DNA of 64,000 bases from positions 62,001-126,000 of the forward strand of contig JARGFM010000003.1 in assembly GCA_029210725.1 (NCBI GenBank). The letters are read 5' to 3'. Origin of the DNA: Bacteroidales bacterium. GTDB taxonomy: Bacteria; Bacteroidota; Bacteroidia; Bacteroidales; GCA-2748055. The notes beneath the pieces were generated by a model that saw only the letters and a list, made by a program, of their open reading frames with translations, ran no database searches and had not been told where the DNA came from. A program made the translations under genes and the position numbers. Below, in pieces: positions 1-64,000 of this stretch. The first letter of the stretch is position 1; the number at the start of each line of letters is the position of its first letter.

Positions 1-1
1 C

Positions 2-577
2 AAACAGCTGGCGGAACAAAGCAAGCAGGAAGACTGGTCGCATGTGAGCCTGTACTGGGGGGATGAGCGTTGTGTCCCTCCGGATCATCCGGAAAGCAAT
101 TATGGCCGGGCCCGGGAGGCCCTGCTGGAAGCACTGGACCTGGATCAGGACCGGATTCACCGGATCCGGGGTGAGGAGCCACCCCCGGCAGAGGCTGAAC
201 GCTACGGACAGGAGCTGCTTAAGTTCCTGCCGAACGAAAACGGATTCCCGGTATTTGACTGGATCTGGCTGGGGCTGGGAATGGATGGACATACCGCTTC
301 CATCTTTCCCCAGCAGATTGAGTTATGGACGGCCGGATCGCCCTGCATCGTTTCCAGTCACCCCGAAACGGACCAGCCCAGGATCTCCCTGACGGGGGGG
401 GTGATCAATGTAGCCAGGCGCGTATCTTTTATTGCTTCCGGGAGTGAGAAAGCATCCGTAATCAGGGATATTTTCCGGAAAGAGGGCCGCTATGCGGAGT
501 ACCCGGCCTTTTACGTCAATCCTCCTGGAGGCGACCTGGAATGGTTTCTGGATCAGGAGGCCTCCAGGCTTTTGTAA
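2..577 (+). CDS. pgl: 6-phosphogluconolactonase, 5' end cut off by the window
   Basis: Hydrolyses 6-phosphogluconolactone to 6-phosphogluconate, the second step of the oxidative pentose phosphate pathway, in the cytosol. The frame is open from base 2, so the N-terminus lies outside the window; the GTG at 44 is internal, because the residues before it continue the family pattern. Visible family motifs are LYWGDERCVPPDHPESNY near the start and the active-site loop GLGMDGHTASIFP in the middle. The end, with a short C-terminal helix after YPAFYVNP, is typical. It is followed at once by the kynureninase gene, whose start lies two bases after this stop, so the two are probably cotranscribed. A zwf/gnd partner would be expected just upstream but cannot be seen. 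Confidence 0.93.
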   Translation, partial: KQLAEQSKQEDWSHVSLYWGDERCVPPDHPESNYGRAREALLEALDLDQDRIHRIRGEEPPPAEAERYGQELLKFLPNENGFPVFDWIWLGLGMDGHTASIFPQQIELWTAGSPCIVSSHPETDQPRISLTGGVINVARRVSFIASGSEKASVIRDIFRKEGRYAEYPAFYVNPPGGDLEWFLDQEASRLL

Positions 578-579
578 TC

Positions 580-1860
580 ATGGACCATCTGTTTACTATT
601 GAATATGCCAGGCAACTGGACAGGGAGGATCCGCTGGCCCGCTTCAGGCAGGAGTTTGTGATCGGGGATCCCTCGGTCGTCTATCTCGATGGAAATTCCC
701 TCGGCCGCCTGCCTGAGCTAACGGTGGAGTATATGGATAAGGCCATCAGGGAGCAGTGGGGAGAGCGGCTTATCAGAAGCTGGAACGAGGGATGGTATAA
801 TCAGCCGGTCCGCCTGGGTAAAAAGTTGGCACAGCTCATCGGCGCTCACCCCGATGAGGTGATAATCTCGGACTCCACCTCGGTCAATCTCTATAAACTG
901 GCCTACGGCGCATTAAAAGCCAGGGAAGGGAAAACGGAAATTATCTCCGACGATATGAACTTTCCCTCCGACCTTTATATTCTGCAGGGTCTGGTCAGGC
1001 AGTTTGGCGACCGGCATACCCTGAGGCTGCTGAAGTCGCCGGACGGGGTCCTTTCCGATATGACCGAGCTGGTGCGCCTGGTCAGCCATAGTACAGCCTT
1101 GGTGAGCCTTTCGCATGTGGCCTATAAGAGCGCCTATATGTATGATATGGAACGTGTGACCGAACTTGTCCATATGCATGGGGCCCTGGTCCTCTGGGAT
1201 CTGAGTCATTCGGTGGGAGCGGTTCCCTTGAACCTGAACAGGGCCGCAGCCGATCTGGCCGTGGGATGCACCTATAAGTATTTAAACGGGGGTCCTGGTT
1301 CCCCGGCCTTTCTCTATGTGAAAAGGGAGCTGCAGGAGCAACTGGAGAACCCCATTCAGGGCTGGTTCGGGGAACAAAATCCCTTTGATTTTCATCTCTA
1401 CTACCGGAAGTCCGTGGGGATCAGAAAGTTCCTGGCCGGAACTCCGCCTGTGATCTCCATTTCAGGCCTGGAGCCTGCCCTGGATATGATTCTGGAAGCC
1501 GGCATTTTCCACATCCGGCAAAAGAGTATGGCGCAGAGTGAATACCTGCTCACCCTGGCAAAAAAGTGCTTGCTGGGTGAAGGGCTGCGAATGGGATCGC
1601 CCGAACTCAGTGAAAAGAGAGGCTCACATGTCTCACTGAAACATGCCGAGGCTTATCGCATCTGCAAAGCACTGGCAGATCCGGAGCTTGGAGACGGGGT
1701 GGTGATTCCGGATTTCCGGGAACCAAACAATATTAGACTGGGAATCAGTCCGTTATACAATTCGTACGAGGATATATTCCGGGCCATTACGCAAATGAAA
1801 GAGATCATCACCGGCAAATTGTATGAAAACTACCCCCTGAGCAGGGACCAGGTGACCTGA
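580..1860 (+). CDS. kynU: Kynureninase
   Basis: PLP-dependent cytosolic hydrolase that cleaves kynurenine or 3-hydroxykynurenine to anthranilate or 3-hydroxyanthranilate plus alanine (tryptophan catabolism or de novo NAD synthesis). The motif GCTYKYLNGGPGSPAFLYV carries the Schiff-base lysine at about residue 233, and VYLDGNSLGRLP near residue 35 is the usual N-terminal signature. The 426-residue length fits the family. I chose the ATG at 580: an upstream ATG at 541 in the same frame would overlap pgl and add a non-conserved 13-residue leader. A GGAGG-like stretch lies in the end of pgl. No other kynurenine-pathway gene is seen nearby, so the route it serves is unknown. Confidence 0.93.
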   Translation: MDHLFTIEYARQLDREDPLARFRQEFVIGDPSVVYLDGNSLGRLPELTVEYMDKAIREQWGERLIRSWNEGWYNQPVRLGKKLAQLIGAHPDEVIISDSTSVNLYKLAYGALKAREGKTEIISDDMNFPSDLYILQGLVRQFGDRHTLRLLKSPDGVLSDMTELVRLVSHSTALVSLSHVAYKSAYMYDMERVTELVHMHGALVLWDLSHSVGAVPLNLNRAAADLAVGCTYKYLNGGPGSPAFLYVKRELQEQLENPIQGWFGEQNPFDFHLYYRKSVGIRKFLAGTPPVISISGLEPALDMILEAGIFHIRQKSMAQSEYLLTLAKKCLLGEGLRMGSPELSEKRGSHVSLKHAEAYRICKALADPELGDGVVIPDFREPNNIRLGISPLYNSYEDIFRAITQMKEIITGKLYENYPLSRDQVT

Positions 1861-1866
1861 GTTCTG

Positions 1867-1902
1867 TTCAGATGGTGGCCGGGATTCAGATGGTGGCCAG
1901 GA
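1867..1902. repeat. 18-bp tandem duplication over the stop codon of the epimerase gene
   Basis: TTCAGATGGTGGCCGGGA at 1867-1884 is followed at once by TTCAGATGGTGGCCAGGA at 1885-1902, one mismatch. On the minus strand the unit reads Ile-x-Ala-Thr-Ile-stop, so the six-codon tail, stop included, occurs twice and a second in-frame stop follows the first. Probably slippage; no function is implied. Confidence 0.85.
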
Positions 1903-2854
1903 TCTTTTTCAGGTTCAGCACGCTTTGCTCGGCAAAGTTCATCGCTTCTTCAGGGAAGTCACTTTCAATGACCAGGTGATCGATGCCGGTATCGTCCAGG
2001 TTCCTGATAATGGATTGAAAGTCGATCACTCCTTCTCCTATGATGGCCTGGTTTTTCATTAGCTGCATAAGCGTCTCCATGTTCCGGGAGGGATCGAAAG
2101 TCGTGTAAGCCTTGTCCATTTTCCGGGCCATCTCCTTAATATGAAGGAGTTTGACGCGTCCCGGATACTGCTTTACCAATTTCACTACATCCACTCCAGC
2201 TACCGCGGCCCAGAAAAGATCCAGCTCAAAGGTCACCAGCTCCGGATCGGTTTCATTTACCAGGATATCGAAAGCCGTGATTCCATGAAGATCTGCAAAC
2301 TCCCCGTTGTGGGTGTGATACCCATATTGAATCCCTCCGTCCCTGCACTTCTCCCCAAAGCGATTGTAGAGTTCGGCCGCCGCTTTGAATTCATCTGCCG
2401 ATTGTCCATGGAACGCGGGACTCAGGATATACTTCTGACCAATGATATTGGCCGCTTCGATGGCCTCATTCATATTATGTTTCAGAGAATTGTCGGAGAT
2501 ATGCGCAGAACAGGAAACCAGGCCCAGGTCATCCAGCATCAGGCGGATCTCTTTGGGAGTATGCCCGTGATACCCGTAGCCACTCAGGCCCATAACTGAT
2601 ACCAGCGGGTTGCTTTTAAGTTCCTCTTCGGGACTGAAATAGTAGGGTCCGGCAAATTCAAGATTTTTGTAGCCAAATTGTGCCAGCTTCCTGATGGTTC
2701 CGGTAAAATCATCGGAAAGGGGTTTGGCCAGGGTGTAGAGCTGAATGCCAATATCCCTGAAAATAGCAGCTCTGCGGGAGATAAATCCCGAATGGAGCAG
2801 GGAGACTCCCGCAGCAGCTGCAGCACTTTCAATAAGGAAGGTGCGTCTTTTCAT
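1886..2854 (-). CDS. Tat-exported TIM-barrel sugar isomerase/epimerase-like protein
   Basis: Member of the xylose isomerase-like TIM-barrel (AP endonuclease 2) family, 322 residues. The N-terminus MKRRTFLIESAAAAAGV has twin arginines and a small-residue hydrophobic stretch, so Tat export to the periplasm is likely. Typical internal features are IGIQLYTLAKPL at the first strand, YHTHNGEF in the middle and LLHIKEMARKMD near the metal site. Exported members often sit beside Gfo/Idh/MocA dehydrogenases and DUF1080 proteins and are thought to act on oxidised sugars; the substrate here is unknown. A small lipoprotein gene lies 8 bases upstream on the same strand. The last codons and the stop are duplicated just downstream (see repeat at 1867). 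Confidence 0.82.
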   Translation of the reverse strand: MKRRTFLIESAAAAAGVSLLHSGFISRRAAIFRDIGIQLYTLAKPLSDDFTGTIRKLAQFGYKNLEFAGPYYFSPEEELKSNPLVSVMGLSGYGYHGHTPKEIRLMLDDLGLVSCSAHISDNSLKHNMNEAIEAANIIGQKYILSPAFHGQSADEFKAAAELYNRFGEKCRDGGIQYGYHTHNGEFADLHGITAFDILVNETDPELVTFELDLFWAAVAGVDVVKLVKQYPGRVKLLHIKEMARKMDKAYTTFDPSRNMETLMQLMKNQAIIGEGVIDFQSIIRNLDDTGIDHLVIESDFPEEAMNFAEQSVLNLKKILATI

Positions 2855-2862
2855 TTCCGATC

Positions 2863-3249
2863 TTATTCTGACTTCCTGTTCATCTTCATGGGGAATTCAC
2901 CACCCTGAACGAAGAGAAAGCCAGAGTAATTATCTCCTTCAAAGGTGCCTTCCAGCTCAATGAAATTGCCTTCCACATCCACTTCGGCTTTCAAAACTCC
3001 TGCCTCGATGGCAATCTTTTCAAGAACCACTTCTCCCATGGGATTGACCAGCTTTCCCTTCAGAACCCCCTCCTCCTTCGAAATCACAAAGGTTCCGTCA
3101 ATATCTACCGGAAGCTCTTCGACCACATATTCCCAGTTTCCCAGGTAGGCGGCATGAGGATCTTTGGGAACTTTCGTCGAAGCGCAGGAGGAGAAGGCGA
3201 GCACGATGGAAAGCAGCAGAACGAAATTTCTAACAGCGTTGTTTTTCAT
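2863..3249 (-). CDS. Small hypothetical lipoprotein
   Basis: A 128-residue protein with a lipoprotein signal (hydrophobic FVLLLSIVLAFSSC with the lipobox cysteine at about residue 22). The mature part is rich in alternating hydrophobic and acidic residues, such as LGNWEYVVEELPVDIDGTF and GTFEGDNYSGFLFVQGGEF, which suggests a small beta-barrel or beta-sandwich of the kind found in Bacteroidota lipoproteins with a lipocalin-like fold. I do not recognise a defined family. It precedes the Tat-exported TIM-barrel gene by 8 bases, so the two are probably one transcript and both act outside the cytoplasm. The upstream region, 3250-3440, is AT-rich and shared with the divergent alkylation-repair gene. 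Confidence 0.7.
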   Translation of the reverse strand: MKNNAVRNFVLLLSIVLAFSSCASTKVPKDPHAAYLGNWEYVVEELPVDIDGTFVISKEEGVLKGKLVNPMGEVVLEKIAIEAGVLKAEVDVEGNFIELEGTFEGDNYSGFLFVQGGEFPMKMNRKSE

Positions 3250-3458
3250 AGTCTTATTTGTTTAGTTTATTTAATGTGTTGAATATACACAATAAATCTT
3301 ATTCAAAGCAAGTGTTTTTCCAAAATTCGCCGGTCCTCCCGGATCAGCAGCAGGGGGCAGCCTTTCTCATATGAATGGTACTATTTCCGGCTTTATCCGT
3401 TTTCAGATTAGGAATATTAAAGATAAAAAAGCTATTTTAGATGCGAATCCTTTTTGTA

Positions 3459-4172
3459 ATGAATCCGCACACCGAGACCCTTGTTCAGGAGCTTGAGGAA
3501 AGATCGGTCCCACTGAAAGCAGACTGGTGGAACAGGTATATGAAAGGGGAGATCCGCTTTGTGGGAACAAGCATTCCGGAAATCAGGAAACTTCTTCTGG
3601 AGAAAAACAGCAGGGAGAAGCTGGATCAGCTCCCCATGAATCAGCAGGTCAGCATGGTTAACGCTTTGATGCGCAGCCAGCTGGGCGAGCATAAACTGGC
3701 GGCAATCCTCTATATCCAGCTCTTCTGGCTGGGAAAGCAAAAGAACTCCTTTCTCCTGAGCCTGATCTCCGACTGGTTTGATGAAAGATATATCCATGAC
3801 TGGAATACCACCGACTGGCTTAGTTTAAAGGTGCTGACCTGTTTGATTGACTCAGGCGATGAACAGGTCATCTGGACCCTGAAGAGATGGAACCGGGATC
3901 CCTATCTCTGGAAAGCCCGGGCCTCGCTGGTCCCTTTTTCTCAGGTAAAGAACCTTGGTGCTTATTCGAAAACCATCAAGCGTTTTGCCGATATTATGAT
4001 CCGGCGGGAGGAGCGATTTGCTAAAACGGCTGTGGGATGGGTGATGCGCGAATACTCCAGGTTGGATGAGGCGTTTGTACTTGAGTTTTTTAGCAGCCAC
4101 GTGAAACACACCACCTGGGAGGTGAAGAGAAATGCATTGAAGTATTACCGACAAAAGCTGAAGAAACCATGA
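3459..4172 (+). CDS. DNA alkylation repair protein (AlkD-like)
   Basis: HEAT-repeat DNA glycosylase family that removes alkylated bases (3-methyladenine, 7-methylguanine) in the cytosol. Family signs are the N-terminal MKGEIRFVGTSIPEIRKLL, the helix-rich middle (SLISDWFDERYIHDWNTTDWLS) and the repeat end KHTTWEVKRNALKYYRQKL. The frame opens with an ATG at 3441, but homologues usually begin close to the second ATG at 3459 (MNPHTETLVQEL), which I prefer; the first remains possible. The stop overlaps the start of the next gene in an ATGA, so translation of the GH20 gene is probably coupled to it, though their functions are unrelated. Confidence 0.85.
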   Translation: MNPHTETLVQELEERSVPLKADWWNRYMKGEIRFVGTSIPEIRKLLLEKNSREKLDQLPMNQQVSMVNALMRSQLGEHKLAAILYIQLFWLGKQKNSFLLSLISDWFDERYIHDWNTTDWLSLKVLTCLIDSGDEQVIWTLKRWNRDPYLWKARASLVPFSQVKNLGAYSKTIKRFADIMIRREERFAKTAVGWVMREYSRLDEAFVLEFFSSHVKHTTWEVKRNALKYYRQKLKKP

Positions 4173-6298
4173 GAGCTCCCTTCTGTACCTTGATTTTTAT
4201 GTTCCTGACGCTCCTGTCATCCTGTAACTCCACGAACAAACCAAGTGGGGAGTTTAAGCTCCTTCCCCAACCCGAGATCGCAGAGTTTTACGGGAATAGT
4301 AAGCTGTATCCGGATTCGATTAAATTCTACCGGCTGGCTAACGCCATCGCTCTCCCCGTTCCCAGGGACTATGTGATTGGGATGGAGGAGACCGTTAAAA
4401 TCTCCGATCCACAAATTGTGTTCCAGGAGGATAATTCCGTGGTGATGGGAGACGAAGGGTATATGCTGGATATCTTCAAGGACCGGATTATCATCGTCGG
4501 TAGTAAGAAAGCAGGGCGCTTTTATGGATATATGACCCTGCTGCAGTTGATGGACGATGCCAGGGAACAGGGGGTCCCGCTGCCCCTCTGCCATATCGAA
4601 GACACTCCCCAATTATTTTACCGGGCCATCCATCTGGATATGAAGCACCATATGGAAAAAAAAGAATATTACTACGAGTTGATGGATCAGCTGGCCCGTT
4701 ACAAAATCAACGCGGTCATTGCTGAGGTGGAAGATAAGATGGGGTACAAGCGCCAGCCCCTGGTGGCCTCCGCCGATGCCCTGAGCATGAAGGAGTGGAA
4801 GAAACTGAGCAAATATGCCAGGGACCGTTTTATTGAGATTAGTCCTCTCGTGCAGGGACTGGGCCACGCCTCCTATATTCTGAAGCATGACAAGTACAGG
4901 TTTTTACGCGATGATCCCCAAAGCGACTGGGCTTTCAATCCCCTGCTTCCGGAGACTTATGAAGTGCAGTTTGATCTTTACCGGGATGCCCTGGAGGCCC
5001 TGCCGCATGGCGACTACCTGCATGTGGGAGGTGATGAGGTACATACCACTGGCAGAGGAAGTGGTAAATCGGAACTGGAACTGCAGCTGACCTGGTTAAA
5101 TAAAGTCGTCCAGTTTGCACAGGAAAATGGCCGTATTCCCATTTTCTGGGACGATATGCCCCTGAAATATGCAGATCTTTACAGTCCCATGTTCAACACG
5201 TCTTATTCCCGCAACGAGGTGGACAGGATGTGGAGGAAGAACGAGCATATCCTGGAAGACTACCTGGATATGTTTCCCAGGAATTGTATCTACATGCGCT
5301 GGAACTACAGTCATCCTCAGGCGGAGGGGAATATCAAGGCCATGGAATGGTTTACTGAAAACGATCTGGAGGTGATGGGCGCAACGGCCGGACAGACACG
5401 CTGGAAGCTGATGCCCCGGAATGAGAGTAATATGGAAAATATCCGGTCCTTTGCCAGTACGGCCATTGAAATGAAAGAGCTTAGTCCTCTGGAATATACT
5501 ACCGAAGAGAGTGAGATTGCAGATATTGGGGTCGATGGGCTTTTACTGACCCTCTGGGATGATGATTCGCCGCATTTTGAGCTCTACTGGAGGGGTATTG
5601 CCTTTTTTGCCGAGTATTCCTGGACGGGCGAGCAGAGAAGTAAGGAGGAGATCAAAGCCGCCTACCGGCACCGGGCCTATGGCAGTGCCCTGGCCGGTGA
5701 GGAATTTGCCTTTGTGGAGCTTCTGGAAGAAGCGGTGGCCTGGTGGGATGCGGCTCTTTTGAAATCAGACAACCGCAACAAGCTCCGTAATCTGGATGAT
5801 CCGCTTGAGGCGGTCATTGATCTGCCTTTCTCGGGTGATAAAAGCGATTGGACCAGCTCATATTCCATGAAGCTTCAGAATGCGGCAATGGCCCTGAGGA
5901 ATTGCAACAGGGTGGCTGCTATCCTGGACAGCATGAAAAACGTGGCTGTACGCAATAATTACCGGCTGGAAGTGTATGAACAGGTAAATAACCTGGTGCG
6001 ATTTTCCGGAAATGCCCTGTTTGACCTGCAGGCCTATGCCATCGCCGAGCCCGGGCGGGAGGAACAGGAGGCCATAACAACTCTTCAGGAGTATCCGGAT
6101 AAGTTTAAAACCCTTCGGGAAAATCTGGAAGAGGTCTATGGACGGACCCGCATCCTCCATAAGCCCGAAGGTTACCTGCTGGATCAGGATCATCACCTGC
6201 ACCTGGCCAACCAGAGCATCAATTTTGACTGGCAATTCTGGGCTGAGATCTATTTTCTGGAAAAACTGGAATCTCAGATTAATAATCTGCCAAAATAA
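4169..6298 (+). CDS. Glycoside hydrolase family 20-type beta-N-acetylhexosaminidase, lipoprotein
   Basis: A 709-residue lipoprotein (signal FMFLTLLSSC, lipidated Cys near residue 19). Residues about 35-145 form the usual small domain before the barrel (VVMGDEGYMLDIFKDRIIIVG, then AGRFYGYMTLLQL). The TIM barrel begins at RAIHLDMKHHME and carries the paired catalytic residues in HVGGDEVH, with Asp289 and Glu290. GH20 enzymes release terminal GlcNAc or GalNAc with the substrate acetamido group as nucleophile. The long C-terminal helical region after residue 500 is typical of larger Bacteroidota members. The surrounding genes, including sulfatases further on, fit host or algal glycan use. Exact linkage specificity cannot be read from the sequence. 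Confidence 0.85.
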   Translation: MRAPFCTLIFMFLTLLSSCNSTNKPSGEFKLLPQPEIAEFYGNSKLYPDSIKFYRLANAIALPVPRDYVIGMEETVKISDPQIVFQEDNSVVMGDEGYMLDIFKDRIIIVGSKKAGRFYGYMTLLQLMDDAREQGVPLPLCHIEDTPQLFYRAIHLDMKHHMEKKEYYYELMDQLARYKINAVIAEVEDKMGYKRQPLVASADALSMKEWKKLSKYARDRFIEISPLVQGLGHASYILKHDKYRFLRDDPQSDWAFNPLLPETYEVQFDLYRDALEALPHGDYLHVGGDEVHTTGRGSGKSELELQLTWLNKVVQFAQENGRIPIFWDDMPLKYADLYSPMFNTSYSRNEVDRMWRKNEHILEDYLDMFPRNCIYMRWNYSHPQAEGNIKAMEWFTENDLEVMGATAGQTRWKLMPRNESNMENIRSFASTAIEMKELSPLEYTTEESEIADIGVDGLLLTLWDDDSPHFELYWRGIAFFAEYSWTGEQRSKEEIKAAYRHRAYGSALAGEEFAFVELLEEAVAWWDAALLKSDNRNKLRNLDDPLEAVIDLPFSGDKSDWTSSYSMKLQNAAMALRNCNRVAAILDSMKNVAVRNNYRLEVYEQVNNLVRFSGNALFDLQAYAIAEPGREEQEAITTLQEYPDKFKTLRENLEEVYGRTRILHKPEGYLLDQDHHLHLANQSINFDWQFWAEIYFLEKLESQINNLPK

Positions 6299-6315
6299 GA
6301 GAATCCTCTGGTTCT

Positions 6316-8184
6316 TTAATCTGCGGCGACCTGGAGTATCAATGACTGAAGAGGCTCCAGATCGATCCTGGTTTCGGCACTTTGCCCGGACACAAGCAGT
6401 TCAAATTTCTGATCCGACAACTGGTCCTTCAGGATATAGTTCCCGTCCCCCAGGTTCCATTCGGAAAGGATCTCCCCGGGCAGCCTGAGTTTAAAACCAA
6501 AAGAGCTGTCCGCATCAAAATTGGCGACGATGATCAGGCGCTCTTCCTCCTTCCAGCGTACATAAGAGAATACGCGATCGTTGTACCAAGGGGTATGCTT
6601 CCGGTTATAGCGGTGGATCTCCCTGTATTTACCTGTGAGAGCCTGGCTGTTTTTGGTGAAGTTCAGCAGAGTGCCATAAAACTCATTTAGTTTGCTTTCT
6701 TTTTCTGAAAGGGGCGCCCCGTCAAATTTCCCATGGTTCATCCAGCGCTGGTGGTGGGGTACCCCCATATAGTCGTAGATCGAGGTGCGTGAGGGAGCCC
6801 CAAATCCGGGTTCCTCAACGCCAGGTTCGCCCACATGCTGACCAAAGTAGAGCATGGTGGGGGAACTGCCGATAGTGGCTGAAACGACCATGGCGGGCAT
6901 TCCTTTCAGGGCATCTCCTGCAAATTCAGGACTGGCAATGCGCTGCTCGTCATGGTTTTCCAGGAAATGCAGCATGTGGTACTCAATGTCGGCCAGGTCC
7001 TCCTGGATCTGGACGATGGCGTCGGTACTTCCGTGCCCCTGCATGATGCTTTTCAGGCTGTCGTATAGCTGCACCTTGTCATACAGAAAGTCCATTTTTC
7101 CTTTTCCGATATAATCCCGGTAGATATGCGGCTGGTAGATTTCGGCCAGCAGGAAAGCTTCGGGATGGGTGATTTTGATGGCACTGTTCAAATAACTCCA
7201 GAACTCCACCGGAACCATTTCGGCCATGTCATAACGGAATCCGTCCACCCCTTTATCCAGCCAGTAGAGTGCAATAGCCCTGAATTTCTTCCAGGAGTCG
7301 GGGACCTGCTTATCTTTCCAGAAGTCGTGATGAACCTGGCAGGATTCATGTTCATAGCCGGCAGGAAGAGCCTCGAAATCGTGTTTCCCTTCGGGGTCCA
7401 CCCCGAAATTGATCTTCACCGCTTCGTACCAGTCGTTCATATCCGGCTGGGGACTTCGAGATCCGTTGCCGGTCCATCTGGCCGGATCTTCCTTGAAATA
7501 AGTGTCGGCCCGGGGGTGATCCTCTCCTCCCAGCACCCGGTAGCCCTCCCTCCACTGGGGTACCCTGAAAGGCTGACCGGGGATATAGTAGAAGTTGTTG
7601 TCCCTGAGATACTCCCTGGAGCGGTCGTCCGATGCTCCAAAGTCCTCCTCCCTCTCCGGATTCGACACCGAGTGATAAACCCGGGCCACATGGTTGGGTA
7701 CAATATCGATAATGACCTTCATCTCGTGATTGTGGGTGCGCTCAATCAGGGCTTCGAACTCTTCCAGACGCTTAGCCGGGTCTGTGGCCAGGTCCGGATT
7801 TACATTGTAATAATCCTTTACCGAATAGGGGGAGCCGGCCCGCCCTTTCACCACATCGGGGTCATCGCCCGGGAGTCCATAGGCACTGTAATCGGTGACC
7901 ATGGCATGATGGAGCACCCCGGTATACCAGATATGGGTAATTCCCAGGCTCTTAATGGCTTCCAGTGCTTCATCACTAAAGTCATTGAATTTTCCCACCC
8001 CGTTCTCCTCCAGGGTTCCCCAGGCTTTGTTGCTGGTATTGGTATTTCCGAACAGTCGTGTAAATACCTGGTAAACATTAATCTTCATTGCTTCTTCTTT
8101 AGGGCCGGGGGGAGGACTGTCCGGGGCGGTGCAGCCGGCGAGCAGGATTCCCAGTGCCATCCCGGTTAGTATATTTCCTTTCAT
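6316..8184 (-). CDS. Alpha-amylase family (GH13) lipoprotein
   Basis: A 622-residue GH13 enzyme with a lipoprotein signal (GMALGILLAGC). The barrel starts at KINVYQVFTRLFGN. The four conserved regions are visible: IIDIVPNHVARVYH (region I), DGFRYDMAEMV with nucleophile Asp319 (II), FLLAEIYQP with acid/base Glu348 (III) and FLENHDEQR with Asp412 (IV). The C-terminal 100 residues form the usual beta domain. It should act on alpha-glucans in the periplasm or at the surface; the subfamily and whether it hydrolyses or transfers are not evident. It overlaps a membrane-protein gene upstream by four bases and converges with the GH20 gene, only 17 bases away. Confidence 0.9.
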   Translation of the reverse strand: MKGNILTGMALGILLAGCTAPDSPPPGPKEEAMKINVYQVFTRLFGNTNTSNKAWGTLEENGVGKFNDFSDEALEAIKSLGITHIWYTGVLHHAMVTDYSAYGLPGDDPDVVKGRAGSPYSVKDYYNVNPDLATDPAKRLEEFEALIERTHNHEMKVIIDIVPNHVARVYHSVSNPEREEDFGASDDRSREYLRDNNFYYIPGQPFRVPQWREGYRVLGGEDHPRADTYFKEDPARWTGNGSRSPQPDMNDWYEAVKINFGVDPEGKHDFEALPAGYEHESCQVHHDFWKDKQVPDSWKKFRAIALYWLDKGVDGFRYDMAEMVPVEFWSYLNSAIKITHPEAFLLAEIYQPHIYRDYIGKGKMDFLYDKVQLYDSLKSIMQGHGSTDAIVQIQEDLADIEYHMLHFLENHDEQRIASPEFAGDALKGMPAMVVSATIGSSPTMLYFGQHVGEPGVEEPGFGAPSRTSIYDYMGVPHHQRWMNHGKFDGAPLSEKESKLNEFYGTLLNFTKNSQALTGKYREIHRYNRKHTPWYNDRVFSYVRWKEEERLIIVANFDADSSFGFKLRLPGEILSEWNLGDGNYILKDQLSDQKFELLVSGQSAETRIDLEPLQSLILQVAAD

Positions 8185-8561
8185 TCGTTCTGTTTATCCA
8201 GGTGATAGCTCTTCTTCAGCGCTTTTCCACGGAAGACAAGTCCCGCGCAGGCTGTAAGTATGGCCACGGTGACCAGGATGATAGCCAGCCTTCCCCAGTC
8301 TTCTCCAAGGGATCTGCGGATTTCTATATATCCGAACATGGCACGGATCCATTCCGCTGCTCCAAGCAAGAGTAAGAGCTGAATGCTTCTGGCCACCCAG
8401 GCCCGTTTTATCAGGAGCAAAAAGGGAAGGAACAGGCTGACGAAAACCAGTGGAAACAGGTTGGATCTGGAGAAATGGGCCGCCAGCAATCCAAAGGCTA
8501 AAATGACGGGGAGCACTCTGACAAAGTTCATGATATGGAGCCGGAAGTTCTGGTTTTTCAT
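8181..8561 (-). CDS. Hypothetical small integral membrane protein
   Basis: 126 residues with four predicted membrane segments: about 12-27 (VLPVILAFGLLAAHF), 35-52 (LFPLVFVSLFLPFLLLI), 57-75 (IQLLLLLGAAEWI) and 88-108 (LAIILVTVAILTACAGLVF), with a basic tail. No family is recognised. Its stop overlaps the start of the GH13 gene, so the two are translationally coupled. The upstream gap is shared with the divergent nitrilase and holds a symmetric TTAAATTTAA near 8615 that could serve as a -7-like element on either strand. Confidence 0.6.
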   Translation of the reverse strand: MKNQNFRLHIMNFVRVLPVILAFGLLAAHFSRSNLFPLVFVSLFLPFLLLIKRAWVARSIQLLLLLGAAEWIRAMFGYIEIRRSLGEDWGRLAIILVTVAILTACAGLVFRGKALKKSYHLDKQNE

Positions 8562-8645
8562 TATCTGAGTGATTTAGCTTCGATGTATCTCTGGTTTTTC
8601 CGGAATCATGGCTTAAATTTAAGGGTTTTAATCAGAATATAATCA

Positions 8646-9611
8646 GTGAAAGAGATCAACATTGCCACCGCACAGTTTCAAACCAGGAACGGGGATAAGA
8701 ACTATAACCTCTCGCGCATCGAAGTGCTTACTGCAGAAGCAGCTGCTCAGGGAGCCAGGATGGTCAGTTTCCATGAATTATGCATCACCTCTTATACTTT
8801 TCTCAGCAGACTTTCCAGGGATCAGATCATGGATCTGGCCGAGGAGGTCCCTTCGGGGGAGAGTGTACAGGAGCTGATCCGTATCGCAGAAAAATACCAG
8901 GTAGCCCTGCTGGCAGGTCTGGTGGAGAAGGAGGGGGACCGTTTGTATAATACCTATGTCTGTGTGACCGGGGAGGGCTTTGTCGCAAAATACAGGAAAC
9001 TGCATCCCTTTATCAGCCAGCATCTTTCCGCCGGAAATGAGTATGTGGTTTTTGACCTGTTCGGCTGCCGGTGCGGAATCCTGATTTGTTATGATAACAA
9101 TGTGATAGAGAATGTCAGGGCCACCACCCTGCTGGGCGCCGAGATCATTTTTATGCCGCACGTGACCGGGTGTACCCCGTCTCCCATGCCCGGAAGGGGA
9201 TGGGTGGACCGGAAATTCTGGGATGAGCGGGAAAAAGACCCGGGTGCCCTGAGGGCAGAGTTTGAGGGCCCCAAGGGGAGGGGCTGGCTCCTGCACTGGC
9301 TCCCGGCCCGGGCCTACGACAACGGGATCTATGCCATATTCTCAAATCCCATCGGTCCCGACGATGACCAGCTGAAAAACGGCAATTCCATGATCCTGGA
9401 CCCTTACGGGGAGATCCTGGCCGAGTGCCGCTCCATGGGCGATGAGGTGGTGGTGGCTGCCTGCACCCCCGATAAGCTGGAGCTGGCTGGAGGTCATCGT
9501 TATAAACAAGCCAGAAGGCCCGAATTATATAAGGATATACTGGGCGCTGGCCATGATGCTTCCCTGCAGGTTGAGTGGATGAAAACCGGCGGAGAAAAAA
9601 GAATCTCTTAG
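8646..9611 (+). CDS. Carbon-nitrogen hydrolase (nitrilase superfamily)
   Basis: Cytosolic amidase/nitrilase-fold enzyme of 321 residues starting at GTG. The catalytic triad is clear: Glu44 in FHELC, Lys118 in KYRKLHPF and Cys148 in GILICYDNNV. Branch-like features include the insertion MPGRGWVDRKFWDER after the Cys, a region that shapes the active site. Members hydrolyse amides such as N-carbamoylputrescine, N-carbamoyl amino acids, omega-amides or aliphatic amides; the substrate cannot be assigned. It lies between the divergent GH13 operon and a convergent permease gene, three bases from the latter's stop, so its context says little. Confidence 0.87.
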   Translation: MKEINIATAQFQTRNGDKNYNLSRIEVLTAEAAAQGARMVSFHELCITSYTFLSRLSRDQIMDLAEEVPSGESVQELIRIAEKYQVALLAGLVEKEGDRLYNTYVCVTGEGFVAKYRKLHPFISQHLSAGNEYVVFDLFGCRCGILICYDNNVIENVRATTLLGAEIIFMPHVTGCTPSPMPGRGWVDRKFWDEREKDPGALRAEFEGPKGRGWLLHWLPARAYDNGIYAIFSNPIGPDDDQLKNGNSMILDPYGEILAECRSMGDEVVVAACTPDKLELAGGHRYKQARRPELYKDILGAGHDASLQVEWMKTGGEKRIS

Positions 9612-9614
9612 CGT

Positions 9615-10976
9615 TTAGACGAACAGACTGGCGAGCATTGTAAAGGCCAGTCCGCATACAGCGATAATGGATTCCATAACGGTCCAGGACCTGAGTGTCT
9701 GGCTTTCATTCATGCCAAAATATTTACTCACCAGCCAGAAGCCACTGTCGTTTACATGGGAAAGCAGGGTAGCCCCCGATGCAATGGAAATCACGATCAG
9801 GGCCAGTTCAGGAGCTCCGGGATTCAGGAAGCTCAGCACCGGGGCCATAATACCCGCGGCAGTGATCATGGCCACTGTGGCCGATCCCTGGGTAACTCTT
9901 ACTATAGCAGCCAGAATCCAGGCCAGGAGAATGGGAGGCAATGCAGAATCTGAAATGGACTGGGCCATCATTTCTCCTATCCCGCTATCCACCAGGATTT
10001 GCTTAAGAACTCCTCCGGCGCCTGTCACCAGGATGATGATTCCGGCAGGTCCCAGTGCCTTGTTGCTGAGATCGAGCAGTTCCTGCTTCGATTTTCCTCT
10101 CCGGATCCCCAGGAAATAAACAGCCAGCAAGGCAGCAATAATCAATGCGCTGAAGGGGTGACCCAGGAAGATCATGATATCAGTCACCAGATTCTTTGCA
10201 AATACTCCCTTATCAACCAGAACTGACGTAAAGGTATTTACGAGGATCAGGAAAAGCGGCACGGCTATTAACAGGGCAATGGACCGGAAAGAGGGCAGCA
10301 AAGAGGGGTCAGTCTTACCGGAGGGATGGTGCACCATCATGTCCTCAGGCGGTTGAATATTGATTTTGCCGGAGATATATTTGCCAAAGACCGGACCCGC
10401 GATGATGGCGGTGGGGATGCCCAGGAGGAAACCAAAGAAGATAACCCACCCCAGCTGTGCATCCAGGATATCTGCCACAGCGATGGGTCCCGGTGTCGGA
10501 GGCATAAAGCTGTGAGTGACAGCCAGGCCGGCGAGCAGCGGAATCCCATAATAGAGGAGGGATTTTTTAGTATCCCTCGACAGGGCGTAGATAATGGGAG
10601 CCAGGATAACCAGTCCCACGTCCAGGAATACCGGGATGGCCACAATAAAACCCGTGAGAACCATGGCCCAGGATGCCCGGTCAGTGCCGAACTTCTTCAC
10701 CAGAAAGTGAGCCAGGGATTCGGCTCCTCCTGAACTTTCAAGAATTTGTCCGAAAATAGCCCCCAATCCCACGACAACTGCGACAAAACCAAGGGTTCCA
10801 CCCATTCCTTCCTGGATGCTTACCAGAATGTCTTTCAGGGGCATCCCGGAGAGAATACCGACAAACATGGAAGTGATCAGGAGGGAGATAAAGGCAGAGA
10901 TCTTGAATTTCAGAACCATCAACAGGAGCAGAGTGACCGCTGCAACGACTAAAATGATGATATGTGGAGTTGACAT
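9615..10976 (-). CDS. GntP-family gluconate/sugar-acid:H+ symporter
   Basis: A 453-residue inner-membrane permease with about 12 to 14 hydrophobic segments along its whole length. Family signatures include the N-terminal KISAFISLLITSMFVGI, the loop GALAGLAVTHSF-like stretch LLAGLAVTHSFMPPTPGP and the C-terminal TQGSATVAMITAAGI and SHVNDSGFWLVSKYFG. GntP proteins import gluconate, fructuronate or other aldonic or hexuronic acids with protons. Import of sugar acids would fit the nearby GH88 and Gfo/Idh/MocA genes, but no dehydratase or kinase is adjacent, so the substrate is open. It is apparently a single-gene unit. Confidence 0.9.
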   Translation of the reverse strand: MSTPHIIILVVAAVTLLLLMVLKFKISAFISLLITSMFVGILSGMPLKDILVSIQEGMGGTLGFVAVVVGLGAIFGQILESSGGAESLAHFLVKKFGTDRASWAMVLTGFIVAIPVFLDVGLVILAPIIYALSRDTKKSLLYYGIPLLAGLAVTHSFMPPTPGPIAVADILDAQLGWVIFFGFLLGIPTAIIAGPVFGKYISGKINIQPPEDMMVHHPSGKTDPSLLPSFRSIALLIAVPLFLILVNTFTSVLVDKGVFAKNLVTDIMIFLGHPFSALIIAALLAVYFLGIRRGKSKQELLDLSNKALGPAGIIILVTGAGGVLKQILVDSGIGEMMAQSISDSALPPILLAWILAAIVRVTQGSATVAMITAAGIMAPVLSFLNPGAPELALIVISIASGATLLSHVNDSGFWLVSKYFGMNESQTLRSWTVMESIIAVCGLAFTMLASLFV

Positions 10977-11070
10977 GAGCAGATTATTTTAGGGCGCCGT
11001 TAAGAGCCGGTTCCATCTTCCGGGAAGCTCCTTTTAGAAAACATCAGGGGCAAACATATTGAATTTTCCA

Positions 11071-11658
11071 TCAATTCGAAAACGGGAAAGGTTGCATCTC
11101 CATATTCTCCCTGAGAGTTTTTTCATTCTCCGGACCCCAGTAGGAGCAGTCCAGTTGAAGGAACACGGAGGTATAGGGGAGCGTACAATTGGTCTTGACC
11201 ACCAGAACCCTGAACAGGGAGGAACTTTCGTCCAGCATCTTAAATGCCTCCTCGTGAAGCAGGGTGTTGACCGGACGTTCATCCAGAAGCTTCGCTGCTG
11301 AGGTCCGGAAGTCTGCGATGCCCGCCACCTGTTCTTCGGTGATGAAAGCGAGTTCCTGATCCTGGTAAATGATGGCTTTCACATGGGTGCTTTCATCTAT
11401 CTCCTGCAGGACATGTTCCAGGGTGGGAAGCAGATCCTGTTCCACATAGAGGTATTTCATACCGGGTGAGGATTGTTCCGGAAAGGCTTTATCCACCACC
11501 AGGATCCAGTTACGGTGGCCAAGCAGGTTCAGGTCCTCTTCCAGTACCTGCGTCCAAGTTGTGTCTGATTGTTCGGGCGGCTGGCCCGGATTTTTGCAGG
11601 AGAGAAGCAGCCCGGATAACAATCCGGTTAAAAGCAGGATTCGGAGGGCGAAATTCAT
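11071..11658 (-). CDS. RbsD/FucU-like protein with a lipoprotein signal
   Basis: 195 residues. Residues 1-21 are a lipoprotein signal (LLTGLLSGLLLSC). The mature part resembles D-ribose pyranase/L-fucose mutarotase: LNLLGHRNWILVVDKAFP aligns with the LGHxDxLVVxDAGLP start of RbsD and keeps the active-site His; VKAIIYQDQ matches the central strand; and LPYTSVFLQLDCSYW matches the C-terminal PYANxILxxGVxF. RbsD and FucU interconvert sugar anomers and are normally cytosolic oligomers, so export as a lipoprotein is unusual. It might supply the right anomer to a periplasmic enzyme or transporter. The alignment is by eye, and the usual PYAN asparagine is replaced by serine. Confidence 0.6.
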   Translation of the reverse strand: MNFALRILLLTGLLSGLLLSCKNPGQPPEQSDTTWTQVLEEDLNLLGHRNWILVVDKAFPEQSSPGMKYLYVEQDLLPTLEHVLQEIDESTHVKAIIYQDQELAFITEEQVAGIADFRTSAAKLLDERPVNTLLHEEAFKMLDESSSLFRVLVVKTNCTLPYTSVFLQLDCSYWGPENEKTLRENMEMQPFPFSN

Positions 11659-11768
11659 CTTAAAAAGTTTGAGTTGTTCAAATATACCGAAAATGATTTC
11701 TTCGGATCAATTAAGAAAAGATATTCCTAACTTAGAGCTTGATCAATTGACTCTGACGAACCTGACTT

Positions 11769-13283
11769 ATGAAGTTGTGCAGTTTTCATCTTATCTGGCT
11801 CCTTTTTCTGACCCTCTTTTCATGCTCGGGACCAACGCAATCAGCCCTGAAGCCCAATGTCGTATTCATCCTTGTGGACGATCTGGGATGGGCCGACCTT
11901 GGATGCTACGGAAGCACCTTTCATGAAACCCCCAACATAGACCGGCTGGCCGCGGAATCCATGCGGTTCACCAGTGCCTATGCAGCCTGTCCGGTCTGTT
12001 CTCCTACCCGGGCCAGTATAATGACCGGGAAATATCCGGCCAGGATTGGTGTGACCGACTGGATTACAGGCCGGCAAAGCTATAGTGCCGGGTTGCCCTG
12101 CGATATGTTGCTTTCCCGGGCTTTTGAACATGAAGTAAAACTGGAGGAAATTACCCTTGCCGAAGCCATGAAGCAGGCGGGATACCGGACCTTTTTTGCA
12201 GGCAAGTGGCACCTGGGTGAGGATTCTGTTTACTGGCCGGAACACCAGGGATTTGAAATCAATAAAGGGGGTTGGAGCGTTGGGTCCCCCAGAGGGGGCT
12301 ATTTCAGCCCCTATATCAATCCCAGGCTGGAGAGCGGCCCGGAAGGGGAGTGCCTCACGGACAGGCTCACCGATGAATCGATCCGGTTTATGGAGGATCA
12401 TGCTTCCGAACCTTTCTTTCTTTATCTCTCCTATTATACGGTTCATAATCCACAGCAAGGGAAGCCCGCACTTATTGAAAAGTATAAGAAAAAGATAATA
12501 TCCGAAGGTCTGAATCCTGATGCCATGGAGACCACGGACAGGGAATGGATCAGGTATGCACCTCCGGATGGCAGGTTCGTGGAGCGGGTGCAACAGGGAC
12601 ACCCCGCCTACGCAGCCATGATTGAGACCCTGGATACCAATGTGGGCAGATTGCTGAAGAAACTGGAAGAGCTGGAGCTGGATAAAAACACCATTGTATT
12701 CTTTATGTCCGATAACGGCGGACTTTCGACCGCGGAGGGTTCTCCCACCTCCAATTCTCCCCTCAGGGCCGGGAAGGGCTGGATGTATGAAGGAGGAATA
12801 CGGGAGCCCATGTTTATCAGGTGGCCCGGTACCGGTTCGCAGGGAACCCTGTCGGATGTTCCGGTCACCAGCACAGACTTTTATCCCACGATCCTGGAAA
12901 TGGCCGGTTTAGAACTGATGCCTGCCCAGCATATGGACGGGCTAAGTCTGGTCCCGCTTTTTACATGGAAAGGCGGACTGGCGGAACGACCCCTTTTCTG
13001 GCATTATCCGCACTACAGCAATCAGGGCGGGAAACCGGCAGCCGCTGTTCGCCTGGGCGACTACAAACTCATTGAGTTTTTCGATCCGGGCCTGGTGGAG
13101 CTTTACCACCTGGCCGGCGATCCGGGAGAGGCCAGGAACCTGGCAAAGGAGATGCCGGAGAAAGCCGGGGAGCTGCTTCAGCTTCTCCACTCCTGGCAAA
13201 AGGAGGTGGGAGCCGGGGGCATGGACCCCAATCCTGATTATGATCCGGCTTACTTAAGAGAAAATTATCTGAATAAACCCTAA
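11769..13283 (+). CDS. Sulfatase (Cys-type, S1 family), lipoprotein
   Basis: 504 residues, lipoprotein signal WLLFLTLFSC (Cys19). The first metal site is VDD at Asp37-Asp38 (VVFILVDDLGWADLGCYG). The formylglycine motif CSPTR begins at Cys77, so activation needs an anaerobic sulfatase-maturating enzyme, which is not in this window. FAGKWHLG and FFMSDNGG give the further active-site lysine/histidine and metal residues. The enzyme removes sulfate esters from carbohydrates in the periplasm or at the surface. GH88 follows 14 bases later, a pairing seen in uronate-rich sulfated glycan loci. The start is the ATG at 11769; upstream in-frame ATGs are absent. Confidence 0.93.
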   Translation: MKLCSFHLIWLLFLTLFSCSGPTQSALKPNVVFILVDDLGWADLGCYGSTFHETPNIDRLAAESMRFTSAYAACPVCSPTRASIMTGKYPARIGVTDWITGRQSYSAGLPCDMLLSRAFEHEVKLEEITLAEAMKQAGYRTFFAGKWHLGEDSVYWPEHQGFEINKGGWSVGSPRGGYFSPYINPRLESGPEGECLTDRLTDESIRFMEDHASEPFFLYLSYYTVHNPQQGKPALIEKYKKKIISEGLNPDAMETTDREWIRYAPPDGRFVERVQQGHPAYAAMIETLDTNVGRLLKKLEELELDKNTIVFFMSDNGGLSTAEGSPTSNSPLRAGKGWMYEGGIREPMFIRWPGTGSQGTLSDVPVTSTDFYPTILEMAGLELMPAQHMDGLSLVPLFTWKGGLAERPLFWHYPHYSNQGGKPAAAVRLGDYKLIEFFDPGLVELYHLAGDPGEARNLAKEMPEKAGELLQLLHSWQKEVGAGGMDPNPDYDPAYLRENYLNKP

Positions 13284-13297
13284 TTCATAAACTTCCC

Positions 13298-14386
13298 ATG
13301 AGAATAAGCTGTCTAATTTCTTTATCAACAGTACTTGTAGTATTAAGCTCCTGCAAAAGTCCTTCCGGGGAGACAAAAGAACTTACCCTGGAACAAATCG
13401 GCCGGCAGCTGGAGCTGCTGGATCAGAACATCCAGAGGGCGCAGTCTGAGGCTGCACTGACCGGAGAATCCCAGTGGAAGGAGAAAGCCCTTAAATATAC
13501 CGCTGAACTGGAAGAGCAGCAGTTTAATGGTTCCAATCACGATGTGGGCTTCAGGATGTTCTGCAGTTACGGGAATGCGCTCCGCCTGACGGGAGATACC
13601 TCTTTTATCCCGGTGCTGGAACAGTCGGCAAAGACCCTGATCGGCCGCTTCTATGAGAATGTGGGGTGTATCCGGTCGTGGGATTTTAACCAGGAGAACT
13701 GGCAGTGTCCCGTGATCATTGACAATATGATGAACCTGGAGCTGCTTTTCTGGGCATCCGGGCAGAGTGGTGATCCGGTGTACCGGGACATGGCCATCCG
13801 TCATGCGCTTACCACCATGGAAAACCATTTCCGTCCCGATAACAGTTCTGTTCATGTGGTCGATTACGACACCCTTACGGGAGCGGTGCGACAAAAGAAC
13901 ACGCACCAGGGTTATTCCGACCAGTCGGCCTGGTCCAGGGGCCAGGCCTGGGGACTCTATGGCTATACCATGACCTACCGGCTGACGGATCATATCGAGT
14001 TCCTGAAGCAGGCAGAACGCATTGCCGGTTTTCTGCTCGGGCATCCCCGCATGCCGGACGACCTGGTCCCTTACTGGGATTATGATGCCCCGGGGATCCC
14101 TGAAGAACCCAGGGATGTATCGGCCGCGGCCATCATGGCGTCTGCCCTGTACGAATTATGCAGGTATTCGGAAAAAGGGGCCTACTACAAGGAGCAGGCA
14201 GACAGGATCATGGAGAGCCTGGGAACCACCTATGCTTCAAAGCCGGGTGAGAATTACGGATTTATACTCGGGCATTCGGTGGGTTCGAAACCTGCCGCTT
14301 CGGAGGTGGATGTCCCTTTGAACTATGCCGACTACTATTACCTGGAGGCGCTGCTCCGGAAAAAGAATCTGGATAAAGGAGAGTAG
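13298..14386 (+). CDS. Glycoside hydrolase family 88 unsaturated glucuronyl hydrolase, lipoprotein
   Basis: 362 residues with a lipoprotein signal (STVLVVLSSC). The (alpha/alpha)6-barrel family is recognised from SNHDVGFRMFCSYGNALRLTG and from CPVIIDNMMNLELLFWASG; the two conserved aspartates are Asp82 and Asp142, matching Asp88 and Asp149 of the characterised enzyme. YSDQSAWSRGQAWGLYGYTM is a second signature. GH88 removes the 4,5-unsaturated uronate that polysaccharide lyases leave on oligosaccharides (glycosaminoglycans, ulvan and similar). No polysaccharide lyase is in the window, so the lyase must be encoded elsewhere. It forms a unit with the preceding sulfatase. Confidence 0.92.
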   Translation: MRISCLISLSTVLVVLSSCKSPSGETKELTLEQIGRQLELLDQNIQRAQSEAALTGESQWKEKALKYTAELEEQQFNGSNHDVGFRMFCSYGNALRLTGDTSFIPVLEQSAKTLIGRFYENVGCIRSWDFNQENWQCPVIIDNMMNLELLFWASGQSGDPVYRDMAIRHALTTMENHFRPDNSSVHVVDYDTLTGAVRQKNTHQGYSDQSAWSRGQAWGLYGYTMTYRLTDHIEFLKQAERIAGFLLGHPRMPDDLVPYWDYDAPGIPEEPRDVSAAAIMASALYELCRYSEKGAYYKEQADRIMESLGTTYASKPGENYGFILGHSVGSKPAASEVDVPLNYADYYYLEALLRKKNLDKGE

Positions 14387-14470
14387 GATGTGTGGGGCAC
14401 GGCCATCCCCTCAAAAAAATAATTGCGATATTGGTGCTTTAGAACTTGTTGATTAAAAAAAACCAATCCT

Positions 14471-15469
14471 ATGAAAAAGACTTTCCTGCTGGCTTCTGCC
14501 TTGATCTCTCTGGCCGGACAAATCAGTGCTGCGGATCTTCCGGGAGCCTACCAATATGTGGATCAGGTACTCTGGGTGGTGTCGGATGCGGAAAACACCA
14601 TGGTCAAGTACCGGGAACTGGGTTTCGACCAGTTCAGGGACCTGGGCACGGTGGAAGTGAAATCATGGAAGACGGAGAGTGTAAGCATGGCCAGGCTCAT
14701 TTGTGCCAACCTGGGTGGTGCCCATGTGAACTGGATCCAGCCCCTGGAAGGGGAATCTGTATTCAATGATTTTCTTATCGCCCACGGCGATGCAGCCATG
14801 AGCCTGGTTCACAGGTTCCCGGATGTCAATGAGCTGAAAGAGGAGATTGGACGCCTGGAAGAACTCGGAACCGGAGTTCTTGATCAGATAAGCATGAAGA
14901 CCAGCGAGGGGGAACTGGCCTATGTGCTGATGAATACGGAGGCGGATGGCAAATATGTTCTTGGCTTTACCTATGAAGACCATGGACTGGCCGTTCACAC
15001 AGCCTTATGCGATGATAACCAGCTGGAGCTGAGGCTAAATCAATATGCCTTTGCCATTAAAGATCCAAAACCGGTATCCGCATTCTGGAAGCGGATCGGA
15101 CTGCCAGAGCTGGAGATCAGGCATCCGGAGCTGGGCGAGCCCATGTATTATGGAAAACCGGCCGGGCATGAACTGATCCAGGGCTGGCAGCGCCACGGTG
15201 AAATCGCTTATGAGTGGTGCATTCCTGTAAAACCCCCCATCGTCTATGAGGATCATATAAAACTGCACGGGGAAGGGATCCACCACCTGGCCTTCTCTGT
15301 CAAGGATATGGATGTGGTCCTGGAAGACTTCACCTCAAAAGGATTTGTGGTCTCCATGGGAGGAACCTGGGGTGAAAAAGATAAACCCGGTTCTGGCCGC
15401 TATGAGTACATGGACCTGGAGCAGGCCGGTGGACTGACCATGGAGCTTTTGTGGAATTATCCGGAGTAA
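14471..15469 (+). CDS. Exported VOC-superfamily (glyoxalase/dioxygenase fold) protein
   Basis: 332 residues with a cleavable signal peptide (LLASALISLAGQISA). Two VOC-type halves are apparent: residues about 28-140 (YVDQVLWVVSDAENTMVKYREL) and about 190-330, with the well-kept IHHLAFSVKDMDVVLEDF and a closing MDLEQAGGLTMELLW. VOC proteins bind a divalent metal and catalyse isomerisation, epimerisation, lyase or dioxygenase reactions; export to the periplasm is uncommon. The Gfo/Idh/MocA gene 68 bases downstream suggests work on an oxidised or acidic sugar, but this is inference. No specific reaction can be assigned. Confidence 0.75.
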   Translation: MKKTFLLASALISLAGQISAADLPGAYQYVDQVLWVVSDAENTMVKYRELGFDQFRDLGTVEVKSWKTESVSMARLICANLGGAHVNWIQPLEGESVFNDFLIAHGDAAMSLVHRFPDVNELKEEIGRLEELGTGVLDQISMKTSEGELAYVLMNTEADGKYVLGFTYEDHGLAVHTALCDDNQLELRLNQYAFAIKDPKPVSAFWKRIGLPELEIRHPELGEPMYYGKPAGHELIQGWQRHGEIAYEWCIPVKPPIVYEDHIKLHGEGIHHLAFSVKDMDVVLEDFTSKGFVVSMGGTWGEKDKPGSGRYEYMDLEQAGGLTMELLWNYPE

Positions 15470-15537
15470 TTTGCCAGAAAAAGCCACCATCAGTTACACA
15501 CGAGGATTAAATAACAAGCATTTAAACTCTAACATTT

Positions 15538-16734
15538 ATGAAATTTAAAAATATTGCCATGCTGGGTGGCGGATTTATCGGGGATTTTTATGTGCATGCC
15601 CTGCACGGTCAGCGCCGAAACGACCGGGTTCAGATGGTATATTCCAGGAGCGAATCCAGTGCAAAGAAAGTGGCCGAAAGGCATGGTATTTCAAACTGGA
15701 CCACAGATATAAAGGAAGCCGTTCAGCATCCCGGTATTGATACCGTCGTTGTAGCACTCCCTAATTTTCTGCATCTGGAGGCGGTGAGGATGGCAGCTGA
15801 AGCCGGCAAGGCCATTCTGGTCACCAAGCCCCTGGGGCGCAATGCCGCCGAGGCCAAAGAGATGCTGGATCTGGTGGAGAAACACGGTGTTTTCCACGGG
15901 TACCTGGAAGATTTGTGCTATACCCCCAAAACGCTGAAGGCAGTGGAATCGGTGAAAAACGGGGCCCTGGGAGATATTCTCTGGGTACGTGCCCGGGAAA
16001 CCCATCCGGGTCCGCACAGCGACTGGTTCTGGAACCCCGAGCTTTCGGGGGGTGGTGCCATCATTGACCTGGGTTGCCACTGCATTGAAATTGCCAGGAA
16101 CTATATAGGCAAGGAGGTCAGGCCGGTGGAGGTGATGTGCTGGGCCGATACCCAGGTAAAACCCATCGAAGCAGAGGACCATGCCATTGCTCTGGTTAAG
16201 TACGCTTCAGGGGCCATTGCCCAGTTCGAGGTAAGCTGGTGTTTCCGGGGAGGGATGGATCTGCGGGACGAAGTAATGGGAGTGGAGGGAACCATATTCC
16301 TTAACCATTTTTTACGTACCGGTTTTGAAATGTATACGGCAGTAGGTGAAGGCGACTATGTGGCCGAAAAAGCCGAATCGGCCACCGGCTGGCTATTCCC
16401 GGTGGGAGACGAGGTCAATGCCCTGGGCTACGATTTTATGTTCACCGATATGTTCAATGCCATGGATGCGGGTACCCAGGCGATGGAGACCTTTTATGAC
16501 GGGTATGTGGTCAATGCCATAATGGATGCCTGCTACAAATCTTCTGCTTCGAAAAAGTGGGAGCCCGTGGAACTGGAGGACTGGCGGGGCAGCGAAGAGC
16601 TTGCCAGGGGTCCCAAATACAAGGACTATGACGAAGGGTATTACCTGATCAAAGAGGAAATAATCCCCGATGGAACGGTGAAGCTCATCCTGAAGGACAA
16701 GTCTTCAGGAGAGATCATCCAGAAAATCAAATAG
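15538..16734 (+). CDS. Gfo/Idh/MocA family oxidoreductase (cytosolic)
   Basis: 398 residues, no signal peptide. The Rossmann glycine motif is [11 protein letters not shown] at the N-terminus, followed by the strand [14 protein letters not shown]. The usual EKP motif reads TKP ([10 protein letters not shown]), which removes the common glutamate but keeps the lysine and proline. [17 protein letters not shown] carries the His pair region used in catalysis. Such NAD(P)-dependent enzymes oxidise or reduce sugar hydroxyls, often at C3. It is probably cotranscribed with the exported VOC protein upstream. The substrate is unknown. Confidence 0.87.
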
Positions 16735-16749
16735 AAGACAGATCCAGGC

Positions 16750-17943
16750 TTACACGGCCTTCTTTTTTTCTCTGAACAGAAAGATAAAGATCACCAGTAT
16801 CACGGCGGCAATCACGGTGGGGACATACCAGATTTTTTCCCAGTCGGCCACTCCGCCCACGGTAAGGGAGTCGATGGTTCGTCCGGCAAACCAGGTCCCG
16901 ATAAACATACCCAGTCCGTAAGTGGCAAAGGTGATCAGTCCCTGCGCCGAACTCTTCAGGTTGTCCGGGGCCTTTTCATCCACGAAGATCTGCCCGGTAA
17001 CCACGAAGAAGTCATAGCAGACCCCGTGCAGGATGATGGCGGTATAGATCATCCATACACCGCTTTCCGCATCCCCGTTGGCAAAGAGCAGAAAGCGCAC
17101 CAGCCAGGCGGTGATACCGATAAAGAGAACCCGTTTTACTCCGAAACGGGTGATAAAGAAGGGCAGGATCAGGATAAAGAGGATCTCGGCCATCTGGCCC
17201 ATGCTGATCCGGTTGGGGATGATATCTGTCGGGATCCCGATGTCGGACATAAAGGAGGCGGTGAATCCAAAATAGAAGGAGACCGGAATAAAGATCAATA
17301 CCGAGGCAATCATGATGGTGGCGAAGGCGCGGGATTTAAACAGGCTGAGGGCATCCAGTCCGATAAGTTCTTTCAAATTGGCCTTCTTCTCTTTCTTCGG
17401 GGGCACATGAGGCAGGGTGAAACTGTAGAATCCCAGCATGAGCGAGGCGGCAGCCCCCACGTAGAGCTGCTCGACGGTAAGGGTATATCCCAGCCAGCCA
17501 ATCACATTATTGGCCACGATCCAACCGATGGTACCCAGTACGCGTACTCCCGGAAACTGCTTTCCCGGATTATCCATCTGATGGAAGGAGAGAGAGTTGG
17601 ATAGCGCCATGGTTGGGGCATAAGTGAGTGTATACAACAGGAGAGCCGGATAGAAAAACTGAAAAGTGGTGGCCCTGGAGGCCACGATCAGCAGAACGGC
17701 CCCCAGGATATGCATCGATCCCAGGACTTTTTCCGTTGCAAAATATTTATCGGCAATCAGGCCCACAAAGAAGGGCGAGATCATGGCCGAGATGGCAAAG
17801 GTGCCGTAGCAAAGCCCGATTTGCGTGGCGGTAAAACCCAGGGTTTGTCCCAGGTAGGTATTCAGGGTTACATACCAGGTTCCCCAGATGAAATACTGGA
17901 GGAACATCATGGTGGAGAGTTGCAGTCTGGTCTTAAGGCCCAT
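16750..17943 (-). CDS. Nucleoside:H+ symporter-like MFS permease (NupG type)
   Basis: 397 residues with about 12 membrane segments. The N-terminus MGLKTRLQLSTMMFLQYFIWG followed by GTWYVTLNTYL and the loop ISPFFVGLIADKYF are typical of the nucleoside:H+ symporter family. The open frame extends 153 codons further upstream, but that part has no family similarity and overlaps the divergent gene, so I start at the ATG whose complement lies at 17941-17943. It would import nucleosides across the inner membrane, which fits DeoC just downstream of its divergent neighbour. Bacteroidota members of this family can also carry other substrates, so nucleoside transport is probable rather than proven. Confidence 0.87.
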   Translation of the reverse strand: MGLKTRLQLSTMMFLQYFIWGTWYVTLNTYLGQTLGFTATQIGLCYGTFAISAMISPFFVGLIADKYFATEKVLGSMHILGAVLLIVASRATTFQFFYPALLLYTLTYAPTMALSNSLSFHQMDNPGKQFPGVRVLGTIGWIVANNVIGWLGYTLTVEQLYVGAAASLMLGFYSFTLPHVPPKKEKKANLKELIGLDALSLFKSRAFATIMIASVLIFIPVSFYFGFTASFMSDIGIPTDIIPNRISMGQMAEILFILILPFFITRFGVKRVLFIGITAWLVRFLLFANGDAESGVWMIYTAIILHGVCYDFFVVTGQIFVDEKAPDNLKSSAQGLITFATYGLGMFIGTWFAGRTIDSLTVGGVADWEKIWYVPTVIAAVILVIFIFLFREKKKAV

Positions 17944-18120
17944 AGTTTTACTTTTGTCTGAAAATAGTAATAAATCTTTTATCTTCCATATGCTTCGTTC
18001 ATCCAGATCCTTTCTCAGATGAATATGCCTCCCTGAGACGGCTTGCTTAAAAGTAATAGATATGTTCTTGGTCCGGGGCTTATTTTTTTGATTAATCTTC
18101 CCTACATTTAGTCTCTGCTG

Positions 18121-19173
18121 ATGAACAATCCAAAGAGCTACCATATTGGTGTCATTGGGGCAGGCTGGATAGCCAGGGCCCATATGGGCTTCCTGCAGGA
18201 AAGCGGAAGAGCCGGCATCACCTGGATTGCTGCCAGGAATCCTGAAAACCTGGAACAGGTCAGAAGGTCGTTTCATGTTCCAAACAAGACCCGCGATTAC
18301 CGCGATATCCTGAAGGACCCCGGTGTGGATGTGGTGCTTATAGCCACCCCCCCGGACACCCACCGGGAGATGTTCGTGGAGGCCCTGAAGGCAGGAAAGC
18401 ATGTGTTGCTGGAGAAGCCCATGGCCCTGAACAGGGAAGAACTGGAGGAGATGATGAGGGTGAAGGCACAGTACCCCGAACTAATTGCCATGGATTGTTC
18501 CGGGCGGCACTCCCGCTTAAACCCCAAATTTACCCTGGTGAAGGAGCTGATCGCTTCCGGAGCTCTGGGAGATATTTACCATATTCACCACCAGAGTGTT
18601 AGCAGGCAGCGTAGACCTGGCATTGAATTTCATCCCGTGGCAAAATGGTTTCTCGACAAATCCAGGGCAGGGGGCGGGCCGCTTTACGACTGGGGGGTCT
18701 ACGACCTCTCTTTTCACCTGGGTGTTCTGGACGACAGGTCTCAACTCGAGACCGTGGAGCGTGTCGTGCTGAAATCCGGGCTGGATCAGGTGGACCCGGA
18801 AACCGAGGTCTACGATGTGGAGGAGCACCTGCTGGTGAACATGCAGCTGAGTGGCGGGATCAGCTATTACTGGGAGCGCGGAGTCCATGCGCATATGCTT
18901 GTGCCGAATGAAACCAGGATCTATGGGACCCGGGGAGGACTGAAGCTGGCCTACTGCACCTGGGATGATCCGGAGGTCATTTACTATGACCTGGATGAAA
19001 CGGGAAAGGCGCGCGAGACCCGGTACAGCTCTGCGTGTCCTGAAAGGGAAGATGGTTATTATCTGACCAGGCACCTCATTGATGTGCTCGACGGGAAGGC
19101 TCAGCCGCTTGTCCCTCTGGAGACTGCAAAAAAACATATGGAGATAATTTTTAAAATAAATGAAAGCAATTAA
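18121..19173 (+). CDS. Gfo/Idh/MocA family oxidoreductase (cytosolic)
   Basis: 350 residues. Nucleotide-binding motif IGVIGAGWIARAHMGFL, then DVVLIATPPDTHREM and a canonical EKP in HVLLEKPMALN. The sequence AGGGPLYDWGVYDLSFHLGVL holds the catalytic-region residues. It should interconvert a sugar or inositol hydroxyl and ketone with NAD(P). The stop overlaps the deoC start by 14 bases, so both are translated from one message; the pair is divergent from the nucleoside permease over a 177-bp gap. A role in the same pentose or nucleoside route is possible but not shown. Confidence 0.88.
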   Translation: MNNPKSYHIGVIGAGWIARAHMGFLQESGRAGITWIAARNPENLEQVRRSFHVPNKTRDYRDILKDPGVDVVLIATPPDTHREMFVEALKAGKHVLLEKPMALNREELEEMMRVKAQYPELIAMDCSGRHSRLNPKFTLVKELIASGALGDIYHIHHQSVSRQRRPGIEFHPVAKWFLDKSRAGGGPLYDWGVYDLSFHLGVLDDRSQLETVERVVLKSGLDQVDPETEVYDVEEHLLVNMQLSGGISYYWERGVHAHMLVPNETRIYGTRGGLKLAYCTWDDPEVIYYDLDETGKARETRYSSACPEREDGYYLTRHLIDVLDGKAQPLVPLETAKKHMEIIFKINESN

Positions 19174-19897
19174 CAAACTCGAAATAGCAAAAATGATCGA
19201 TCACTCCCTCCTGCATCCAACCATGGATGACCGGACGCTGAAGGAAGGGATCGAACTGGCCAGAAAGTACCATGTAGCCTCCGTCTGCATCAAACCCTAT
19301 GCGGTGAAGATGGCGGCAGATATGTTGAAGGGCTCGGATGTGATGGTTTGTACCGTGGTCGGATTTCCACATGGAAACAGCCGGGTGGATGTAAAGATCT
19401 TTGAGACGGAGAGGGCCATTGATGACGGAGCTGTGGAGATCGACATGGTGGTCAATACGGGGAAAGTGCTGTCGGAGGACTGGGAGTATGTGAGGGAGGA
19501 AATTGCAGCCATCGAATCGGTGACCAGGCTGCACGGGGCCGCTCTGAAAGTTATTTTTGAGAATGATTTTCTGCCCGAGGCGAAGTATAAGATTAAATTA
19601 TGCAGGATCTGCAGCGATCTGAAGGTGGAGTTTGTAAAGACTTCCACCGGTTATGGCTTTGTAAAGCAGACGGATGGCAGCTATAATTACAAGGGGGCCA
19701 CACCTGAGGACCTGATACTGATGCGCAAGCACAGTGATCCCCGGGTGGAGGTAAAGGCAGCCGGTGGTATACGGACCCTGGAGGATGTTTTGAAGGTGCG
19801 GGAACTGGGAGTAACCCGTATTGGGGCCACAGCCACCGAGGCCATCGTCCTGGCAGTGGATGGTAAAAATGGAAGGCCGTTCCCGGAAGGATACTAA
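19160..19897 (+). CDS. deoC: Deoxyribose-phosphate aldolase
   Basis: Cleaves 2-deoxyribose-5-phosphate to glyceraldehyde-3-phosphate and acetaldehyde in the cytosol, the last step of deoxynucleoside catabolism. 245 residues. Catalytic residues follow the class I pattern: Asp95 in EIDMVVNTG, the Schiff-base Lys160 in EFVKTSTGYGF and Lys199 in VKAAGGIRTL. The start ATG lies inside the end of the upstream oxidoreductase gene. With the divergent nucleoside permease this suggests uptake and breakdown of nucleosides, although no phosphorylase or deoxyribokinase is adjacent. A sulfatase gene follows after 27 bases. Confidence 0.95.
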   Translation: MKAINKLEIAKMIDHSLLHPTMDDRTLKEGIELARKYHVASVCIKPYAVKMAADMLKGSDVMVCTVVGFPHGNSRVDVKIFETERAIDDGAVEIDMVVNTGKVLSEDWEYVREEIAAIESVTRLHGAALKVIFENDFLPEAKYKIKLCRICSDLKVEFVKTSTGYGFVKQTDGSYNYKGATPEDLILMRKHSDPRVEVKAAGGIRTLEDVLKVRELGVTRIGATATEAIVLAVDGKNGRPFPEGY

Positions 19898-19924
19898 AGA
19901 CACTGAACCTAAATAAGAAAGATC

Positions 19925-21523
19925 ATGAGAATGAAGTTATTAGTGCCCTTGCTTGTGCTGGTTCCTGCTTTCTTTTCCTGTTCGGAACAAAGCGAAGAGA
20001 AGCAAAGACCCAACATTGTGTTTATCATGTCGGACGATCACGCCTATCAGGCCATCAGCGCCTACAGCGATCATCTGATTCAAACCCCCAACATCGACCG
20101 GATCGCCAACGAGGGGATGCTGTTCAGCAACGCCTGTGTAAGCAATTCCATCTGCGCTCCCTCCAGGGCTACCATCCTCACCGGGAAGCACTGTCACCTG
20201 CACGGGAAGATCGATAACCATTTTATCTTTGATACCACCCAGGTCACTTTCCCGCAACTTTTTCAGGCAGCAGGCTATCAGACGGCCATGTTCGGGAAGC
20301 TCCATTTCGGAAATAACCCCAAAGGAATTGATGAGTTTAAGATTCTTCCGGGTCAGGGAGCATATTATAACCCGGATTTTAATACCAACGAGGGTAAAAT
20401 CCGGATAGAAGGATATACCACCGATGTGATTACCGATCTGACCATGGACTGGATGAAGAACCGAAGGGATCCGGACTTACCTTTCCTTCTGTTCTTCCTG
20501 CACAAGGCCCCGCACCGGGAATGGTTGCCGGCTGAAAGGCACTACAAAGAGTTTACAAAAAAGACCTTCCCCGAGCCACCAAACCTGTTTGACGATTATG
20601 AGGGACGGGGATCGGCTGCAAAAGAGGCTGAGATGAATATTCTCCTGCACCAGAACTGGGCAGGGGACTCGAAGTTGCGCCCGGAGGTTCTGGACGAACT
20701 GGGAATAGCTCCCAGCTCCGATTGGGACAAGCAGGCCATGCAGAATAAGTATGATCGCTTTACGGAGGAGCAACTGGCGGCCTGGAATGCGGTTTATGAT
20801 CCCATCAATGAAGATTTTAAAATGCGCTATCCCACCATGACTGAAAAGGAAAAGATGCAATGGAAATTCCAGCGCTATATGCAGGATTACCTGGGCAGCA
20901 TCGCCGCGGTGGACGAAGGGGTTGGTACCTTGCTCGATTATCTGGACGAAGCGGGACTTACAGAGAACACCATCGTGGTTTATACCTCGGACCAGGGTTT
21001 TTACCTGGGCGAGCACGGATGGTTCGACAAGCGTTTTATTTACGACGAATCCTTCAAGACACCCCTGCTGGTCAGATGGCCCGGAAGTGTGAAGCCCGGG
21101 AGCGTAAGTGACGAGATGGTTCAGAATCTGGACTTTGCCCAGACCTTCCTGGAGATCGCTGGTATTGAGGCGCCCTCCGATATGCAGGGGGAGAGCATTG
21201 TTCCGCTGCTGAAGGGGGATATCAGGGGATGGGACCGGGATGCGGTCTACTACCACTACTATGAGTATCCGGCCGTGCATATGGTGAAGCGGCACTACGG
21301 CATTGTGACCCGCGAGTATAAACTGGCGCATTTCTATTACGATGTGGATGAGTGGGAGCTGTACGACCGCAGGAATGATCCCATGGAGATGCAGAATGAA
21401 TATGACAACCCGGAGTATGCCGAAGTAGTGGAGGAGCTGAAGGAGAAGCTGGCCGACTTACGGGTGAAATACGGAGATTCGGAGGAACTGGACCAGAAGT
21501 TTATCGACCTGTATACCGAATAG
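19925..21523 (+). CDS. Sulfatase (Cys-type, S1; GlcNAc-6-sulfatase-like), lipoprotein
   Basis: 532 residues with lipoprotein signal LVLVPAFFSC (Cys19). Metal residues Asp37-Asp38 lie in IVFIMSDDHAYQAISAY and the formylglycine site is CAPSR starting at Cys77. AMFGKLHFG, YTSDQGFYLGEHGWFDKRF and the ending EWELYDRRNDPMEMQN are those of the subgroup that includes N-acetylglucosamine-6-O-sulfatases and mucin or glycosaminoglycan desulfating enzymes. Subfamily assignment is by appearance only. The enzyme would act in the periplasm. It follows deoC closely but belongs by function with the other glycan enzymes of this region. Confidence 0.9.
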   Translation: MRMKLLVPLLVLVPAFFSCSEQSEEKQRPNIVFIMSDDHAYQAISAYSDHLIQTPNIDRIANEGMLFSNACVSNSICAPSRATILTGKHCHLHGKIDNHFIFDTTQVTFPQLFQAAGYQTAMFGKLHFGNNPKGIDEFKILPGQGAYYNPDFNTNEGKIRIEGYTTDVITDLTMDWMKNRRDPDLPFLLFFLHKAPHREWLPAERHYKEFTKKTFPEPPNLFDDYEGRGSAAKEAEMNILLHQNWAGDSKLRPEVLDELGIAPSSDWDKQAMQNKYDRFTEEQLAAWNAVYDPINEDFKMRYPTMTEKEKMQWKFQRYMQDYLGSIAAVDEGVGTLLDYLDEAGLTENTIVVYTSDQGFYLGEHGWFDKRFIYDESFKTPLLVRWPGSVKPGSVSDEMVQNLDFAQTFLEIAGIEAPSDMQGESIVPLLKGDIRGWDRDAVYYHYYEYPAVHMVKRHYGIVTREYKLAHFYYDVDEWELYDRRNDPMEMQNEYDNPEYAEVVEELKEKLADLRVKYGDSEELDQKFIDLYTE

Positions 21524-21551
21524 ATATTGACACAGTCAAAAAGTATTGCTT

Positions 21552-23285
21552 ATGAGAAGAGATCTGATCACCCTAGTGCTGATTGCCGGATTGATTCCCT
21601 CCCTGCATGCACAAAACCTGCTCAGATCGGAATGGAAGTTTAAAACCGGCGACAATTCCGCCTGGGCCTGGCCGGCTTTTGATGATTCCGCCTGGGAGAT
21701 AATTGAAGCGGGTACCGACTGGGAGAAACAGGGATACAGCACCTACGACGGATTTGCCTGGTACAGGCAGGAGGTGTTTATTCCTGAGCACTTAAAAAAA
21801 CAGGCGATTGATAACGGGGGACTGATGCTCCGGCTGGCCAGGATCGACGATTCGGACGTGACCTATTTTAATGGTCAGATCCTGGGAGCGACCGGTGGAC
21901 TACCGCCCGATTATCAAAGTGGCTATGGCGATCCCCGTGTTTATACGGTTCCGGCGGACCGGGTCTCCTGGGGCGCGCAGAACACGATTGCCATCAGAGT
22001 GTATGATGGCGGCGGGGGCGGTGGAATTGTGGGGAACCCGGTGAGCCTGGCGGTCATCGGGATGGAGGAACTTCTGGAGATGGTTCCCCTGATGGACCGG
22101 CAGGATCATTTGTTCCTGGAGGAAGGCCCTGTAGGGATCCAAATCCTGGTAGAGAACAAAATGAAGCAGCGGGTATCCGGCGTTCTTCATATGACTGCAA
22201 GCTCCGATTTCGGAGAAGTTGTTGCAGATCTTATAAAGGAACTTAAAGTCGGGGCGCAGGGAGTGAAAGAAGTAGCTCTGGAGCTGGGACAGCTTTCACC
22301 GGGCTTCTATAAGATCACTCTGACATTTGAGAGCGAAAGCGGTAACAAGCGGGTAGAATTTGCCATCGGGGTCCGGCCCGAAGAGATAGTTTCCCCCCTG
22401 GATCGTCCCGGTGACTTTGAGAACTACTGGATGAGGGCCCGGCGTGAACTGGATGCGGTGGATCCCCAGTTCAGGCTGATCCGTCAGGACAAGCTCTGTA
22501 CGGAGACGCGTGAAATTTTCCTGGTGGAGATGCGCTCCCTGGGAAATATTCTGATCCGGGGATGGTATAAAAGGCCAGTCAAAGAGGGTGTCTACCCGGC
22601 CATTTTGCATGTGCAGGGTTATAGCAGCGAAAAGACTCCCCAAACCCTTTATCAGGGCGATGATATGGTTTCCCTTGCCCTGAACATACGTGGACACGGA
22701 AACAGCAGGGACCATGTAAATCCGGGCTTCCCCGTTTACCTGCAGCACCGGGCGGATGACCGGGAACTTTACATATACCGGGGTGCCTACATGGACTGTG
22801 TGCGGGCTGTGGATTTTCTCTATTCACGCAGCGAAGTGGATACCTCGCGTGTAGCGGTCGAGGGAGGCAGCCAGGGGGGAGCCCTTAGCTTTGCTACGGC
22901 CGCACTGGATAATAGGCGAATCGACCTCTGTGTGCCCCAGGTTCCTTTTCTGTCCGACTTCAGAGACTATTTCAAGCTGGTCGCCTGGCCGGGAGGAGAA
23001 TTTGAGCAGTATTTCGAGGAACATCCGGAGATTTCAGAGGATGAGATTTACAAGAACCTGAGCTATATAGATATCAAGAATCTGGCCCCCTGGATCAAGG
23101 CTCCGGTTCTGATGTCTGTCGGATTGATGGATCAGACCTGTCCGCCCCATATTAATTTTGCCGCCTATAATCAGTTACAGGTCCCCAGGGAGTATGTGGT
23201 TTACCCCGATGCCGGACACAGTCTTCCCGCTGAGAACTATCCGGTGATGGTGAATTATATCAGGAAACAATTTGGAATGGATTAA
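21552..23285 (+). CDS. Acetyl xylan esterase (CE7/AXE1) fused to an N-terminal jelly-roll domain
   Basis: 577 residues from the ATG at 21552 (a TTG two codons earlier is less likely), with signal peptide LVLIAGLIPSLHAQ. Residues about 22-175 form a beta-galactosidase-like sugar-binding jelly roll (WAWPAFDDSAWEII, AWYRQEVFIP, DVTYFNGQILG). Residues about 275-577 are a CE7/AXE1 alpha/beta hydrolase with Ser440 in VEGGSQGGAL, Asp527 in GLMDQTCPP and His556 in DAGHSLP. CE7 enzymes deacetylate xylo-oligosaccharides and other acetylated sugars. The domain pairing differs from the compact 320-residue CE7 proteins; the extra domain may position acetylated oligosaccharides in the periplasm. Confidence 0.87.
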   Translation: MRRDLITLVLIAGLIPSLHAQNLLRSEWKFKTGDNSAWAWPAFDDSAWEIIEAGTDWEKQGYSTYDGFAWYRQEVFIPEHLKKQAIDNGGLMLRLARIDDSDVTYFNGQILGATGGLPPDYQSGYGDPRVYTVPADRVSWGAQNTIAIRVYDGGGGGGIVGNPVSLAVIGMEELLEMVPLMDRQDHLFLEEGPVGIQILVENKMKQRVSGVLHMTASSDFGEVVADLIKELKVGAQGVKEVALELGQLSPGFYKITLTFESESGNKRVEFAIGVRPEEIVSPLDRPGDFENYWMRARRELDAVDPQFRLIRQDKLCTETREIFLVEMRSLGNILIRGWYKRPVKEGVYPAILHVQGYSSEKTPQTLYQGDDMVSLALNIRGHGNSRDHVNPGFPVYLQHRADDRELYIYRGAYMDCVRAVDFLYSRSEVDTSRVAVEGGSQGGALSFATAALDNRRIDLCVPQVPFLSDFRDYFKLVAWPGGEFEQYFEEHPEISEDEIYKNLSYIDIKNLAPWIKAPVLMSVGLMDQTCPPHINFAAYNQLQVPREYVVYPDAGHSLPAENYPVMVNYIRKQFGMD

Positions 23286-23326
23286 GCAAATAAGCCACCG
23301 GTAATAAATTTTTAAATCCAATCATT

Positions 23327-24328
23327 ATGGTCATCATTCAATCTTATTTTGTGGCAGTGCTGCTTTGTGTGATCACGATGCTTTGCTGGGGTTCCTGGGC
23401 CAATACCCAGAAAATGGCTTCCAAAAAATGGGCCTTTCAGCTCTTTTACTGGGATTACTCCCTGGGCGTACTGATCCTCTCCCTGATCCTGGCTTTTACC
23501 ATGGGCAGCACGGGAGAAGAGGGCCGGGGATTTCTGGCCGACCTGGCCCAGGCCGATGGGCAGGCGATCGGGTCGGCCCTGCTGGGAGGGGCTGTTTTTA
23601 ATATCGCCAACCTCCTGATTGTGGTGGCCATTCATATTGCCGGGATGGCCGTAGCCTTTCCCATTGGGATCGGACTGGCACTGGTTATAGGTGTGGTGGT
23701 CAACTATGTGGCCACCCCCCTCGGAAACCCGGTGGTCCTGTTTATCGGGGTGATCCTGGTTGTACTGGCCATTGTACTGGATGCCCTGGCTTACCGGAAA
23801 CACAGCGGGGGAACAGCCTCAGGAACCACGAAAGGCATTGTGATCTCCATCCTGGGTGGAATCCTGATGGGATTCTTCTACCGTTTTGTAGCAGCATCCA
23901 TGGCCACTGATTTTGCCATGCCGGAAGCCGGAAAACTGACTCCCTATACCGCTTCGGTAATTTTTGCCGTGGGACTTCTGCTTTCCAACTTTTTCTGGAA
24001 TACCTTTTTTATGTACAAACCGGTTACTGGAGAAAAGGCCAGCTACAGGGACTATTTCAAAAAGGGGGATACCGGACTGCACCTGATCGGCATCCTTGGG
24101 GGAGTTATCTGGAGCCTGGGCATGACCTTTAGCATCATTGCAGCAGAGCAGGCAGGCTTTGCTATTTCCTATGGCCTGGGACAGGGAGCCACGCTGATCG
24201 CGGCCCTCTGGGGGGTATTTATCTGGAAAGAATTTGGCAAGGCAGAAGGTTTGAAGGGACTGATTGCGGCCATGTTCCTTTTCTTTCTGGTCGGACTGGG
24301 AATGATCATTGCAGCCAGACTCATATGA
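23327..24328 (+). CDS. GRP-family sugar uptake permease (RbsU/DMT-like)
   Basis: 333 residues with about ten membrane segments, beginning YFVAVLLCVITMLCWGSW, the glucose/ribose porter pattern. Other signatures are GGAVFNIANLLIVVAIHIAG and the C-terminal GLGQGATLIAALWGVFIWKEF. Family members import ribose or glucose across the inner membrane. The stop codon overlaps the ribokinase start in an ATGA, a strong sign that the permease and kinase form one functional unit, and makes ribose or a ribose-like pentose the best guess. The ADP-ribosylglycohydrolase homologue follows the kinase. Confidence 0.85.
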   Translation: MVIIQSYFVAVLLCVITMLCWGSWANTQKMASKKWAFQLFYWDYSLGVLILSLILAFTMGSTGEEGRGFLADLAQADGQAIGSALLGGAVFNIANLLIVVAIHIAGMAVAFPIGIGLALVIGVVVNYVATPLGNPVVLFIGVILVVLAIVLDALAYRKHSGGTASGTTKGIVISILGGILMGFFYRFVAASMATDFAMPEAGKLTPYTASVIFAVGLLLSNFFWNTFFMYKPVTGEKASYRDYFKKGDTGLHLIGILGGVIWSLGMTFSIIAAEQAGFAISYGLGQGATLIAALWGVFIWKEFGKAEGLKGLIAAMFLFFLVGLGMIIAARLI

Positions 24329-25257
24329 GAAAAAAAATTGTTGTTGTCGGAAGCTCCAATACGGACCTGATCATCAGGGTAAGTGAAATACCCCGACCGG
24401 GTGAAACATTACTCGGCGGCGAATTTTTTATGTTCCCCGGGGGGAAAGGAGCCAATCAGGCGGTGGCTGCCGCGCGTGCAGGAGGGGATGTGGTATTTAT
24501 TGCTTCTGTCGGGGACGATCCTTACGGGGAAGAGGCCATAAAAGGGTATAAACTGGATAATATCAATACAGCGGATATAAAAATCTGTAAAGGCGTCCCT
24601 TCAGGCATTGCCATGATCACCATTTCTGAGAGGGGAGAAAATGCCATTACCGTTGCTTCCGGAGCCAATGCCTTGCTAAGCCCGGATGACCTGGAGGAAA
24701 CGGAAGAACCCTTCCGGGAAGCGGATTATATGCTGATCCAGCTGGAAATACCCCTTGAAACGGTTCAGAAAGCGGTAGAGCTGTGCAGTGAATTAGATAC
24801 GCGGGTGATTCTGAATCCTGCTCCTGCTGCAAAGCTAAGCGATGCAATACTTAAGCATGTCTCCATCATCACTCCCAATGAGACAGAAGCAGAAAGCTTA
24901 ACAGGGATACCTGTAACAAATGAGCAAAGTGCAGCCGAGGTTGCCGATGCACTTCATAAGCGGGGTATTGAAACAGTGATTATTACCCTGGGTGCCAGGG
25001 GTGCTTATCTGTCCGGTCCCGGCTCCGGAATCCGGAAGATCGTGCCTGGCTTTTCAGTACAGGCTGTTGATACCACCGCTGCGGGGGATGTATTCAACGG
25101 ACAGCTTGCCGTCTCTCTGGCTGAAGGAAGGGGACTTGAAAGAGCGGTATTGGAGGCTCATGGAGCCGCCGCCCTTTCCGTTCAGAAACTGGGAGCCCAG
25201 AGTTCCATTCCCCGATGGGAAGAAACACGTGATTACCTCAGAGACCAATCCAGATAA
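24325..25257 (+). CDS. rbsK: Ribokinase
   Basis: PfkB-family sugar kinase of 310 residues that phosphorylates D-ribose to ribose-5-phosphate. VVGSSNTDLIIRV at the N-terminus, the first PfkB signature GGKGANQAVAAARAGG and the second, VDTTAAGDVFNGQLAV with catalytic base Asp255, are all present. NPAPAAKLSD and TPNETEAESLTG are ribokinase-type segments. Cytosolic. Translationally coupled to the upstream permease and followed after 11 bases by an exported ADP-ribosylglycohydrolase homologue; no LacI-type regulator is nearby. Other PfkB substrates cannot be excluded, but the sequence is closest to true ribokinase. Confidence 0.9.
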   Translation: MRKKIVVVGSSNTDLIIRVSEIPRPGETLLGGEFFMFPGGKGANQAVAAARAGGDVVFIASVGDDPYGEEAIKGYKLDNINTADIKICKGVPSGIAMITISERGENAITVASGANALLSPDDLEETEEPFREADYMLIQLEIPLETVQKAVELCSELDTRVILNPAPAAKLSDAILKHVSIITPNETEAESLTGIPVTNEQSAAEVADALHKRGIETVIITLGARGAYLSGPGSGIRKIVPGFSVQAVDTTAAGDVFNGQLAVSLAEGRGLERAVLEAHGAAALSVQKLGAQSSIPRWEETRDYLRDQSR

Positions 25258-25268
25258 TATTTAATGCT

Positions 25269-26861
25269 ATGAACACAAAATTGAAAACCAGAGGCATCGT
25301 ATCTGCCCTATTGCTGGTGGCCGGATTTTTCCTGGGCTCCTGCACAACGATGGAAAAGGAAACTGTTTCTGCCGAGGTGGATTATCCTGCGGAGTTCACT
25401 CTGTCAAAGGCTGCTCTCAGGGATAAGATCAGGGGAGGATGGGCCGGTCAGGTCATCGGATGCACTTATGGGGGACCTACTGAATTTCAGTACAACGGGA
25501 CCATGATCCAGGACTACGTTCCTCTTTCCTGGGATGAGAGCCGGATGGAGTGGTACTATAAAAACGCCCCGGGACTGTACGATGACATCTACATGGATCT
25601 GACCTTTGTGGAGGTTTTTGAAAAGGAGGGCCTGGATGCTCCGGCCTCTTCCCACGCACGTGCCTTTGCCTATGCGGACTATATGTTGTGGCATGCCAAC
25701 CAGGCTGCCCGTTACAATATCATGAACGGAATGGAGCCCCCTGCATCGGGACACTGGGAGAACAATCCCCATGCCGATGATATCGACTTCCAGATCGAAG
25801 CCGATTTTGCAGGCTTGATGAATCCCGGAATGGTCAACTCCTCCTCGGAGGTTTGCGACCGGGTGGGTCATATTATGAATTACGGAGATGGCTGGTACGG
25901 AGGTGTTTATGTGGCAGCCATGTATTCCCTTTCCTTCTGGTCGGACGATGTGGAATTCATTGTCAGGGAGGCCCTGAAAAGCATTCCTGAGCAAAGTGAG
26001 TTCTATCAGTGCATCAATGATGTTATTGCCTGGTATGAAACGAATCCGGAGGACTGGAAACAAACCTGGTTCGAGGCGGAGCGTAAGTGGTCGTCGGATA
26101 TGGGTTGTCCCGATGGAGTGTTTGTTCCTTTTAATATCGATGCTAAGATCAATGCGGCCTATATCGTGATCGGATTATTATACGGGGAAGGCGATTTTGG
26201 GAAGACCATTGATATCAGCACCCGGTGCGGCCAGGATTCGGATTGCAACCCGGCCAGCTCGGGAGGGATACTGGGGACCATCCTGGGCTATGATGCCATT
26301 CCGGAGTACTGGAAGCAGGGACTGGACAAGGTCGAGGACATGGATTTCAAATACACCACCGTTTCGCTGAACGACATCTATGAGATGGGTTACCGCCAGG
26401 CCGTGGAGATGGTGAAACGCAAGGGGGGAGAGGAGTTGGAAGATGGATTGAAGATCAAGTTTGAAGAGCCGGTAGCCGTCAAATTTGAAAAGGCTTTCGA
26501 GGGACACTACCCGGTACAAAAAATCCGTGCATCCCGGGGAGGGAATACCCTGACAGCAGGCGGAGAAACAGAACACAGTTTCGATTTCAACGGAAAGGGA
26601 TTTGTGTTAAGGGGCGGTGCCGGCAAGCTTCCCGGAGTTGAAGAAGACAGGAAGCTGGAAGTTGAGGTGTACGTGGACGGAGAATTGCACGAGCTGGCAA
26701 TCCTTCCCACCGGATATCAGGGCAGAAGACATGAAGTGACATGGAAATACAATCTGGAAGAAGGGGACCACCAGGTGAGGGTGGTTTGGCTCAATCCTTC
26801 CAGAGGCTACAGGGTTGAGCTGGGCGATGTGATTGTCTACGGGCCCGAACCTGAAGTCTGA
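25269..26861 (+). CDS. ADP-ribosylglycohydrolase-family lipoprotein
   Basis: 530 residues with lipoprotein signal LLLVAGFFLGSC. The DraG-like helical fold is recognised from LRDKIRGGWAGQVIGCTYG at the start, YDDIYMDLTFVEVFEKEG for the first metal-binding segment and TRCGQDSDCNPASSGGILG for the second. Residues about 390-530 form an added beta-rich domain ending in a jelly-roll pattern (HEVTWKYNLEEGDHQVRVVW). The family hydrolyses N- or O-glycosidic bonds of ADP-ribose, but many Bacteroidota members are exported and uncharacterised. Following permease and ribokinase, release of ribose or a ribosyl compound outside the cell is a reasonable guess. Confidence 0.82.
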   Translation: MNTKLKTRGIVSALLLVAGFFLGSCTTMEKETVSAEVDYPAEFTLSKAALRDKIRGGWAGQVIGCTYGGPTEFQYNGTMIQDYVPLSWDESRMEWYYKNAPGLYDDIYMDLTFVEVFEKEGLDAPASSHARAFAYADYMLWHANQAARYNIMNGMEPPASGHWENNPHADDIDFQIEADFAGLMNPGMVNSSSEVCDRVGHIMNYGDGWYGGVYVAAMYSLSFWSDDVEFIVREALKSIPEQSEFYQCINDVIAWYETNPEDWKQTWFEAERKWSSDMGCPDGVFVPFNIDAKINAAYIVIGLLYGEGDFGKTIDISTRCGQDSDCNPASSGGILGTILGYDAIPEYWKQGLDKVEDMDFKYTTVSLNDIYEMGYRQAVEMVKRKGGEELEDGLKIKFEEPVAVKFEKAFEGHYPVQKIRASRGGNTLTAGGETEHSFDFNGKGFVLRGGAGKLPGVEEDRKLEVEVYVDGELHELAILPTGYQGRRHEVTWKYNLEEGDHQVRVVWLNPSRGYRVELGDVIVYGPEPEV

Positions 26862-26937
26862 CAGTGAAGCTGTAAGAAATTCTTTTTACGCTTTGCCGGA
26901 TAGTTTTTAAACAGAACCGCACCTAATATATTCTGCT

Positions 26938-28374
26938 ATGAAGCGAAAAATGTTCCTGCTTGTACTTGCTGCCATACTCGTTCAGGCAAGTGTTACAGCC
27001 CAGTTTTTAAAGGTTTCGGACAACCAGCGATTCCTGGTGACTTCAGAGGGTGCGCCCTTCTTCTGGCTGGGTGATACCGGCTGGGAAATGCTTCACCGGC
27101 TCGATCGGCAGGAAATGGACCAATATATGCGAAACCGCGCCGGGAAAGGATTTACAGTAATCCAGACGGTGATCGTCGGAGAGATTGACGGACTGGCATT
27201 TCCCAATATGGAGGGCCATCTGCCCTTCAAGGATTTTGATCCGGCGCGACCCACCGAGGGTTATTTTACTATGGTTGACTATGCAGTGATGAAGGCCCGG
27301 GAATATGGACTTGTTCTGGCAATGCTGCCTACCTGGCACAGTTATGTATTGCCTGGCTCCCATCCGCTGCTTAATGAAGAGGCTGTGTTTAATTCTGAGA
27401 ATGCCTATGCTTATGGAAAGTTCCTGGGAGAACGCTATAAGGATGCCCCCAATATCGTATGGGTCCTGGGAGGGGACTGGCCCGCCGGTCCCCAGATCGG
27501 GATCTGGGACGCCATGGCCGCGGGCCTTGGCGAGGGAGATTCGGGCGTCCACCTGCTTAGCTATCATCCCCGCGGGCAGCAGACCAGCTCCACCTGGTTA
27601 CACAACAGGGAATGGCTCGATTTTAATATGGTGCAGACCGGGCATCAGGCACCCTCTTTCAATGTTTACGACTGGATCAGCAACGATTATTACCTGACTC
27701 CGCCCAAACCGGTGCTTAATGGAGAACCCTCCTATGAAGAAATTAGCATCTGGTTTAATCCGGCCAATCCCAGGCACGATGCCTATGAGGTCAGGAAACA
27801 GGCCTACTGGTCGGTTTTTGCAGGAGCCTTTGGCCACACTTACGGCAACAACAATATCTGGCAGATCAACCGGGGGGATGAGAGCAGCCGGATATGGCCC
27901 AACCGGTCCTGGGACAAAGCTCTGGAGAGTCCGGGTGCCGGACAACTGATACACCTTCGGAGATTGATGGAGTCGAGACCATTTCTTTCAAGGATCCCGG
28001 ATCAGAGCCTATTATTTGGTGATAATCCATCCCATGCCTCCGATCATATCCGGGTCACACGCGATGGCTCAGCTGGTGAAAGTGATGCCACATATATCAT
28101 GGCTTACCTGCCTTATTACAAAAGTTTTAAGATCAATACTAAGGTGATCCCCGGCACCAGGCTAAAAGTATGGTGGTACAACCCTCAAACGGGCCATGCC
28201 TACTTGCAGGCTTATTTGGATAACCGGGGGGAGTTTGAGTTTTCCAACTGGGATGGTATGATCAAAGAAGGCATGGGGGGGCCCGACTGGGTGGTGGTGA
28301 TCGATGATGCTTCGGCCGGATATGAAGCGCCCGGACGCCAGATTATTCCCGGCAAAAAGAGGAGTGGTCCTTAA
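26938..28374 (+). CDS. Glycoside hydrolase family 140-like (DUF4038) enzyme
   Basis: 478 residues with signal peptide LVLAAILVQASVTAQ. The N-terminal segment RFLVTSEGAPFFWLGDTGW starts a TIM barrel of the DUF4038 type; NIVWVLGGDWPAG, FNMVQTGHQAP and PVLNGEPSYEEI mark strands and the likely catalytic acids. Residues about 385-470 match the small collagenase-type beta domain usual at the end of these proteins (WWYNPQTGHAYLQ). Characterised GH140 enzymes remove apiose from the rhamnogalacturonan-II side chain, but the family is varied. The GH78 rhamnosidase downstream would fit a pectin- or ulvan-like substrate. Confidence 0.8.
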   Translation: MKRKMFLLVLAAILVQASVTAQFLKVSDNQRFLVTSEGAPFFWLGDTGWEMLHRLDRQEMDQYMRNRAGKGFTVIQTVIVGEIDGLAFPNMEGHLPFKDFDPARPTEGYFTMVDYAVMKAREYGLVLAMLPTWHSYVLPGSHPLLNEEAVFNSENAYAYGKFLGERYKDAPNIVWVLGGDWPAGPQIGIWDAMAAGLGEGDSGVHLLSYHPRGQQTSSTWLHNREWLDFNMVQTGHQAPSFNVYDWISNDYYLTPPKPVLNGEPSYEEISIWFNPANPRHDAYEVRKQAYWSVFAGAFGHTYGNNNIWQINRGDESSRIWPNRSWDKALESPGAGQLIHLRRLMESRPFLSRIPDQSLLFGDNPSHASDHIRVTRDGSAGESDATYIMAYLPYYKSFKINTKVIPGTRLKVWWYNPQTGHAYLQAYLDNRGEFEFSNWDGMIKEGMGGPDWVVVIDDASAGYEAPGRQIIPGKKRSGP

Positions 28375-28409
28375 GGACTTCAGCATCCGGGCATACCAGC
28401 TTAGTCCTT
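28367..28409. repeat. Overlapping palindrome and inverted repeat at the end of the GH140-like gene
   Basis: GTCCTTAAGGAC at 28367-28378 is a 12-bp perfect palindrome that includes the TAA stop. Its right half, AAGGACT (28373-28379), can pair instead with AGTCCTT at 28403-28409. No U-run follows, so it is not a standard terminator. The rest of the 190-bp gap before the rhamnosidase shows nothing else definite. Confidence 0.4.
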
Positions 28410-28566
28410 CTGTCTTAAACTTATTCTTGACCCGTGCCAGGTCATTTGTTTGCACTACAGGCAGCTGCCGGCCTGCCATATATTATGAAAAGATCATAAT
28501 TGAAGATGTGGTTCCTTGGCAGATTTGAGCTATATTTAGGGTACATAACCTCAAACTGATTCTTCC

Positions 28567-31278
28567 ATGAAATTCCGCAACTTTCTTTTGAGCAGCCTGT
28601 TTTTAATGGCAGCGCCTGCTGTATCGGCACAACTACAGGTCACTTCCCCGACCACCGATTACAAGACCAATCCCATTGGTATGGATAATCCCGCTCCCCA
28701 GCTTAGCTGGATCATTCAATCGGACCAGAACAACACCATGCAGGAATCCTATGAAATCCATGCTGCCCTGGATCCGGCGGATCTGGCAAAGAAGGGAAAG
28801 CAGGTCTGGAATACGGGAACTGTGGTTTCCTCCCGGAGCATTCATATCCGGTATCAGGGTCAGGCGCTCAAGTCTTACCAGCGTGTATACTGGCAGGTTC
28901 GGGTGGCGGACAATCACGGGAAGAAGAGTAAATGGAGCGAACCGGCTTTCTTTGAGATGGGAAAGCTGAAGAGTGCCGACTGGGTGGCCGACTGGATCAC
29001 TCCGGCCTGGGAAGAGGATCCGAAAAAATCGGAGCCTTCGCCCTACCTGAGGAAGGAGTTTGCCTTGAATAAGCGCATTAAACAGGCCAGGCTATATATC
29101 AGTAGCCAGGGGCTTTATCAGGTTGAGATTAACGGGAAAAGAGTAGGGGACCAGGAGTTTACTCCCGGATGGACCAGCTACGATACCCGGCTGCAATACC
29201 AGACCTACGATATCACCTCCCTGCTGGTTCAGAGCCGGAATGCCGTGGGGATTGTTCTGGGCGATGGCTGGTTCAGGGGCAACCTGGGATGGATTGACGG
29301 AAGAAACAACTGGGGAGAAAAGCTGGCAGCCCTTGCAGAGATTATCATTGAATATGCGGATGGGACCAGTGCTACAATCTCCACCGATGATAGCTGGAAA
29401 GCCAGCACCGGTCCGATTCTGGAATCGGATATTTACAATGGAGAGGTCTATGATGCGGGCAGAGAACTGACTGGCTGGAGCACGGTGGCTTATGACGACA
29501 GTCAATGGAAAGGAACAGCCAGGATGGAAATTTCAAAGGAGAAACTGATTGCTCCGGAAGGGCCTCCCGTGAAGATTGTAAACACCCTGGAGCCTGTTTC
29601 CATTGAAAAGAGGGAGGAAGGCTGGCTGGTTGATATGGGTCAGAACATGGTGGGATGGATCCGGATCAGGGCTTCTGGTAACAGCGGGGATGTGCTTACC
29701 CTCCGGCATGCCGAAGTGCTGGATAAGGAGGGAAATATGTATTATGAGAACCTGCGCGCTGCCAAATGCACCAACACCTATAAGCTTAAAGGCGGAACCG
29801 AGGAAAGCTTTGAGCCCCACTTCACCTTTCAGGGATTCCGCTATGTAATGGTATCCGGTTATCCGGGCGAGCTGACTGCCGATAAGATCCGGGGCATGGT
29901 GATTCACTCTGCCATGGAGCCTTCAGGCACCTTTGAGTGCTCGGAACCCCTGCTAAACCAGCTGCAGCATAATATTGTATGGGGATTGAAAGGAAATTTT
30001 CTGGATGTGCCCACCGATTGTCCCCAACGGGATGAACGACTTGGTTGGACCGGCGATGCACAGGTATTTGCACCTACTGCCTGCTTTAATACGAATGCAG
30101 CAACATTCTATCGAAAATGGTTGAAGGACCTGGCTGCTGATCAGAAAGAGGATGGATCCATTCCACACGTGGTACCGGATATCCTGGGAGGTGCGGGAGC
30201 TACCGGCTGGGCCGATGCAGGGGTTATTATCCCCTGGGTCGTGTATCTGGATTACGGCGACCTGACGGTTCTGGAGAACCAGTATGAGAGCATGAAGGCC
30301 TGGATTGAATTTATGAAGGAGCGTGCCGGGGAGGATCTCATCTGGACGGGAGATTTTCATTTTGGCGACTGGCTTGCCTTTGCCTCCAACAGATCCGATT
30401 ACATGGGGGCCTATACCCTCAAGGACCTGATTGCCACCGCCTATTATTCCTACTCCTCTTCCATAGTGGCGAAAACCGCAGCGATTCTGGGACATGAGGA
30501 AGAGGCCCGGTATTACAGCCAGCTTTCCGAACAAATCAAAGACGCATTTAACAGGGAATTTGTTACCCCAAACGGCCGCCTGGTGGCTAATACCCAGACG
30601 GCCTACACCCTGGCCCTGGCCTTTGACATGCTGGACGAGGAGACTGCTGAAAAAAGTGCAGCCTATCTGGCCGGGGATGTGGAACAATTCGGACATATAA
30701 CGACCGGCTTCCTGGGTACCCCCCTGATTTCAATGACACTTACGGAAATTGGCAGGAACGATCTGGCCTATCAGTTGCTGAACCGCCAGGAGTATCCTTC
30801 CTGGCTCTATCCGGTAACCATGGGTGCCACCACCATCTGGGAACGCTGGGACGGACAGAAGCCCGATTCCACCTTCCAGGATCCCGGGATGAATTCCTTT
30901 AACCATTATGCTTACGGGGCCATCGGGAAATGGATGTACCAGGTAGTTGCAGGAATTGGAAGAGATGAAAACAATCCCGCCTACAAGCATATCATCATCC
31001 GGCCTCGTCCGGGTGGAGGGCTCAGTTCGGCAAGGGCCACCCATCAATCCATGTACGGTGAAATTATCTCGGGGTGGAAGCTCGATGGAGAGCAACTGAC
31101 CATGGAGGTGGTCATTCCTGCCAATACCAGTGCCACCATCCATATACCAGGGGAGACCACAGGGATCACCATCAATGGAAGCAGCCCGGAGGACTCGGGA
31201 ATGGAAATTAAAGAGCTGGAGGGTGAGGTGCTTGCAAATACCGGATCAGGGACTTTTACCATTGTCACAACGTTGTAA
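28567..31278 (+). CDS. Alpha-L-rhamnosidase, glycoside hydrolase family 78
   Basis: 903 residues, signal peptide LLSSLFLMAAPAVSAQ. Order: N-terminal fibronectin-like domain (NPAPQLSWIIQSD, then YWQVRVADNHGKKSKWS), the rhamnosidase N domain (ARLYISSQGLYQVEINGKRV), the beta domain (VDMGQNMVGWIRIR), the (alpha/alpha)6 catalytic domain with DCPQRDERLGWTGDAQVFA carrying the conserved acids, and the C-terminal beta domain (KHIIIRPRPGGGLSSA). It removes terminal alpha-L-rhamnose from polysaccharides or glycosides in the periplasm. A sulfatase gene begins 10 bases after the stop, so the two are likely coupled, suggesting rhamnose that is or neighbours a sulfated sugar. Confidence 0.95.
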   Translation: MKFRNFLLSSLFLMAAPAVSAQLQVTSPTTDYKTNPIGMDNPAPQLSWIIQSDQNNTMQESYEIHAALDPADLAKKGKQVWNTGTVVSSRSIHIRYQGQALKSYQRVYWQVRVADNHGKKSKWSEPAFFEMGKLKSADWVADWITPAWEEDPKKSEPSPYLRKEFALNKRIKQARLYISSQGLYQVEINGKRVGDQEFTPGWTSYDTRLQYQTYDITSLLVQSRNAVGIVLGDGWFRGNLGWIDGRNNWGEKLAALAEIIIEYADGTSATISTDDSWKASTGPILESDIYNGEVYDAGRELTGWSTVAYDDSQWKGTARMEISKEKLIAPEGPPVKIVNTLEPVSIEKREEGWLVDMGQNMVGWIRIRASGNSGDVLTLRHAEVLDKEGNMYYENLRAAKCTNTYKLKGGTEESFEPHFTFQGFRYVMVSGYPGELTADKIRGMVIHSAMEPSGTFECSEPLLNQLQHNIVWGLKGNFLDVPTDCPQRDERLGWTGDAQVFAPTACFNTNAATFYRKWLKDLAADQKEDGSIPHVVPDILGGAGATGWADAGVIIPWVVYLDYGDLTVLENQYESMKAWIEFMKERAGEDLIWTGDFHFGDWLAFASNRSDYMGAYTLKDLIATAYYSYSSSIVAKTAAILGHEEEARYYSQLSEQIKDAFNREFVTPNGRLVANTQTAYTLALAFDMLDEETAEKSAAYLAGDVEQFGHITTGFLGTPLISMTLTEIGRNDLAYQLLNRQEYPSWLYPVTMGATTIWERWDGQKPDSTFQDPGMNSFNHYAYGAIGKWMYQVVAGIGRDENNPAYKHIIIRPRPGGGLSSARATHQSMYGEIISGWKLDGEQLTMEVVIPANTSATIHIPGETTGITINGSSPEDSGMEIKELEGEVLANTGSGTFTIVTTL

Positions 31279-31288
31279 AATTCCTGGC

Positions 31289-32695
31289 GTGAGACAGCTT
31301 TTGTACCTGCTTCTGATTCTGTTCGCGTGGAGCTGTACTTCCGAAAGCAACAGGCCGCCGGAAAGACCAAATGTATTGTTCATTGCGGTGGATGATCTTC
31401 GACCCGAACTCGGCTGCTATGGCAGGGAATGGATCCATTCTCCCCATATCGACCGCCTGGCTGCGGAAGGGACCAGGTTCGACCGTTCGTACTGCAACAT
31501 CCCGGTTTGCGGCGCTTCCAGGGCCAGTCTGATGACGGGATTGAGACCGGCGCGGAACCGCTTCCTGACTTATCTGACCCGGGCCGACGAAGAGGCCCCG
31601 GGGATCACCACACTGCCCGGTCATTTCAGGAAGCACGGGTACTATACCATCAGCAACGGCAAGATTTTTCACCACGACGATGATGCCATGGACAGCTGGG
31701 ATGAGATCTGGCACCCCGGATCCAACAGCCGTTCCTGGAGAGACTATGCCCTCCCGGAAAATATCGAGCGGGACACCTCTGACCGGTTCCGGGGTCCGCC
31801 CTTTGAACGGGCCGAGGTTTCGGACACGGTTTATAAGGATGGTAAAACTGCTGAAAAGACCATCCGGGATCTTCGGAAACTGAAAAAACAGGAGAAACCT
31901 TTCTTTCTGGCCACCGGGTTCCTCAAACCCCATCTCCCCTTTAATGCTCCGGAAAAGTACTGGAAGATGTATGACGGAAAGGTGAGCCTTCCAGAAAATA
32001 ACCATCCACCCGCCAATGCCCCTGCGGAGTCGCTGCACAACTTCGGAGAGCTCAGGGCTTATGCCGGAGTTCCCCCGGAGGGACCTGTACCGGATGAGTT
32101 TGCCAGGGAACTGATCCATGGCTACTATGCCTGCGTCAGCTATACCGACGCCCTGATCGGGAAGATCCTGGAGGAGCTGAAACAGCTGGAGCTGGACAGG
32201 AGCACGATTGTGATCCTCTGGGGCGATCATGGCTGGAACCTGAGGGAACACGGATTGTGGTGCAAACATTGCAACTACGAGACCTCGCTTCACACCCCTT
32301 TAATCGTCAGGGTTCCGGGGACCAAACAGGTAGGCGTAAGTTCAGAGATCGTGGAGTATGTGGATATCTATCCCACCCTTTGTGAACTGGCCGGACTGGA
32401 GCTTCCGGGTCACCTGCAGGGCAGCAGTTTCAGGGAGCTGCTTTACGATCCCCGGGCAAACAGTGATGGGGTAGCTGTTTGCCAGTGGTATGTCGGGATC
32501 ACGACCATCCGGGAACACTGGTTCTATACCGAGTGGGTGAATGATTCCGACAGCTCATACGCCCGGATGCTTTATGATCACAGGGTCGACCCGGAGGAGA
32601 ACTTTAATATTTCCGAAGCTCCGGAAAATGCGGAAACCATCAAAGCATTAAGTCAGGAAATGAGGCGCAGCAGGGCTCCGGAGTATTTCAAATAG
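31289..32695 (+). CDS. Sulfatase (Cys-type, iduronate-2-sulfatase-like), lipoprotein
   Basis: 468 residues from the GTG at 31289, the start that yields a clean lipoprotein signal (LYLLLILFAWSC, Cys16). The frame is open into the rhamnosidase gene, but that part is not sulfatase-like. Metal residues Asp35-Asp36 occur in FIAVDDLRPELGCYG; formylglycine motif CGASR begins at Cys74. LPFNAPEKYWKMYD and LWGDHGWNLREHGLW are typical of the iduronate-2-sulfatase-like group, which in marine bacteria also acts on ulvan- or fucose-type substrates. Ten bases after the GH78 gene, hence probably the same operon. Start confidence is lower than function confidence. Confidence 0.88.
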   Translation: MRQLLYLLLILFAWSCTSESNRPPERPNVLFIAVDDLRPELGCYGREWIHSPHIDRLAAEGTRFDRSYCNIPVCGASRASLMTGLRPARNRFLTYLTRADEEAPGITTLPGHFRKHGYYTISNGKIFHHDDDAMDSWDEIWHPGSNSRSWRDYALPENIERDTSDRFRGPPFERAEVSDTVYKDGKTAEKTIRDLRKLKKQEKPFFLATGFLKPHLPFNAPEKYWKMYDGKVSLPENNHPPANAPAESLHNFGELRAYAGVPPEGPVPDEFARELIHGYYACVSYTDALIGKILEELKQLELDRSTIVILWGDHGWNLREHGLWCKHCNYETSLHTPLIVRVPGTKQVGVSSEIVEYVDIYPTLCELAGLELPGHLQGSSFRELLYDPRANSDGVAVCQWYVGITTIREHWFYTEWVNDSDSSYARMLYDHRVDPEENFNISEAPENAETIKALSQEMRRSRAPEYFK

Positions 32696-32811
32696 CCAAT
32701 TCTCATCTTAAAAATTTTCTTTTTACAGGCTTTCAGGCGATCTGCAGGGCACTGGACACATATATGTGCATTCAGGCCTGCATACTATCGTCTAACAAAA
32801 AATTGCTTGTA

Positions 32812-33585
32812 ATGAAAATGAACAGAAAGTGCCTAATTCTCCTGCCCCTGGCAGGTTTATTCCTTTTTTTCCACTATGGATGCAACAAGGATGAAGAAAG
32901 TGAAAGTTCTAAGAGTGAGAGCTCCAACTCCCTGGTATATGAGGATGAGACCCTTTTGGACCAGGTCAGCCCCTATTTCTATGACAATCATATTTACCGG
33001 ATCGAACTGCTGGGAGCAAACCAGGAACGGGAGCAGATTGTCCGTGAGGCTCTCGAAAACGGGGTAGAAGAGGAGTTCCTGATGATCGATCAGGCCCAGA
33101 AGTACTTCTTCAACCATACCGCTGTGATCATGTATTCCATCCCAACCCTGGATCCCGAGCAAACCCTGATCCTCTATGAAACAGGTGGACTCTACCAGGT
33201 CAGTATGGCCCATTACCGGCCGGCAGAGAGGGGACTCATGTATTTTGAGCTGAAAACCATGGATGATCACAACTATTTTTCCCTGAAACTGGATGATCAG
33301 ATGCGAATGGGAGAGTTGAAAGTTTTTGAAAACGAAAAGATAAAAAGTTTCAATAGTGCGGTTTATTCCTTAACTTACATGGACGAAAGCCAGGAGAAAA
33401 GCCTGAAAGGTGCAGAAGCCGAATGCTGCAGAAAGGAGAGTAGCTGGAAAGCCTGTATGAACTGCACGCTTGATGACTGCAGCAGCAGTTGGTTATGTAA
33501 GGCTACATCTCTTATAGCACCGGTTGAACTTGTTGCAGCTTTTGCTGCGTCCTGTATCGGTGCCGGACCGGATAGCAGATGTTAA
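32812..33585 (+). CDS. Lipoprotein with a cysteine-rich C-terminal domain
   Basis: 257 residues from ATG 32812 (a second ATG lies two codons on). The signal CLILLPLAGLFLFFHYGC ends in a lipobox cysteine at about residue 24, followed by a Lys/Glu/Ser-rich linker. The middle, about 45-200, is an acidic alpha/beta region of unknown family. The last 55 residues hold eight cysteines: CC, WKACMNC, DDC, WLC, then a hydrophobic IAPVELVAAFAASC and a final SRC. The spacing resembles Cys-rich bacteriocin domains of the halocin C8 type; this is a visual likeness, not a proven match. A small two-helix membrane protein gene follows 16 bases on. Function unknown. Confidence 0.6.
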   Translation: MKMNRKCLILLPLAGLFLFFHYGCNKDEESESSKSESSNSLVYEDETLLDQVSPYFYDNHIYRIELLGANQEREQIVREALENGVEEEFLMIDQAQKYFFNHTAVIMYSIPTLDPEQTLILYETGGLYQVSMAHYRPAERGLMYFELKTMDDHNYFSLKLDDQMRMGELKVFENEKIKSFNSAVYSLTYMDESQEKSLKGAEAECCRKESSWKACMNCTLDDCSSSWLCKATSLIAPVELVAAFAASCIGAGPDSRC

Positions 33586-33601
33586 ACCAAATATTATCCG
33601 T

Positions 33602-33811
33602 ATGAATCGTTACACAAAAGTTAAATTCTGGAGTCTCCCGGTCGTAGGGATCGTGTGTATTCTTATCGGAGGCTTTTTATATCCGTATGGCCCCGAAAAG
33701 AGGGTCTATGCTGATTTTTTTCTTCTTGCCGGGCTGGGGCAGATAGTTATATTTGCCGTGCTTCTTTTCTTCTGGGTTCGCCGGAAAAACAGGGAAGCTA
33801 AGAAAGCTTAA
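33602..33811 (+). CDS. Small two-helix membrane protein next to the Cys-rich lipoprotein
   Basis: 69 residues from the ATG at 33602; the frame is open 26 codons further upstream but only within the preceding gene. Two hydrophobic helices, about 11-30 (WSLPVVGIVCILIGGFLYPYG) shortened by a basic turn, and 40-62 (FFLLAGLGQIVIFAVLLFFW), end in a strongly basic tail RRKNREAKKA, so both ends are likely cytosolic. No family is recognised. Being placed directly after a Cys-rich putative peptide precursor, it could be an immunity or accessory protein, but nothing in it proves this. Confidence 0.55.
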   Translation: MNRYTKVKFWSLPVVGIVCILIGGFLYPYGPEKRVYADFFLLAGLGQIVIFAVLLFFWVRRKNREAKKA

Positions 33812-33828
33812 GTCCTGAAATCAACAGC

Positions 33829-33876
33829 AGCCCGGATTTTAGCCAGGTAGTTCTCAACCGGCACGTAATCCGGGCT
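33829..33876. repeat. Long perfect inverted repeat after the small membrane gene
   Basis: AGCCCGGATT at 33829-33838 and AATCCGGGCT at 33867-33876 form a 10-bp stem with a 28-nt loop. There is no U-run after the right arm, so it is not a standard intrinsic terminator; it may end or stabilise the transcript of the two preceding genes. The rest of the 33812-34023 gap shows no gene. Confidence 0.6.
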
Positions 33877-34023
33877 ACTGTTTCCGGATCCCAGGGCAGA
33901 TCCGTGTTTCAAAAGACAGATTCCCGCAGGCAACATTCAAATTTATGCTCATTTCCTGAGTCAGGCTGGCTCCAAATCAAATTCAGTGCTTAAATTTAGT
34001 AGCACAAAATATTTGAGAAGGAA

Positions 34024-35415
34024 ATGCATAAATTTTTACTTCTGTTATCGATCCTGGGCTACTTCTGCTCCTGGAGTGTTATAAACGCACAGGAACCAAC
34101 GGGCTTGCAGGTAAGCCGGGAATTTCCCCAGTACTGGGAATATCATGGTGAACCGGTTCTGCTTCTGGGTGGATCGGACGAAGATAACCTGTTCCAGTTG
34201 CCGGGTCTGGAAGAACAGCTGGATCTGTTGCTTTCGGCAGGGGGAAACTACGTACGCAACACCATGTCGAGCCGGGACAGCGGCAATGTCTGGGCCTTTT
34301 ACTTCGATGCGGAAAAGGGAAAATATGACCTGAACCGATGGAATCCCGAATACTGGAGACGCTTTGGGGAACTGCTTAAACTTTCTTCAGAAAGAGGGAT
34401 CGTGGTACAGGTGGAACTCTGGGCCACCTTTGATTTTTACAGGGAGAACTGGGACAAAAATCCCTTCAATCCGAAAAACAATACCAATTATACCGCGGAG
34501 CGTACAAAACTGCCCCTGGAGGTAAGCACGCATCCCACCTTCTGCGATAATCCGTTTTTCTGGTCCGTGCCCGCTTGTCAGAATAACATGCCCCTGTTAA
34601 ACTACCAGCAGCGCTTTATCGATAAGATACTCTCCCTGTCCCTGGAATATGACCACGTGCTGTACTGCATCGACAACGAGACCTCGGTTACTTCGGAATG
34701 GGGGCGGTTCTGGTCGGATTACATCCGGAAAAAGGCAGCAGAGCAGGGGAGAAGCATTCATGTAACCGAGATGTGGGATCCCTGGGACCTGGATCATATT
34801 TCACACCGGGAGACTTTTGACCACCCGGAAACTTATTCCTTTGTGGAGATTTCCCAGAACAACCACCAGCGGGGACAAAATCAGTGGGACAATGGCCTGC
34901 GGCAGATCCGGAAGCTGAAAAATGCCGGAAATCTGAGGCCGGTCAACAATGTGAAGACTTATGGCAATGACCTGGGGACACACGGGGGTGGCACCCAGAA
35001 CGGGATCCAGAGTTTTATCCGGAGTACCCTCTTTGGTTCGGCTGCGGTGCGCTTTCACCGGCCAACATCGGGGCTCGGACTGGGCGATACTGCCCGGGCG
35101 GTCATTCACAGCATGCGTATGGCCACCTCGCGTATTGATTTCTTTCATGCAGAGCCTCACAATGAACTCCTCCTGCAAAGAGAGGAAAATGAAGCCTATT
35201 GCCGGGCGGTACCCGGGAAGGAATACCTGGTCTATTTTCCTGAAAGCGGAATTGTTGAACTGGATCCGGGGAAGTCGGAAAGCGGATGGGAGGTTCAGCA
35301 GCTGGAGATCCTGAGCGGAAAGTGGAAGAAACCGGAAGTGAAAGCGAGCGAGACCCTTCTTATTCTTCAGAGTCCGGGGAAACATTTTATCTTTATGATT
35401 CAGCAATCCCAATAA
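34024..35415 (+). CDS. Putative exported glycoside hydrolase-like TIM-barrel protein
   Basis: 463 residues, signal peptide LLLSILGYFCSWSVINAQ. YWEYHGEPVLLLGGSDEDN opens like DUF4038/GH-A type barrels, with GNYVRNTMSSRD, RGIVVQVELWATFDF and VLYCIDNETSVTSEWG; the last contains a Glu placed as an acid/base would be, and SFVEISQNNHQRG may carry the second carboxylate. The C-terminal 90 residues are a beta domain (YLVYFPESGIVELDPG). I cannot assign a family; a distant relative of GH5-, GH140- or GH30-like enzymes is possible. An esterase gene follows 16 bases on, so the two probably act on the same glycan. Confidence 0.65.
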   Translation: MHKFLLLLSILGYFCSWSVINAQEPTGLQVSREFPQYWEYHGEPVLLLGGSDEDNLFQLPGLEEQLDLLLSAGGNYVRNTMSSRDSGNVWAFYFDAEKGKYDLNRWNPEYWRRFGELLKLSSERGIVVQVELWATFDFYRENWDKNPFNPKNNTNYTAERTKLPLEVSTHPTFCDNPFFWSVPACQNNMPLLNYQQRFIDKILSLSLEYDHVLYCIDNETSVTSEWGRFWSDYIRKKAAEQGRSIHVTEMWDPWDLDHISHRETFDHPETYSFVEISQNNHQRGQNQWDNGLRQIRKLKNAGNLRPVNNVKTYGNDLGTHGGGTQNGIQSFIRSTLFGSAAVRFHRPTSGLGLGDTARAVIHSMRMATSRIDFFHAEPHNELLLQREENEAYCRAVPGKEYLVYFPESGIVELDPGKSESGWEVQQLEILSGKWKKPEVKASETLLILQSPGKHFIFMIQQSQ

Positions 35416-35431
35416 ACATAATTGAAACCCT

Positions 35432-36220
35432 ATGAAAAAACTACTGATCACTTTGCTAGCATGCTCCATCCTCACTCCCCTGGTGGCACAGAACCAGGTA
35501 ATTCCCCTCTGGGAAGGAGATCCGCCCAACTACCGGGAGACGGGTGAAGTGACCATCTGGGATACCTCCGACATTGTCCGGGTCAGGAATGTGCAGAAAC
35601 CCGATATTGCCGTGTTCCTGCCTTCCAAAAAGAATTCCACAGGCGAAGCGGTGGTGATCTGCCCGGGAGGGGGTTACGAAATCCTGGCCTACGACTGGGA
35701 GGGAAGTGATATTGCACGCTGGCTCAATTCCCGGGGCATAGCCGCATTTGTGCTGAAATACCGGCTGCCCGGTTCCAAAAGCAATATTGTTCCCCATAAG
35801 TCCCCCCTGATGGATGCACAGCGTGCCATGAGGCTGGTCCGTTTCAACGCGGCAAAGTGGAACATCGATCCATCCAGGATCGGTGTGATGGGATTTTCTG
35901 CCGGGGGACACCTGGCATCCACGCTCTCCACCCATTATGACGGGGGAGATGCCGGTGAAGAACTGATCCGGTACTACTCCAATGAACTGCAGGTAACGGA
36001 AGATACCCCGCCGGCCATCCTGATCCATTCAGATGATGATACCGCCGTTCCGGCTGAAAATAGTATCGCCTATTATAAGGCGCTCCGGTCCAATAAGATA
36101 TCCTCGGAATTGCACATCTATCCTTACGGTGGCCACGGATATTCCCTGGCCATTGGGCAGGGGCATCTGGCCACCTGGCCCGACCGGGTCATCGAATGGA
36201 TCCGTTACCTGTATCCATAA
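35432..36220 (+). CDS. Exported alpha/beta hydrolase, carbohydrate esterase-like
   Basis: 262 residues with signal peptide LLITLLACSILTPLVAQ. Oxyanion-hole region VVICPGGGYEILAYDWEG, nucleophile Ser156 in GVMGFSAGGHLAS, Asp203 in HSDDDTAVP and His235 in YPYGGHGYSL form the triad. The layout matches the exported xylan-esterase-like or bifunctional acetyl/feruloyl esterase group common in Bacteroidota glycan loci. It would remove acyl groups in the periplasm. It lies 16 bases after the barrel protein and is the last gene of the large catabolic region before the tRNA. Confidence 0.83.
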   Translation: MKKLLITLLACSILTPLVAQNQVIPLWEGDPPNYRETGEVTIWDTSDIVRVRNVQKPDIAVFLPSKKNSTGEAVVICPGGGYEILAYDWEGSDIARWLNSRGIAAFVLKYRLPGSKSNIVPHKSPLMDAQRAMRLVRFNAAKWNIDPSRIGVMGFSAGGHLASTLSTHYDGGDAGEELIRYYSNELQVTEDTPPAILIHSDDDTAVPAENSIAYYKALRSNKISSELHIYPYGGHGYSLAIGQGHLATWPDRVIEWIRYLYP

Positions 36221-36254
36221 GCTGAGACCCCTTGTAAAATTTTGGAGTTTTTTG

Positions 36255-36285
36255 TTTGGCTAATCAAAAAATTCATCTATTTTTG
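36255..36285 (+). promoter_or_regulatory. Bacteroidota-type promoter of the tRNA-Asp gene
   Basis: TTTG at 36255-36258 and TATTTTTG at 36278-36285 match the Bacteroidota -33 (TTTG) and -7 (TAnnTTTG) elements exactly, 19 nt apart. Transcription would start near 36292, about 50 nt before the tRNA. Confidence 0.75.
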
Positions 36286-36344
36286 CCACGAATTTAAGTA
36301 ATGCACGTTCTGTGAAAGAATACCCATAGCCATCAATAGTTTAA

Positions 36345-36418
36345 GGTCTGGTAGTTCAGTTGGTTAGAATATCGGCCTGTCACGCCGAGGGTCGCGGGTT
36401 CGAGTCCCGTCCAGACCG
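36345..36418 (+). tRNA. tRNA-Asp (anticodon GTC)
   Basis: Acceptor arm GGTCTGG (36345-36351) pairs with CCAGACC (36411-36417), discriminator G at 36418. The D arm contains AGTTCAGTTGGTTAGA. The anticodon stem TCGGC/GCCGA encloses CTGTCAC, giving anticodon GTC at 36379-36381. The T arm is GCGGGTTCGAGTCCCGT. CCA is not encoded. Its 3' end is repeated 195 bp downstream, marking it as an integration site. Confidence 0.96.
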
Positions 36419-36421
36419 CTT
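36402..36421 (+). repeat. Attachment-site-like repeat, copy 1 (tRNA 3' end)
   Basis: GAGTCCCGTCCAGACCGCTT, the T-arm and acceptor 3' end of tRNA-Asp plus three bases, recurs exactly at 36597-36616. Such 3'-end copies are left when tyrosine recombinases integrate elements into tRNA genes. Confidence 0.8.
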
Positions 36422-36431
36422 AAACGATCAA

Positions 36432-36460
36432 AACCCGAAGAGTAATCTTCGGGTTTTTTT
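36432..36460 (+). terminator. Intrinsic terminator of tRNA-Asp
   Basis: Stem AACCCGAAGA / TCTTCGGGTT around a GTAA loop, followed by a run of seven Ts (36454-36460), 14 bases after the tRNA. Confidence 0.85.
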
Positions 36461-36513
36461 ATGGTCATATGCGAATCAAGCTTGCTTGAATGAGCAGGTG
36501 GCCATAAAAATAA

Positions 36514-36541
36514 CCAGGGCGAGCATTCGCCCTGGGGTTTT
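36514..36541 (+). terminator. Terminator-like hairpin between the two tRNA 3'-end copies
   Basis: CCAGGGCGA (36514-36522) pairs with TCGCCCTGG (36527-36535) over a GCAT loop, followed by GGTTTT. Lies inside the 195-bp segment bounded by the tRNA 3'-end repeats; that segment holds no gene. Confidence 0.6.
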
Positions 36542-36596
36542 GATAGGTATTATGCAAGGTAGCCCCCGGCAGGGGCAGGGAACTTTTCGTAGAAAA

Positions 36597-36616
36597 GAGT
36601 CCCGTCCAGACCGCTT
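36597..36616 (+). repeat. Attachment-site-like repeat, copy 2 (orphan tRNA-Asp 3' end)
   Basis: Exact 20-bp copy of tRNA-Asp 3' end without the rest of a tRNA. It is followed by its own terminator (36627-36668). No integrase gene lies between the copies, so this is a scar or the remnant of a larger, lost element. Confidence 0.8.
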
Positions 36617-36626
36617 CTTAATTCAC

Positions 36627-36668
36627 AAATCCCCTTTAAAATAAAGACTTACAGGGGATTTATTTTTA
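36627..36668. terminator. Terminator after the orphan tRNA end
   Basis: AAATCCCCT (36627-36635) and AGGGGATTT (36653-36661) form a 9-bp stem with a 17-nt AT-rich loop, followed by ATTTTTA. It may be the original downstream terminator of the tRNA, displaced by the insertion. Confidence 0.65.
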
Positions 36669-36740
36669 GGAGTGTTGTCAAGGGTGCTGTATTTAGAGGC
36701 ATTTAGCTATTTTCATTAGCGGGCAAACCAGTCGGGGTTT

Positions 36741-36968
36741 TTATTTGAAGGTTTCTGAGCCAATAACAATCTTTATGGCCTTATCTATATCTAAAACATG
36801 AGTGGGATCCACTCCTGGGGGAGCGTTATACTTGCCGATAACGACAACATCTGGGTTAGTTGTAACATCCTGAATAAAGCCGGAGATTGTTACATTGTTT
36901 GGATATGTAACCTCGATGTCTTTTCCCATATTTGGGAGAAGCGCTTTTAGTAATTTACCAGTTTTCAA
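36741..36968 (-). CDS. Small hypothetical protein in the AT-rich segment
   Basis: 75 residues if started at the TTG at 36968; a shorter form from the ATG at Met14 (MGKDIEVTYPNNVTISGF) is equally plausible, and the frame stays open further upstream without an ATG, so the gene may be truncated at its 5' end. The sequence is beta-rich (VTYPNNVTISGFIQDV, PDVVVIGKYNAPPGVD, IKIVIGSETF) with no signal or membrane segment. No family is recognised. It points toward the tRNA scar and shares the AT-rich composition of the following BlaI/M56 genes, unlike the GC-rich flanks. Confidence 0.4.
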   Translation of the reverse strand: MKTGKLLKALLPNMGKDIEVTYPNNVTISGFIQDVTTNPDVVVIGKYNAPPGVDPTHVLDIDKAIKIVIGSETFK

Positions 36969-37205
36969 GTTATTTAGAAGATCCCGCAGAAGGCTTCTGG
37001 CTCCTGTAAAAAGGCTTGTGATGTGATTTAAATGGCTTGAGATTAATGTAGGTTGCTATTTGATGCATGTAAACTGACAAAAGTTGTATGTAGATTGTCA
37101 TAAGACGATTGTCAGATCGCATAAAATTGCCGTAGATAAGATTCAGTCGCCTGTTGATTGGTATGGCAGGGCAGTGCACATGTTTAAGATGCGTGAATCA
37201 GATAA
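36969..37205. other. Intergenic AT-rich stretch without a recognised gene
   Basis: Short open frames on both strands lack coding character and family similarity. Apart from the operator and promoter that follow at its right end, I see nothing definite here; it may be decayed remains of an integrated element. Confidence 0.4.
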
Positions 37206-37243
37206 AACTATTAAATATAGTTGTATAACTATAAAATATAGTT
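37206..37243 (+). promoter_or_regulatory. Tandem dyad operators for the BlaI-type repressor
   Basis: Two near-identical 17-bp dyads, AACTATTAAATATAGTT (37206-37222) and AACTATAAAATATAGTT (37227-37243), differ at one base and start 21 bp apart, two helical turns. Each has AACTAT/ATAGTT arms. The first ends on the -33 element, the second fills the -33/-7 spacer of the blaI-like gene, as expected for autorepression by dimers. Confidence 0.75.
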
Positions 37244-37251
37244 TATATTTG
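37221..37251 (+). promoter_or_regulatory. Promoter of the BlaI/M56 operon
   Basis: TTG at 37221-37223 and TATATTTG at 37244-37251, 20 nt apart, match the Bacteroidota -33/-7 consensus (TAnnTTTG exact). The start ATG of the repressor gene follows 20 bp after the -7 box, giving a short leader. Confidence 0.75.
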
Positions 37252-37270
37252 TTATTGAAATACAGATGTT

Positions 37271-37630
37271 ATGAAACTAACCAGCAGAGAAGAACAAATC
37301 ATGGATTACCTGTGGGAGCATGGGACCTCTTTTGTAAAGGACATAAAAGCCTCCTTCAAGGATCCACAACCTCATTATAATACGGTTTCAACAATGGTTA
37401 GAAATCTTGAACAAAAGAAAATGGTGGACCATGAAGATTTTGGAACGACCTACAGGTATTTTGCGCTTATCTCCAAGGAAGAATTCGTAAAGGGCAACCT
37501 GAAACGTGACGTGAAAAAGTACTTTGGAAATTCCTATAAATCCCTGGTGTCTTCTCTGGTGGAGTCTGATGACCTGACTTTAAAAGAAATAAAGGAGTTG
37601 ATTGAATTAGCCAAAAAAAGGAAACAATGA
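37271..37630 (+). CDS. BlaI/MecI/CopY-family transcriptional repressor
   Basis: 119 residues. The winged-helix domain spans about 1-75, with LTSREEQIMDYLWEHG and the recognition region PHYNTVSTMVRNLEQKKMVDHEDFGTT split across the wing (YRYFALISKEEF). The C-terminal helix pair (about 80-119) is for dimerisation. The family represses its own operon and is inactivated by proteolysis triggered by an M56 membrane peptidase, which is exactly the next gene, overlapping by four bases (ATGA). Two matching dyads overlap its promoter. No beta-lactamase or PBP2a lies nearby, so the controlled function is unclear. Codons are AT-rich compared with neighbours. Confidence 0.93.
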   Translation: MKLTSREEQIMDYLWEHGTSFVKDIKASFKDPQPHYNTVSTMVRNLEQKKMVDHEDFGTTYRYFALISKEEFVKGNLKRDVKKYFGNSYKSLVSSLVESDDLTLKEIKELIELAKKRKQ

Positions 37631-39042
37631 CATTGCTTCAGTATTATTTATATGCTAATGTTTATATCCTTGCCAGCTGGATATGCTATAGGATCTGGTT
37701 GAAGAACACGATCTACTTCAGATCCGCAAGGATCTTTTTAAACTCTTCTGTAATACTGTCCTCTATTTTACCGCTATTACAACTGGGACTCACTGATTTA
37801 TTAAGTAACACAAACATTGTAAATATCAGTCAGGATCTTCCAGTTATTGGAATAATTTATAATTATCAAACTGGAAATGTACCCTTGGAAACAAGCTCCT
37901 TTTCACTTGACTGGACTGTTATTGTAACCGCATTGCCCTTAACAGGTAGTACCATTACGTTTTTGATATATATGTATAAACATATAAAGATCAAGTCGCT
38001 ATTAAGAAGATCAACAGGATACTTACAGCTCGAAAATGGTCTTGATGTAGTGATGTCTGATGAAATGACTATACCTTTCATTTATTTCAAAAGAATTGTT
38101 ATCCCCAGCAACATCGATGACAAAGATCTTTCGCAGGTTATAAGTCATGAAATCACGCATTATCAAAAATCACATTATTTAGACAATGTGTTATTCTCAC
38201 TGTTTCATGCAATCTTTTGGTTCAATCCATTTTATCTACTGTTAAGAAATGCCCAGCAACTCTATCATGAATTCCAGGTTGATGATCTGATTCTCTCAAC
38301 CGGAGTTGATCCGGTGTCGTACAAGCTGTCTCTCATTAAATATAGTGTAGGACACAAATTGTATTCGCTTGCTAATGGATTATCAAACACAAACACAAAA
38401 ACAAGATTACAAATGATTAATAACATTCATATCAAAAAAGGTAAATGGAGATTATACGTCCTGCTTCCAATCATGGCTATTCTCTTCACTGTTATATGCT
38501 TCGCCAATATTGAACCTAAAACTGTTGATATTCAATCAAATGCCTTAACAAACATCAGTCAGGACGACACTCTCAAACTCGAAGTTGAGTTTATTGACCC
38601 ATTTCAGGGACCTGAAGGAAAGGATGTGGTCTGGCTCCAGGAAGGCGTAATAGTAGTACTTATGAATAGAAACTCTGACATCATGATAGATCGTGAAGAA
38701 TTGCTGTTAGCAGATGTTGAGGAGAAAATCATATCTGTATATAGTCGTAGAATAGAGCAAATTGGTGACTATAATACTGGCAATTATCCGGAAGGCACAG
38801 ACTTCGGCGTCAAAATTGCAGTTTCTAAAGATATAAAGGCCAGTATTGACGAATATCAGAAAATGTGCAATGCTATCAGTACCGCATTGTTTAAACTCCG
38901 TGAAAAGTATTCAAATAAACTATTTGATGCAGATTATGGTTCTCTGACCAATTCCGAAAACCAGGCTATTGATAAACTTATTCCGTTTAAAATCTATGGA
39001 TTGAAGCCAGATAAAGATATGCATCAAAATCCAAATAAATAA
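37627..39042 (+). CDS. M56 (BlaR1-type) membrane metallopeptidase with an ExbD-like C-terminal region
   Basis: 471 residues. N-terminal membrane segments at about 4-20, 35-52 and 95-115, then the zinc motif HEITH at His174-His178 (ISHEITHYQKSHYLDN) with a likely third ligand in LYHEFQVDD; a last membrane segment lies near 275-295 (LYVLLPIMAILFTVICF). The extracytoplasmic end (about 310-471) lacks a penicillin-binding sensor; IVVLMNRNSDIMIDREELL and DFGVKIAVSKDIKASIDEY resemble an ExbD/TolR periplasmic domain, by eye only. It should sense an unknown signal and trigger cleavage of the coupled BlaI-type repressor. AT-rich, part of the presumed acquired segment. Confidence 0.87.
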   Translation: MTLLQYYLYANVYILASWICYRIWLKNTIYFRSARIFLNSSVILSSILPLLQLGLTDLLSNTNIVNISQDLPVIGIIYNYQTGNVPLETSSFSLDWTVIVTALPLTGSTITFLIYMYKHIKIKSLLRRSTGYLQLENGLDVVMSDEMTIPFIYFKRIVIPSNIDDKDLSQVISHEITHYQKSHYLDNVLFSLFHAIFWFNPFYLLLRNAQQLYHEFQVDDLILSTGVDPVSYKLSLIKYSVGHKLYSLANGLSNTNTKTRLQMINNIHIKKGKWRLYVLLPIMAILFTVICFANIEPKTVDIQSNALTNISQDDTLKLEVEFIDPFQGPEGKDVVWLQEGVIVVLMNRNSDIMIDREELLLADVEEKIISVYSRRIEQIGDYNTGNYPEGTDFGVKIAVSKDIKASIDEYQKMCNAISTALFKLREKYSNKLFDADYGSLTNSENQAIDKLIPFKIYGLKPDKDMHQNPNK

Positions 39043-39126
39043 TCACAATCTCCAGTTTCTAATCTGAATATGGTTCTCGGTTTGGTAAGCGGTTTTACTT
39101 AACAATAATGTTCAGAGCTCTTCCAA

Positions 39127-40029
39127 TCAGTCGATGGGCAGCGAATCGTCAGTTCCCCATTCCTGGTAGGAGGCGTCATAGAGGCGCACCGAATAACCCA
39201 GCATTCTGGCCGTAAAATAGAGGGGAGAGGCCCATATTCCGGTTCCGCAGTAGGTGATAAGGGCGACCCCGCCGGGAAGCTTTTTATCTTCAAACAGCCG
39301 GTGCAGCTCTTCCCTGGTTTTAAACAAATGGGACGAATCCTGCCGGGTGACTTCAAAAAAAGGAAGGTTGACTGCCCCTTTAATATGTCCGGGACGAGTT
39401 GAATGATCTTCCTCACCCATGCCCGAATATCTTTCACCGGTTCTGGCATCCACCAGTCTTGCATTCCCGTCGTCCAGGCTGGCAAATACTTCCTCTTTGC
39501 TTATCCTGACTTCAGCCTTGATCTTTATATCGACCTTTCCCTCACTGAAGGAACTTAGCTCCCGGCTCACCCTTTTTCCTTCTTCCTTCCAGGCCTTCAG
39601 GCCTCCCTGCAGCATGGCTGTCTGATGGCCCAGGCCGGCGTAATCCAGGGTGTAAAAGAGGCGGGAGGCCATGGGTATTGCGTTCCCATCCTGATAGCAG
39701 ATGATAATTCTGGAGTTATTATTGATTCCCCATGATCTCAAAACCTTTTCCAAGTTCTCTTCAGCGGGCAGTTCATGTCGCAGGCCATTCTCCTTATTAA
39801 CCAGAACATCCCAGATGGAAGCATATCTGGCCCCGGGGATATGTTCCTCGTCAAATCCGGTCTTCAGACCGTAATGCAGAACTACCAGTGAACTGTCGGT
39901 CAGATTCTCCTCCAGCCAGTCTGTCGAAACAAGAAAATCCCGGTCTTTTTGCTGTATTTGTGAGAACAAAGCAGAAAAAGGGATCAGGACCAGGCAGATG
40001 AGCAGCAACTGTACTTTTGAAATTTTCAT
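39127..40029 (-). CDS. Exported rhodanese-type sulfurtransferase (two domains)
   Basis: 300 residues from the ATG at 40029, the start that leaves signal peptide VQLLLICLVLIPFSALFSQ; an in-frame extension of 16 residues is not convincing. Two rhodanese domains: about 30-150 (VSTDWLEENLTDSSLVVLHYG, DEEHIPGARYASI) and about 165-300 with the active-site loop YCGTGIWAS, Cys261. The first domain also has a cysteine in IICYQDGNA. Such enzymes transfer sulfane sulfur from thiosulfate or 3-mercaptopyruvate to cyanide or thiols; export to the periplasm is frequent in Bacteroidota. It follows the polyamine operon by 70 bases and may be an independent unit. Confidence 0.87.
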   Translation of the reverse strand: MKISKVQLLLICLVLIPFSALFSQIQQKDRDFLVSTDWLEENLTDSSLVVLHYGLKTGFDEEHIPGARYASIWDVLVNKENGLRHELPAEENLEKVLRSWGINNNSRIIICYQDGNAIPMASRLFYTLDYAGLGHQTAMLQGGLKAWKEEGKRVSRELSSFSEGKVDIKIKAEVRISKEEVFASLDDGNARLVDARTGERYSGMGEEDHSTRPGHIKGAVNLPFFEVTRQDSSHLFKTREELHRLFEDKKLPGGVALITYCGTGIWASPLYFTARMLGYSVRLYDASYQEWGTDDSLPID

Positions 40030-40098
40030 TTTAGGTGCCTTTCGGAACATCTCGAAGTATCGCTTTTCAACATACAAATTAAAAGAATCATCACTGAG

Positions 40099-41079
40099 CT
40101 ACCAGTCCAGCAGATAGGCAAAAATCAGTGGCACCACAATGGTCGCATCCGATTCGACAATGTACTTCGGGGTATCTGCATCCAGCTTTCCCCAGGTGAT
40201 TTTTTCATTGGGAACTGCACCGGAGTAGGAACCGTAGCTGGTGGTTGAATCGGAAATCTGGCAGAAATAACTCCAGAAGGGGGTTTGGGTTCGCTCCAGG
40301 TCCTGGTAGAGCATGGGGACCACACAGATTGGAAAATCCCCGGCTATGCCTCCGCCCACCTGGAAAAATCCAAGGCCCTTCTCCCTGGTTTGTTCCGTAT
40401 ACCAGTCCGCCAGCCACATCATATATTCGATTCCGGATTTTACCGTCCGGGCCTGCAGCTCTCCTTTGATGCAATAGGAAGCAAAGATATTGCCCATGGT
40501 GGAGTCTTCCCATCCCGGGACCACAATGGGAAGGTTCTTTTCGGCAGCGGCCATCATCCAGCTGTCGGCGGGGTCGATTTCATAATAGGGTTCGAGCACG
40601 CCCGAATTCAGCATCCGATACATATATTCGTGGGGAAAATATCTTTCCTCTTTGCTTTCTGCCTCTTTCCAGATCCGGAAGATATGCTTTTGCAGGCGCC
40701 TGAAGGCTTCCTCTTCAGGGATGCAGGTATCGGTTACACGGTTGAGCCCCTGGTCCAGCAGTTCCCTCTCCTGGGCCGGAGTTAAATCGCGGTATCCGGG
40801 AATTCGTTTGTAGTGCTTGTGGGCCACCAGATTCATCAGGTCCTCTTCCAGGTTTGCCCCGGTACAGGAGATGATATGTACCTTATCCTGGCGGATCATT
40901 TCGGCCAGCGATTTCCCCAGTTCGGCCGTACTCATGGCTCCGGCAAGAGTGATCATCATCTTATTGCCCGTCTCAAGCTGTTTTCGGTACCCTTCAGCGG
41001 CGTCCATCAGGGCGGCCGCGTTAAAATGCCTGAAATGCTCCAGCATGAACTTGCTGATATTGGCTTTTTGTTCTTTCAT
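40099..41079 (-). CDS. Deoxyhypusine synthase-family protein (bacterial, polyamine metabolism)
   Basis: About 326 residues from the ATG at 41079; a TTG three codons upstream is an alternative start. FRHFNAAALMDAAEGY at the N-terminus, ITLAGAMSTAELGKSL for the NAD-binding region, GLGFFQVGGGIAGDFPICV and the lysine-bearing ITWGKLDADTPKYIVESDATI are family marks; the WGK lysine is the enzyme-imine residue of deoxyhypusine synthase. Bacteria lack eIF5A, and the characterised bacterial members make homospermidine or similar by transferring an aminobutyl group from spermidine or putrescine. The position after agmatinase supports a polyamine role. The stop-to-start gap to agmatinase is about ten bases. 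Confidence 0.87.
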   Translation of the reverse strand: MKEQKANISKFMLEHFRHFNAAALMDAAEGYRKQLETGNKMMITLAGAMSTAELGKSLAEMIRQDKVHIISCTGANLEEDLMNLVAHKHYKRIPGYRDLTPAQERELLDQGLNRVTDTCIPEEEAFRRLQKHIFRIWKEAESKEERYFPHEYMYRMLNSGVLEPYYEIDPADSWMMAAAEKNLPIVVPGWEDSTMGNIFASYCIKGELQARTVKSGIEYMMWLADWYTEQTREKGLGFFQVGGGIAGDFPICVVPMLYQDLERTQTPFWSYFCQISDSTTSYGSYSGAVPNEKITWGKLDADTPKYIVESDATIVVPLIFAYLLDW

Positions 41080-41090
41080 TTCCTTCAATC

Positions 41091-41945
41091 TTAAAGATGG
41101 AATTTATAGGACAGCAGTTTGTAATAGAGTTTGGCCACCAGGAAATCGGGAGCCTTCAGGTCCCTGATTGGAGAAAATTCCACAATATCAAATCCAACAA
41201 TATCTTTGGTTGAAAACACCTTTTTCAGGTATCCCAGCATCTCATACCAGTGCATTCCGCCGGGCTCAGGGGTTCCGGTCGAAGGCATCACAGAGGGGTC
41301 CAGCACGTCCAGGTCGATGCTCAGATAAACCTGCTCACCCATCAGTGCCAGAGATGCCTCCTCCCAGTTTTTACCGGATTGCATATCCCGGGCAAAGAAG
41401 CACTTCGCTGGATCCATAAATTGTTTCTCACAGCTGTCCATGCTCCGGATCCCCACCTGAATCAGGTTGGACTCTTTACTTGCTTTGTGCATGGCACAGG
41501 CGTGATTGTAGGGAGAACCCAGGTACTGCTCCCTTAAATCGGCATGGGCATCCAGCTGAAGAACGGTCAGACCGGGGAAAGCCTGCCAGTAGGCCTCCAT
41601 GATTCCGATGCTGATGGAGTGCTCCCCTCCGAAGAAGGTCAGGAACTTATCGCTGGAAAGAAGATGTTGTGTTTGCTTTCTGACCACCTGGTATACCGAT
41701 TCCGGAGAGGCCTTTTCTTTGATTTCCGGAAGGAGATGGATCCCTTGTTTATAGACTTCCGAATCGGTCTCGATGTCATAGAGCTCCATATTTCCGGCAG
41801 CTTCCAGGAAGGCCTCAAATCCCCGGTCGGCTCCTTTTCCCCAGGTGCTGGTGCCATCGTAAGGGATCGACTGCAGAAGAATCTCAGAACGGTCAAATTC
41901 CGCATACTTTTCCGGGATGCCCCCGAAGGTTTTCCATTCACTCAT
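41091..41945 (-). CDS. speB: Agmatinase
   Basis: Manganese ureohydrolase that splits agmatine into putrescine and urea. 284 residues from the ATG at 41945, which overlaps the end of the decarboxylase gene by 8 bases; the longer open frame adds 20 residues with no family pattern. Metal-ligand motifs are FFGGEHSISIG, VLQLDAHADLREQY and YLSIDLDVLDPSVMPSTGTPEP in two parts. IVGFDIVEFSPI is the conserved C-terminal strand. Cytosolic. With the arginine decarboxylase it forms the two-step arginine to putrescine route. Confidence 0.93.
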   Translation of the reverse strand: MSEWKTFGGIPEKYAEFDRSEILLQSIPYDGTSTWGKGADRGFEAFLEAAGNMELYDIETDSEVYKQGIHLLPEIKEKASPESVYQVVRKQTQHLLSSDKFLTFFGGEHSISIGIMEAYWQAFPGLTVLQLDAHADLREQYLGSPYNHACAMHKASKESNLIQVGIRSMDSCEKQFMDPAKCFFARDMQSGKNWEEASLALMGEQVYLSIDLDVLDPSVMPSTGTPEPGGMHWYEMLGYLKKVFSTKDIVGFDIVEFSPIRDLKAPDFLVAKLYYKLLSYKFHL

Positions 41946-43344
41946 TGTATCCCAGTATATTGAACATTTCCTTAACAGATTGCTCCTCCCGGTAAACATG
42001 ATCAATGATATTTCCCTTGGAATCGCGGTCGATGATTACGTGTTTCGGGGAGGGAATCAGGCAGTGTTTGATACCCCCGTAACCGCTTATGGAATCCTGG
42101 TAGGCACCGGTATGGAAGAATCCCAGGTAGAGTGGCTCCTTTTCCTGGTCTTTATATTTAGGGAGCAATACCTCCTGGTTGAGGTCCTCCGAGTTGTAAT
42201 AGTCCGAATGGTCACACGAGATTCCCCCAATGTTCACCCGGCCGTATTCATGGTCCCATTTGTTGACCGGAAGCAGGATGAATTTCTCATGGATGGACCA
42301 GGCATCGGGGATGGTGTTCATCAGGCTGTTGTTGATAATGTACCAGGTTTCCGTGTCGTTCTGTATCTTCTGCTCCAGGACCTCAAAGATGATTGCTCCC
42401 GCCTCACCGACTGTGTAGCGGCCGAATTCCGTAAAAATATCGGGTTCTTTCACCTGCTCCTTGGTACAGGCCTCCTTGATGTTTTTGATGATCTCGCTGA
42501 TCATGTATTCATAACTATACTCAAAGCCCAGGTGATTGCGGACAGGAAATCCGCCTCCGATATTGAAGGCCTCCAGCTTCTCACTCTCCTTTTTCAAGGT
42601 GACATAGAGTTGCAGGGCTTTCTGGAACTCCCCCCAGAAGTAGAGGGTATCCTTGATCCCTGAATCCACAAAAAAATGAAGCATCTTCAGCTCAATCTTG
42701 TCATTGTTCCGGATGTGATCCTTGAAGATGCCTATGATCCTGTCCGGCGGAATGCCCAGGCGTGAGGTATAATAGGCCGACTGGGCCTCCTCGTTGATGG
42801 CCATTCTGAGCCCTACTTTGAAGGTCACGCTGCTTTCAATCTGCAGCAGGCGCTCGAGTTCCTTCTCGCTGTCCAGGATGATAATGGAATTTGTAAAACC
42901 CGCTTCCTGCAGACTGATGATCTTCCTGAGGTAATCCTCGGTTTTAAAACCATTGTGAACAATAAGCCGCTCCTTGCTTATCTTTTTCTTCTGGTGCAGG
43001 TTCATGATCAGGTCGATATCGAAGGAGGAGGAAGTCTCGAGATCGACCTTGTGTTTTAAGGCCTCATTGATCACGTGGTAAAAGTGATTACACTTGGTAC
43101 AATAGCAGAAATGATAATTTCCCTGATAAGCATTGTTCTTAATGGCTCTGTTAAACAGGTTCCTGGCCTTTTTGATCTGATCGCCAATTTTTGGCAGATA
43201 GATAAACCTGAACGGGGTTCCGTGCTTTTCAATCAGGTGTTTCAGGGATACGCCATGGAAAGTCAGGCTGCCATCTCTCAGGTCAAATCCTTCCTGTGGA
43301 AAGTAGTAGGTTTGCTCAATTAAGTCGAAATAGGTATTTTTCAT
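41938..43344 (-). CDS. speA: Arginine decarboxylase (PLP fold type III, short form)
   Basis: Converts arginine to agmatine, first step of the operon's route to putrescine. 468 residues, shorter than the 630-residue enterobacterial SpeA but typical of Bacteroidota forms. The N-terminal barrel carries NYHFCYCTKCNHFYHVINEA with the likely PLP lysine, VDLETSSSFDIDLIM and ERLIVHNGFKTEDYL; FNIGGGFPVRNHLGF is the phosphate-binding glycine loop and IFTEFGRYTVGEAGA follows. The C-terminal GFFHTGAYQDSISGYGG supplies the conserved cysteine-equivalent region. Lies 18 bases after the GNAT-nitrilase gene and overlaps agmatinase by 8 bases. Confidence 0.88.
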   Translation of the reverse strand: MKNTYFDLIEQTYYFPQEGFDLRDGSLTFHGVSLKHLIEKHGTPFRFIYLPKIGDQIKKARNLFNRAIKNNAYQGNYHFCYCTKCNHFYHVINEALKHKVDLETSSSFDIDLIMNLHQKKKISKERLIVHNGFKTEDYLRKIISLQEAGFTNSIIILDSEKELERLLQIESSVTFKVGLRMAINEEAQSAYYTSRLGIPPDRIIGIFKDHIRNNDKIELKMLHFFVDSGIKDTLYFWGEFQKALQLYVTLKKESEKLEAFNIGGGFPVRNHLGFEYSYEYMISEIIKNIKEACTKEQVKEPDIFTEFGRYTVGEAGAIIFEVLEQKIQNDTETWYIINNSLMNTIPDAWSIHEKFILLPVNKWDHEYGRVNIGGISCDHSDYYNSEDLNQEVLLPKYKDQEKEPLYLGFFHTGAYQDSISGYGGIKHCLIPSPKHVIIDRDSKGNIIDHVYREEQSVKEMFNILGYNE

Positions 43345-43362
43345 TCGATAGGGCTGTATGGA

Positions 43363-44883
43363 TTAAACTTTTTTTAATTCGTAGATGTCTTTACGCCGGT
43401 CCCTGAGATTTCGAACACTTCCAAACTGGTTCAGGTCCCTTAACAAATCGATATCACAGTCGGCGATCAGGATCATCTCGGTATTCGGGGTAGCTTCCGC
43501 CTTGATGCCATTGGCAGGAAAGGCAAAATCGCAGGGCGTGAAAACCATGGACTGGGCGTATTGAATATCCATGTTGTGTACCTTGGGCAGATTTCCGACA
43601 CATCCGGCAATAGCCACATAACACTCGTTTTCGATGGCTCTGGCCTGGGCACAGTTTCTGATCCTCGAATAGCCATTCTGGGTATCGGTCAGAAAGGGCA
43701 CAAATAATAGATCCATTCCTTCATCGGCCAGCAGCCGGCTTAGCTCCGGAAATTCTACGTCATAGCAAATAAGGATTCCTATCTTACCGCAATCCGTGTC
43801 AAAAACCTTAAGATTTTTACCTTTCTGCATCCCCCAGACTTTTATTTCATCCGGGGTCACGTGCAGTTTTTCATACCTTTCCGTGCTTCCGTCTCTTTTG
43901 CACAAATATCCGACATTGTAGAGATTATCGTGTACAATTTCCGGTAAACTGCCGGAGATAATATTGATGTTATAGGAGATGGCTAATTCTGAAAAGCGCT
44001 GAACGATACTCTTCGTATGCACTGCCAGCTCCCGGATGGCTTCCGGTTCTGTCAGATGATTATTTTCGGCCATCAGAGGAGCATTGAAAAACTCCGGAAA
44101 CAGTGAAAAATCGGACCGGTAACCGGATACCGCATCGACAAAAAATTCGGCCTGCTGCAGCAACTCATCCAGGCTTTTGTACGGGCGCATCTGCCATTGA
44201 ATCAGTCCGAGCCGGATTAACTTTTTTGTAATGCTTGCCTTTTTGCTTTTCTTCTCATAATAGATGTTGTCCCATTCCAGCAGAACCGCGTATTCATTGG
44301 ATGCCTCATCACCTTCCAGATAGTTTTTCAGGATCTTGGAGGGGTGAAAATCATTGGAGATCTGAAAATTCAGCACGGGATCGGTAATCTCCTTTCGCCT
44401 CACGGCGGCAATGTATTCTTTGGGAGAGAGCTCCCCGGCGTATTTGTGATAATTGGGAATCCTTCCCCCGAATGCGACCCCTTTCAGGTTCATTCTTTCG
44501 CAAAGTTCTTTTCTGTAATCATATAGCCTCCTGCCAAGCCTCAGGCCCCTGAATTCCGGTTTGATAAATATATCTACCCCATAGAGGACATCGCCCCCGG
44601 GGGTGTGCGTATTGAAGGTATAATTTCCGGTAACTTCCCGGTAAGTATGAGTTTCATCAAACTGATCGTAGTCTACGATAAGGGATAAGGCACAGCCGGC
44701 GATCTGGCCATTGACCTTGATGACTACCTGTCCCTCCGGGAACAGTTTTATCAGCGTGGCAATATGGTGTTCCTTCCAGTAGGAGTTGGGCATGTTGCTG
44801 TAGGACTCGATCATGGTCTCTTTTAAACCTTCGTAATCGTTCAGACTGAGGAACGCCAATTCAATATTTTCTATTTCATTCAC
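43363..44883 (-). CDS. Fused GNAT acetyltransferase and carbon-nitrogen hydrolase
   Basis: 506 residues. Residues about 5-205 are a GNAT domain (GQIAGCALSLIVDYDQ, then the acetyl-CoA loop region FIKPEFRGLRLGRRLYDYR). Residues about 222-500 are a nitrilase-fold amidase with Glu264 in LFPEFF, Lys339 in YEKLHVTP and Cys373 in GILICYDVEFPE. The fusion is a known bacterial architecture of unclear substrate. First gene of the polyamine operon here, so acetylation or deamidation of a polyamine, or of N-carbamoylputrescine, is a sensible guess; agmatinase makes the carbamoyl route unneeded. Divergent from the DUF502 gene over a 240-bp gap. Confidence 0.88.
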   Translation of the reverse strand: MNEIENIELAFLSLNDYEGLKETMIESYSNMPNSYWKEHHIATLIKLFPEGQVVIKVNGQIAGCALSLIVDYDQFDETHTYREVTGNYTFNTHTPGGDVLYGVDIFIKPEFRGLRLGRRLYDYRKELCERMNLKGVAFGGRIPNYHKYAGELSPKEYIAAVRRKEITDPVLNFQISNDFHPSKILKNYLEGDEASNEYAVLLEWDNIYYEKKSKKASITKKLIRLGLIQWQMRPYKSLDELLQQAEFFVDAVSGYRSDFSLFPEFFNAPLMAENNHLTEPEAIRELAVHTKSIVQRFSELAISYNINIISGSLPEIVHDNLYNVGYLCKRDGSTERYEKLHVTPDEIKVWGMQKGKNLKVFDTDCGKIGILICYDVEFPELSRLLADEGMDLLFVPFLTDTQNGYSRIRNCAQARAIENECYVAIAGCVGNLPKVHNMDIQYAQSMVFTPCDFAFPANGIKAEATPNTEMILIADCDIDLLRDLNQFGSVRNLRDRRKDIYELKKV

Positions 44884-45123
44884 TGGTAAATAGTTGATTT
44901 ATTTAATGGTCATGAAAGTTTCACAAGTGACTTCTTCTGAAAAATAACTCAAAATCTTTGCAATAGTAATAAATTGAGATGAAAAAGCATCTCTTTCCTT
45001 TTGAGAACCGCTAATCTGGTATCAGGGCCGGCCGCCGTATTTTTTAGCTAGCTGATTAGGGTGTATCTTTACCAGAGTGCTTTTTATTTATGGAACCTTT
45101 GAACAGGGAAAAAAACCGGTCTT

Positions 45124-45693
45124 ATGAGAAAACTATTTCGCTACTTATTACATGGGCTGCTTTATTTAGCGCCCATAGCCATTACGGTGTATATCCTCTA
45201 CATCATATTCAGTTTTGTAGATGGATTACTGAAGGAATGGCTGGGAACTCTGCTGGGTTTTACCATTCCGGGACTGGGACTTATCCTTACCGTGGTCTTG
45301 CTGATTTTAATCGGGATGCTGGGTCAGACTTTTATCGCGAGGCCCTTTAAGTCGCTGTTTAACAAGTTATTGAAAAAGGTCCCCTTACTAAAAGTCATCT
45401 ACTCGGCATTAAATGATCTGTTTTCTGCCTTTGTGGGTAAAGAGAGAAAATTTAACCGGCCCGTACTGGTAAAAGTGAATAAGTCCCTTGATCTTGAAAA
45501 GCTTGGATTTCTTACTGAAGAGGACCTGTCTCTGATTGGCAGAAAGAAAAAAGTGGCCGTTTATTTTCCTCATTCCTACAACTGGTCGGGAGAACTTTTT
45601 CTTGTCCCGGCAGAACTGGTCAAGCCTATTGATGTACCTCCCGCTGAAGTGATGAAATTTATCGTGTCCGCCGGTGTGGCTGACTGGGATTAG
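45124..45693 (+). CDS. DUF502-family membrane protein
   Basis: 189 residues. Two membrane helices, about 8-31 (LLHGLLYLAPIAITVYILYIIF) and 50-70 (GLGLILTVVLLILIGMLGQ), then a cytosolic or periplasmic beta-rich part with KKVPLLKVIYSALNDLFSAF and VAVYFPHSYNWSGELFLVP, the family hallmarks. Role unknown; in other bacteria it is found near cell-envelope genes. A TerC-like gene starts 22 bases after it. The upstream gap 44884-45123 contains no further gene. Confidence 0.87.
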   Translation: MRKLFRYLLHGLLYLAPIAITVYILYIIFSFVDGLLKEWLGTLLGFTIPGLGLILTVVLLILIGMLGQTFIARPFKSLFNKLLKKVPLLKVIYSALNDLFSAFVGKERKFNRPVLVKVNKSLDLEKLGFLTEEDLSLIGRKKKVAVYFPHSYNWSGELFLVPAELVKPIDVPPAEVMKFIVSAGVADWD

Positions 45694-45715
45694 GCTTTCT
45701 TAAAACAAGATAAGG

Positions 45716-46765
45716 ATGGATAATACACTGTTTTTTACATTGTTTATTGTTGTCATTGTGGGTATCCTGATGTTGGACCTGCTGGTGATCGGAAGGAAGA
45801 GCCATGAAGTTACAACCAGGGAAGCCGCCATCTGGACAGGGATTTGAATCTCCCTGGCTTTTATTTTTTCCCTTTTTCTTCGGATTTCAGGCGATTTTAT
45901 TCATGGGATCGGTTCCATGGATGAGCTTCTACAGGTATTGCATAAATATTACCCGTATCTCACCCCGTTTGAGGGTGGTTATGAGGAGGGGATTGACCTG
46001 TTAAGGAAAAGCCTTTCCATTAATTTTATTTCCGGATATCTGATCGAAGAGTCCCTGTCGATTGATAATCTTTTTGTTATGATGGCAATCCTGAAAGCCT
46101 TCTCGGTGAGGAAAAGCAGTTATAAACGGGTGCTCTTTTGGGGAATCCTGGGAGCGATTGTCATGCGCATGTTTTTCATATTTGCAGGTTCGGCCCTGAT
46201 AAGCCGGTTTGAGTGGTTGTTATATCTGTTTGGAGCCTATCTTTTGTATGCGGGCATCAAGATGTTCCTGAACAGAAACAAGGAAACACAGGTTCAACCC
46301 CAGGATCATCCTGTGGTGAAGTTCCTGTCAAAAAAATTCAGAGTTTTCCCCCGCTATGTCAATGGCCGTTTTTTCATCAGGAAAGGCAGCCTGATCTACA
46401 TCACTCCGCTGTTTATTGTATTGGTTTTGATTGAGATCTCGGACCTTATCTTCGCGATGGATTCCATTCCGGCCATCTTCGGTATTACACGTGATCCCTA
46501 TATTGTGTTTTTTTCCAATGTTTTTGCCATTCTGGGATTGCGCTCCATGTTCTTCCTGCTAATTAAGGTGGTCGAAAAGTTCTATCTTCTGAAAGTGGCT
46601 GTATCCCTGCTATTGCTTTTTGTGGGAATGAAACTGATTGCACATGAATGGCTGACTCATATCGGATACAGGCCCGTAATTTCCCTGTACATAATTGCCG
46701 GGACCCTTGGTCTAAGTATCCTGCTTTCCATACTCTTTCCTAAAAAAACCGGACCTGTCGGGTGA
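45716..46765 (+). pseudogene. TerC/Alx-family membrane protein interrupted by an in-frame TGA
   Basis: Reading from the ATG at 45716, the frame gives MDNTLFFTLFIVVIVGILML, DLLVIGRKSHEVTTREAAIW and then a TGA at 45845-45847 (codon 44), after which the same frame continues through ISLAFIFSLFLRISGDF to the stop at 46763-46765. In TerC proteins this spot (TGIWISLAL pattern) is Trp, so TGG to TGA is the simplest change. The rest, including LSIDNLFVMMAI, IEISDLIFAMDSIPAIF and about seven more helices, is intact. A start inside, at 45917, would lose the first two helices. Members export manganese or other metals. Confidence 0.8.
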
Positions 46766-46877
46766 ACAAGTCCGTAGATCGTTATAAAATTAATTGCCTG
46801 GGCTTATGCCTTTTCAAACTTAGGAACTAACTTTAGGAACCAGATATATTCCAACTCCACTTTAAATTCAAATACCT

Positions 46878-47585
46878 ATGAAAAAATCATTCAGATTTAG
46901 CTTTCTGCCCTGCATCTGGACAATTGCATCCGTCCTGTTCATACTTACTTCCTTAGACCTGAAGGCCTCTGTCATTCAGGAGGGTGATACGACGCAGTGG
47001 AGGCAGCTGTTTAACGGAAAGGACCTGAGCGGGTGGAAACATGCGGGACAGGGCCATATGTCGGTAGAGAACGGAATGATCAGAGGGCATGGCGGAATGG
47101 GCCTGCTTTACTGGGCCGGGGAAAAGTTCGGCAACTGCAGGATCCGGGTGGTATTTAAGATGGAGAAAACAAACAGCAACTCCGGGGTTTTTGTAAGAAT
47201 CCCCATCGAGCCCTACGAGGAGTGGATGCCGGTATTTTACGGGCACGAGATTCAGATCGATAACATGCCGGAGCTATCCAACGAGACCGAGTACCATTCC
47301 ACCGGGATGATCTACTCGCTTACCAAACCTCTGGTTCCCCATATGGGGAAACCGGGACCTGAATGGAACACCCTTGAGATCACCCTGGACGGACCACACA
47401 CCATGGTCTATCTGAATGGGGTGAAGGTGACCGATTATACGGATGGGGATCCGGTACCTGACAGAGTGTGGGACTTCGAGCCCTACCGGGGGCCCCGGCC
47501 CGATTATGGATATATAGGCGTCCAGAACCACGGCGAAGAGGATGTGGTGTATTTTAAGGAGGTGGCCGTAAAACCACTCCGTTGA
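46878..47585 (+). CDS. DUF1080 (3-keto-glycoside hydrolase-type) exported protein
   Basis: 235 residues with signal sequence WTIASVLFILTSLDLKASV. The concanavalin-like DUF1080 fold is seen in LFNGKDLSGWKHAGQG, MSVENGMIRGHGGMGLLYW, SNSGVFVRIP, YGHEIQIDN and YIGVQNHGEEDVVYFKEV. The family hydrolyses or eliminates 3-keto-disaccharides or glycosides in the periplasm. The exported Gfo/Idh/MocA dehydrogenase gene begins 32 bases after it; oxidation at C3 followed by DUF1080 cleavage is the established logic of such pairs. Substrate unknown. An AT-rich 110-bp leader precedes it. Confidence 0.88.
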   Translation: MKKSFRFSFLPCIWTIASVLFILTSLDLKASVIQEGDTTQWRQLFNGKDLSGWKHAGQGHMSVENGMIRGHGGMGLLYWAGEKFGNCRIRVVFKMEKTNSNSGVFVRIPIEPYEEWMPVFYGHEIQIDNMPELSNETEYHSTGMIYSLTKPLVPHMGKPGPEWNTLEITLDGPHTMVYLNGVKVTDYTDGDPVPDRVWDFEPYRGPRPDYGYIGVQNHGEEDVVYFKEVAVKPLR

Positions 47586-47617
47586 TTGCAGATGTGTAAC
47601 CCTTAATTAAACAAAGG

Positions 47618-49120
47618 ATGAAAGCAAGTGATATTTCCCGAAGAAAATTTGTAAAGGTGGCGGCCGCCGGATCGGCTGCATTTACCATTCTTCCCAATCA
47701 CACCGTCAGCGGCCTGGGGCATGTGCTTCCCAGCGATAAACTGCATATTGCGGCGGTGGGAGTGGGGGGACAGGGCGCCTTCGACCTGGACCGTTTTGCA
47801 AGCGCTCCCAAAGAAAATGCGGTGATCTCCTGCCTGTGTGATGTGGACGACAGGCAGTCCGCTTCCGGCAGGAAAAAATTTCCCAAAGCCCCCTATTACC
47901 ACGACTGGAGAGAAATGTTTGAGAAAGAGCATAAGAATTTTGATGCGGTAACTGTGGCCATTCCGGACCATAATCATGCAGTGGTGGGTCTGGCCGCCAT
48001 GCAGCTTCGCAAGCACCTCTATCTTCAGAAGCCGCTGACCCATGATATTTATGAGGCCCGGGTTCTTACGGAGGCTTCTGAGAAATACCGTGTGGTGACC
48101 CAGATGGGCGATCAGGGCAATTCCGGCGACGGGATGCGGACCCTGCGCGAATGGATAGAGGCAGACGTGCTGGGGGATATAGAGAAAGTCTATTGCTGGA
48201 CGGACCGGCCGGTCTGGCCCCAGGGGATCAAATGGCCTGCCTCCGGGTCCCCGGTTCCCGGGGAACTCCACTGGGACCTGTGGCTGGGCACGGCTCAGGA
48301 GACCGATTACATAGAGAACCTGGTGCCCTTTAACTGGAGGGGCTGGTGGCGTTTCGGAACCGGTGCCCTGGGGGATATGGGGTGCCACATCATTGGTCCG
48401 CCCTTCAAATTGCTGGAACTGGATTATCCCACCGAGGTGTCCTGCAGTGCCAGCACGACTTACAAAGGGATCTTCGAGGAGGCCATCTATCCCGAAAGCG
48501 GACCTGTGGCCAGTTCCATCAAGTTCAAATACCGGATGAAAAACGGGAAAAACCTGGATCTCTATTGGATGGACGGGGGGATTACCCCCGAGTTTCCCGG
48601 GGAGCTTGATCCCGATCAGAATATGAATGAGATTCTGGGCGACTGGCCGGGTGTGGGCGATTATGAAGGGGCCACTCTCTTTATCGGGAGTAAAGGGAAG
48701 GCGGCCTGCGGCTGGGGCGGCCGGAATCCCATATTGCTTCCCCTGAGCAGGAACGAAAAGGTAAAAATAGCCCCCAGGTACCCCCGGATCGAAGGAGGGA
48801 TGGATGGCCATTACTGGCAGTTCATTGATGCCTGCATTGCCGGATACGGAAATGCCGAGGTGGATTCTCCCTTTGCGGGTTACGCAGGCCCCTTAACCGA
48901 AACCGTACTGATGGGTAACCTGCTTTTAAGGAGCTTTAATATCCGGGAGAAGGTGCTGCGGCAGGATCCGGTGTACGGAGAAATGGAAGGCTATGTCTTT
49001 CCCGGACGTTATATCAACTATAAATGGGACGGGGAGAATATGAGGATCACCAATTTTGAACAGGCCAACCAGTTTGTCAGAAGAGAATACCGGAAAGGCT
49101 GGGGTTCCCTGGAACTCTGA
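47618..49120 (+). CDS. Tat-exported Gfo/Idh/MocA family oxidoreductase
   Basis: 500 residues. Tat signal SRRKFVKVAAAGSAAFTIL. Nucleotide-binding motif IAAVGVGGQGAFDLDRF, strand FDAVTVAIPDHNH and the exported-type QKP motif in LYLQKPLTHD. VTQMGDQGNSGDGMRTLREWI and GTGALGDMGCHIIGPPFKLL are characteristic of the long periplasmic subgroup that uses a tightly bound NAD. It probably oxidises a glycoside at C3 to give a substrate for the DUF1080 protein upstream. The C-terminal YVFPGRYINYKWDGENMRI is typical. It converges with the DUF5916 gene. Confidence 0.9.
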   Translation: MKASDISRRKFVKVAAAGSAAFTILPNHTVSGLGHVLPSDKLHIAAVGVGGQGAFDLDRFASAPKENAVISCLCDVDDRQSASGRKKFPKAPYYHDWREMFEKEHKNFDAVTVAIPDHNHAVVGLAAMQLRKHLYLQKPLTHDIYEARVLTEASEKYRVVTQMGDQGNSGDGMRTLREWIEADVLGDIEKVYCWTDRPVWPQGIKWPASGSPVPGELHWDLWLGTAQETDYIENLVPFNWRGWWRFGTGALGDMGCHIIGPPFKLLELDYPTEVSCSASTTYKGIFEEAIYPESGPVASSIKFKYRMKNGKNLDLYWMDGGITPEFPGELDPDQNMNEILGDWPGVGDYEGATLFIGSKGKAACGWGGRNPILLPLSRNEKVKIAPRYPRIEGGMDGHYWQFIDACIAGYGNAEVDSPFAGYAGPLTETVLMGNLLLRSFNIREKVLRQDPVYGEMEGYVFPGRYINYKWDGENMRITNFEQANQFVRREYRKGWGSLEL

Positions 49121-49172
49121 TCTAACCGGTATAAGCAAGATTGGGGCGAAAATCCAGCCGGAGTATCCGGTC

Positions 49173-51413
49173 CTACATGCGGAAAGTGTGGGTATACTTC
49201 AGCAGGAGGGCCCGGCTGTAACAGGACGGTGGTTCCGGGATGGAACCCGGCTGCATGAAACCACGGTATTCATTATATACCAGGTAAAAGTCATTTCCTT
49301 CCCGGGGATTGTACCTGATACGGAAGTTCCCGATAAAGGCATTGTTCCCGTTATTCAATTGTACGAAGGTGCTTATGGATAAGCGGGTGCTGTACATGTA
49401 AAGGACATTGATCCGTGCTATATGGCTTCTCAGTTGCTGGTTCCTATCAGGGAAACTGATGGCATTAATCTGATAGGCACCGGAAAGCTGAAAGCTCGAC
49501 GAAAGATTCAGAATGGGCGATGCTTCCACAGAAAGGATGTTCCCGTCGAAGAATTCTCCGGCTTCCATACTGAACATGGCAGAAACTGGCTGAGAGGAGG
49601 GGGTAAATATCCTGGCCTGTGCATTTATAAAGGCATATTCCCCGGCAGGAACCAGGGCCTCGTCGGAAAGCTCAAAGTCTTCATCGACCCCCTCTTTCAA
49701 ATATTTTAACTCGATAAAGGTGCCAAATCCTTTTTTCGTGTTAAGAAACCATCCGGGAGAAATTTCCATGGCCTCCAGTCCGCCGTCCGATATCCTGGAA
49801 TACCTCTGAACCTGGAACATGGGCCTGGAACTGAATATTTTCGAGTTTTCCCCATACATCCACCCATACTGGAGCCTGGTATTGAAACCCTGGATGTCGT
49901 TCCGCCTTAGGAATCCCATGTCGGGATTCATTTGTTCCCCGGTGAAGTTATAGGAGAGATCATAGGCAAAGCCCTCATCGGTGCGTCTTTCCCATTTTAT
50001 TCCGGCAAAAGTGGGATCGGACGAAAAAACGTTGTTTTCGGCACCTGTTTCAAAGGTCTGGGCAAACCTCACATCCAGGTAATCATCCCCGAACAGCCGG
50101 AAGATCCCATCCAGGCCATAAGCCATGTTGTAGTCGCCATTGGTGCCGATCCGGGAAGTCATGATGCCACCCACGTACGAATTGGGATTGATGACCTGTC
50201 TTCTCAGGCGGGCCACTCCAAAGTTTTCAGAGGGATTTTCCAGGTATCCTGCCGTCTGCATATCCAGGATCCCCACATCCCATTTGTTGATCCGTCCCGT
50301 CATCCTGGCCCCTCCGTAGATGCGTACCTGCTCATCGTCCACCAGGCCGATTCTCCTGCTGTAAAATAGATTATCCGAGCGTCCGCCCAGGCTGAAATTG
50401 AATATCCCTGACCGCTCCTGGAAGAAGAGGCGCTTCTCCGGAAAAAACATGGAATACCTGGTCAGGTTGATCTGCTGATCGTCCGCTTCCACCTGGGCAA
50501 AATCAGTATTGGCTGTGAGATCCAGGGTCAGGTTGCTGGTCAGGCTGTATTTTACATCCAGACCGGCTTCCAATTTTGGTTTAGCTTCATGGAGATATAC
50601 CGTTTCCTCTTCATTTAATTCATTGGTGCCGGAATAACCGCCCAGTACATAAGGGGATATATAGAGGGGATTGCGGGATTGTATCTTTTCAAATTCAATG
50701 CTTTGTGCCTGGGAGGGTTTCATATAGGCACTAAACCCATATCTGGGATCTATGGGCGGGTAAGTGGCCATTTCATTCTTATAGCTGATCCTGCGATCCA
50801 CGATCAATCCCATTCGCGTGATCCCGAGTTCGGTCTGAAAGCGGAGGCTCGAGAAGGGGATCCGCATCTCCACGTACCAGCCCTGTTCATCTCTGGTGGT
50901 TTCCACATCCCAGAAGGTGTTCCAGCTCCGGTTGATGGAACCTACTCCACCGGCGCCACCTTCTGCATCGTTTGATACGGTATAATCGATCCGGGCCCCC
51001 GAGGGCATGGTCATAAATGCCAGGGCATTTTCATTGTCGTCATAGGAGTCCAGGATGATCCCGAAGGAGTCGGAATTCCTCGATTCTTCATCCCTTCTTT
51101 TGCTGGTGGAGGTAATGTTGTCCGGATCCCTGCTGTACAGCCTGGCCCCAACCCATAGGTACTCCTGGTCATATCCGATCATGACCTCGCTTCTCTCCGA
51201 GGGTTCTGCCCCAAAATTCGGAGAACTGACCACCAGGGGAAACTTGCTGGCCCCTTCCCAGACCTCCTCATCCGGATATCCGTCGAAATTCACCGGGCCG
51301 GAAATCTGACCGATCCGGACCGGTTCCTGGGAAAAAAGGCTCACCGGATTAAGTAGCAACAGAGCTATTACTGGGAGGAAAAAAACAGAATTGCAGGATG
51401 GGGCAGTACTCAT
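49173..51413 (-). CDS. DUF5916 outer-membrane protein with CBM9-like domain
   Basis: 746 residues with signal peptide FFLPVIALLLLNPVSLFSQ. Residues about 35-215 form a CBM9-like beta sandwich (GPVNFDGYPDEEVWEGASKF, IGYDQEYLWVGARLYSRD, GWYVEMRIPFSSLRF). The remainder, from about 240, has alternating amphipathic strands (LTLDLTANTDFAQVEADDQQ, NLTRYSMFFPEKRLFFQERS, GGARMTGRINKWDVGILDM) and ends in YNEYRGFM plus an aromatic last strand, LLLKYTHTF, as in outer-membrane barrels. Function is unknown; members often sit beside peptidases or catabolic genes. Expressed alone, with a terminator (51531-51570) separating it from the TIM-barrel gene upstream. Confidence 0.87.
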   Translation of the reverse strand: MSTAPSCNSVFFLPVIALLLLNPVSLFSQEPVRIGQISGPVNFDGYPDEEVWEGASKFPLVVSSPNFGAEPSERSEVMIGYDQEYLWVGARLYSRDPDNITSTSKRRDEESRNSDSFGIILDSYDDNENALAFMTMPSGARIDYTVSNDAEGGAGGVGSINRSWNTFWDVETTRDEQGWYVEMRIPFSSLRFQTELGITRMGLIVDRRISYKNEMATYPPIDPRYGFSAYMKPSQAQSIEFEKIQSRNPLYISPYVLGGYSGTNELNEEETVYLHEAKPKLEAGLDVKYSLTSNLTLDLTANTDFAQVEADDQQINLTRYSMFFPEKRLFFQERSGIFNFSLGGRSDNLFYSRRIGLVDDEQVRIYGGARMTGRINKWDVGILDMQTAGYLENPSENFGVARLRRQVINPNSYVGGIMTSRIGTNGDYNMAYGLDGIFRLFGDDYLDVRFAQTFETGAENNVFSSDPTFAGIKWERRTDEGFAYDLSYNFTGEQMNPDMGFLRRNDIQGFNTRLQYGWMYGENSKIFSSRPMFQVQRYSRISDGGLEAMEISPGWFLNTKKGFGTFIELKYLKEGVDEDFELSDEALVPAGEYAFINAQARIFTPSSQPVSAMFSMEAGEFFDGNILSVEASPILNLSSSFQLSGAYQINAISFPDRNQQLRSHIARINVLYMYSTRLSISTFVQLNNGNNAFIGNFRIRYNPREGNDFYLVYNEYRGFMQPGSIPEPPSCYSRALLLKYTHTFRM

Positions 51414-51530
51414 AAAGGATCAGTTAGTTTTTGGAAGAGGCTGTTTACAGTCTCCTGGATCATTGCTTAGATACGCTGCGCGCTTAAAAGTTTAACAGAA
51501 ATACTAAAATTTCAGGTTTCTTCACTTTCA

Positions 51531-51570
51531 AAAAAATCCCCTGTAAACAATTTGATCACAGGGGATTTTT
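51531..51570 (-). terminator. Intrinsic terminator after the Tat-TIM-barrel gene
   Basis: AATCCCCTGT (51535-51544) and ACAGGGGATT (51558-51567) form a 10-bp stem; A-runs on the left and T-runs on the right make it usable in both directions. On the minus strand it lies 22 bases after the stop of the gene ending at 51592. Confidence 0.85.
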
Positions 51571-51591
51571 GTATTATAGTAATTGTCCGAT

Positions 51592-52506
51592 TCAGGCCAG
51601 GATATCCCCGGTGATATTGTTGATACTGGTTTCTATGCCTTCAAAAGGTTTCCCGTTACCCTGGTTGTCGTCTTCCACAAAAAAGTGCTTCATTCCGGCT
51701 AGTTCCTTTTCTGCCATGATTCTCTTAAAATCAATTTTGCCTGCTCCAACCGGTGAAATATCATCCTTGATGACATCGAAATATGGCGGAGTTTCCTCAT
51801 ACATATCCTTCAGGTGAAAGAGCTGGAAACGGCCGGGATATTTCTTAAACATCTCCACGGGATCCTGTCCGGCCTTGGTAACCCAGTACAGGTCGATCTC
51901 CATGGTGATCAGGTCAGCATCCATTTCCGTCATGAAAAGGTCATAATAGGGAACAATCCCGTCGATGTTCAGAAACTCAAAATTGTGATTGTGGTAACCA
52001 AACTGGATGCCTGTTTCCTTCATGATCTGTCCCACCTGATTCCAGTCAGCGATCATCCTTTTATAGGATTCAATGTTGCGATCGACTTCCTCTACCCAGG
52101 GCTGAATACAGTATTTCGCATCCAGGGCTGCATGTGCATCGGCCATGATCCTGGCATTGTCCAGGGTGATCCCTGCTGCTTCCACCATGGTATGGCTGCT
52201 CAGGATCTCCATACCCAGGTCGTTGACCATCTTTTTAAATTCTGCGGGTGCATACCCATAGAATTTCCCATCTGTATACCCGGCCAGTTCCAGGTATTTA
52301 TAACCCATGTCGGAGACTTTCTGCAAGGAACCGGGCACATCTTCTGCCACGGCGTCACGAATGCTGTAGAGCTGAAGTCCGACCCCGTAGCTTTTTTTGT
52401 CATCTGCTGCAACCGAGGTGCAACCTAAAGGGCCCAGCGCCATCACTCCCAGGGCGCCGGCTGCCGAGGTTTTTATAAACCCTCTTCTGTTTTGCTTAAC
52501 TTTCAT
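51592..52506 (-). CDS. Tat-exported TIM-barrel sugar isomerase/epimerase-like protein
   Basis: 304 residues from the ATG at 52506 (16 codons into a longer open frame). The leader NRRGFIKTSAAGALGVMALG with a cysteine after GPL suggests Tat export and perhaps lipidation. Xylose-isomerase-like TIM-barrel marks: YGVGLQLYSIRDAV, LGMEILSSHTMV, QFGYHNHNFEF with metal-ligand residues, TMEIDLYWVTKAG and HLKDMYEE. It is a close functional relative of the protein at 1886, though divergent in sequence. It may act on keto-sugars made by exported Gfo/Idh/MocA enzymes. Follows clpB by 66 bases; probably its own promoter, with a weak -7-like TAATTTCG in the gap. Confidence 0.85.
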   Translation of the reverse strand: MKVKQNRRGFIKTSAAGALGVMALGPLGCTSVAADDKKSYGVGLQLYSIRDAVAEDVPGSLQKVSDMGYKYLELAGYTDGKFYGYAPAEFKKMVNDLGMEILSSHTMVEAAGITLDNARIMADAHAALDAKYCIQPWVEEVDRNIESYKRMIADWNQVGQIMKETGIQFGYHNHNFEFLNIDGIVPYYDLFMTEMDADLITMEIDLYWVTKAGQDPVEMFKKYPGRFQLFHLKDMYEETPPYFDVIKDDISPVGAGKIDFKRIMAEKELAGMKHFFVEDDNQGNGKPFEGIETSINNITGDILA

Positions 52507-52572
52507 AATGTTTGGTTTTGAACGTCTCGAAATTACAGATTTTTTGTGCTTCATACAATAGCTCCGGGAACG

Positions 52573-55197
52573 CTATTCTGCATCCGTGATTTCTTCCTGT
52601 TTTTCGCAACGAAACAGAATAGATTTGTTCTCAACATCCACTACCACATGCATCCCCGGGGTGACTTTCCCTTCCAGCATGGCGATGGACAAAGCGTCGA
52701 GGATCTTTTTCTGAATAAGCCGTTTTAGCGGCCTGGCACCGAACTGCATGTCAAATCCCTCACTTATCAGGTATTTCACGCATTGGCCGGTAAGCTCCAT
52801 GGAGATATTCTGCCTGGCAAGCTGCTTTCCCAGATGTCCGATCTGGATCTCCAGGATCCCTTCCATATGATCCCTGGTAAGGGGTTTGAACATCACCAAT
52901 TCATCGATACGGTTCAGAAACTCCGGACGGACACTGCGTTTCAGCAGCTCAAATACCTGGTTTTTGGTTCTTTCAATGATCTGGTCCAGATTGGATTCAT
53001 CCATGTTCTCAAAATTCTCCATGATGAGGTCGGATCCCAGATTGGAGGTCATAATAATAATGGTATTCTTGAAGTTGGCCATCCGGCCTTTGTTGTCCGT
53101 GAGCCTGCCATCTTCAAGCACCTGGAGCAGGATGTTGAAGGTATCCGGATGGGCCTTTTCAATTTCATCCAGCAAAATGACAGAATAGGGTTTTCTTCTG
53201 ACCGCTTCCGTGAGCTGGCCACCTTCTTCATAACCCACGTATCCCGGAGGGGCTCCCACCAGCCTGGAGACAGAGTGCTTTTCCTGGTATTCGCTCATAT
53301 CGATGCGGGTTATTAAGGACTCATCGTTGAACAGGTATTCTGCCAGGGCTCTGGCAAGCTCGGTTTTTCCCACCCCGGTGGTCCCCAGAAAAAGGAAGGA
53401 TCCGACAGGTCTTTTTTCGTCGGAGAGCCCGGCCCTGCTTCTCCGGATCGAGTTGGCAACCGCTTCAATGGCCTCCTCCTGGCCCACCACCCGGTGATGT
53501 AACTCTTCTTCAATCTTTAATAGTTTTTCCCGGTCGTTCTGAAGCATCTTACTTACCGGGATACCTGTCCATTTGGAAACCACAGCAGCAATGTCTTCGG
53601 AAGTAATCTCTTCTCTCACAAGCCGGTTTCCGTTTTCATTGTTTTCATTCAACTGACCGACATACTTCTTCAGGTTCTCTTCCTGCTGGGGCAACTGGCC
53701 GTAGCGGATCTCTGCCACACGGCCCAGGTCGCCTTCCCTTTCGGCTTTTTCAGCCTGATATTTCAAGTCTTCCAGGGCCTGTTTGGTCTTCTGAATCTCC
53801 GAAACCACATTTTTTTCCATCTGCCACTGGGCCGAGAGCTGTTTTTGCTCTTCTTCCAGTTCGGACAGTTGTTTTCCTATTTGTTCCACCCTGGCTTTGT
53901 CCTTTTCACGTTTAAAGGCCTCTCGTTCGATCTCCAGTTGCTGTATTTTCCTGTCGAGGGCATCTATGACTTCGGGTTTCGAATTCATTTCCAGCCGCAG
54001 GTGGGCTGCTGCCTCATCGATCAGGTCGATGGCTTTATCCGGCAGGAAGCGGTCGTTGATGTAGCGGATGGAATACTGTACGGCGCTGATGATGGCCTCA
54101 TCGCGGATCCTGATCTTGTGGTAGTTTTCGTATCTCTCTTTAATACCACGCAAAATGGAGATGGCATCCTCTTCACTGGGCTCATCCACCATCACCCTCT
54201 GGAAGCGCCTTTCCAGGGCCTTGTCTTTTTCGAAGTATTTCTGGTATTCATTGAGTGTAGTGGCTCCGATGGCACGCAGATCACCGCGTGACAGGGCAGG
54301 TTTCAGGATATTGGCCGCGTCCATGGCTCCTTCTCCGCCACCACCGGCACCCACCAGGGTGTGGATCTCGTCAATAAACATAATGATCCGGCCATCCGAG
54401 CCGATGACCTCATTGACCACGGCCTTGAGCCTCTCTTCAAACTCTCCCTTATATTTGGCGCCGGCAATCAGGGCCCCCATATCCAGCGAGTAGATCTCCT
54501 TGCTTAGCAGGTCCTCGGGGACATCTCCGCTGGCGATCCGGAGGGCAATGCCTTCGGCTATGGCTGTTTTACCCACCCCCGGCTCGCCCACCAGAATGGG
54601 ATTATTCTTGGTTCTCCGGGAAAGTATCTGAAGCACGCGCCGGATCTCTTCATCCCGTCCTATTACCGGATCGAGCTTCCCGTTTTCTGCCTGCTTGTTC
54701 AGATGAATGGCATACCGGTCCAGGGCATGGTAGGTTTCTTCGGCTGACTGGCTTTGAGCCCTGGAACCCTTCCGAAATTCCCTGATGGCCGATTTCAGAT
54801 CCTTTTCATTTACTCCTGCATCCTTCAGGATCTCACTGGCCTTATCCCTGGTCTGAAGGATCCCCAGCAATAAATGCTCCAGGGTTACATATTCGTCGTC
54901 GAAATCTTTCCGGGCCGAAAGAGCATGATTTAAGGCTTTTCCGGCACCTTCAGAAAGATATTGCTGCCCTCCGCTCACGTGAGGATAGCCTCTCAGGAGC
55001 TCGTCCAGGGCAAGGCTGAAGCTGTTCAGGTCGGCCGACAACTTTTGAAACAGATGAGGAATCACACTCTCATCCACCAGCAGGACCCCTTTGAGCAGGT
55101 GTCCGCATTCAATCGATTGGTTCTCATTTTCCAATGCCAGCTGCTGTGCTCTTTGCACGGCTTCCTGGGCTTTGATGGTATATTTATTCAGGTCCAT
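52573..55197 (-). CDS. clpB: ATP-dependent disaggregase ClpB
   Basis: 874-residue cytosolic hexameric chaperone that, with DnaK, rescues aggregated proteins after heat stress. Clp N-domain about 1-145; first AAA+ module with Walker [10 protein letters not shown] and Walker [15 protein letters not shown]; coiled-coil middle domain about 400-530 (rich in [20 protein letters not shown]); second AAA+ with [25 protein letters not shown] and [17 protein letters not shown]-type pore segment; C-terminal D2-small domain. No ClpP-binding IGF loop is evident, consistent with ClpB not ClpA/C. AGAGGA precedes the start as ribosome site. No HrcA-type CIRCE repeat was seen upstream. Confidence 0.97.
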
Positions 55198-55345
55198 TTG
55201 TTAATCCTCTTTTTCAGATTTACTAATCTGCCTTTGATCAAAATCTGCGCCATACGGAAGACAGGCATATGCTAATGCCATAACGGCATGACTTTCATCT
55301 GTTTAGATGTCAAAATGGCAGGGTGTTTCCTGTGAAGAAGAGTGA

Positions 55346-56851
55346 TTAATACAGGTAGCGGTGGCAATCGGCGCAGGCCATCTCTTTCCAGGCTTCATCA
55401 ATGTCCACAGGATGCAGGAACTCCAGTGGTTGATCCACAGAGGAGGTCTGGAAGTTTTCCGCATTACCCTGTGCCAGGATCGTATGGCACAGATTGCAGT
55501 CTCTGGATATAAGCTGACCATCCTCACTTTCATGATTTCCATTATGACATCGAAAACATCCGTTGTATTCGCTATGGCCGATATGGTTCGGGTAGGCGTT
55601 CCAGTTGGCTTTCATCTCCGGGAAGATATTCTTGTTATACCCTGCCAGTAAACCTTCTGTGGCCCTTTCGATCAGTTGCGGGTTTTCAGCAGCTATCCCC
55701 GGGTAGCTGGTGTTATAAAAATCGCTTACATACTCCCTGATAAACATGCTGCCCGAATCCCGATCGGTAAACGTATGGTTAAACACCTGCATGGCCATGG
55801 ACTTTACTTCGGGTAATTCCACCGGAATGGTTCCGGCAGCAATCAGATCGTCTGTAAACTTCTGTGGAGGCAGAAACTGGTGAGAAGGACGGTTGTGGCA
55901 ATCCAGGCAATCCATCTCTCTCATTTCCAGGGTATCCATTGCCTCCTGGTCCAGAGTCTCATAGATGTCCTGGTAGACAATGGTATCGCCCGTGGCCCGG
56001 TTCACATACCTTACCCAGGGCAGGGACTCCCTTTTTCCCGACGCTGCTATATATTCCACTTTTACATCGGAGTTGATGTGCCAGTGGACACCCTCCATCA
56101 GTCCGTGTGCACTATGCTCAGATCCGATTTTCATTTTAAGCGTGATATTCCATTCTGTATTGGCAGAATCGGCCAGATAGTTTTTTTCATTTCGCAGATT
56201 GTGGGCGTAGAATTTTTCGGGCCAATGGCACTCCTCACAGGTTTCACGGGCCGGCCTCAGGCTGTGAATCGGGGTTTCAATGGGGGTGGGGTACTTGTTA
56301 AATACAACCGAGTAGACCTGGTACAAACCCGAGAGTTTGCTTCTCACATACCATTGTGCACCTTCCCCCACATGACACTCCACGCAGGTGACCCTGGAAT
56401 GTGCCGATTTCTGGTAAGCAGTGTACTCCGGCTCCATAACGCTGTGACAGAGCGTGCCGCAGAATTTATTGGATTCGGTATAATGAAAGGCTTTATAACT
56501 GCCGATCCCGGTTAACAGCAGGAAGAGGATGCTTACCAGAATAAACAGCCCGACCGCATTCCAGTGACTCTGATTGCTGAGATCGAGGATTATTTTTGAT
56601 ACGACACTTCCTTCTCCCTCCCTCTTGATCCGTCTGGCTCTCCTGGACATCCCGATGGGAATCAGAATTAGTCCTATAATCAGAAAGACGGGTAGAATGA
56701 TGTATATAAAAATGCCCACGTAGGATCCCGACTCCTTATTTTCGAAGAAGGTCATGGCAATCATAAAAAAAACAATGATCAGGGCACTTACACTGGAAAG
56801 AATGGTTCCGGCCAGGGAGACCGGATTATAATAGGTTCTGGGTAATTTCAT
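55346..56851 (-). CDS. NapC/NirT-type multihaem cytochrome c (seven haem sites)
   Basis: 501 residues, three membrane helices near 18-36, 45-67 and 100-117, then a periplasmic haem domain. Haem sites: an unusual CX3CH (CGTLCH, 131-136, followed by Met as in NapC-type proteins), CVECH (156-160), CEECH (205-209), CLDCH, CFRCH, CNLCH and CADCH, giving seven. NapC/NrfH proteins take electrons from quinol and pass them to periplasmic reductases; two extra helices and the long C-terminal half with three clustered haems go beyond the four-haem type. No terminal reductase is adjacent, so the partner is unknown. Confidence 0.87.
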   Translation of the reverse strand: MKLPRTYYNPVSLAGTILSSVSALIIVFFMIAMTFFENKESGSYVGIFIYIILPVFLIIGLILIPIGMSRRARRIKREGEGSVVSKIILDLSNQSHWNAVGLFILVSILFLLLTGIGSYKAFHYTESNKFCGTLCHSVMEPEYTAYQKSAHSRVTCVECHVGEGAQWYVRSKLSGLYQVYSVVFNKYPTPIETPIHSLRPARETCEECHWPEKFYAHNLRNEKNYLADSANTEWNITLKMKIGSEHSAHGLMEGVHWHINSDVKVEYIAASGKRESLPWVRYVNRATGDTIVYQDIYETLDQEAMDTLEMREMDCLDCHNRPSHQFLPPQKFTDDLIAAGTIPVELPEVKSMAMQVFNHTFTDRDSGSMFIREYVSDFYNTSYPGIAAENPQLIERATEGLLAGYNKNIFPEMKANWNAYPNHIGHSEYNGCFRCHNGNHESEDGQLISRDCNLCHTILAQGNAENFQTSSVDQPLEFLHPVDIDEAWKEMACADCHRYLY

Positions 56852-57073
56852 GGGAAGTTCTTTATATTAATAAGTTAATAAGACTTTGCACTCCTTCATT
56901 GGCTAAGTTACATCTATTCACTAATTTAGCAAATAGCAATTCCATATTTATATTTAAACAGAATAAAGGAGATTATAGGTCTGTGGGTTGCAGTAAAAAA
57001 AACATTTGTATATTCAGGCAAAAGGAGGGGCGTGAAGTGTTCCCCTTTTAACCCAAAAAAAGAAACTGGAATT

Positions 57074-58564
57074 ATGAAAAGCTTAAGGACCCAATTTGCC
57101 TGGATCACTCTGATCCTGGTTGTATACGGATGTAACAGCGAACCCGGTCTGGGCATCTTTGAAGGGAACGGTGATATTGGAAATGTGGGATATGAAGGAT
57201 CTGTGGTTTTTGACCCTGTCGACAGCAGCTATATGGTTTCGGGGAGCGGTACCAACATGTGGTTCGAGAAGGATGAACTGCATTATGTATGGAAAAAAGT
57301 AACGGGCAACGTCTCCCTGGCTGCAGATATCGAGTGGGCGGGAGAGGGTGTCGACCCTCATAGAAAAGCCTGCCTGATTATCCGTCAGAATCTGGATACC
57401 TCCTCGGTATATGCGGATGTGGCCGTTCATGGAGACGGACTTACCTCCATCCAGTACAGGGGAGCGCCCGGGGATATCACCCGGGAGGTCCGGGCCAATA
57501 TCAGCTACCCCCGGAGGGTGCGAATAGAGAAGACGGGCGACTATATAGCCATGTCGGTGGCAAGCGGTGACGGAGCCCTTGAATTCTCCGGGGGAAGCTT
57601 TAAGCTCCGGTTTTCAGAACCTTTTTATATCGGTCTTGGAGTCTGTGCGCATAACAACGATCAACTGGAAACAGCTGTGTTCTCCAAGGTCCGCCTGGAG
57701 TCTGTCACCGAGAAACCAGATTCGCTGAAGACTCTTGAAAGCACGCTGGAAACCATCTCGATAGAATCTTTCGACAGAAGGGTCGTATACCATACCGATA
57801 GCCATATAGAGGCTCCAAACTGGACCCCCGATGGCCAGACCCTGATCTTCAACAGCAAGGGTCTGCTTTACCGGATTCCTGTGGAGGGCGGCACCCCTGA
57901 GCAGATCCCTGCCGGTTTTGCACAAAGGATCAATAACGATCACGGGATCTCGCCGGATGGCACAGAGCTGGTCATCAGCGACGGGACTGAAACGGGTCGT
58001 TCTTTGATCTATACTCTTCCGGTTGAAGGTGGTGATCCGAAGAGGGTGACAGCCCTTGGCCCGTCGTACTGGCACGGCTGGTCGCCCGATGGCGAAACCC
58101 TGACCTATTGTGCCGAGCGGAATGGGAATTACGACGTGTACACCATTCCGGTTACAGGGGGCAGGGAGAAGCGTTTAACCACTGCGGATGGACTGGACGA
58201 CGGACCCGAGTATTCGCCGGACGGGAAGTACATCTATTTTAATTCCGTGCGCACAGGGACCATGCAGATCTGGAGGATGAAACCCGATGGCAGTGAACAG
58301 GAGCAGATTACCTCGGATAAGTACAACGACTGGTTCGCGCATCCCTCTCCGGATGGAAAGTGGATCGTTTATGTCACCTTCGGAACCGATGTACCCGCCG
58401 GCTCCCATCCGCCCAACAAGGATGTAATGCTGCGCATCATGAACCTGGAGACCAGGGAGGTCCGGGTCATGGCGGAGCTGTTCGGCGGACAGGGAACCAT
58501 CAACGTGCCCTCGTGGTCGCCCGACAGTAAGCAGGTGGCATTTGTAAGTTATCGTTTGAATTAG
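57074..58564 (+). CDS. TolB-like beta-propeller lipoprotein with an N-terminal lectin-like domain
   Basis: 496 residues from the ATG at 57074; the longer frame adds 14 residues without pattern. Lipoprotein signal [11 protein letters not shown]. Residues about 30-205 are a concanavalin-like (DUF1349-type) domain ([40 protein letters not shown]). Residues about 235-496 hold six or so PD40 propeller repeats: [71 protein letters not shown] and [14 protein letters not shown]. No catalytic domain is attached, unlike prolyl oligopeptidases. Likely a periplasmic sugar-binding or scaffold protein. An aldo/keto reductase gene follows after 5 bases. Confidence 0.82.
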
Positions 58565-58569
58565 AGTCT

Positions 58570-59724
58570 ATGAGGGTAAGCGCCTTTGGAAATACCGGTT
58601 TGCAGGTCTCCACCCTGGGCTTTGGATGCATGCGCCTTCCGGTTATCGACCAGGATAATTCCCGGATTGATGAAGAGCAAGCCATGGAGATGATCCATTG
58701 TGCCATTGACCGGGGGGTCAACTATTTTGATACAGCCTATCCCTATCATGCCTTCGATTTCTCCAAAGGGGGGGCCAGTGAACCTTTCCTGGCCAAAGCC
58801 CTGGGAAACGGGTACCGCGAGAAGGTATATGTAGCCACGAAGCTTCCATCCTGGCTGGTTCAGACCAGGGAGGATATGGACCGTTACCTGGATGAACAAC
58901 TGGAGAGGCTGGAGACGGCTTACATCGATTTTTATCTCTTGCACGGGCTGGATGAGAGCTACTGGAGGAAGCTGCTTTCCCTGGGGGTCCTGGAGTTCCT
59001 GAACAGTGCCCTGGAGGCCGGTAAGATACGTTACGCCGGATTCTCCTATCACGATGAAGCTGGTCTGTTTAAGGAGATTGTGGACGCCTACGACTGGACC
59101 TTCTGCCAGATCCAGTATAACTACATGGATGAGGAGTACCAGGCAGGGGCCGAGGGTTTGAAATATGCTGCGGAACGGGGCCTGGCGGTGGTTGTTATGG
59201 AACCCCTCCGGGGAGGGACCCTGGTAAGCGGACTTCCGATCGCAGCCAGGAAGGAATTTGAAAAGGCCGCTCCGGGACGAAGCCCGGTGGAGTGGGCCCT
59301 GCACTGGTTATGGAAGCAGCCCGAAGTAAGCGTGGTACTGAGTGGAATGTCGCATCTGGATCAGCTGAAAGAAAATCTGCAGCTCTCCGACGAATTTACA
59401 CAGAAAGAATGGACCTCCCGGGATGATGAGGCCCTCCAACGGGCCGTCGGCCTGATCAGAGGCCTCAAACGGGTCGACTGTACGGCCTGTTCTTACTGCA
59501 TGCCCTGTCCCGAAGGGGTCAATATCCCCCGGAACTTCGCCCTGTACAATGATTTTCATATGTTGCATGATCCGGCGGCCAGACTCCGGTACACCCGACT
59601 GTTGAGTGATACGGCAAAAGCCTCCAACTGTATTCAGTGCGGTCTTTGTGAACCACAGTGTCCGCAGGGAATTCCCATTCGTGCCGAGCTGGAGCATGTG
59701 GCTGAGCTCTTCGGCAGCGAGTAG
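58570..59724 (+). CDS. Aldo/keto reductase with C-terminal ferredoxin-type 4Fe-4S clusters
   Basis: 384 residues, cytosolic. The AKR barrel spans about 1-290 with NTGLQVSTLGFGCMRLP, VNYFDTAYPYHAFD (catalytic Tyr), VATKLPSW (Lys) and DFYLLHGLD (His). The C-terminal 90 residues carry two Cys groups, CTACSYCMPCP and CIQCGLCEPQCPQ, as in bacterial ferredoxin-like AKRs, likely two 4Fe-4S clusters. The substrate is unknown; such enzymes may couple sugar or carbonyl reduction to ferredoxin. It follows the TolB-like lipoprotein by 5 bases, so probably shares its transcript, and converges with asnA. Confidence 0.9.
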   Translation: MRVSAFGNTGLQVSTLGFGCMRLPVIDQDNSRIDEEQAMEMIHCAIDRGVNYFDTAYPYHAFDFSKGGASEPFLAKALGNGYREKVYVATKLPSWLVQTREDMDRYLDEQLERLETAYIDFYLLHGLDESYWRKLLSLGVLEFLNSALEAGKIRYAGFSYHDEAGLFKEIVDAYDWTFCQIQYNYMDEEYQAGAEGLKYAAERGLAVVVMEPLRGGTLVSGLPIAARKEFEKAAPGRSPVEWALHWLWKQPEVSVVLSGMSHLDQLKENLQLSDEFTQKEWTSRDDEALQRAVGLIRGLKRVDCTACSYCMPCPEGVNIPRNFALYNDFHMLHDPAARLRYTRLLSDTAKASNCIQCGLCEPQCPQGIPIRAELEHVAELFGSE

Positions 59725-59729
59725 GGATT

Positions 59730-60764
59730 TTACATAAGGATGATGCCGGATTTGCGGCAGTGGTCATGCATCTGTCCCGGCCAGAGGCTGGCCTGAACCT
59801 CTCCGATATGCGCTTTCCGTAGAAAATACATACAGAGCCTCGATTGGCCGATTCCACCACCTATCGATTCCGGGAATTCTCCTGCCAGCAGTCTCTTGTG
59901 GAATAACAGGTCTTTGCGTTCCGACTTCCCCTGGATATCCAGTTGCCGGATCAGGGCTGCTTTGTCGACCCGGATTCCCATGGAGGAAAGCTCGAAGGCA
60001 TTTTCCAGGATGGGGTTCCAGACCACAATATCCCCGTTCAGTCCCCGGTAAGCGTTTTCTGTGGGAGTGGACCAGTCGTCGTAATCGGGCGCCCGTCCGT
60101 CGTGGGGTTCTCCGTTGGCCAGCTCGGCTCCGATCCCGATGATAAAGACAGCCCCGTACTCTTTGGCAATTTCAAATTCGCGTTCCTTCGGATTCCGGTC
60201 AGGATAACGCTCCAGTAACTCTTCGGCGTGGATGAAATGGATGGCGTCGGGCAGAAGGGGCACTATTTCAGGATGGTTTTCATATACAATAAATTCGGTA
60301 CGTTTTATGACCGAATAAATCTGATTCACAACGGCCTTCAGGTGTGCAATATTCCGCTTTTCCGCTGAGATGATCTTTTCCCAGTCCCACTGGTCCACAT
60401 AGATGGAGTGTATATTGTCCAGCTCTTCATCGGGACGCAGGGCATTCATATCCGTATAGAGACCATAGTTGTTGGCGATCTCGTAATCGGCAAGCATCAT
60501 CCGCTTCCATTTGGCCAGCGAGTGGACGATTTCAGCAGTGATTCCGTCCATATCCTTCACTTCGAAAGATACCGGTCGCTCGGTACCATTCAGGTCATCA
60601 TTGATTCCTGTTCCTCTCTGGACAAAGAGGGGTGCGGTGACCCTTCTCAGTTTCAGTTCCGCTGCCAGGTTCAGCTCAAAGAAATCCTTCACCATTTTTA
60701 TGGCGCGCTCGGTTTCCTTCAGAGTGAGAACGGAACGGTAATTACGGGGTATGTAAAGTTTCAT
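59730..60764 (-). CDS. asnA: Aspartate-ammonia ligase
   Basis: ATP-dependent, ammonia-using asparagine synthetase, 344 residues, related to class II aminoacyl-tRNA synthetases. Motifs: VTAPLFVQRGTGINDDLNG (substrate loop), VEFVHSLAKWKR-type EIVHSLAKWKRMML, DQWDWEKII, ELSSMGIRVD and the nucleotide-binding end GEFPESIGGGIGQSRLCMY. Cytosolic, dimer. It is single-gene; five bases separate its stop from that of the aldo/keto reductase. A 7-bp inverted repeat lies directly before its start (60776-60796) and could be an operator or a hairpin in the leader. Confidence 0.95.
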   Translation of the reverse strand: MKLYIPRNYRSVLTLKETERAIKMVKDFFELNLAAELKLRRVTAPLFVQRGTGINDDLNGTERPVSFEVKDMDGITAEIVHSLAKWKRMMLADYEIANNYGLYTDMNALRPDEELDNIHSIYVDQWDWEKIISAEKRNIAHLKAVVNQIYSVIKRTEFIVYENHPEIVPLLPDAIHFIHAEELLERYPDRNPKEREFEIAKEYGAVFIIGIGAELANGEPHDGRAPDYDDWSTPTENAYRGLNGDIVVWNPILENAFELSSMGIRVDKAALIRQLDIQGKSERKDLLFHKRLLAGEFPESIGGGIGQSRLCMYFLRKAHIGEVQASLWPGQMHDHCRKSGIILM

Positions 60765-60775
60765 AGAGCCTGCGA

Positions 60776-60796
60776 TTTGACGTGTTGAGCGTCAAA
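60776..60796. repeat. Inverted repeat in the asnA leader
   Basis: TTTGACG (60776-60782) and CGTCAAA (60790-60796) are perfect 7-bp arms around a 7-nt spacer, 12 bases before the asnA ATG. Could be a regulator-binding dyad or an mRNA hairpin near the ribosome site; no regulator gene is nearby. Confidence 0.55.
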
Positions 60797-60830
60797 TAAA
60801 GGACTTATAAACCATATTTCCAAAAGGATC

Positions 60831-63713
60831 TTAATGCAGGAAGGTCACATCGCCTGCCAGAAGCTCCTGAAGGCCGTCTCTGTAGGTTACCCAGGCTTTG
60901 TAGATATACACTCCCGGGGGGACCAGCTCTCCCGATTTCAGGTAGCCATCCCAACCAATATATACGTCGTTGCTTTCCCAGATCATCTCTCCCCACCGGG
61001 TATATATGATCATATGCAAGGCGATCGCATTCTCCATATGGGGATGGAACACCGTATTATCAATGGCATTCTCCCCCCAGTTTCCTCCCGTTGGTCCGCT
61101 CCCGTTCCAAACAAAGGCATTGGGGAATACCGTATTCCCTTCCCCTTCCATTATGTGGATCCATTTTTCCCTGACCAGTGTATCCGGACAGGAGTGATCG
61201 CTCCAGACATAGAGAGAAACAGTGAAGATTCCAGGTTCCTTATAGACATGGGAGGGATTTTCATCCGTGGAAGTGTTCCCATCGCCAAAGTCCCACAGGT
61301 ATTCACTGGCGTCCATGGAGTTATTAAGAAACTTGAACAGCTGTTTCAGATTCTTGGCCTCCCTGGGGTAGACCTCGAAAAGCGCTGTGGGAGACGGGTG
61401 AATCTGTATGATCTGCCGGGCGGTATCGGTGCCGGACAGACCATAGGCTATCAGTTTTACCTCATGAACCTTGCTTTCCCAGAACCTGTGTGTGGGTGAA
61501 GCTTCCGTCGAAAAGGAGCCGTCGTCAAAATCCCAAACATAGGCATCTGCATAGAGGCTTTGATTTCTGAAGGTGATGTCCAGGGGTGGACAGCCTGAGG
61601 TATCGGGCTGAAACATGGCCCGTGGGGGAGGTGGCATAATCTGGATTTGCCTGACAATGCTGTCCCGGCAAAAAGGACTGTAGGTAAGCAGCTGCACATC
61701 GAAACGACCCCAGTCCCCATATACATGTTGTTCCGGATCTTTTTGTGAATCCGAGTTCCCATCCCCAAAATCCCAGAGATAGGACCAGTTTCCGGGTGAA
61801 CTCAGATTAACCAGGGAGATCTCTGAATCCGGAAAATTCTGAATCAGAGGATTCACGAAAAAGTCCGCCACCGGTGTCGGATATATATTTATGCTATCGC
61901 TCAATGAATCCCTGCACCCAAAAGCGGTCTCTATAATTAAGCGGATACTAAATGTGGTATCCGTTCCCTGATGAGCCTGGCTATAGTCATAATCGTAGGT
62001 ATGGCTAACCTGATTGCCGGGCGTCATCTGCAGGCTGCCATCGCCAAAGTCCCAGGTGTACCTTTCGTAGCCTTCCGCACTTTCAAATTCCACTTCAACA
62101 GGACTGCACAGGTTCTCATACTCCATTTCCAACTCCATTTCCGGCATGGGATGGACCTCCATGTTCAGGGTGTCGAAAAGCTCTGTTTCGCAACTCAATT
62201 GGCCATGATACTCTATGATTTTCACCAGATTATACTGATTCAGCCCGCTTTCATTATTTAAAAAGACTAAAATCGTGTCCTTTGAAAGATCTGACAGGGT
62301 ATCTCTGATCCCCCGGATATCCAGGACCAGATCGAAAGTGGACCCCCCGGAACCACGGATCAGAATCCTCCCGACGGTCTGGTTGTTACCGGTCTCGCAC
62401 CAGGCCGAGTCGGGGGTCAGGAACCCGGCAAAAGGCGGTTCCATAACCACCAGTTCAAGCGTATCGGCACCCACACAACCATTGGCATCCGGAACACTTT
62501 CAAAAGCAATGATAAAAGTTCCGGGTCCGGCAACCGTGGGATCGAACAATCCGGTGCTGCTGTTGGTGATGCCCTCACCGGTCCATGTGCCCGGAGCTGA
62601 TGCTGCTTCAAGATCAAAAGGCGGGTCGTAGGTACAGAAAGGACCCGCCGGGGTGATGGTGCCATCCGGCCCCGGTCTGACCGCAATATATTCGCTGTCT
62701 GTCGATGAGCAGTTATTTCCGGAGGTCACAAAATAGGTGATCAGATGCGTCCCGGTACCGGCTACCTGTGGAGAGAATTCGCCTGTGAATTCATCCACGA
62801 TACCTGTTCCGCTCCAGGTGCCCCCTTCCGTTGCAGCCGTGAGAAAAATGTTGCTCTCATACTCGCAAAGGGTGTCCACCGGAGTAATGGTCGCGTCGGG
62901 GATGTCCACGATCCGGATGACAGACCGGTCCGTTACAGGATCCGAGGTGGGATAAGGGTTGCAATAATTCCAGTAGCGCAATTCCACCTCGAATTCCTGT
63001 CCCACGAGTTTATCATCCGCAACGGTGATGGGCAGGCTTCTTTCGTTGGATCCTGTTACCGGTCCGGTCAGCTCAATAACAGGGCCCTCGAAAGGATAGG
63101 CTCTGACTGCTCCATCCACCATTACAGGTGCTCCGGTCATGCTTATACTCGTACCATAGATCCACTGTATCCATCTTGTTCTGGTATTTGGCACATCTTC
63201 TTCCTGGGGAGGAACGCAATTAAACAGGGTGGCATCATCGAATTGCATGGTCGCCCCGTTTCCCACACAAATGGGATACACATCGGGCGCTGCCTGGACC
63301 CTTCCCCCGTTGGTATTGTCATCGTCCCAAACAGTGACAATCTGCTCCTGGGAGGAGGAAGTACATATGACTCCGTTTACGACCAACGAGGCCACGGGCC
63401 TGTGATTACACCTGTCATCGTCAGACACATAGACATGTGTGGCAATGGCTCCCCATTCGCCGGAGGCTGCATCAATTTCAAGGGCGGTGACTGTTTCGGT
63501 ATTTCCATCATCCCAGTCAAAGAGGATCTCAACGGAGGTCCCTGCATGGTTTACACCCACATAACTCACTTCCCAGCTCACCACTTCCACAGGGGAGCAG
63601 AATTGATCCGGATTGATATCATTGGCTTTGGATATAATATTACAATCCTGTCCGTACCCGAAAGCCGGGAATATCCACAGCATGCAAAGGTGGTATATCC
63701 AGGTTGGTTTCAT
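60831..63713 (-). CDS. Secreted PKD-domain protein with T9SS type-B (gliding-motility) C-terminus
   Basis: 960 residues from the ATG at 63713 (an upstream TTG would add six residues). Signal peptide IYHLCMLWIFPAFGYGQ. The first half contains Ig/PKD-like domains (TWSGTGIVDEFTGEFSPQVA repeated in variants such as TWTGEGITNSSTGLFDPTVA). Four PKD repeats follow with the marker WDFGDG or WDFDDG (YTWDFGDGS, YLWDFGDGNS, YVWDFDDGSF, YLWDFGDGNTS). The C-terminal 95 residues (FPNAFVWNGSG, IIYTRWGEMIWESND, YIGWDGYLKSGELVPPGVY) are the type-B sorting domain for the type IX secretion system. A surface adhesin or glycan-binding protein is likely; no catalytic domain is seen. Confidence 0.92.
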   Translation of the reverse strand: MKPTWIYHLCMLWIFPAFGYGQDCNIISKANDINPDQFCSPVEVVSWEVSYVGVNHAGTSVEILFDWDDGNTETVTALEIDAASGEWGAIATHVYVSDDDRCNHRPVASLVVNGVICTSSSQEQIVTVWDDDNTNGGRVQAAPDVYPICVGNGATMQFDDATLFNCVPPQEEDVPNTRTRWIQWIYGTSISMTGAPVMVDGAVRAYPFEGPVIELTGPVTGSNERSLPITVADDKLVGQEFEVELRYWNYCNPYPTSDPVTDRSVIRIVDIPDATITPVDTLCEYESNIFLTAATEGGTWSGTGIVDEFTGEFSPQVAGTGTHLITYFVTSGNNCSSTDSEYIAVRPGPDGTITPAGPFCTYDPPFDLEAASAPGTWTGEGITNSSTGLFDPTVAGPGTFIIAFESVPDANGCVGADTLELVVMEPPFAGFLTPDSAWCETGNNQTVGRILIRGSGGSTFDLVLDIRGIRDTLSDLSKDTILVFLNNESGLNQYNLVKIIEYHGQLSCETELFDTLNMEVHPMPEMELEMEYENLCSPVEVEFESAEGYERYTWDFGDGSLQMTPGNQVSHTYDYDYSQAHQGTDTTFSIRLIIETAFGCRDSLSDSINIYPTPVADFFVNPLIQNFPDSEISLVNLSSPGNWSYLWDFGDGNSDSQKDPEQHVYGDWGRFDVQLLTYSPFCRDSIVRQIQIMPPPPRAMFQPDTSGCPPLDITFRNQSLYADAYVWDFDDGSFSTEASPTHRFWESKVHEVKLIAYGLSGTDTARQIIQIHPSPTALFEVYPREAKNLKQLFKFLNNSMDASEYLWDFGDGNTSTDENPSHVYKEPGIFTVSLYVWSDHSCPDTLVREKWIHIMEGEGNTVFPNAFVWNGSGPTGGNWGENAIDNTVFHPHMENAIALHMIIYTRWGEMIWESNDVYIGWDGYLKSGELVPPGVYIYKAWVTYRDGLQELLAGDVTFLH

Positions 63714-63857
63714 TTTCACACTAATCCTCAAAATACCTGTTTACATGAAAGAACGAATATTGCAGATAAACGTTGCATGAGCTATGGTAAAAAGTATTTT
63801 TTTTTTGATTTAAGTTTATTTGCTATTTTGTTCGCCAAAATTCACCAAAATATGATT

Positions 63858-64000
63858 ATGAAAGAGAAAATGGTTTTTCTACTGACAGCTTTGGCACTGT
63901 CAACAGGGTGTACTACCAGTCATACTAACTGGAACCAGTACCTGGGGCCTCACCGAAATGCAAGTATTGAAGGTGTGGAGATCCAGGAGTTTTGGTCCGG
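63858..64000 (+). CDS. Start of a PQQ-type beta-propeller lipoprotein, cut by the window
   Basis: Only 47 codons are visible. The preferred start is the ATG at 63858 (two codons after another ATG at 63852). Lipoprotein signal FLLTALALSTGC, then NWNQYLGPHRNASIEGVE, which resembles the first strand of outer-membrane PQQ-like repeat proteins (pattern WxQxxGPxRNG). A near-consensus -7 (TATTTTG) lies just upstream. What follows outside the window decides the identity. Confidence 0.6.
   Translation, partial: MKEKMVFLLTALALSTGCTTSHTNWNQYLGPHRNASIEGVEIQEFWS

Follow-up and report, generated by a model that had tools for sequence, protein, structure and literature searches.

The locus lies in a draft Bacteroidales genome (3.8 Mb, 98.6% complete), and the window referred to below is the whole 64,000-nt stretch of contig JARGFM010000003.1 that was analyzed. 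A gene for a lipoprotein precursor is followed there, after 16 nt, by a gene for a small membrane protein (Table 1). The main features reported in a preliminary description of this DNA are confirmed by translation: the lipoprotein has 257 residues, with a lipobox at Cys24 (FHYG-C), an acidic stretch and a C-terminal domain holding eight Cys within 53 residues, and the downstream ORF encodes a two-helix protein with a basic tail. An alternative, longer start of the lipoprotein gene exists at position 32764 in the window and also at locus L038; the alignments of homologues begin near 32812. The membrane protein has hydrophobic segments at residues 10-26 and 39-55, with three Lys or Arg residues ahead of the first and six in the C-terminal tail. 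Among 48 window ORFs with a length of 100 aa or more, picked for little overlap and including the lipoprotein gene, no other 53-residue stretch is as dense in Cys, the next richest having five; the binomial probability is 1e-7 per stretch against the Cys frequency of 1.07% in these ORFs.

Table 1. Features of the locus and their positions in the window
Feature	Position	Strand	Evidence
Upstream intergenic region, with blocks CAGGCCT then CTAAC common to six genus copies	32696..32811	+	Alignment of 8 loci
Lipoprotein precursor gene, 257 aa (signal peptide, stem, linker, Cys tail)	32812..33585	+	Translation; 7 further full-length homologues, 27-78% identity
Lipobox Cys24 followed by N-K-D-E, consistent with C-X-K-(D/E)2, a lipoprotein export signal known from the literature	32881..32895	+	
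Stem domain, residues 43-184	32938..33363	+	AlphaFold2: mostly beta-meander, helices 71-82 and 175-189
Linker, residues 185-203; putative release site	33364..33420	+	Variability, low pLDDT
Cys tail with eight Cys (residues 204-257), helical by prediction	33421..33582	+	
Gene for 69-aa two-helix membrane protein, basic at both ends; candidate immunity or helper protein	33602..33811	+	
Strong hairpin (inverted repeat) downstream of the pair	33823..33882	+	-31.4 kcal/mol, z -6.2, equalled by none of 200 shuffles
3'-end remnant of uroporphyrinogen-decarboxylase-like gene	33814..33903	-	26 of 30 aa identical; DNA 83% over 102 nt to L081

With its shared blocks, the upstream intergenic region is a possible control region of the pair. 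The downstream inverted repeat had been described as closing the unit; the hairpin is real and strong, but it sits inside the remnant of a neighboring gene, which we take to have been uroporphyrinogen-decarboxylase-like, and so need not belong to the pair. It was not recognized by a simple terminator scan, but L036 has a perfect, if shorter, hairpin in this position, so that it may be a terminator; the repeat says nothing on the function of the pair. In L039 the decarboxylase-like gene next to the pair is intact, and in L037 its frame stays open as far as the end of the contig. Further along, positions 37271-39042 of the window hold two adjacent genes, one regulator-like and one membrane-peptidase-like, presumably of the BlaI/MecI and BlaR1/M56 types.

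Export signal, modules and cysteines of the lipoprotein

Directly after the lipidated Cys, six of the eight full-length copies, namely the six from the genus, carry the sequence C-X-K-(D/E)2, as known Bacteroidetes surface lipoproteins do; the accessible part of PMC5080379 gives it as the optimal surface-export signal in Capnocytophaga canimorsus, and gives SDDDD as the consensus signal of Bacteroides fragilis, functional in Capnocytophaga too. The surface lipoproteins named in that part of the article handle glycans, and nothing is said there of a Cys-rich tail that looks detachable. The two divergent copies instead have CSEKTDN and CSETDEV at this position. A crude scan of 13 further N-termini in the window, roughly nine of which could plausibly belong to lipoproteins, detected the motif in none; the scan missed the lipobox of the 257-aa lipoprotein itself. 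Judged from its sequence, the lipoprotein is likely located at the cell surface.

The AlphaFold2 model, built from eight sequences, has residues 40-171 mostly in beta structure and the tail helical (tail pLDDT 70-86 by 10-residue block); pLDDT is below 50 at residues 1-33 and 191-194. When predicted alone, the tail forms four helices with a mean pLDDT of 80. Stem and tail are predicted, with fair model confidence, as separate modules that a variable linker connects. The linker and residues 25-42 are the least conserved parts (mean pairwise identity 0.34 in each, minimum 0.07 and 0.12, respectively), and the tail is best kept between distant copies (mean 0.54, minimum 0.37; stem 0.50, minimum 0.20). 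Synonymous and non-synonymous substitution rates come from 15 pairs (seven close, eight wider), which are formed from six of the eight copies and are not independent of each other. Tail dN is 1.2-2.4 fold above stem dN in all seven close pairs, while the two are about equal in the wider pairs (tail higher in four, lower in three, equal in one). For the membrane gene, dN is above the stem value in 13 of the 15 pairs, equal to it in one and below it in one. For stem, tail and membrane gene, dN/dS does not exceed 0.38 wherever it is computable; in the linker it ranges from 0.11 to 1.92, a noisy estimate on 19 codons.

The eight Cys of the tail are located at residues 205, 206, 215, 218, 223, 229, 248 and 257. 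Each of nine tails, including one found without a full-length precursor in genome G098, has either eight or six Cys, and residues 206, 215, 218 and 248 are invariant in all nine. Cys 205 and 257 are jointly absent in L041/L008, and Cys 223 and 229 are jointly absent in L042/L007 as well as in the G098 tail. This pairwise loss, in two or three events, suggests disulfides 205-257 and 223-229 in the tail, and the four invariant Cys could form a metal site.

Conservation, linkage and neighborhood of the pair

A protein search with the lipoprotein in 100 genomes, its own included, identified full-length copies in eight (E 1.9e-175 to 2.5e-33), all belonging to one Bacteroidales family: six are from the genus (G000, G002, G006, G007, G008 and G009), and G027 and G020 represent further genera of that family. 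G098, from another family, has the tail-only match (E 2.1e-8), and all remaining matches have E-values of at least 0.013. The relatives are metagenome-assembled genomes of Bacteroidales, Bacteroidia or Bacteroidota. Scanning the species genomes with one peptide pattern from the tail alignment, which would miss distant tails, gave 31 stretches with eight confirmed; these eight loci are records of genomes already found, the window's own not among them. Profile searches, which score only the best candidates per genome, returned with the tail profile its own genome, G098 and four weak matches (E 0.002-0.003) in 393 order genomes, and its own plus six weak matches (E 0.002-0.007) in 395 class genomes. 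The full-length profile returned its own and 26 others (E 1.7e-4 to 0.043) in 395 phylum genomes. These others are weak and for the most part confined to the N-terminus or broken, and the three examined, which rank first, second and fourth, match N-terminal parts of unrelated exported proteins. No further convincing family member was found by profile in these order, class and phylum genomes. In viral contigs, none of 18 pattern matches to the tail was confirmed, and the whole lipoprotein had no match at E<=0.1 among plasmids and phages. The lipoprotein family looks narrow.

The membrane gene adjoins the full-length lipoprotein gene downstream in all eight genomes, with homologues 28-55% identical to the window's protein. 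The intergenic gap is 13-18 nt in six of the eight pairs and 114 nt in L008/L041; at L004 it is 16 nt with a shorter membrane-gene start, or becomes a 14-nt overlap with a longer one. Among 28 family genomes, the membrane profile scores 99-125 bits in exactly the eight lipoprotein carriers, next to five weak matches (E 0.015-0.030, 16.6-17.7 bits). At E<=0.001 in the 393 order genomes, only G113 and G335 were matched besides its own, both weakly, and we accept neither as a copy: G113 scores 23.8 bits versus the range of the true copies, in an 85-aa frame with no Cys-rich neighbor seen, and the G335 frame contains stops. The preliminary description had proposed that homologues with the stem but no Cys tail, or a membrane gene that is not linked, would weaken the pairing. 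No convincing stem-only homologue was found in the 100 genomes searched by protein or the 395 phylum genomes searched by profile, no strong unlinked membrane gene in the 28 family and 393 order genomes, and no clear copy of either gene alone in the genomes searched. The pairing of the two genes is real and conserved.

In G098, the tail is encoded by a short frame (L043:203-367) after an in-frame stop and a hydrophobic stretch, close to the contig start, and may thus be either a remnant or a reduced version. It is followed by a 66-aa two-helix protein (L043:439-636) that is unrelated to the usual partner and not recognized by the membrane profile (E 5.5).

The genus copies of the pair sit behind a gene that we take to be sulfatase-like and ahead of the opposite-strand gene, where retained, that we take to be uroporphyrinogen-decarboxylase-like. 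The orthologous sulfatase is directly followed by the decarboxylase-like gene, without the pair, in G017, G010 and G016, and by later cluster genes, again without the pair, in G004 and G001; the G012 contig stops at the sulfatase, and G014 carries other DNA there. Between the two flanking genes in G017 lies a relic of 47 nt (L083:2905-2951), 43 of them identical to the end of the L038 membrane gene (alignment score 74, against at most 30 in 300 shuffles). The pair was therefore once present in G017 and was deleted together, which makes a merely recent insertion untenable as an explanation for that genome. No relic was found at the G010, G016, G004 and G001 sites, where the pair is absent either by its insertion elsewhere or by clean loss. 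In G027 and G020, the pair lies downstream of a transporter gene, presumably of the AEC type, at a site that other genomes keep without it: four orthologous transporters (G019, G026, G024 and G022) have no pair downstream. At L041 and L042, where such a transporter gene is next to the pair, what we take to be an M1-peptidase-like gene is located about 3 kb upstream, within the site that other genomes keep without the pair. By eye, no protease, exporter or modification gene stands directly beside the pair in most loci. Present or absent at two locations, the pair is an accessory unit.

Comparison with known families

Searches of Pfam, NCBIfam, PHROGs and PADLOC returned nothing usable for the lipoprotein or the 69-aa protein. 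An LPXTG-anchor model scored 19.9 bits on the 69-aa protein (cut-off 15.9 bits, E 8.5e-4) by covering only a hydrophobic segment and basic end, and phrog_9418 (E 0.0012) likewise covers a hydrophobic segment with a basic end; the protein has no LPXTG motif, and we discarded both, as well as DUF1647 of Pfam, which was below its cut-off in the lipoprotein (E 0.041). The best sequence match among solved structures has an E-value of 1.3. Foldseek reached E 0.34 at best with the whole lipoprotein model and found no match at E<=10 with the tail alone, and the best VIA-align Z was 4.8, with rows mainly over residues 35-175 of the lipoprotein model. These structure searches do not establish a new fold. 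The pair is not described in the titles and abstract starts of the literature on halocin C8, fulvocin C, archaeal antimicrobial peptides and Cys-rich Bacteroidetes bacteriocin lipoproteins. Precursors of fulvocin C-related bacteriocins end in an eight-Cys peptide of about 45 residues, which matches the lipoprotein tail in number of Cys but differs in their spacing, and no NCBIfam or Pfam match for the lipoprotein backs this likeness.

A resemblance to halocin C8 had also been proposed for the locus, and it holds for the layout: in both systems an exported precursor joins its N-terminal part to a Cys-rich peptide at the C-terminus that includes a hydrophobic stretch. In the halocin C8 family, immunity is ascribed to the N-terminal part (HalI). 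The Cys spacing differs, and sequence kinship is not detectable with the shallow alignments available. The HMM check of the tail that had been suggested came out negative, with none of the nine tails matching any NCBIfam model, TIGR04449 included, at E<=10. TIGR04449 has no match in the source genome at E<=1, and weak matches in 22 of 148 Bacteroidota genomes, none over the cut-off; in each of the three examined, the match is located opposite a larger ORF or out of frame with one. As a control, the same model has matches in B. subtilis and H. volcanii, above the cut-off in one. Aligning the tail with a halocin C8-like profile by hhalign gave a probability of 0.3% over 9 columns, from only eight and three sequences, and a profile comparison of the precursors and small proteins of the pair with those of halocin loci, on shallow alignments, was not significant. 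Membership in the halocin C8 family is not supported. The export routes differ as well: according to a review (PMC11509114, accessible part), the halocin C8 precursor takes the Tat path and is processed to HalI and the halocin of 76 aa, whereas the 257-aa protein has a lipoprotein signal. The halocin C8 protease is given as unidentified in the accessible part of PMC12893001, so that the missing obvious linked protease here is no strong objection to processing.

We found 15 haloarchaeal plasmid records with halocin C8-like domain proteins and examined six loci. In three of them, an annotated hypothetical ORF of 68 aa lies 19-24 nt downstream of the halocin C8-like gene (L101:2804-3010, L102:2799-3005 and L115:1804-2010, the L115 protein sharing the accession of that in L101), and the proteins translated from L101 and L102 have two hydrophobic segments each. 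The small ORF is absent from the other three, where the next gene encodes 230 aa (L100 and L117) or a shorter halocin-like gene is followed by a transposase (L116). The accessible parts of the halocin literature make no mention of a 68-aa protein next to halocin C8-like genes. The pair analyzed here is a new family of a general kind already known, and is placed in no family tested.

Possible functions

The interpretation offered in the preliminary description, a Cys-rich bacteriocin cut off from its precursor, is partly supported, with antimicrobial activity and immunity putative: the variable linker, the paired loss of Cys, the surface-export signal and the loss of the pair as a unit support it indirectly. 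Taken as a whole, a surface-displayed bacteriocin-type precursor with a released tail and an immunity or helper protein is the explanation we prefer, at a little under an even chance. The lipoprotein would be exported, lipidated at Cys24 and carried to the outer membrane, where the C-X-K-(D/E)2 signal would flip it onto the cell surface. There the stem would display the tail, a small helical unit that as many as four disulfides would close (joint loss points to 205-257 and 223-229, and 206, 215, 218 and 248 are left as partners by default). An unlinked protease could then cut the variable linker and free a peptide of about 53-60 residues, which would act on the envelope of competing relatives. 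Protection of the producer, or help in maturing the tail, would fall to the two-helix membrane protein, whose two ends are probably cytoplasmic. The gene layout, its conservation and linkage, the joint loss of Cys, the motif match and the deletion of both genes in one genome are observed; surface location, disulfides, cleavage, killing and immunity are deduced from them. In favor of such a unit, we count the adjacency of the genes in all eight genomes and their presence or absence at two locations, the faster tail in close pairs and the faster membrane gene in most pairs, the modules split by a low-confidence stretch, the G098 tail with its unrelated two-helix partner, and the 68-aa ORFs at three halocin C8-like loci. 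Counted against it are the silence of family and structure libraries on both genes, the lack of an adjoining processing gene in most loci, the low dN/dS, the equal tail and stem dN in wider pairs and the possible metal site. Also on that side are the match to the Capnocytophaga motif where B. fragilis has a different consensus, the short G098 copy, the 114-nt gap, and the three archaeal loci without the small ORF.

Its main rival is a structural or binding lipoprotein of the surface or periplasm, whose tail would stay attached and whose two-helix partner would serve as anchor, sensor or assembly factor, with no killing. Low values of dN/dS across stem, tail and membrane gene fit this explanation, as do the well-defined predicted stem domain, a metal site that the invariant Cys could form, and the neighbors in genus g1, which look like carbohydrate genes (presumably sulfatase, rhamnosidase-type and DUF4038-type). 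We nevertheless consider it unlikely, if to be taken seriously, since the g3/g4 pair lies elsewhere, beside the AEC-type transporter, and is not tied to one pathway, the neighbors are kept in genomes without the pair, and a released part accords slightly better with the variable linker and with the higher tail dN in close pairs.

A released tail could also be a secreted, pheromone-like signaling peptide sensed through the two-helix protein, for which the anatomy would be the same as for a bacteriocin and with which the accessory presence agrees. We regard this as improbable: by eye no kinase or response regulator lies next to the pair, the tail, at 53 residues with eight Cys, is large compared with known pheromones, and the two-helix protein offers only short loops. 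Two adjacent genes, present or absent between relatives and lost jointly, would further suit a toxin-antitoxin-like or phage-defense pair in which the lipoprotein or its tail harms the envelope of its own cell whenever the small membrane protein does not restrain it. There is, however, no PADLOC match, the export signal points outward, and a conserved, exported Cys-rich tail is unlike known toxin-antitoxin toxins, which makes this the most improbable of the explanations considered.

Returning to the bacteriocin-type precursor, a more specific form of it, which we put forward as doubtful, is a lipid-anchored surface bacteriocin that is let go or used on contact, guarded by the 69-aa hairpin protein, with a layout convergent with that of some halocin C8-like loci. 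We know of no described bacteriocin of the phylum Bacteroidota that is anchored at the surface and then released. If the tail kills relatives, the pair would bring to light a new family of antimicrobial peptides in uncultured Bacteroidales and, with surface anchoring followed by release, a new mode of delivery. The unit is small and self-contained, so that this claim is directly testable. As the layout is common to some archaeal halocin C8-like loci, it also prompts the question of what role their 68-aa two-helix ORFs have.
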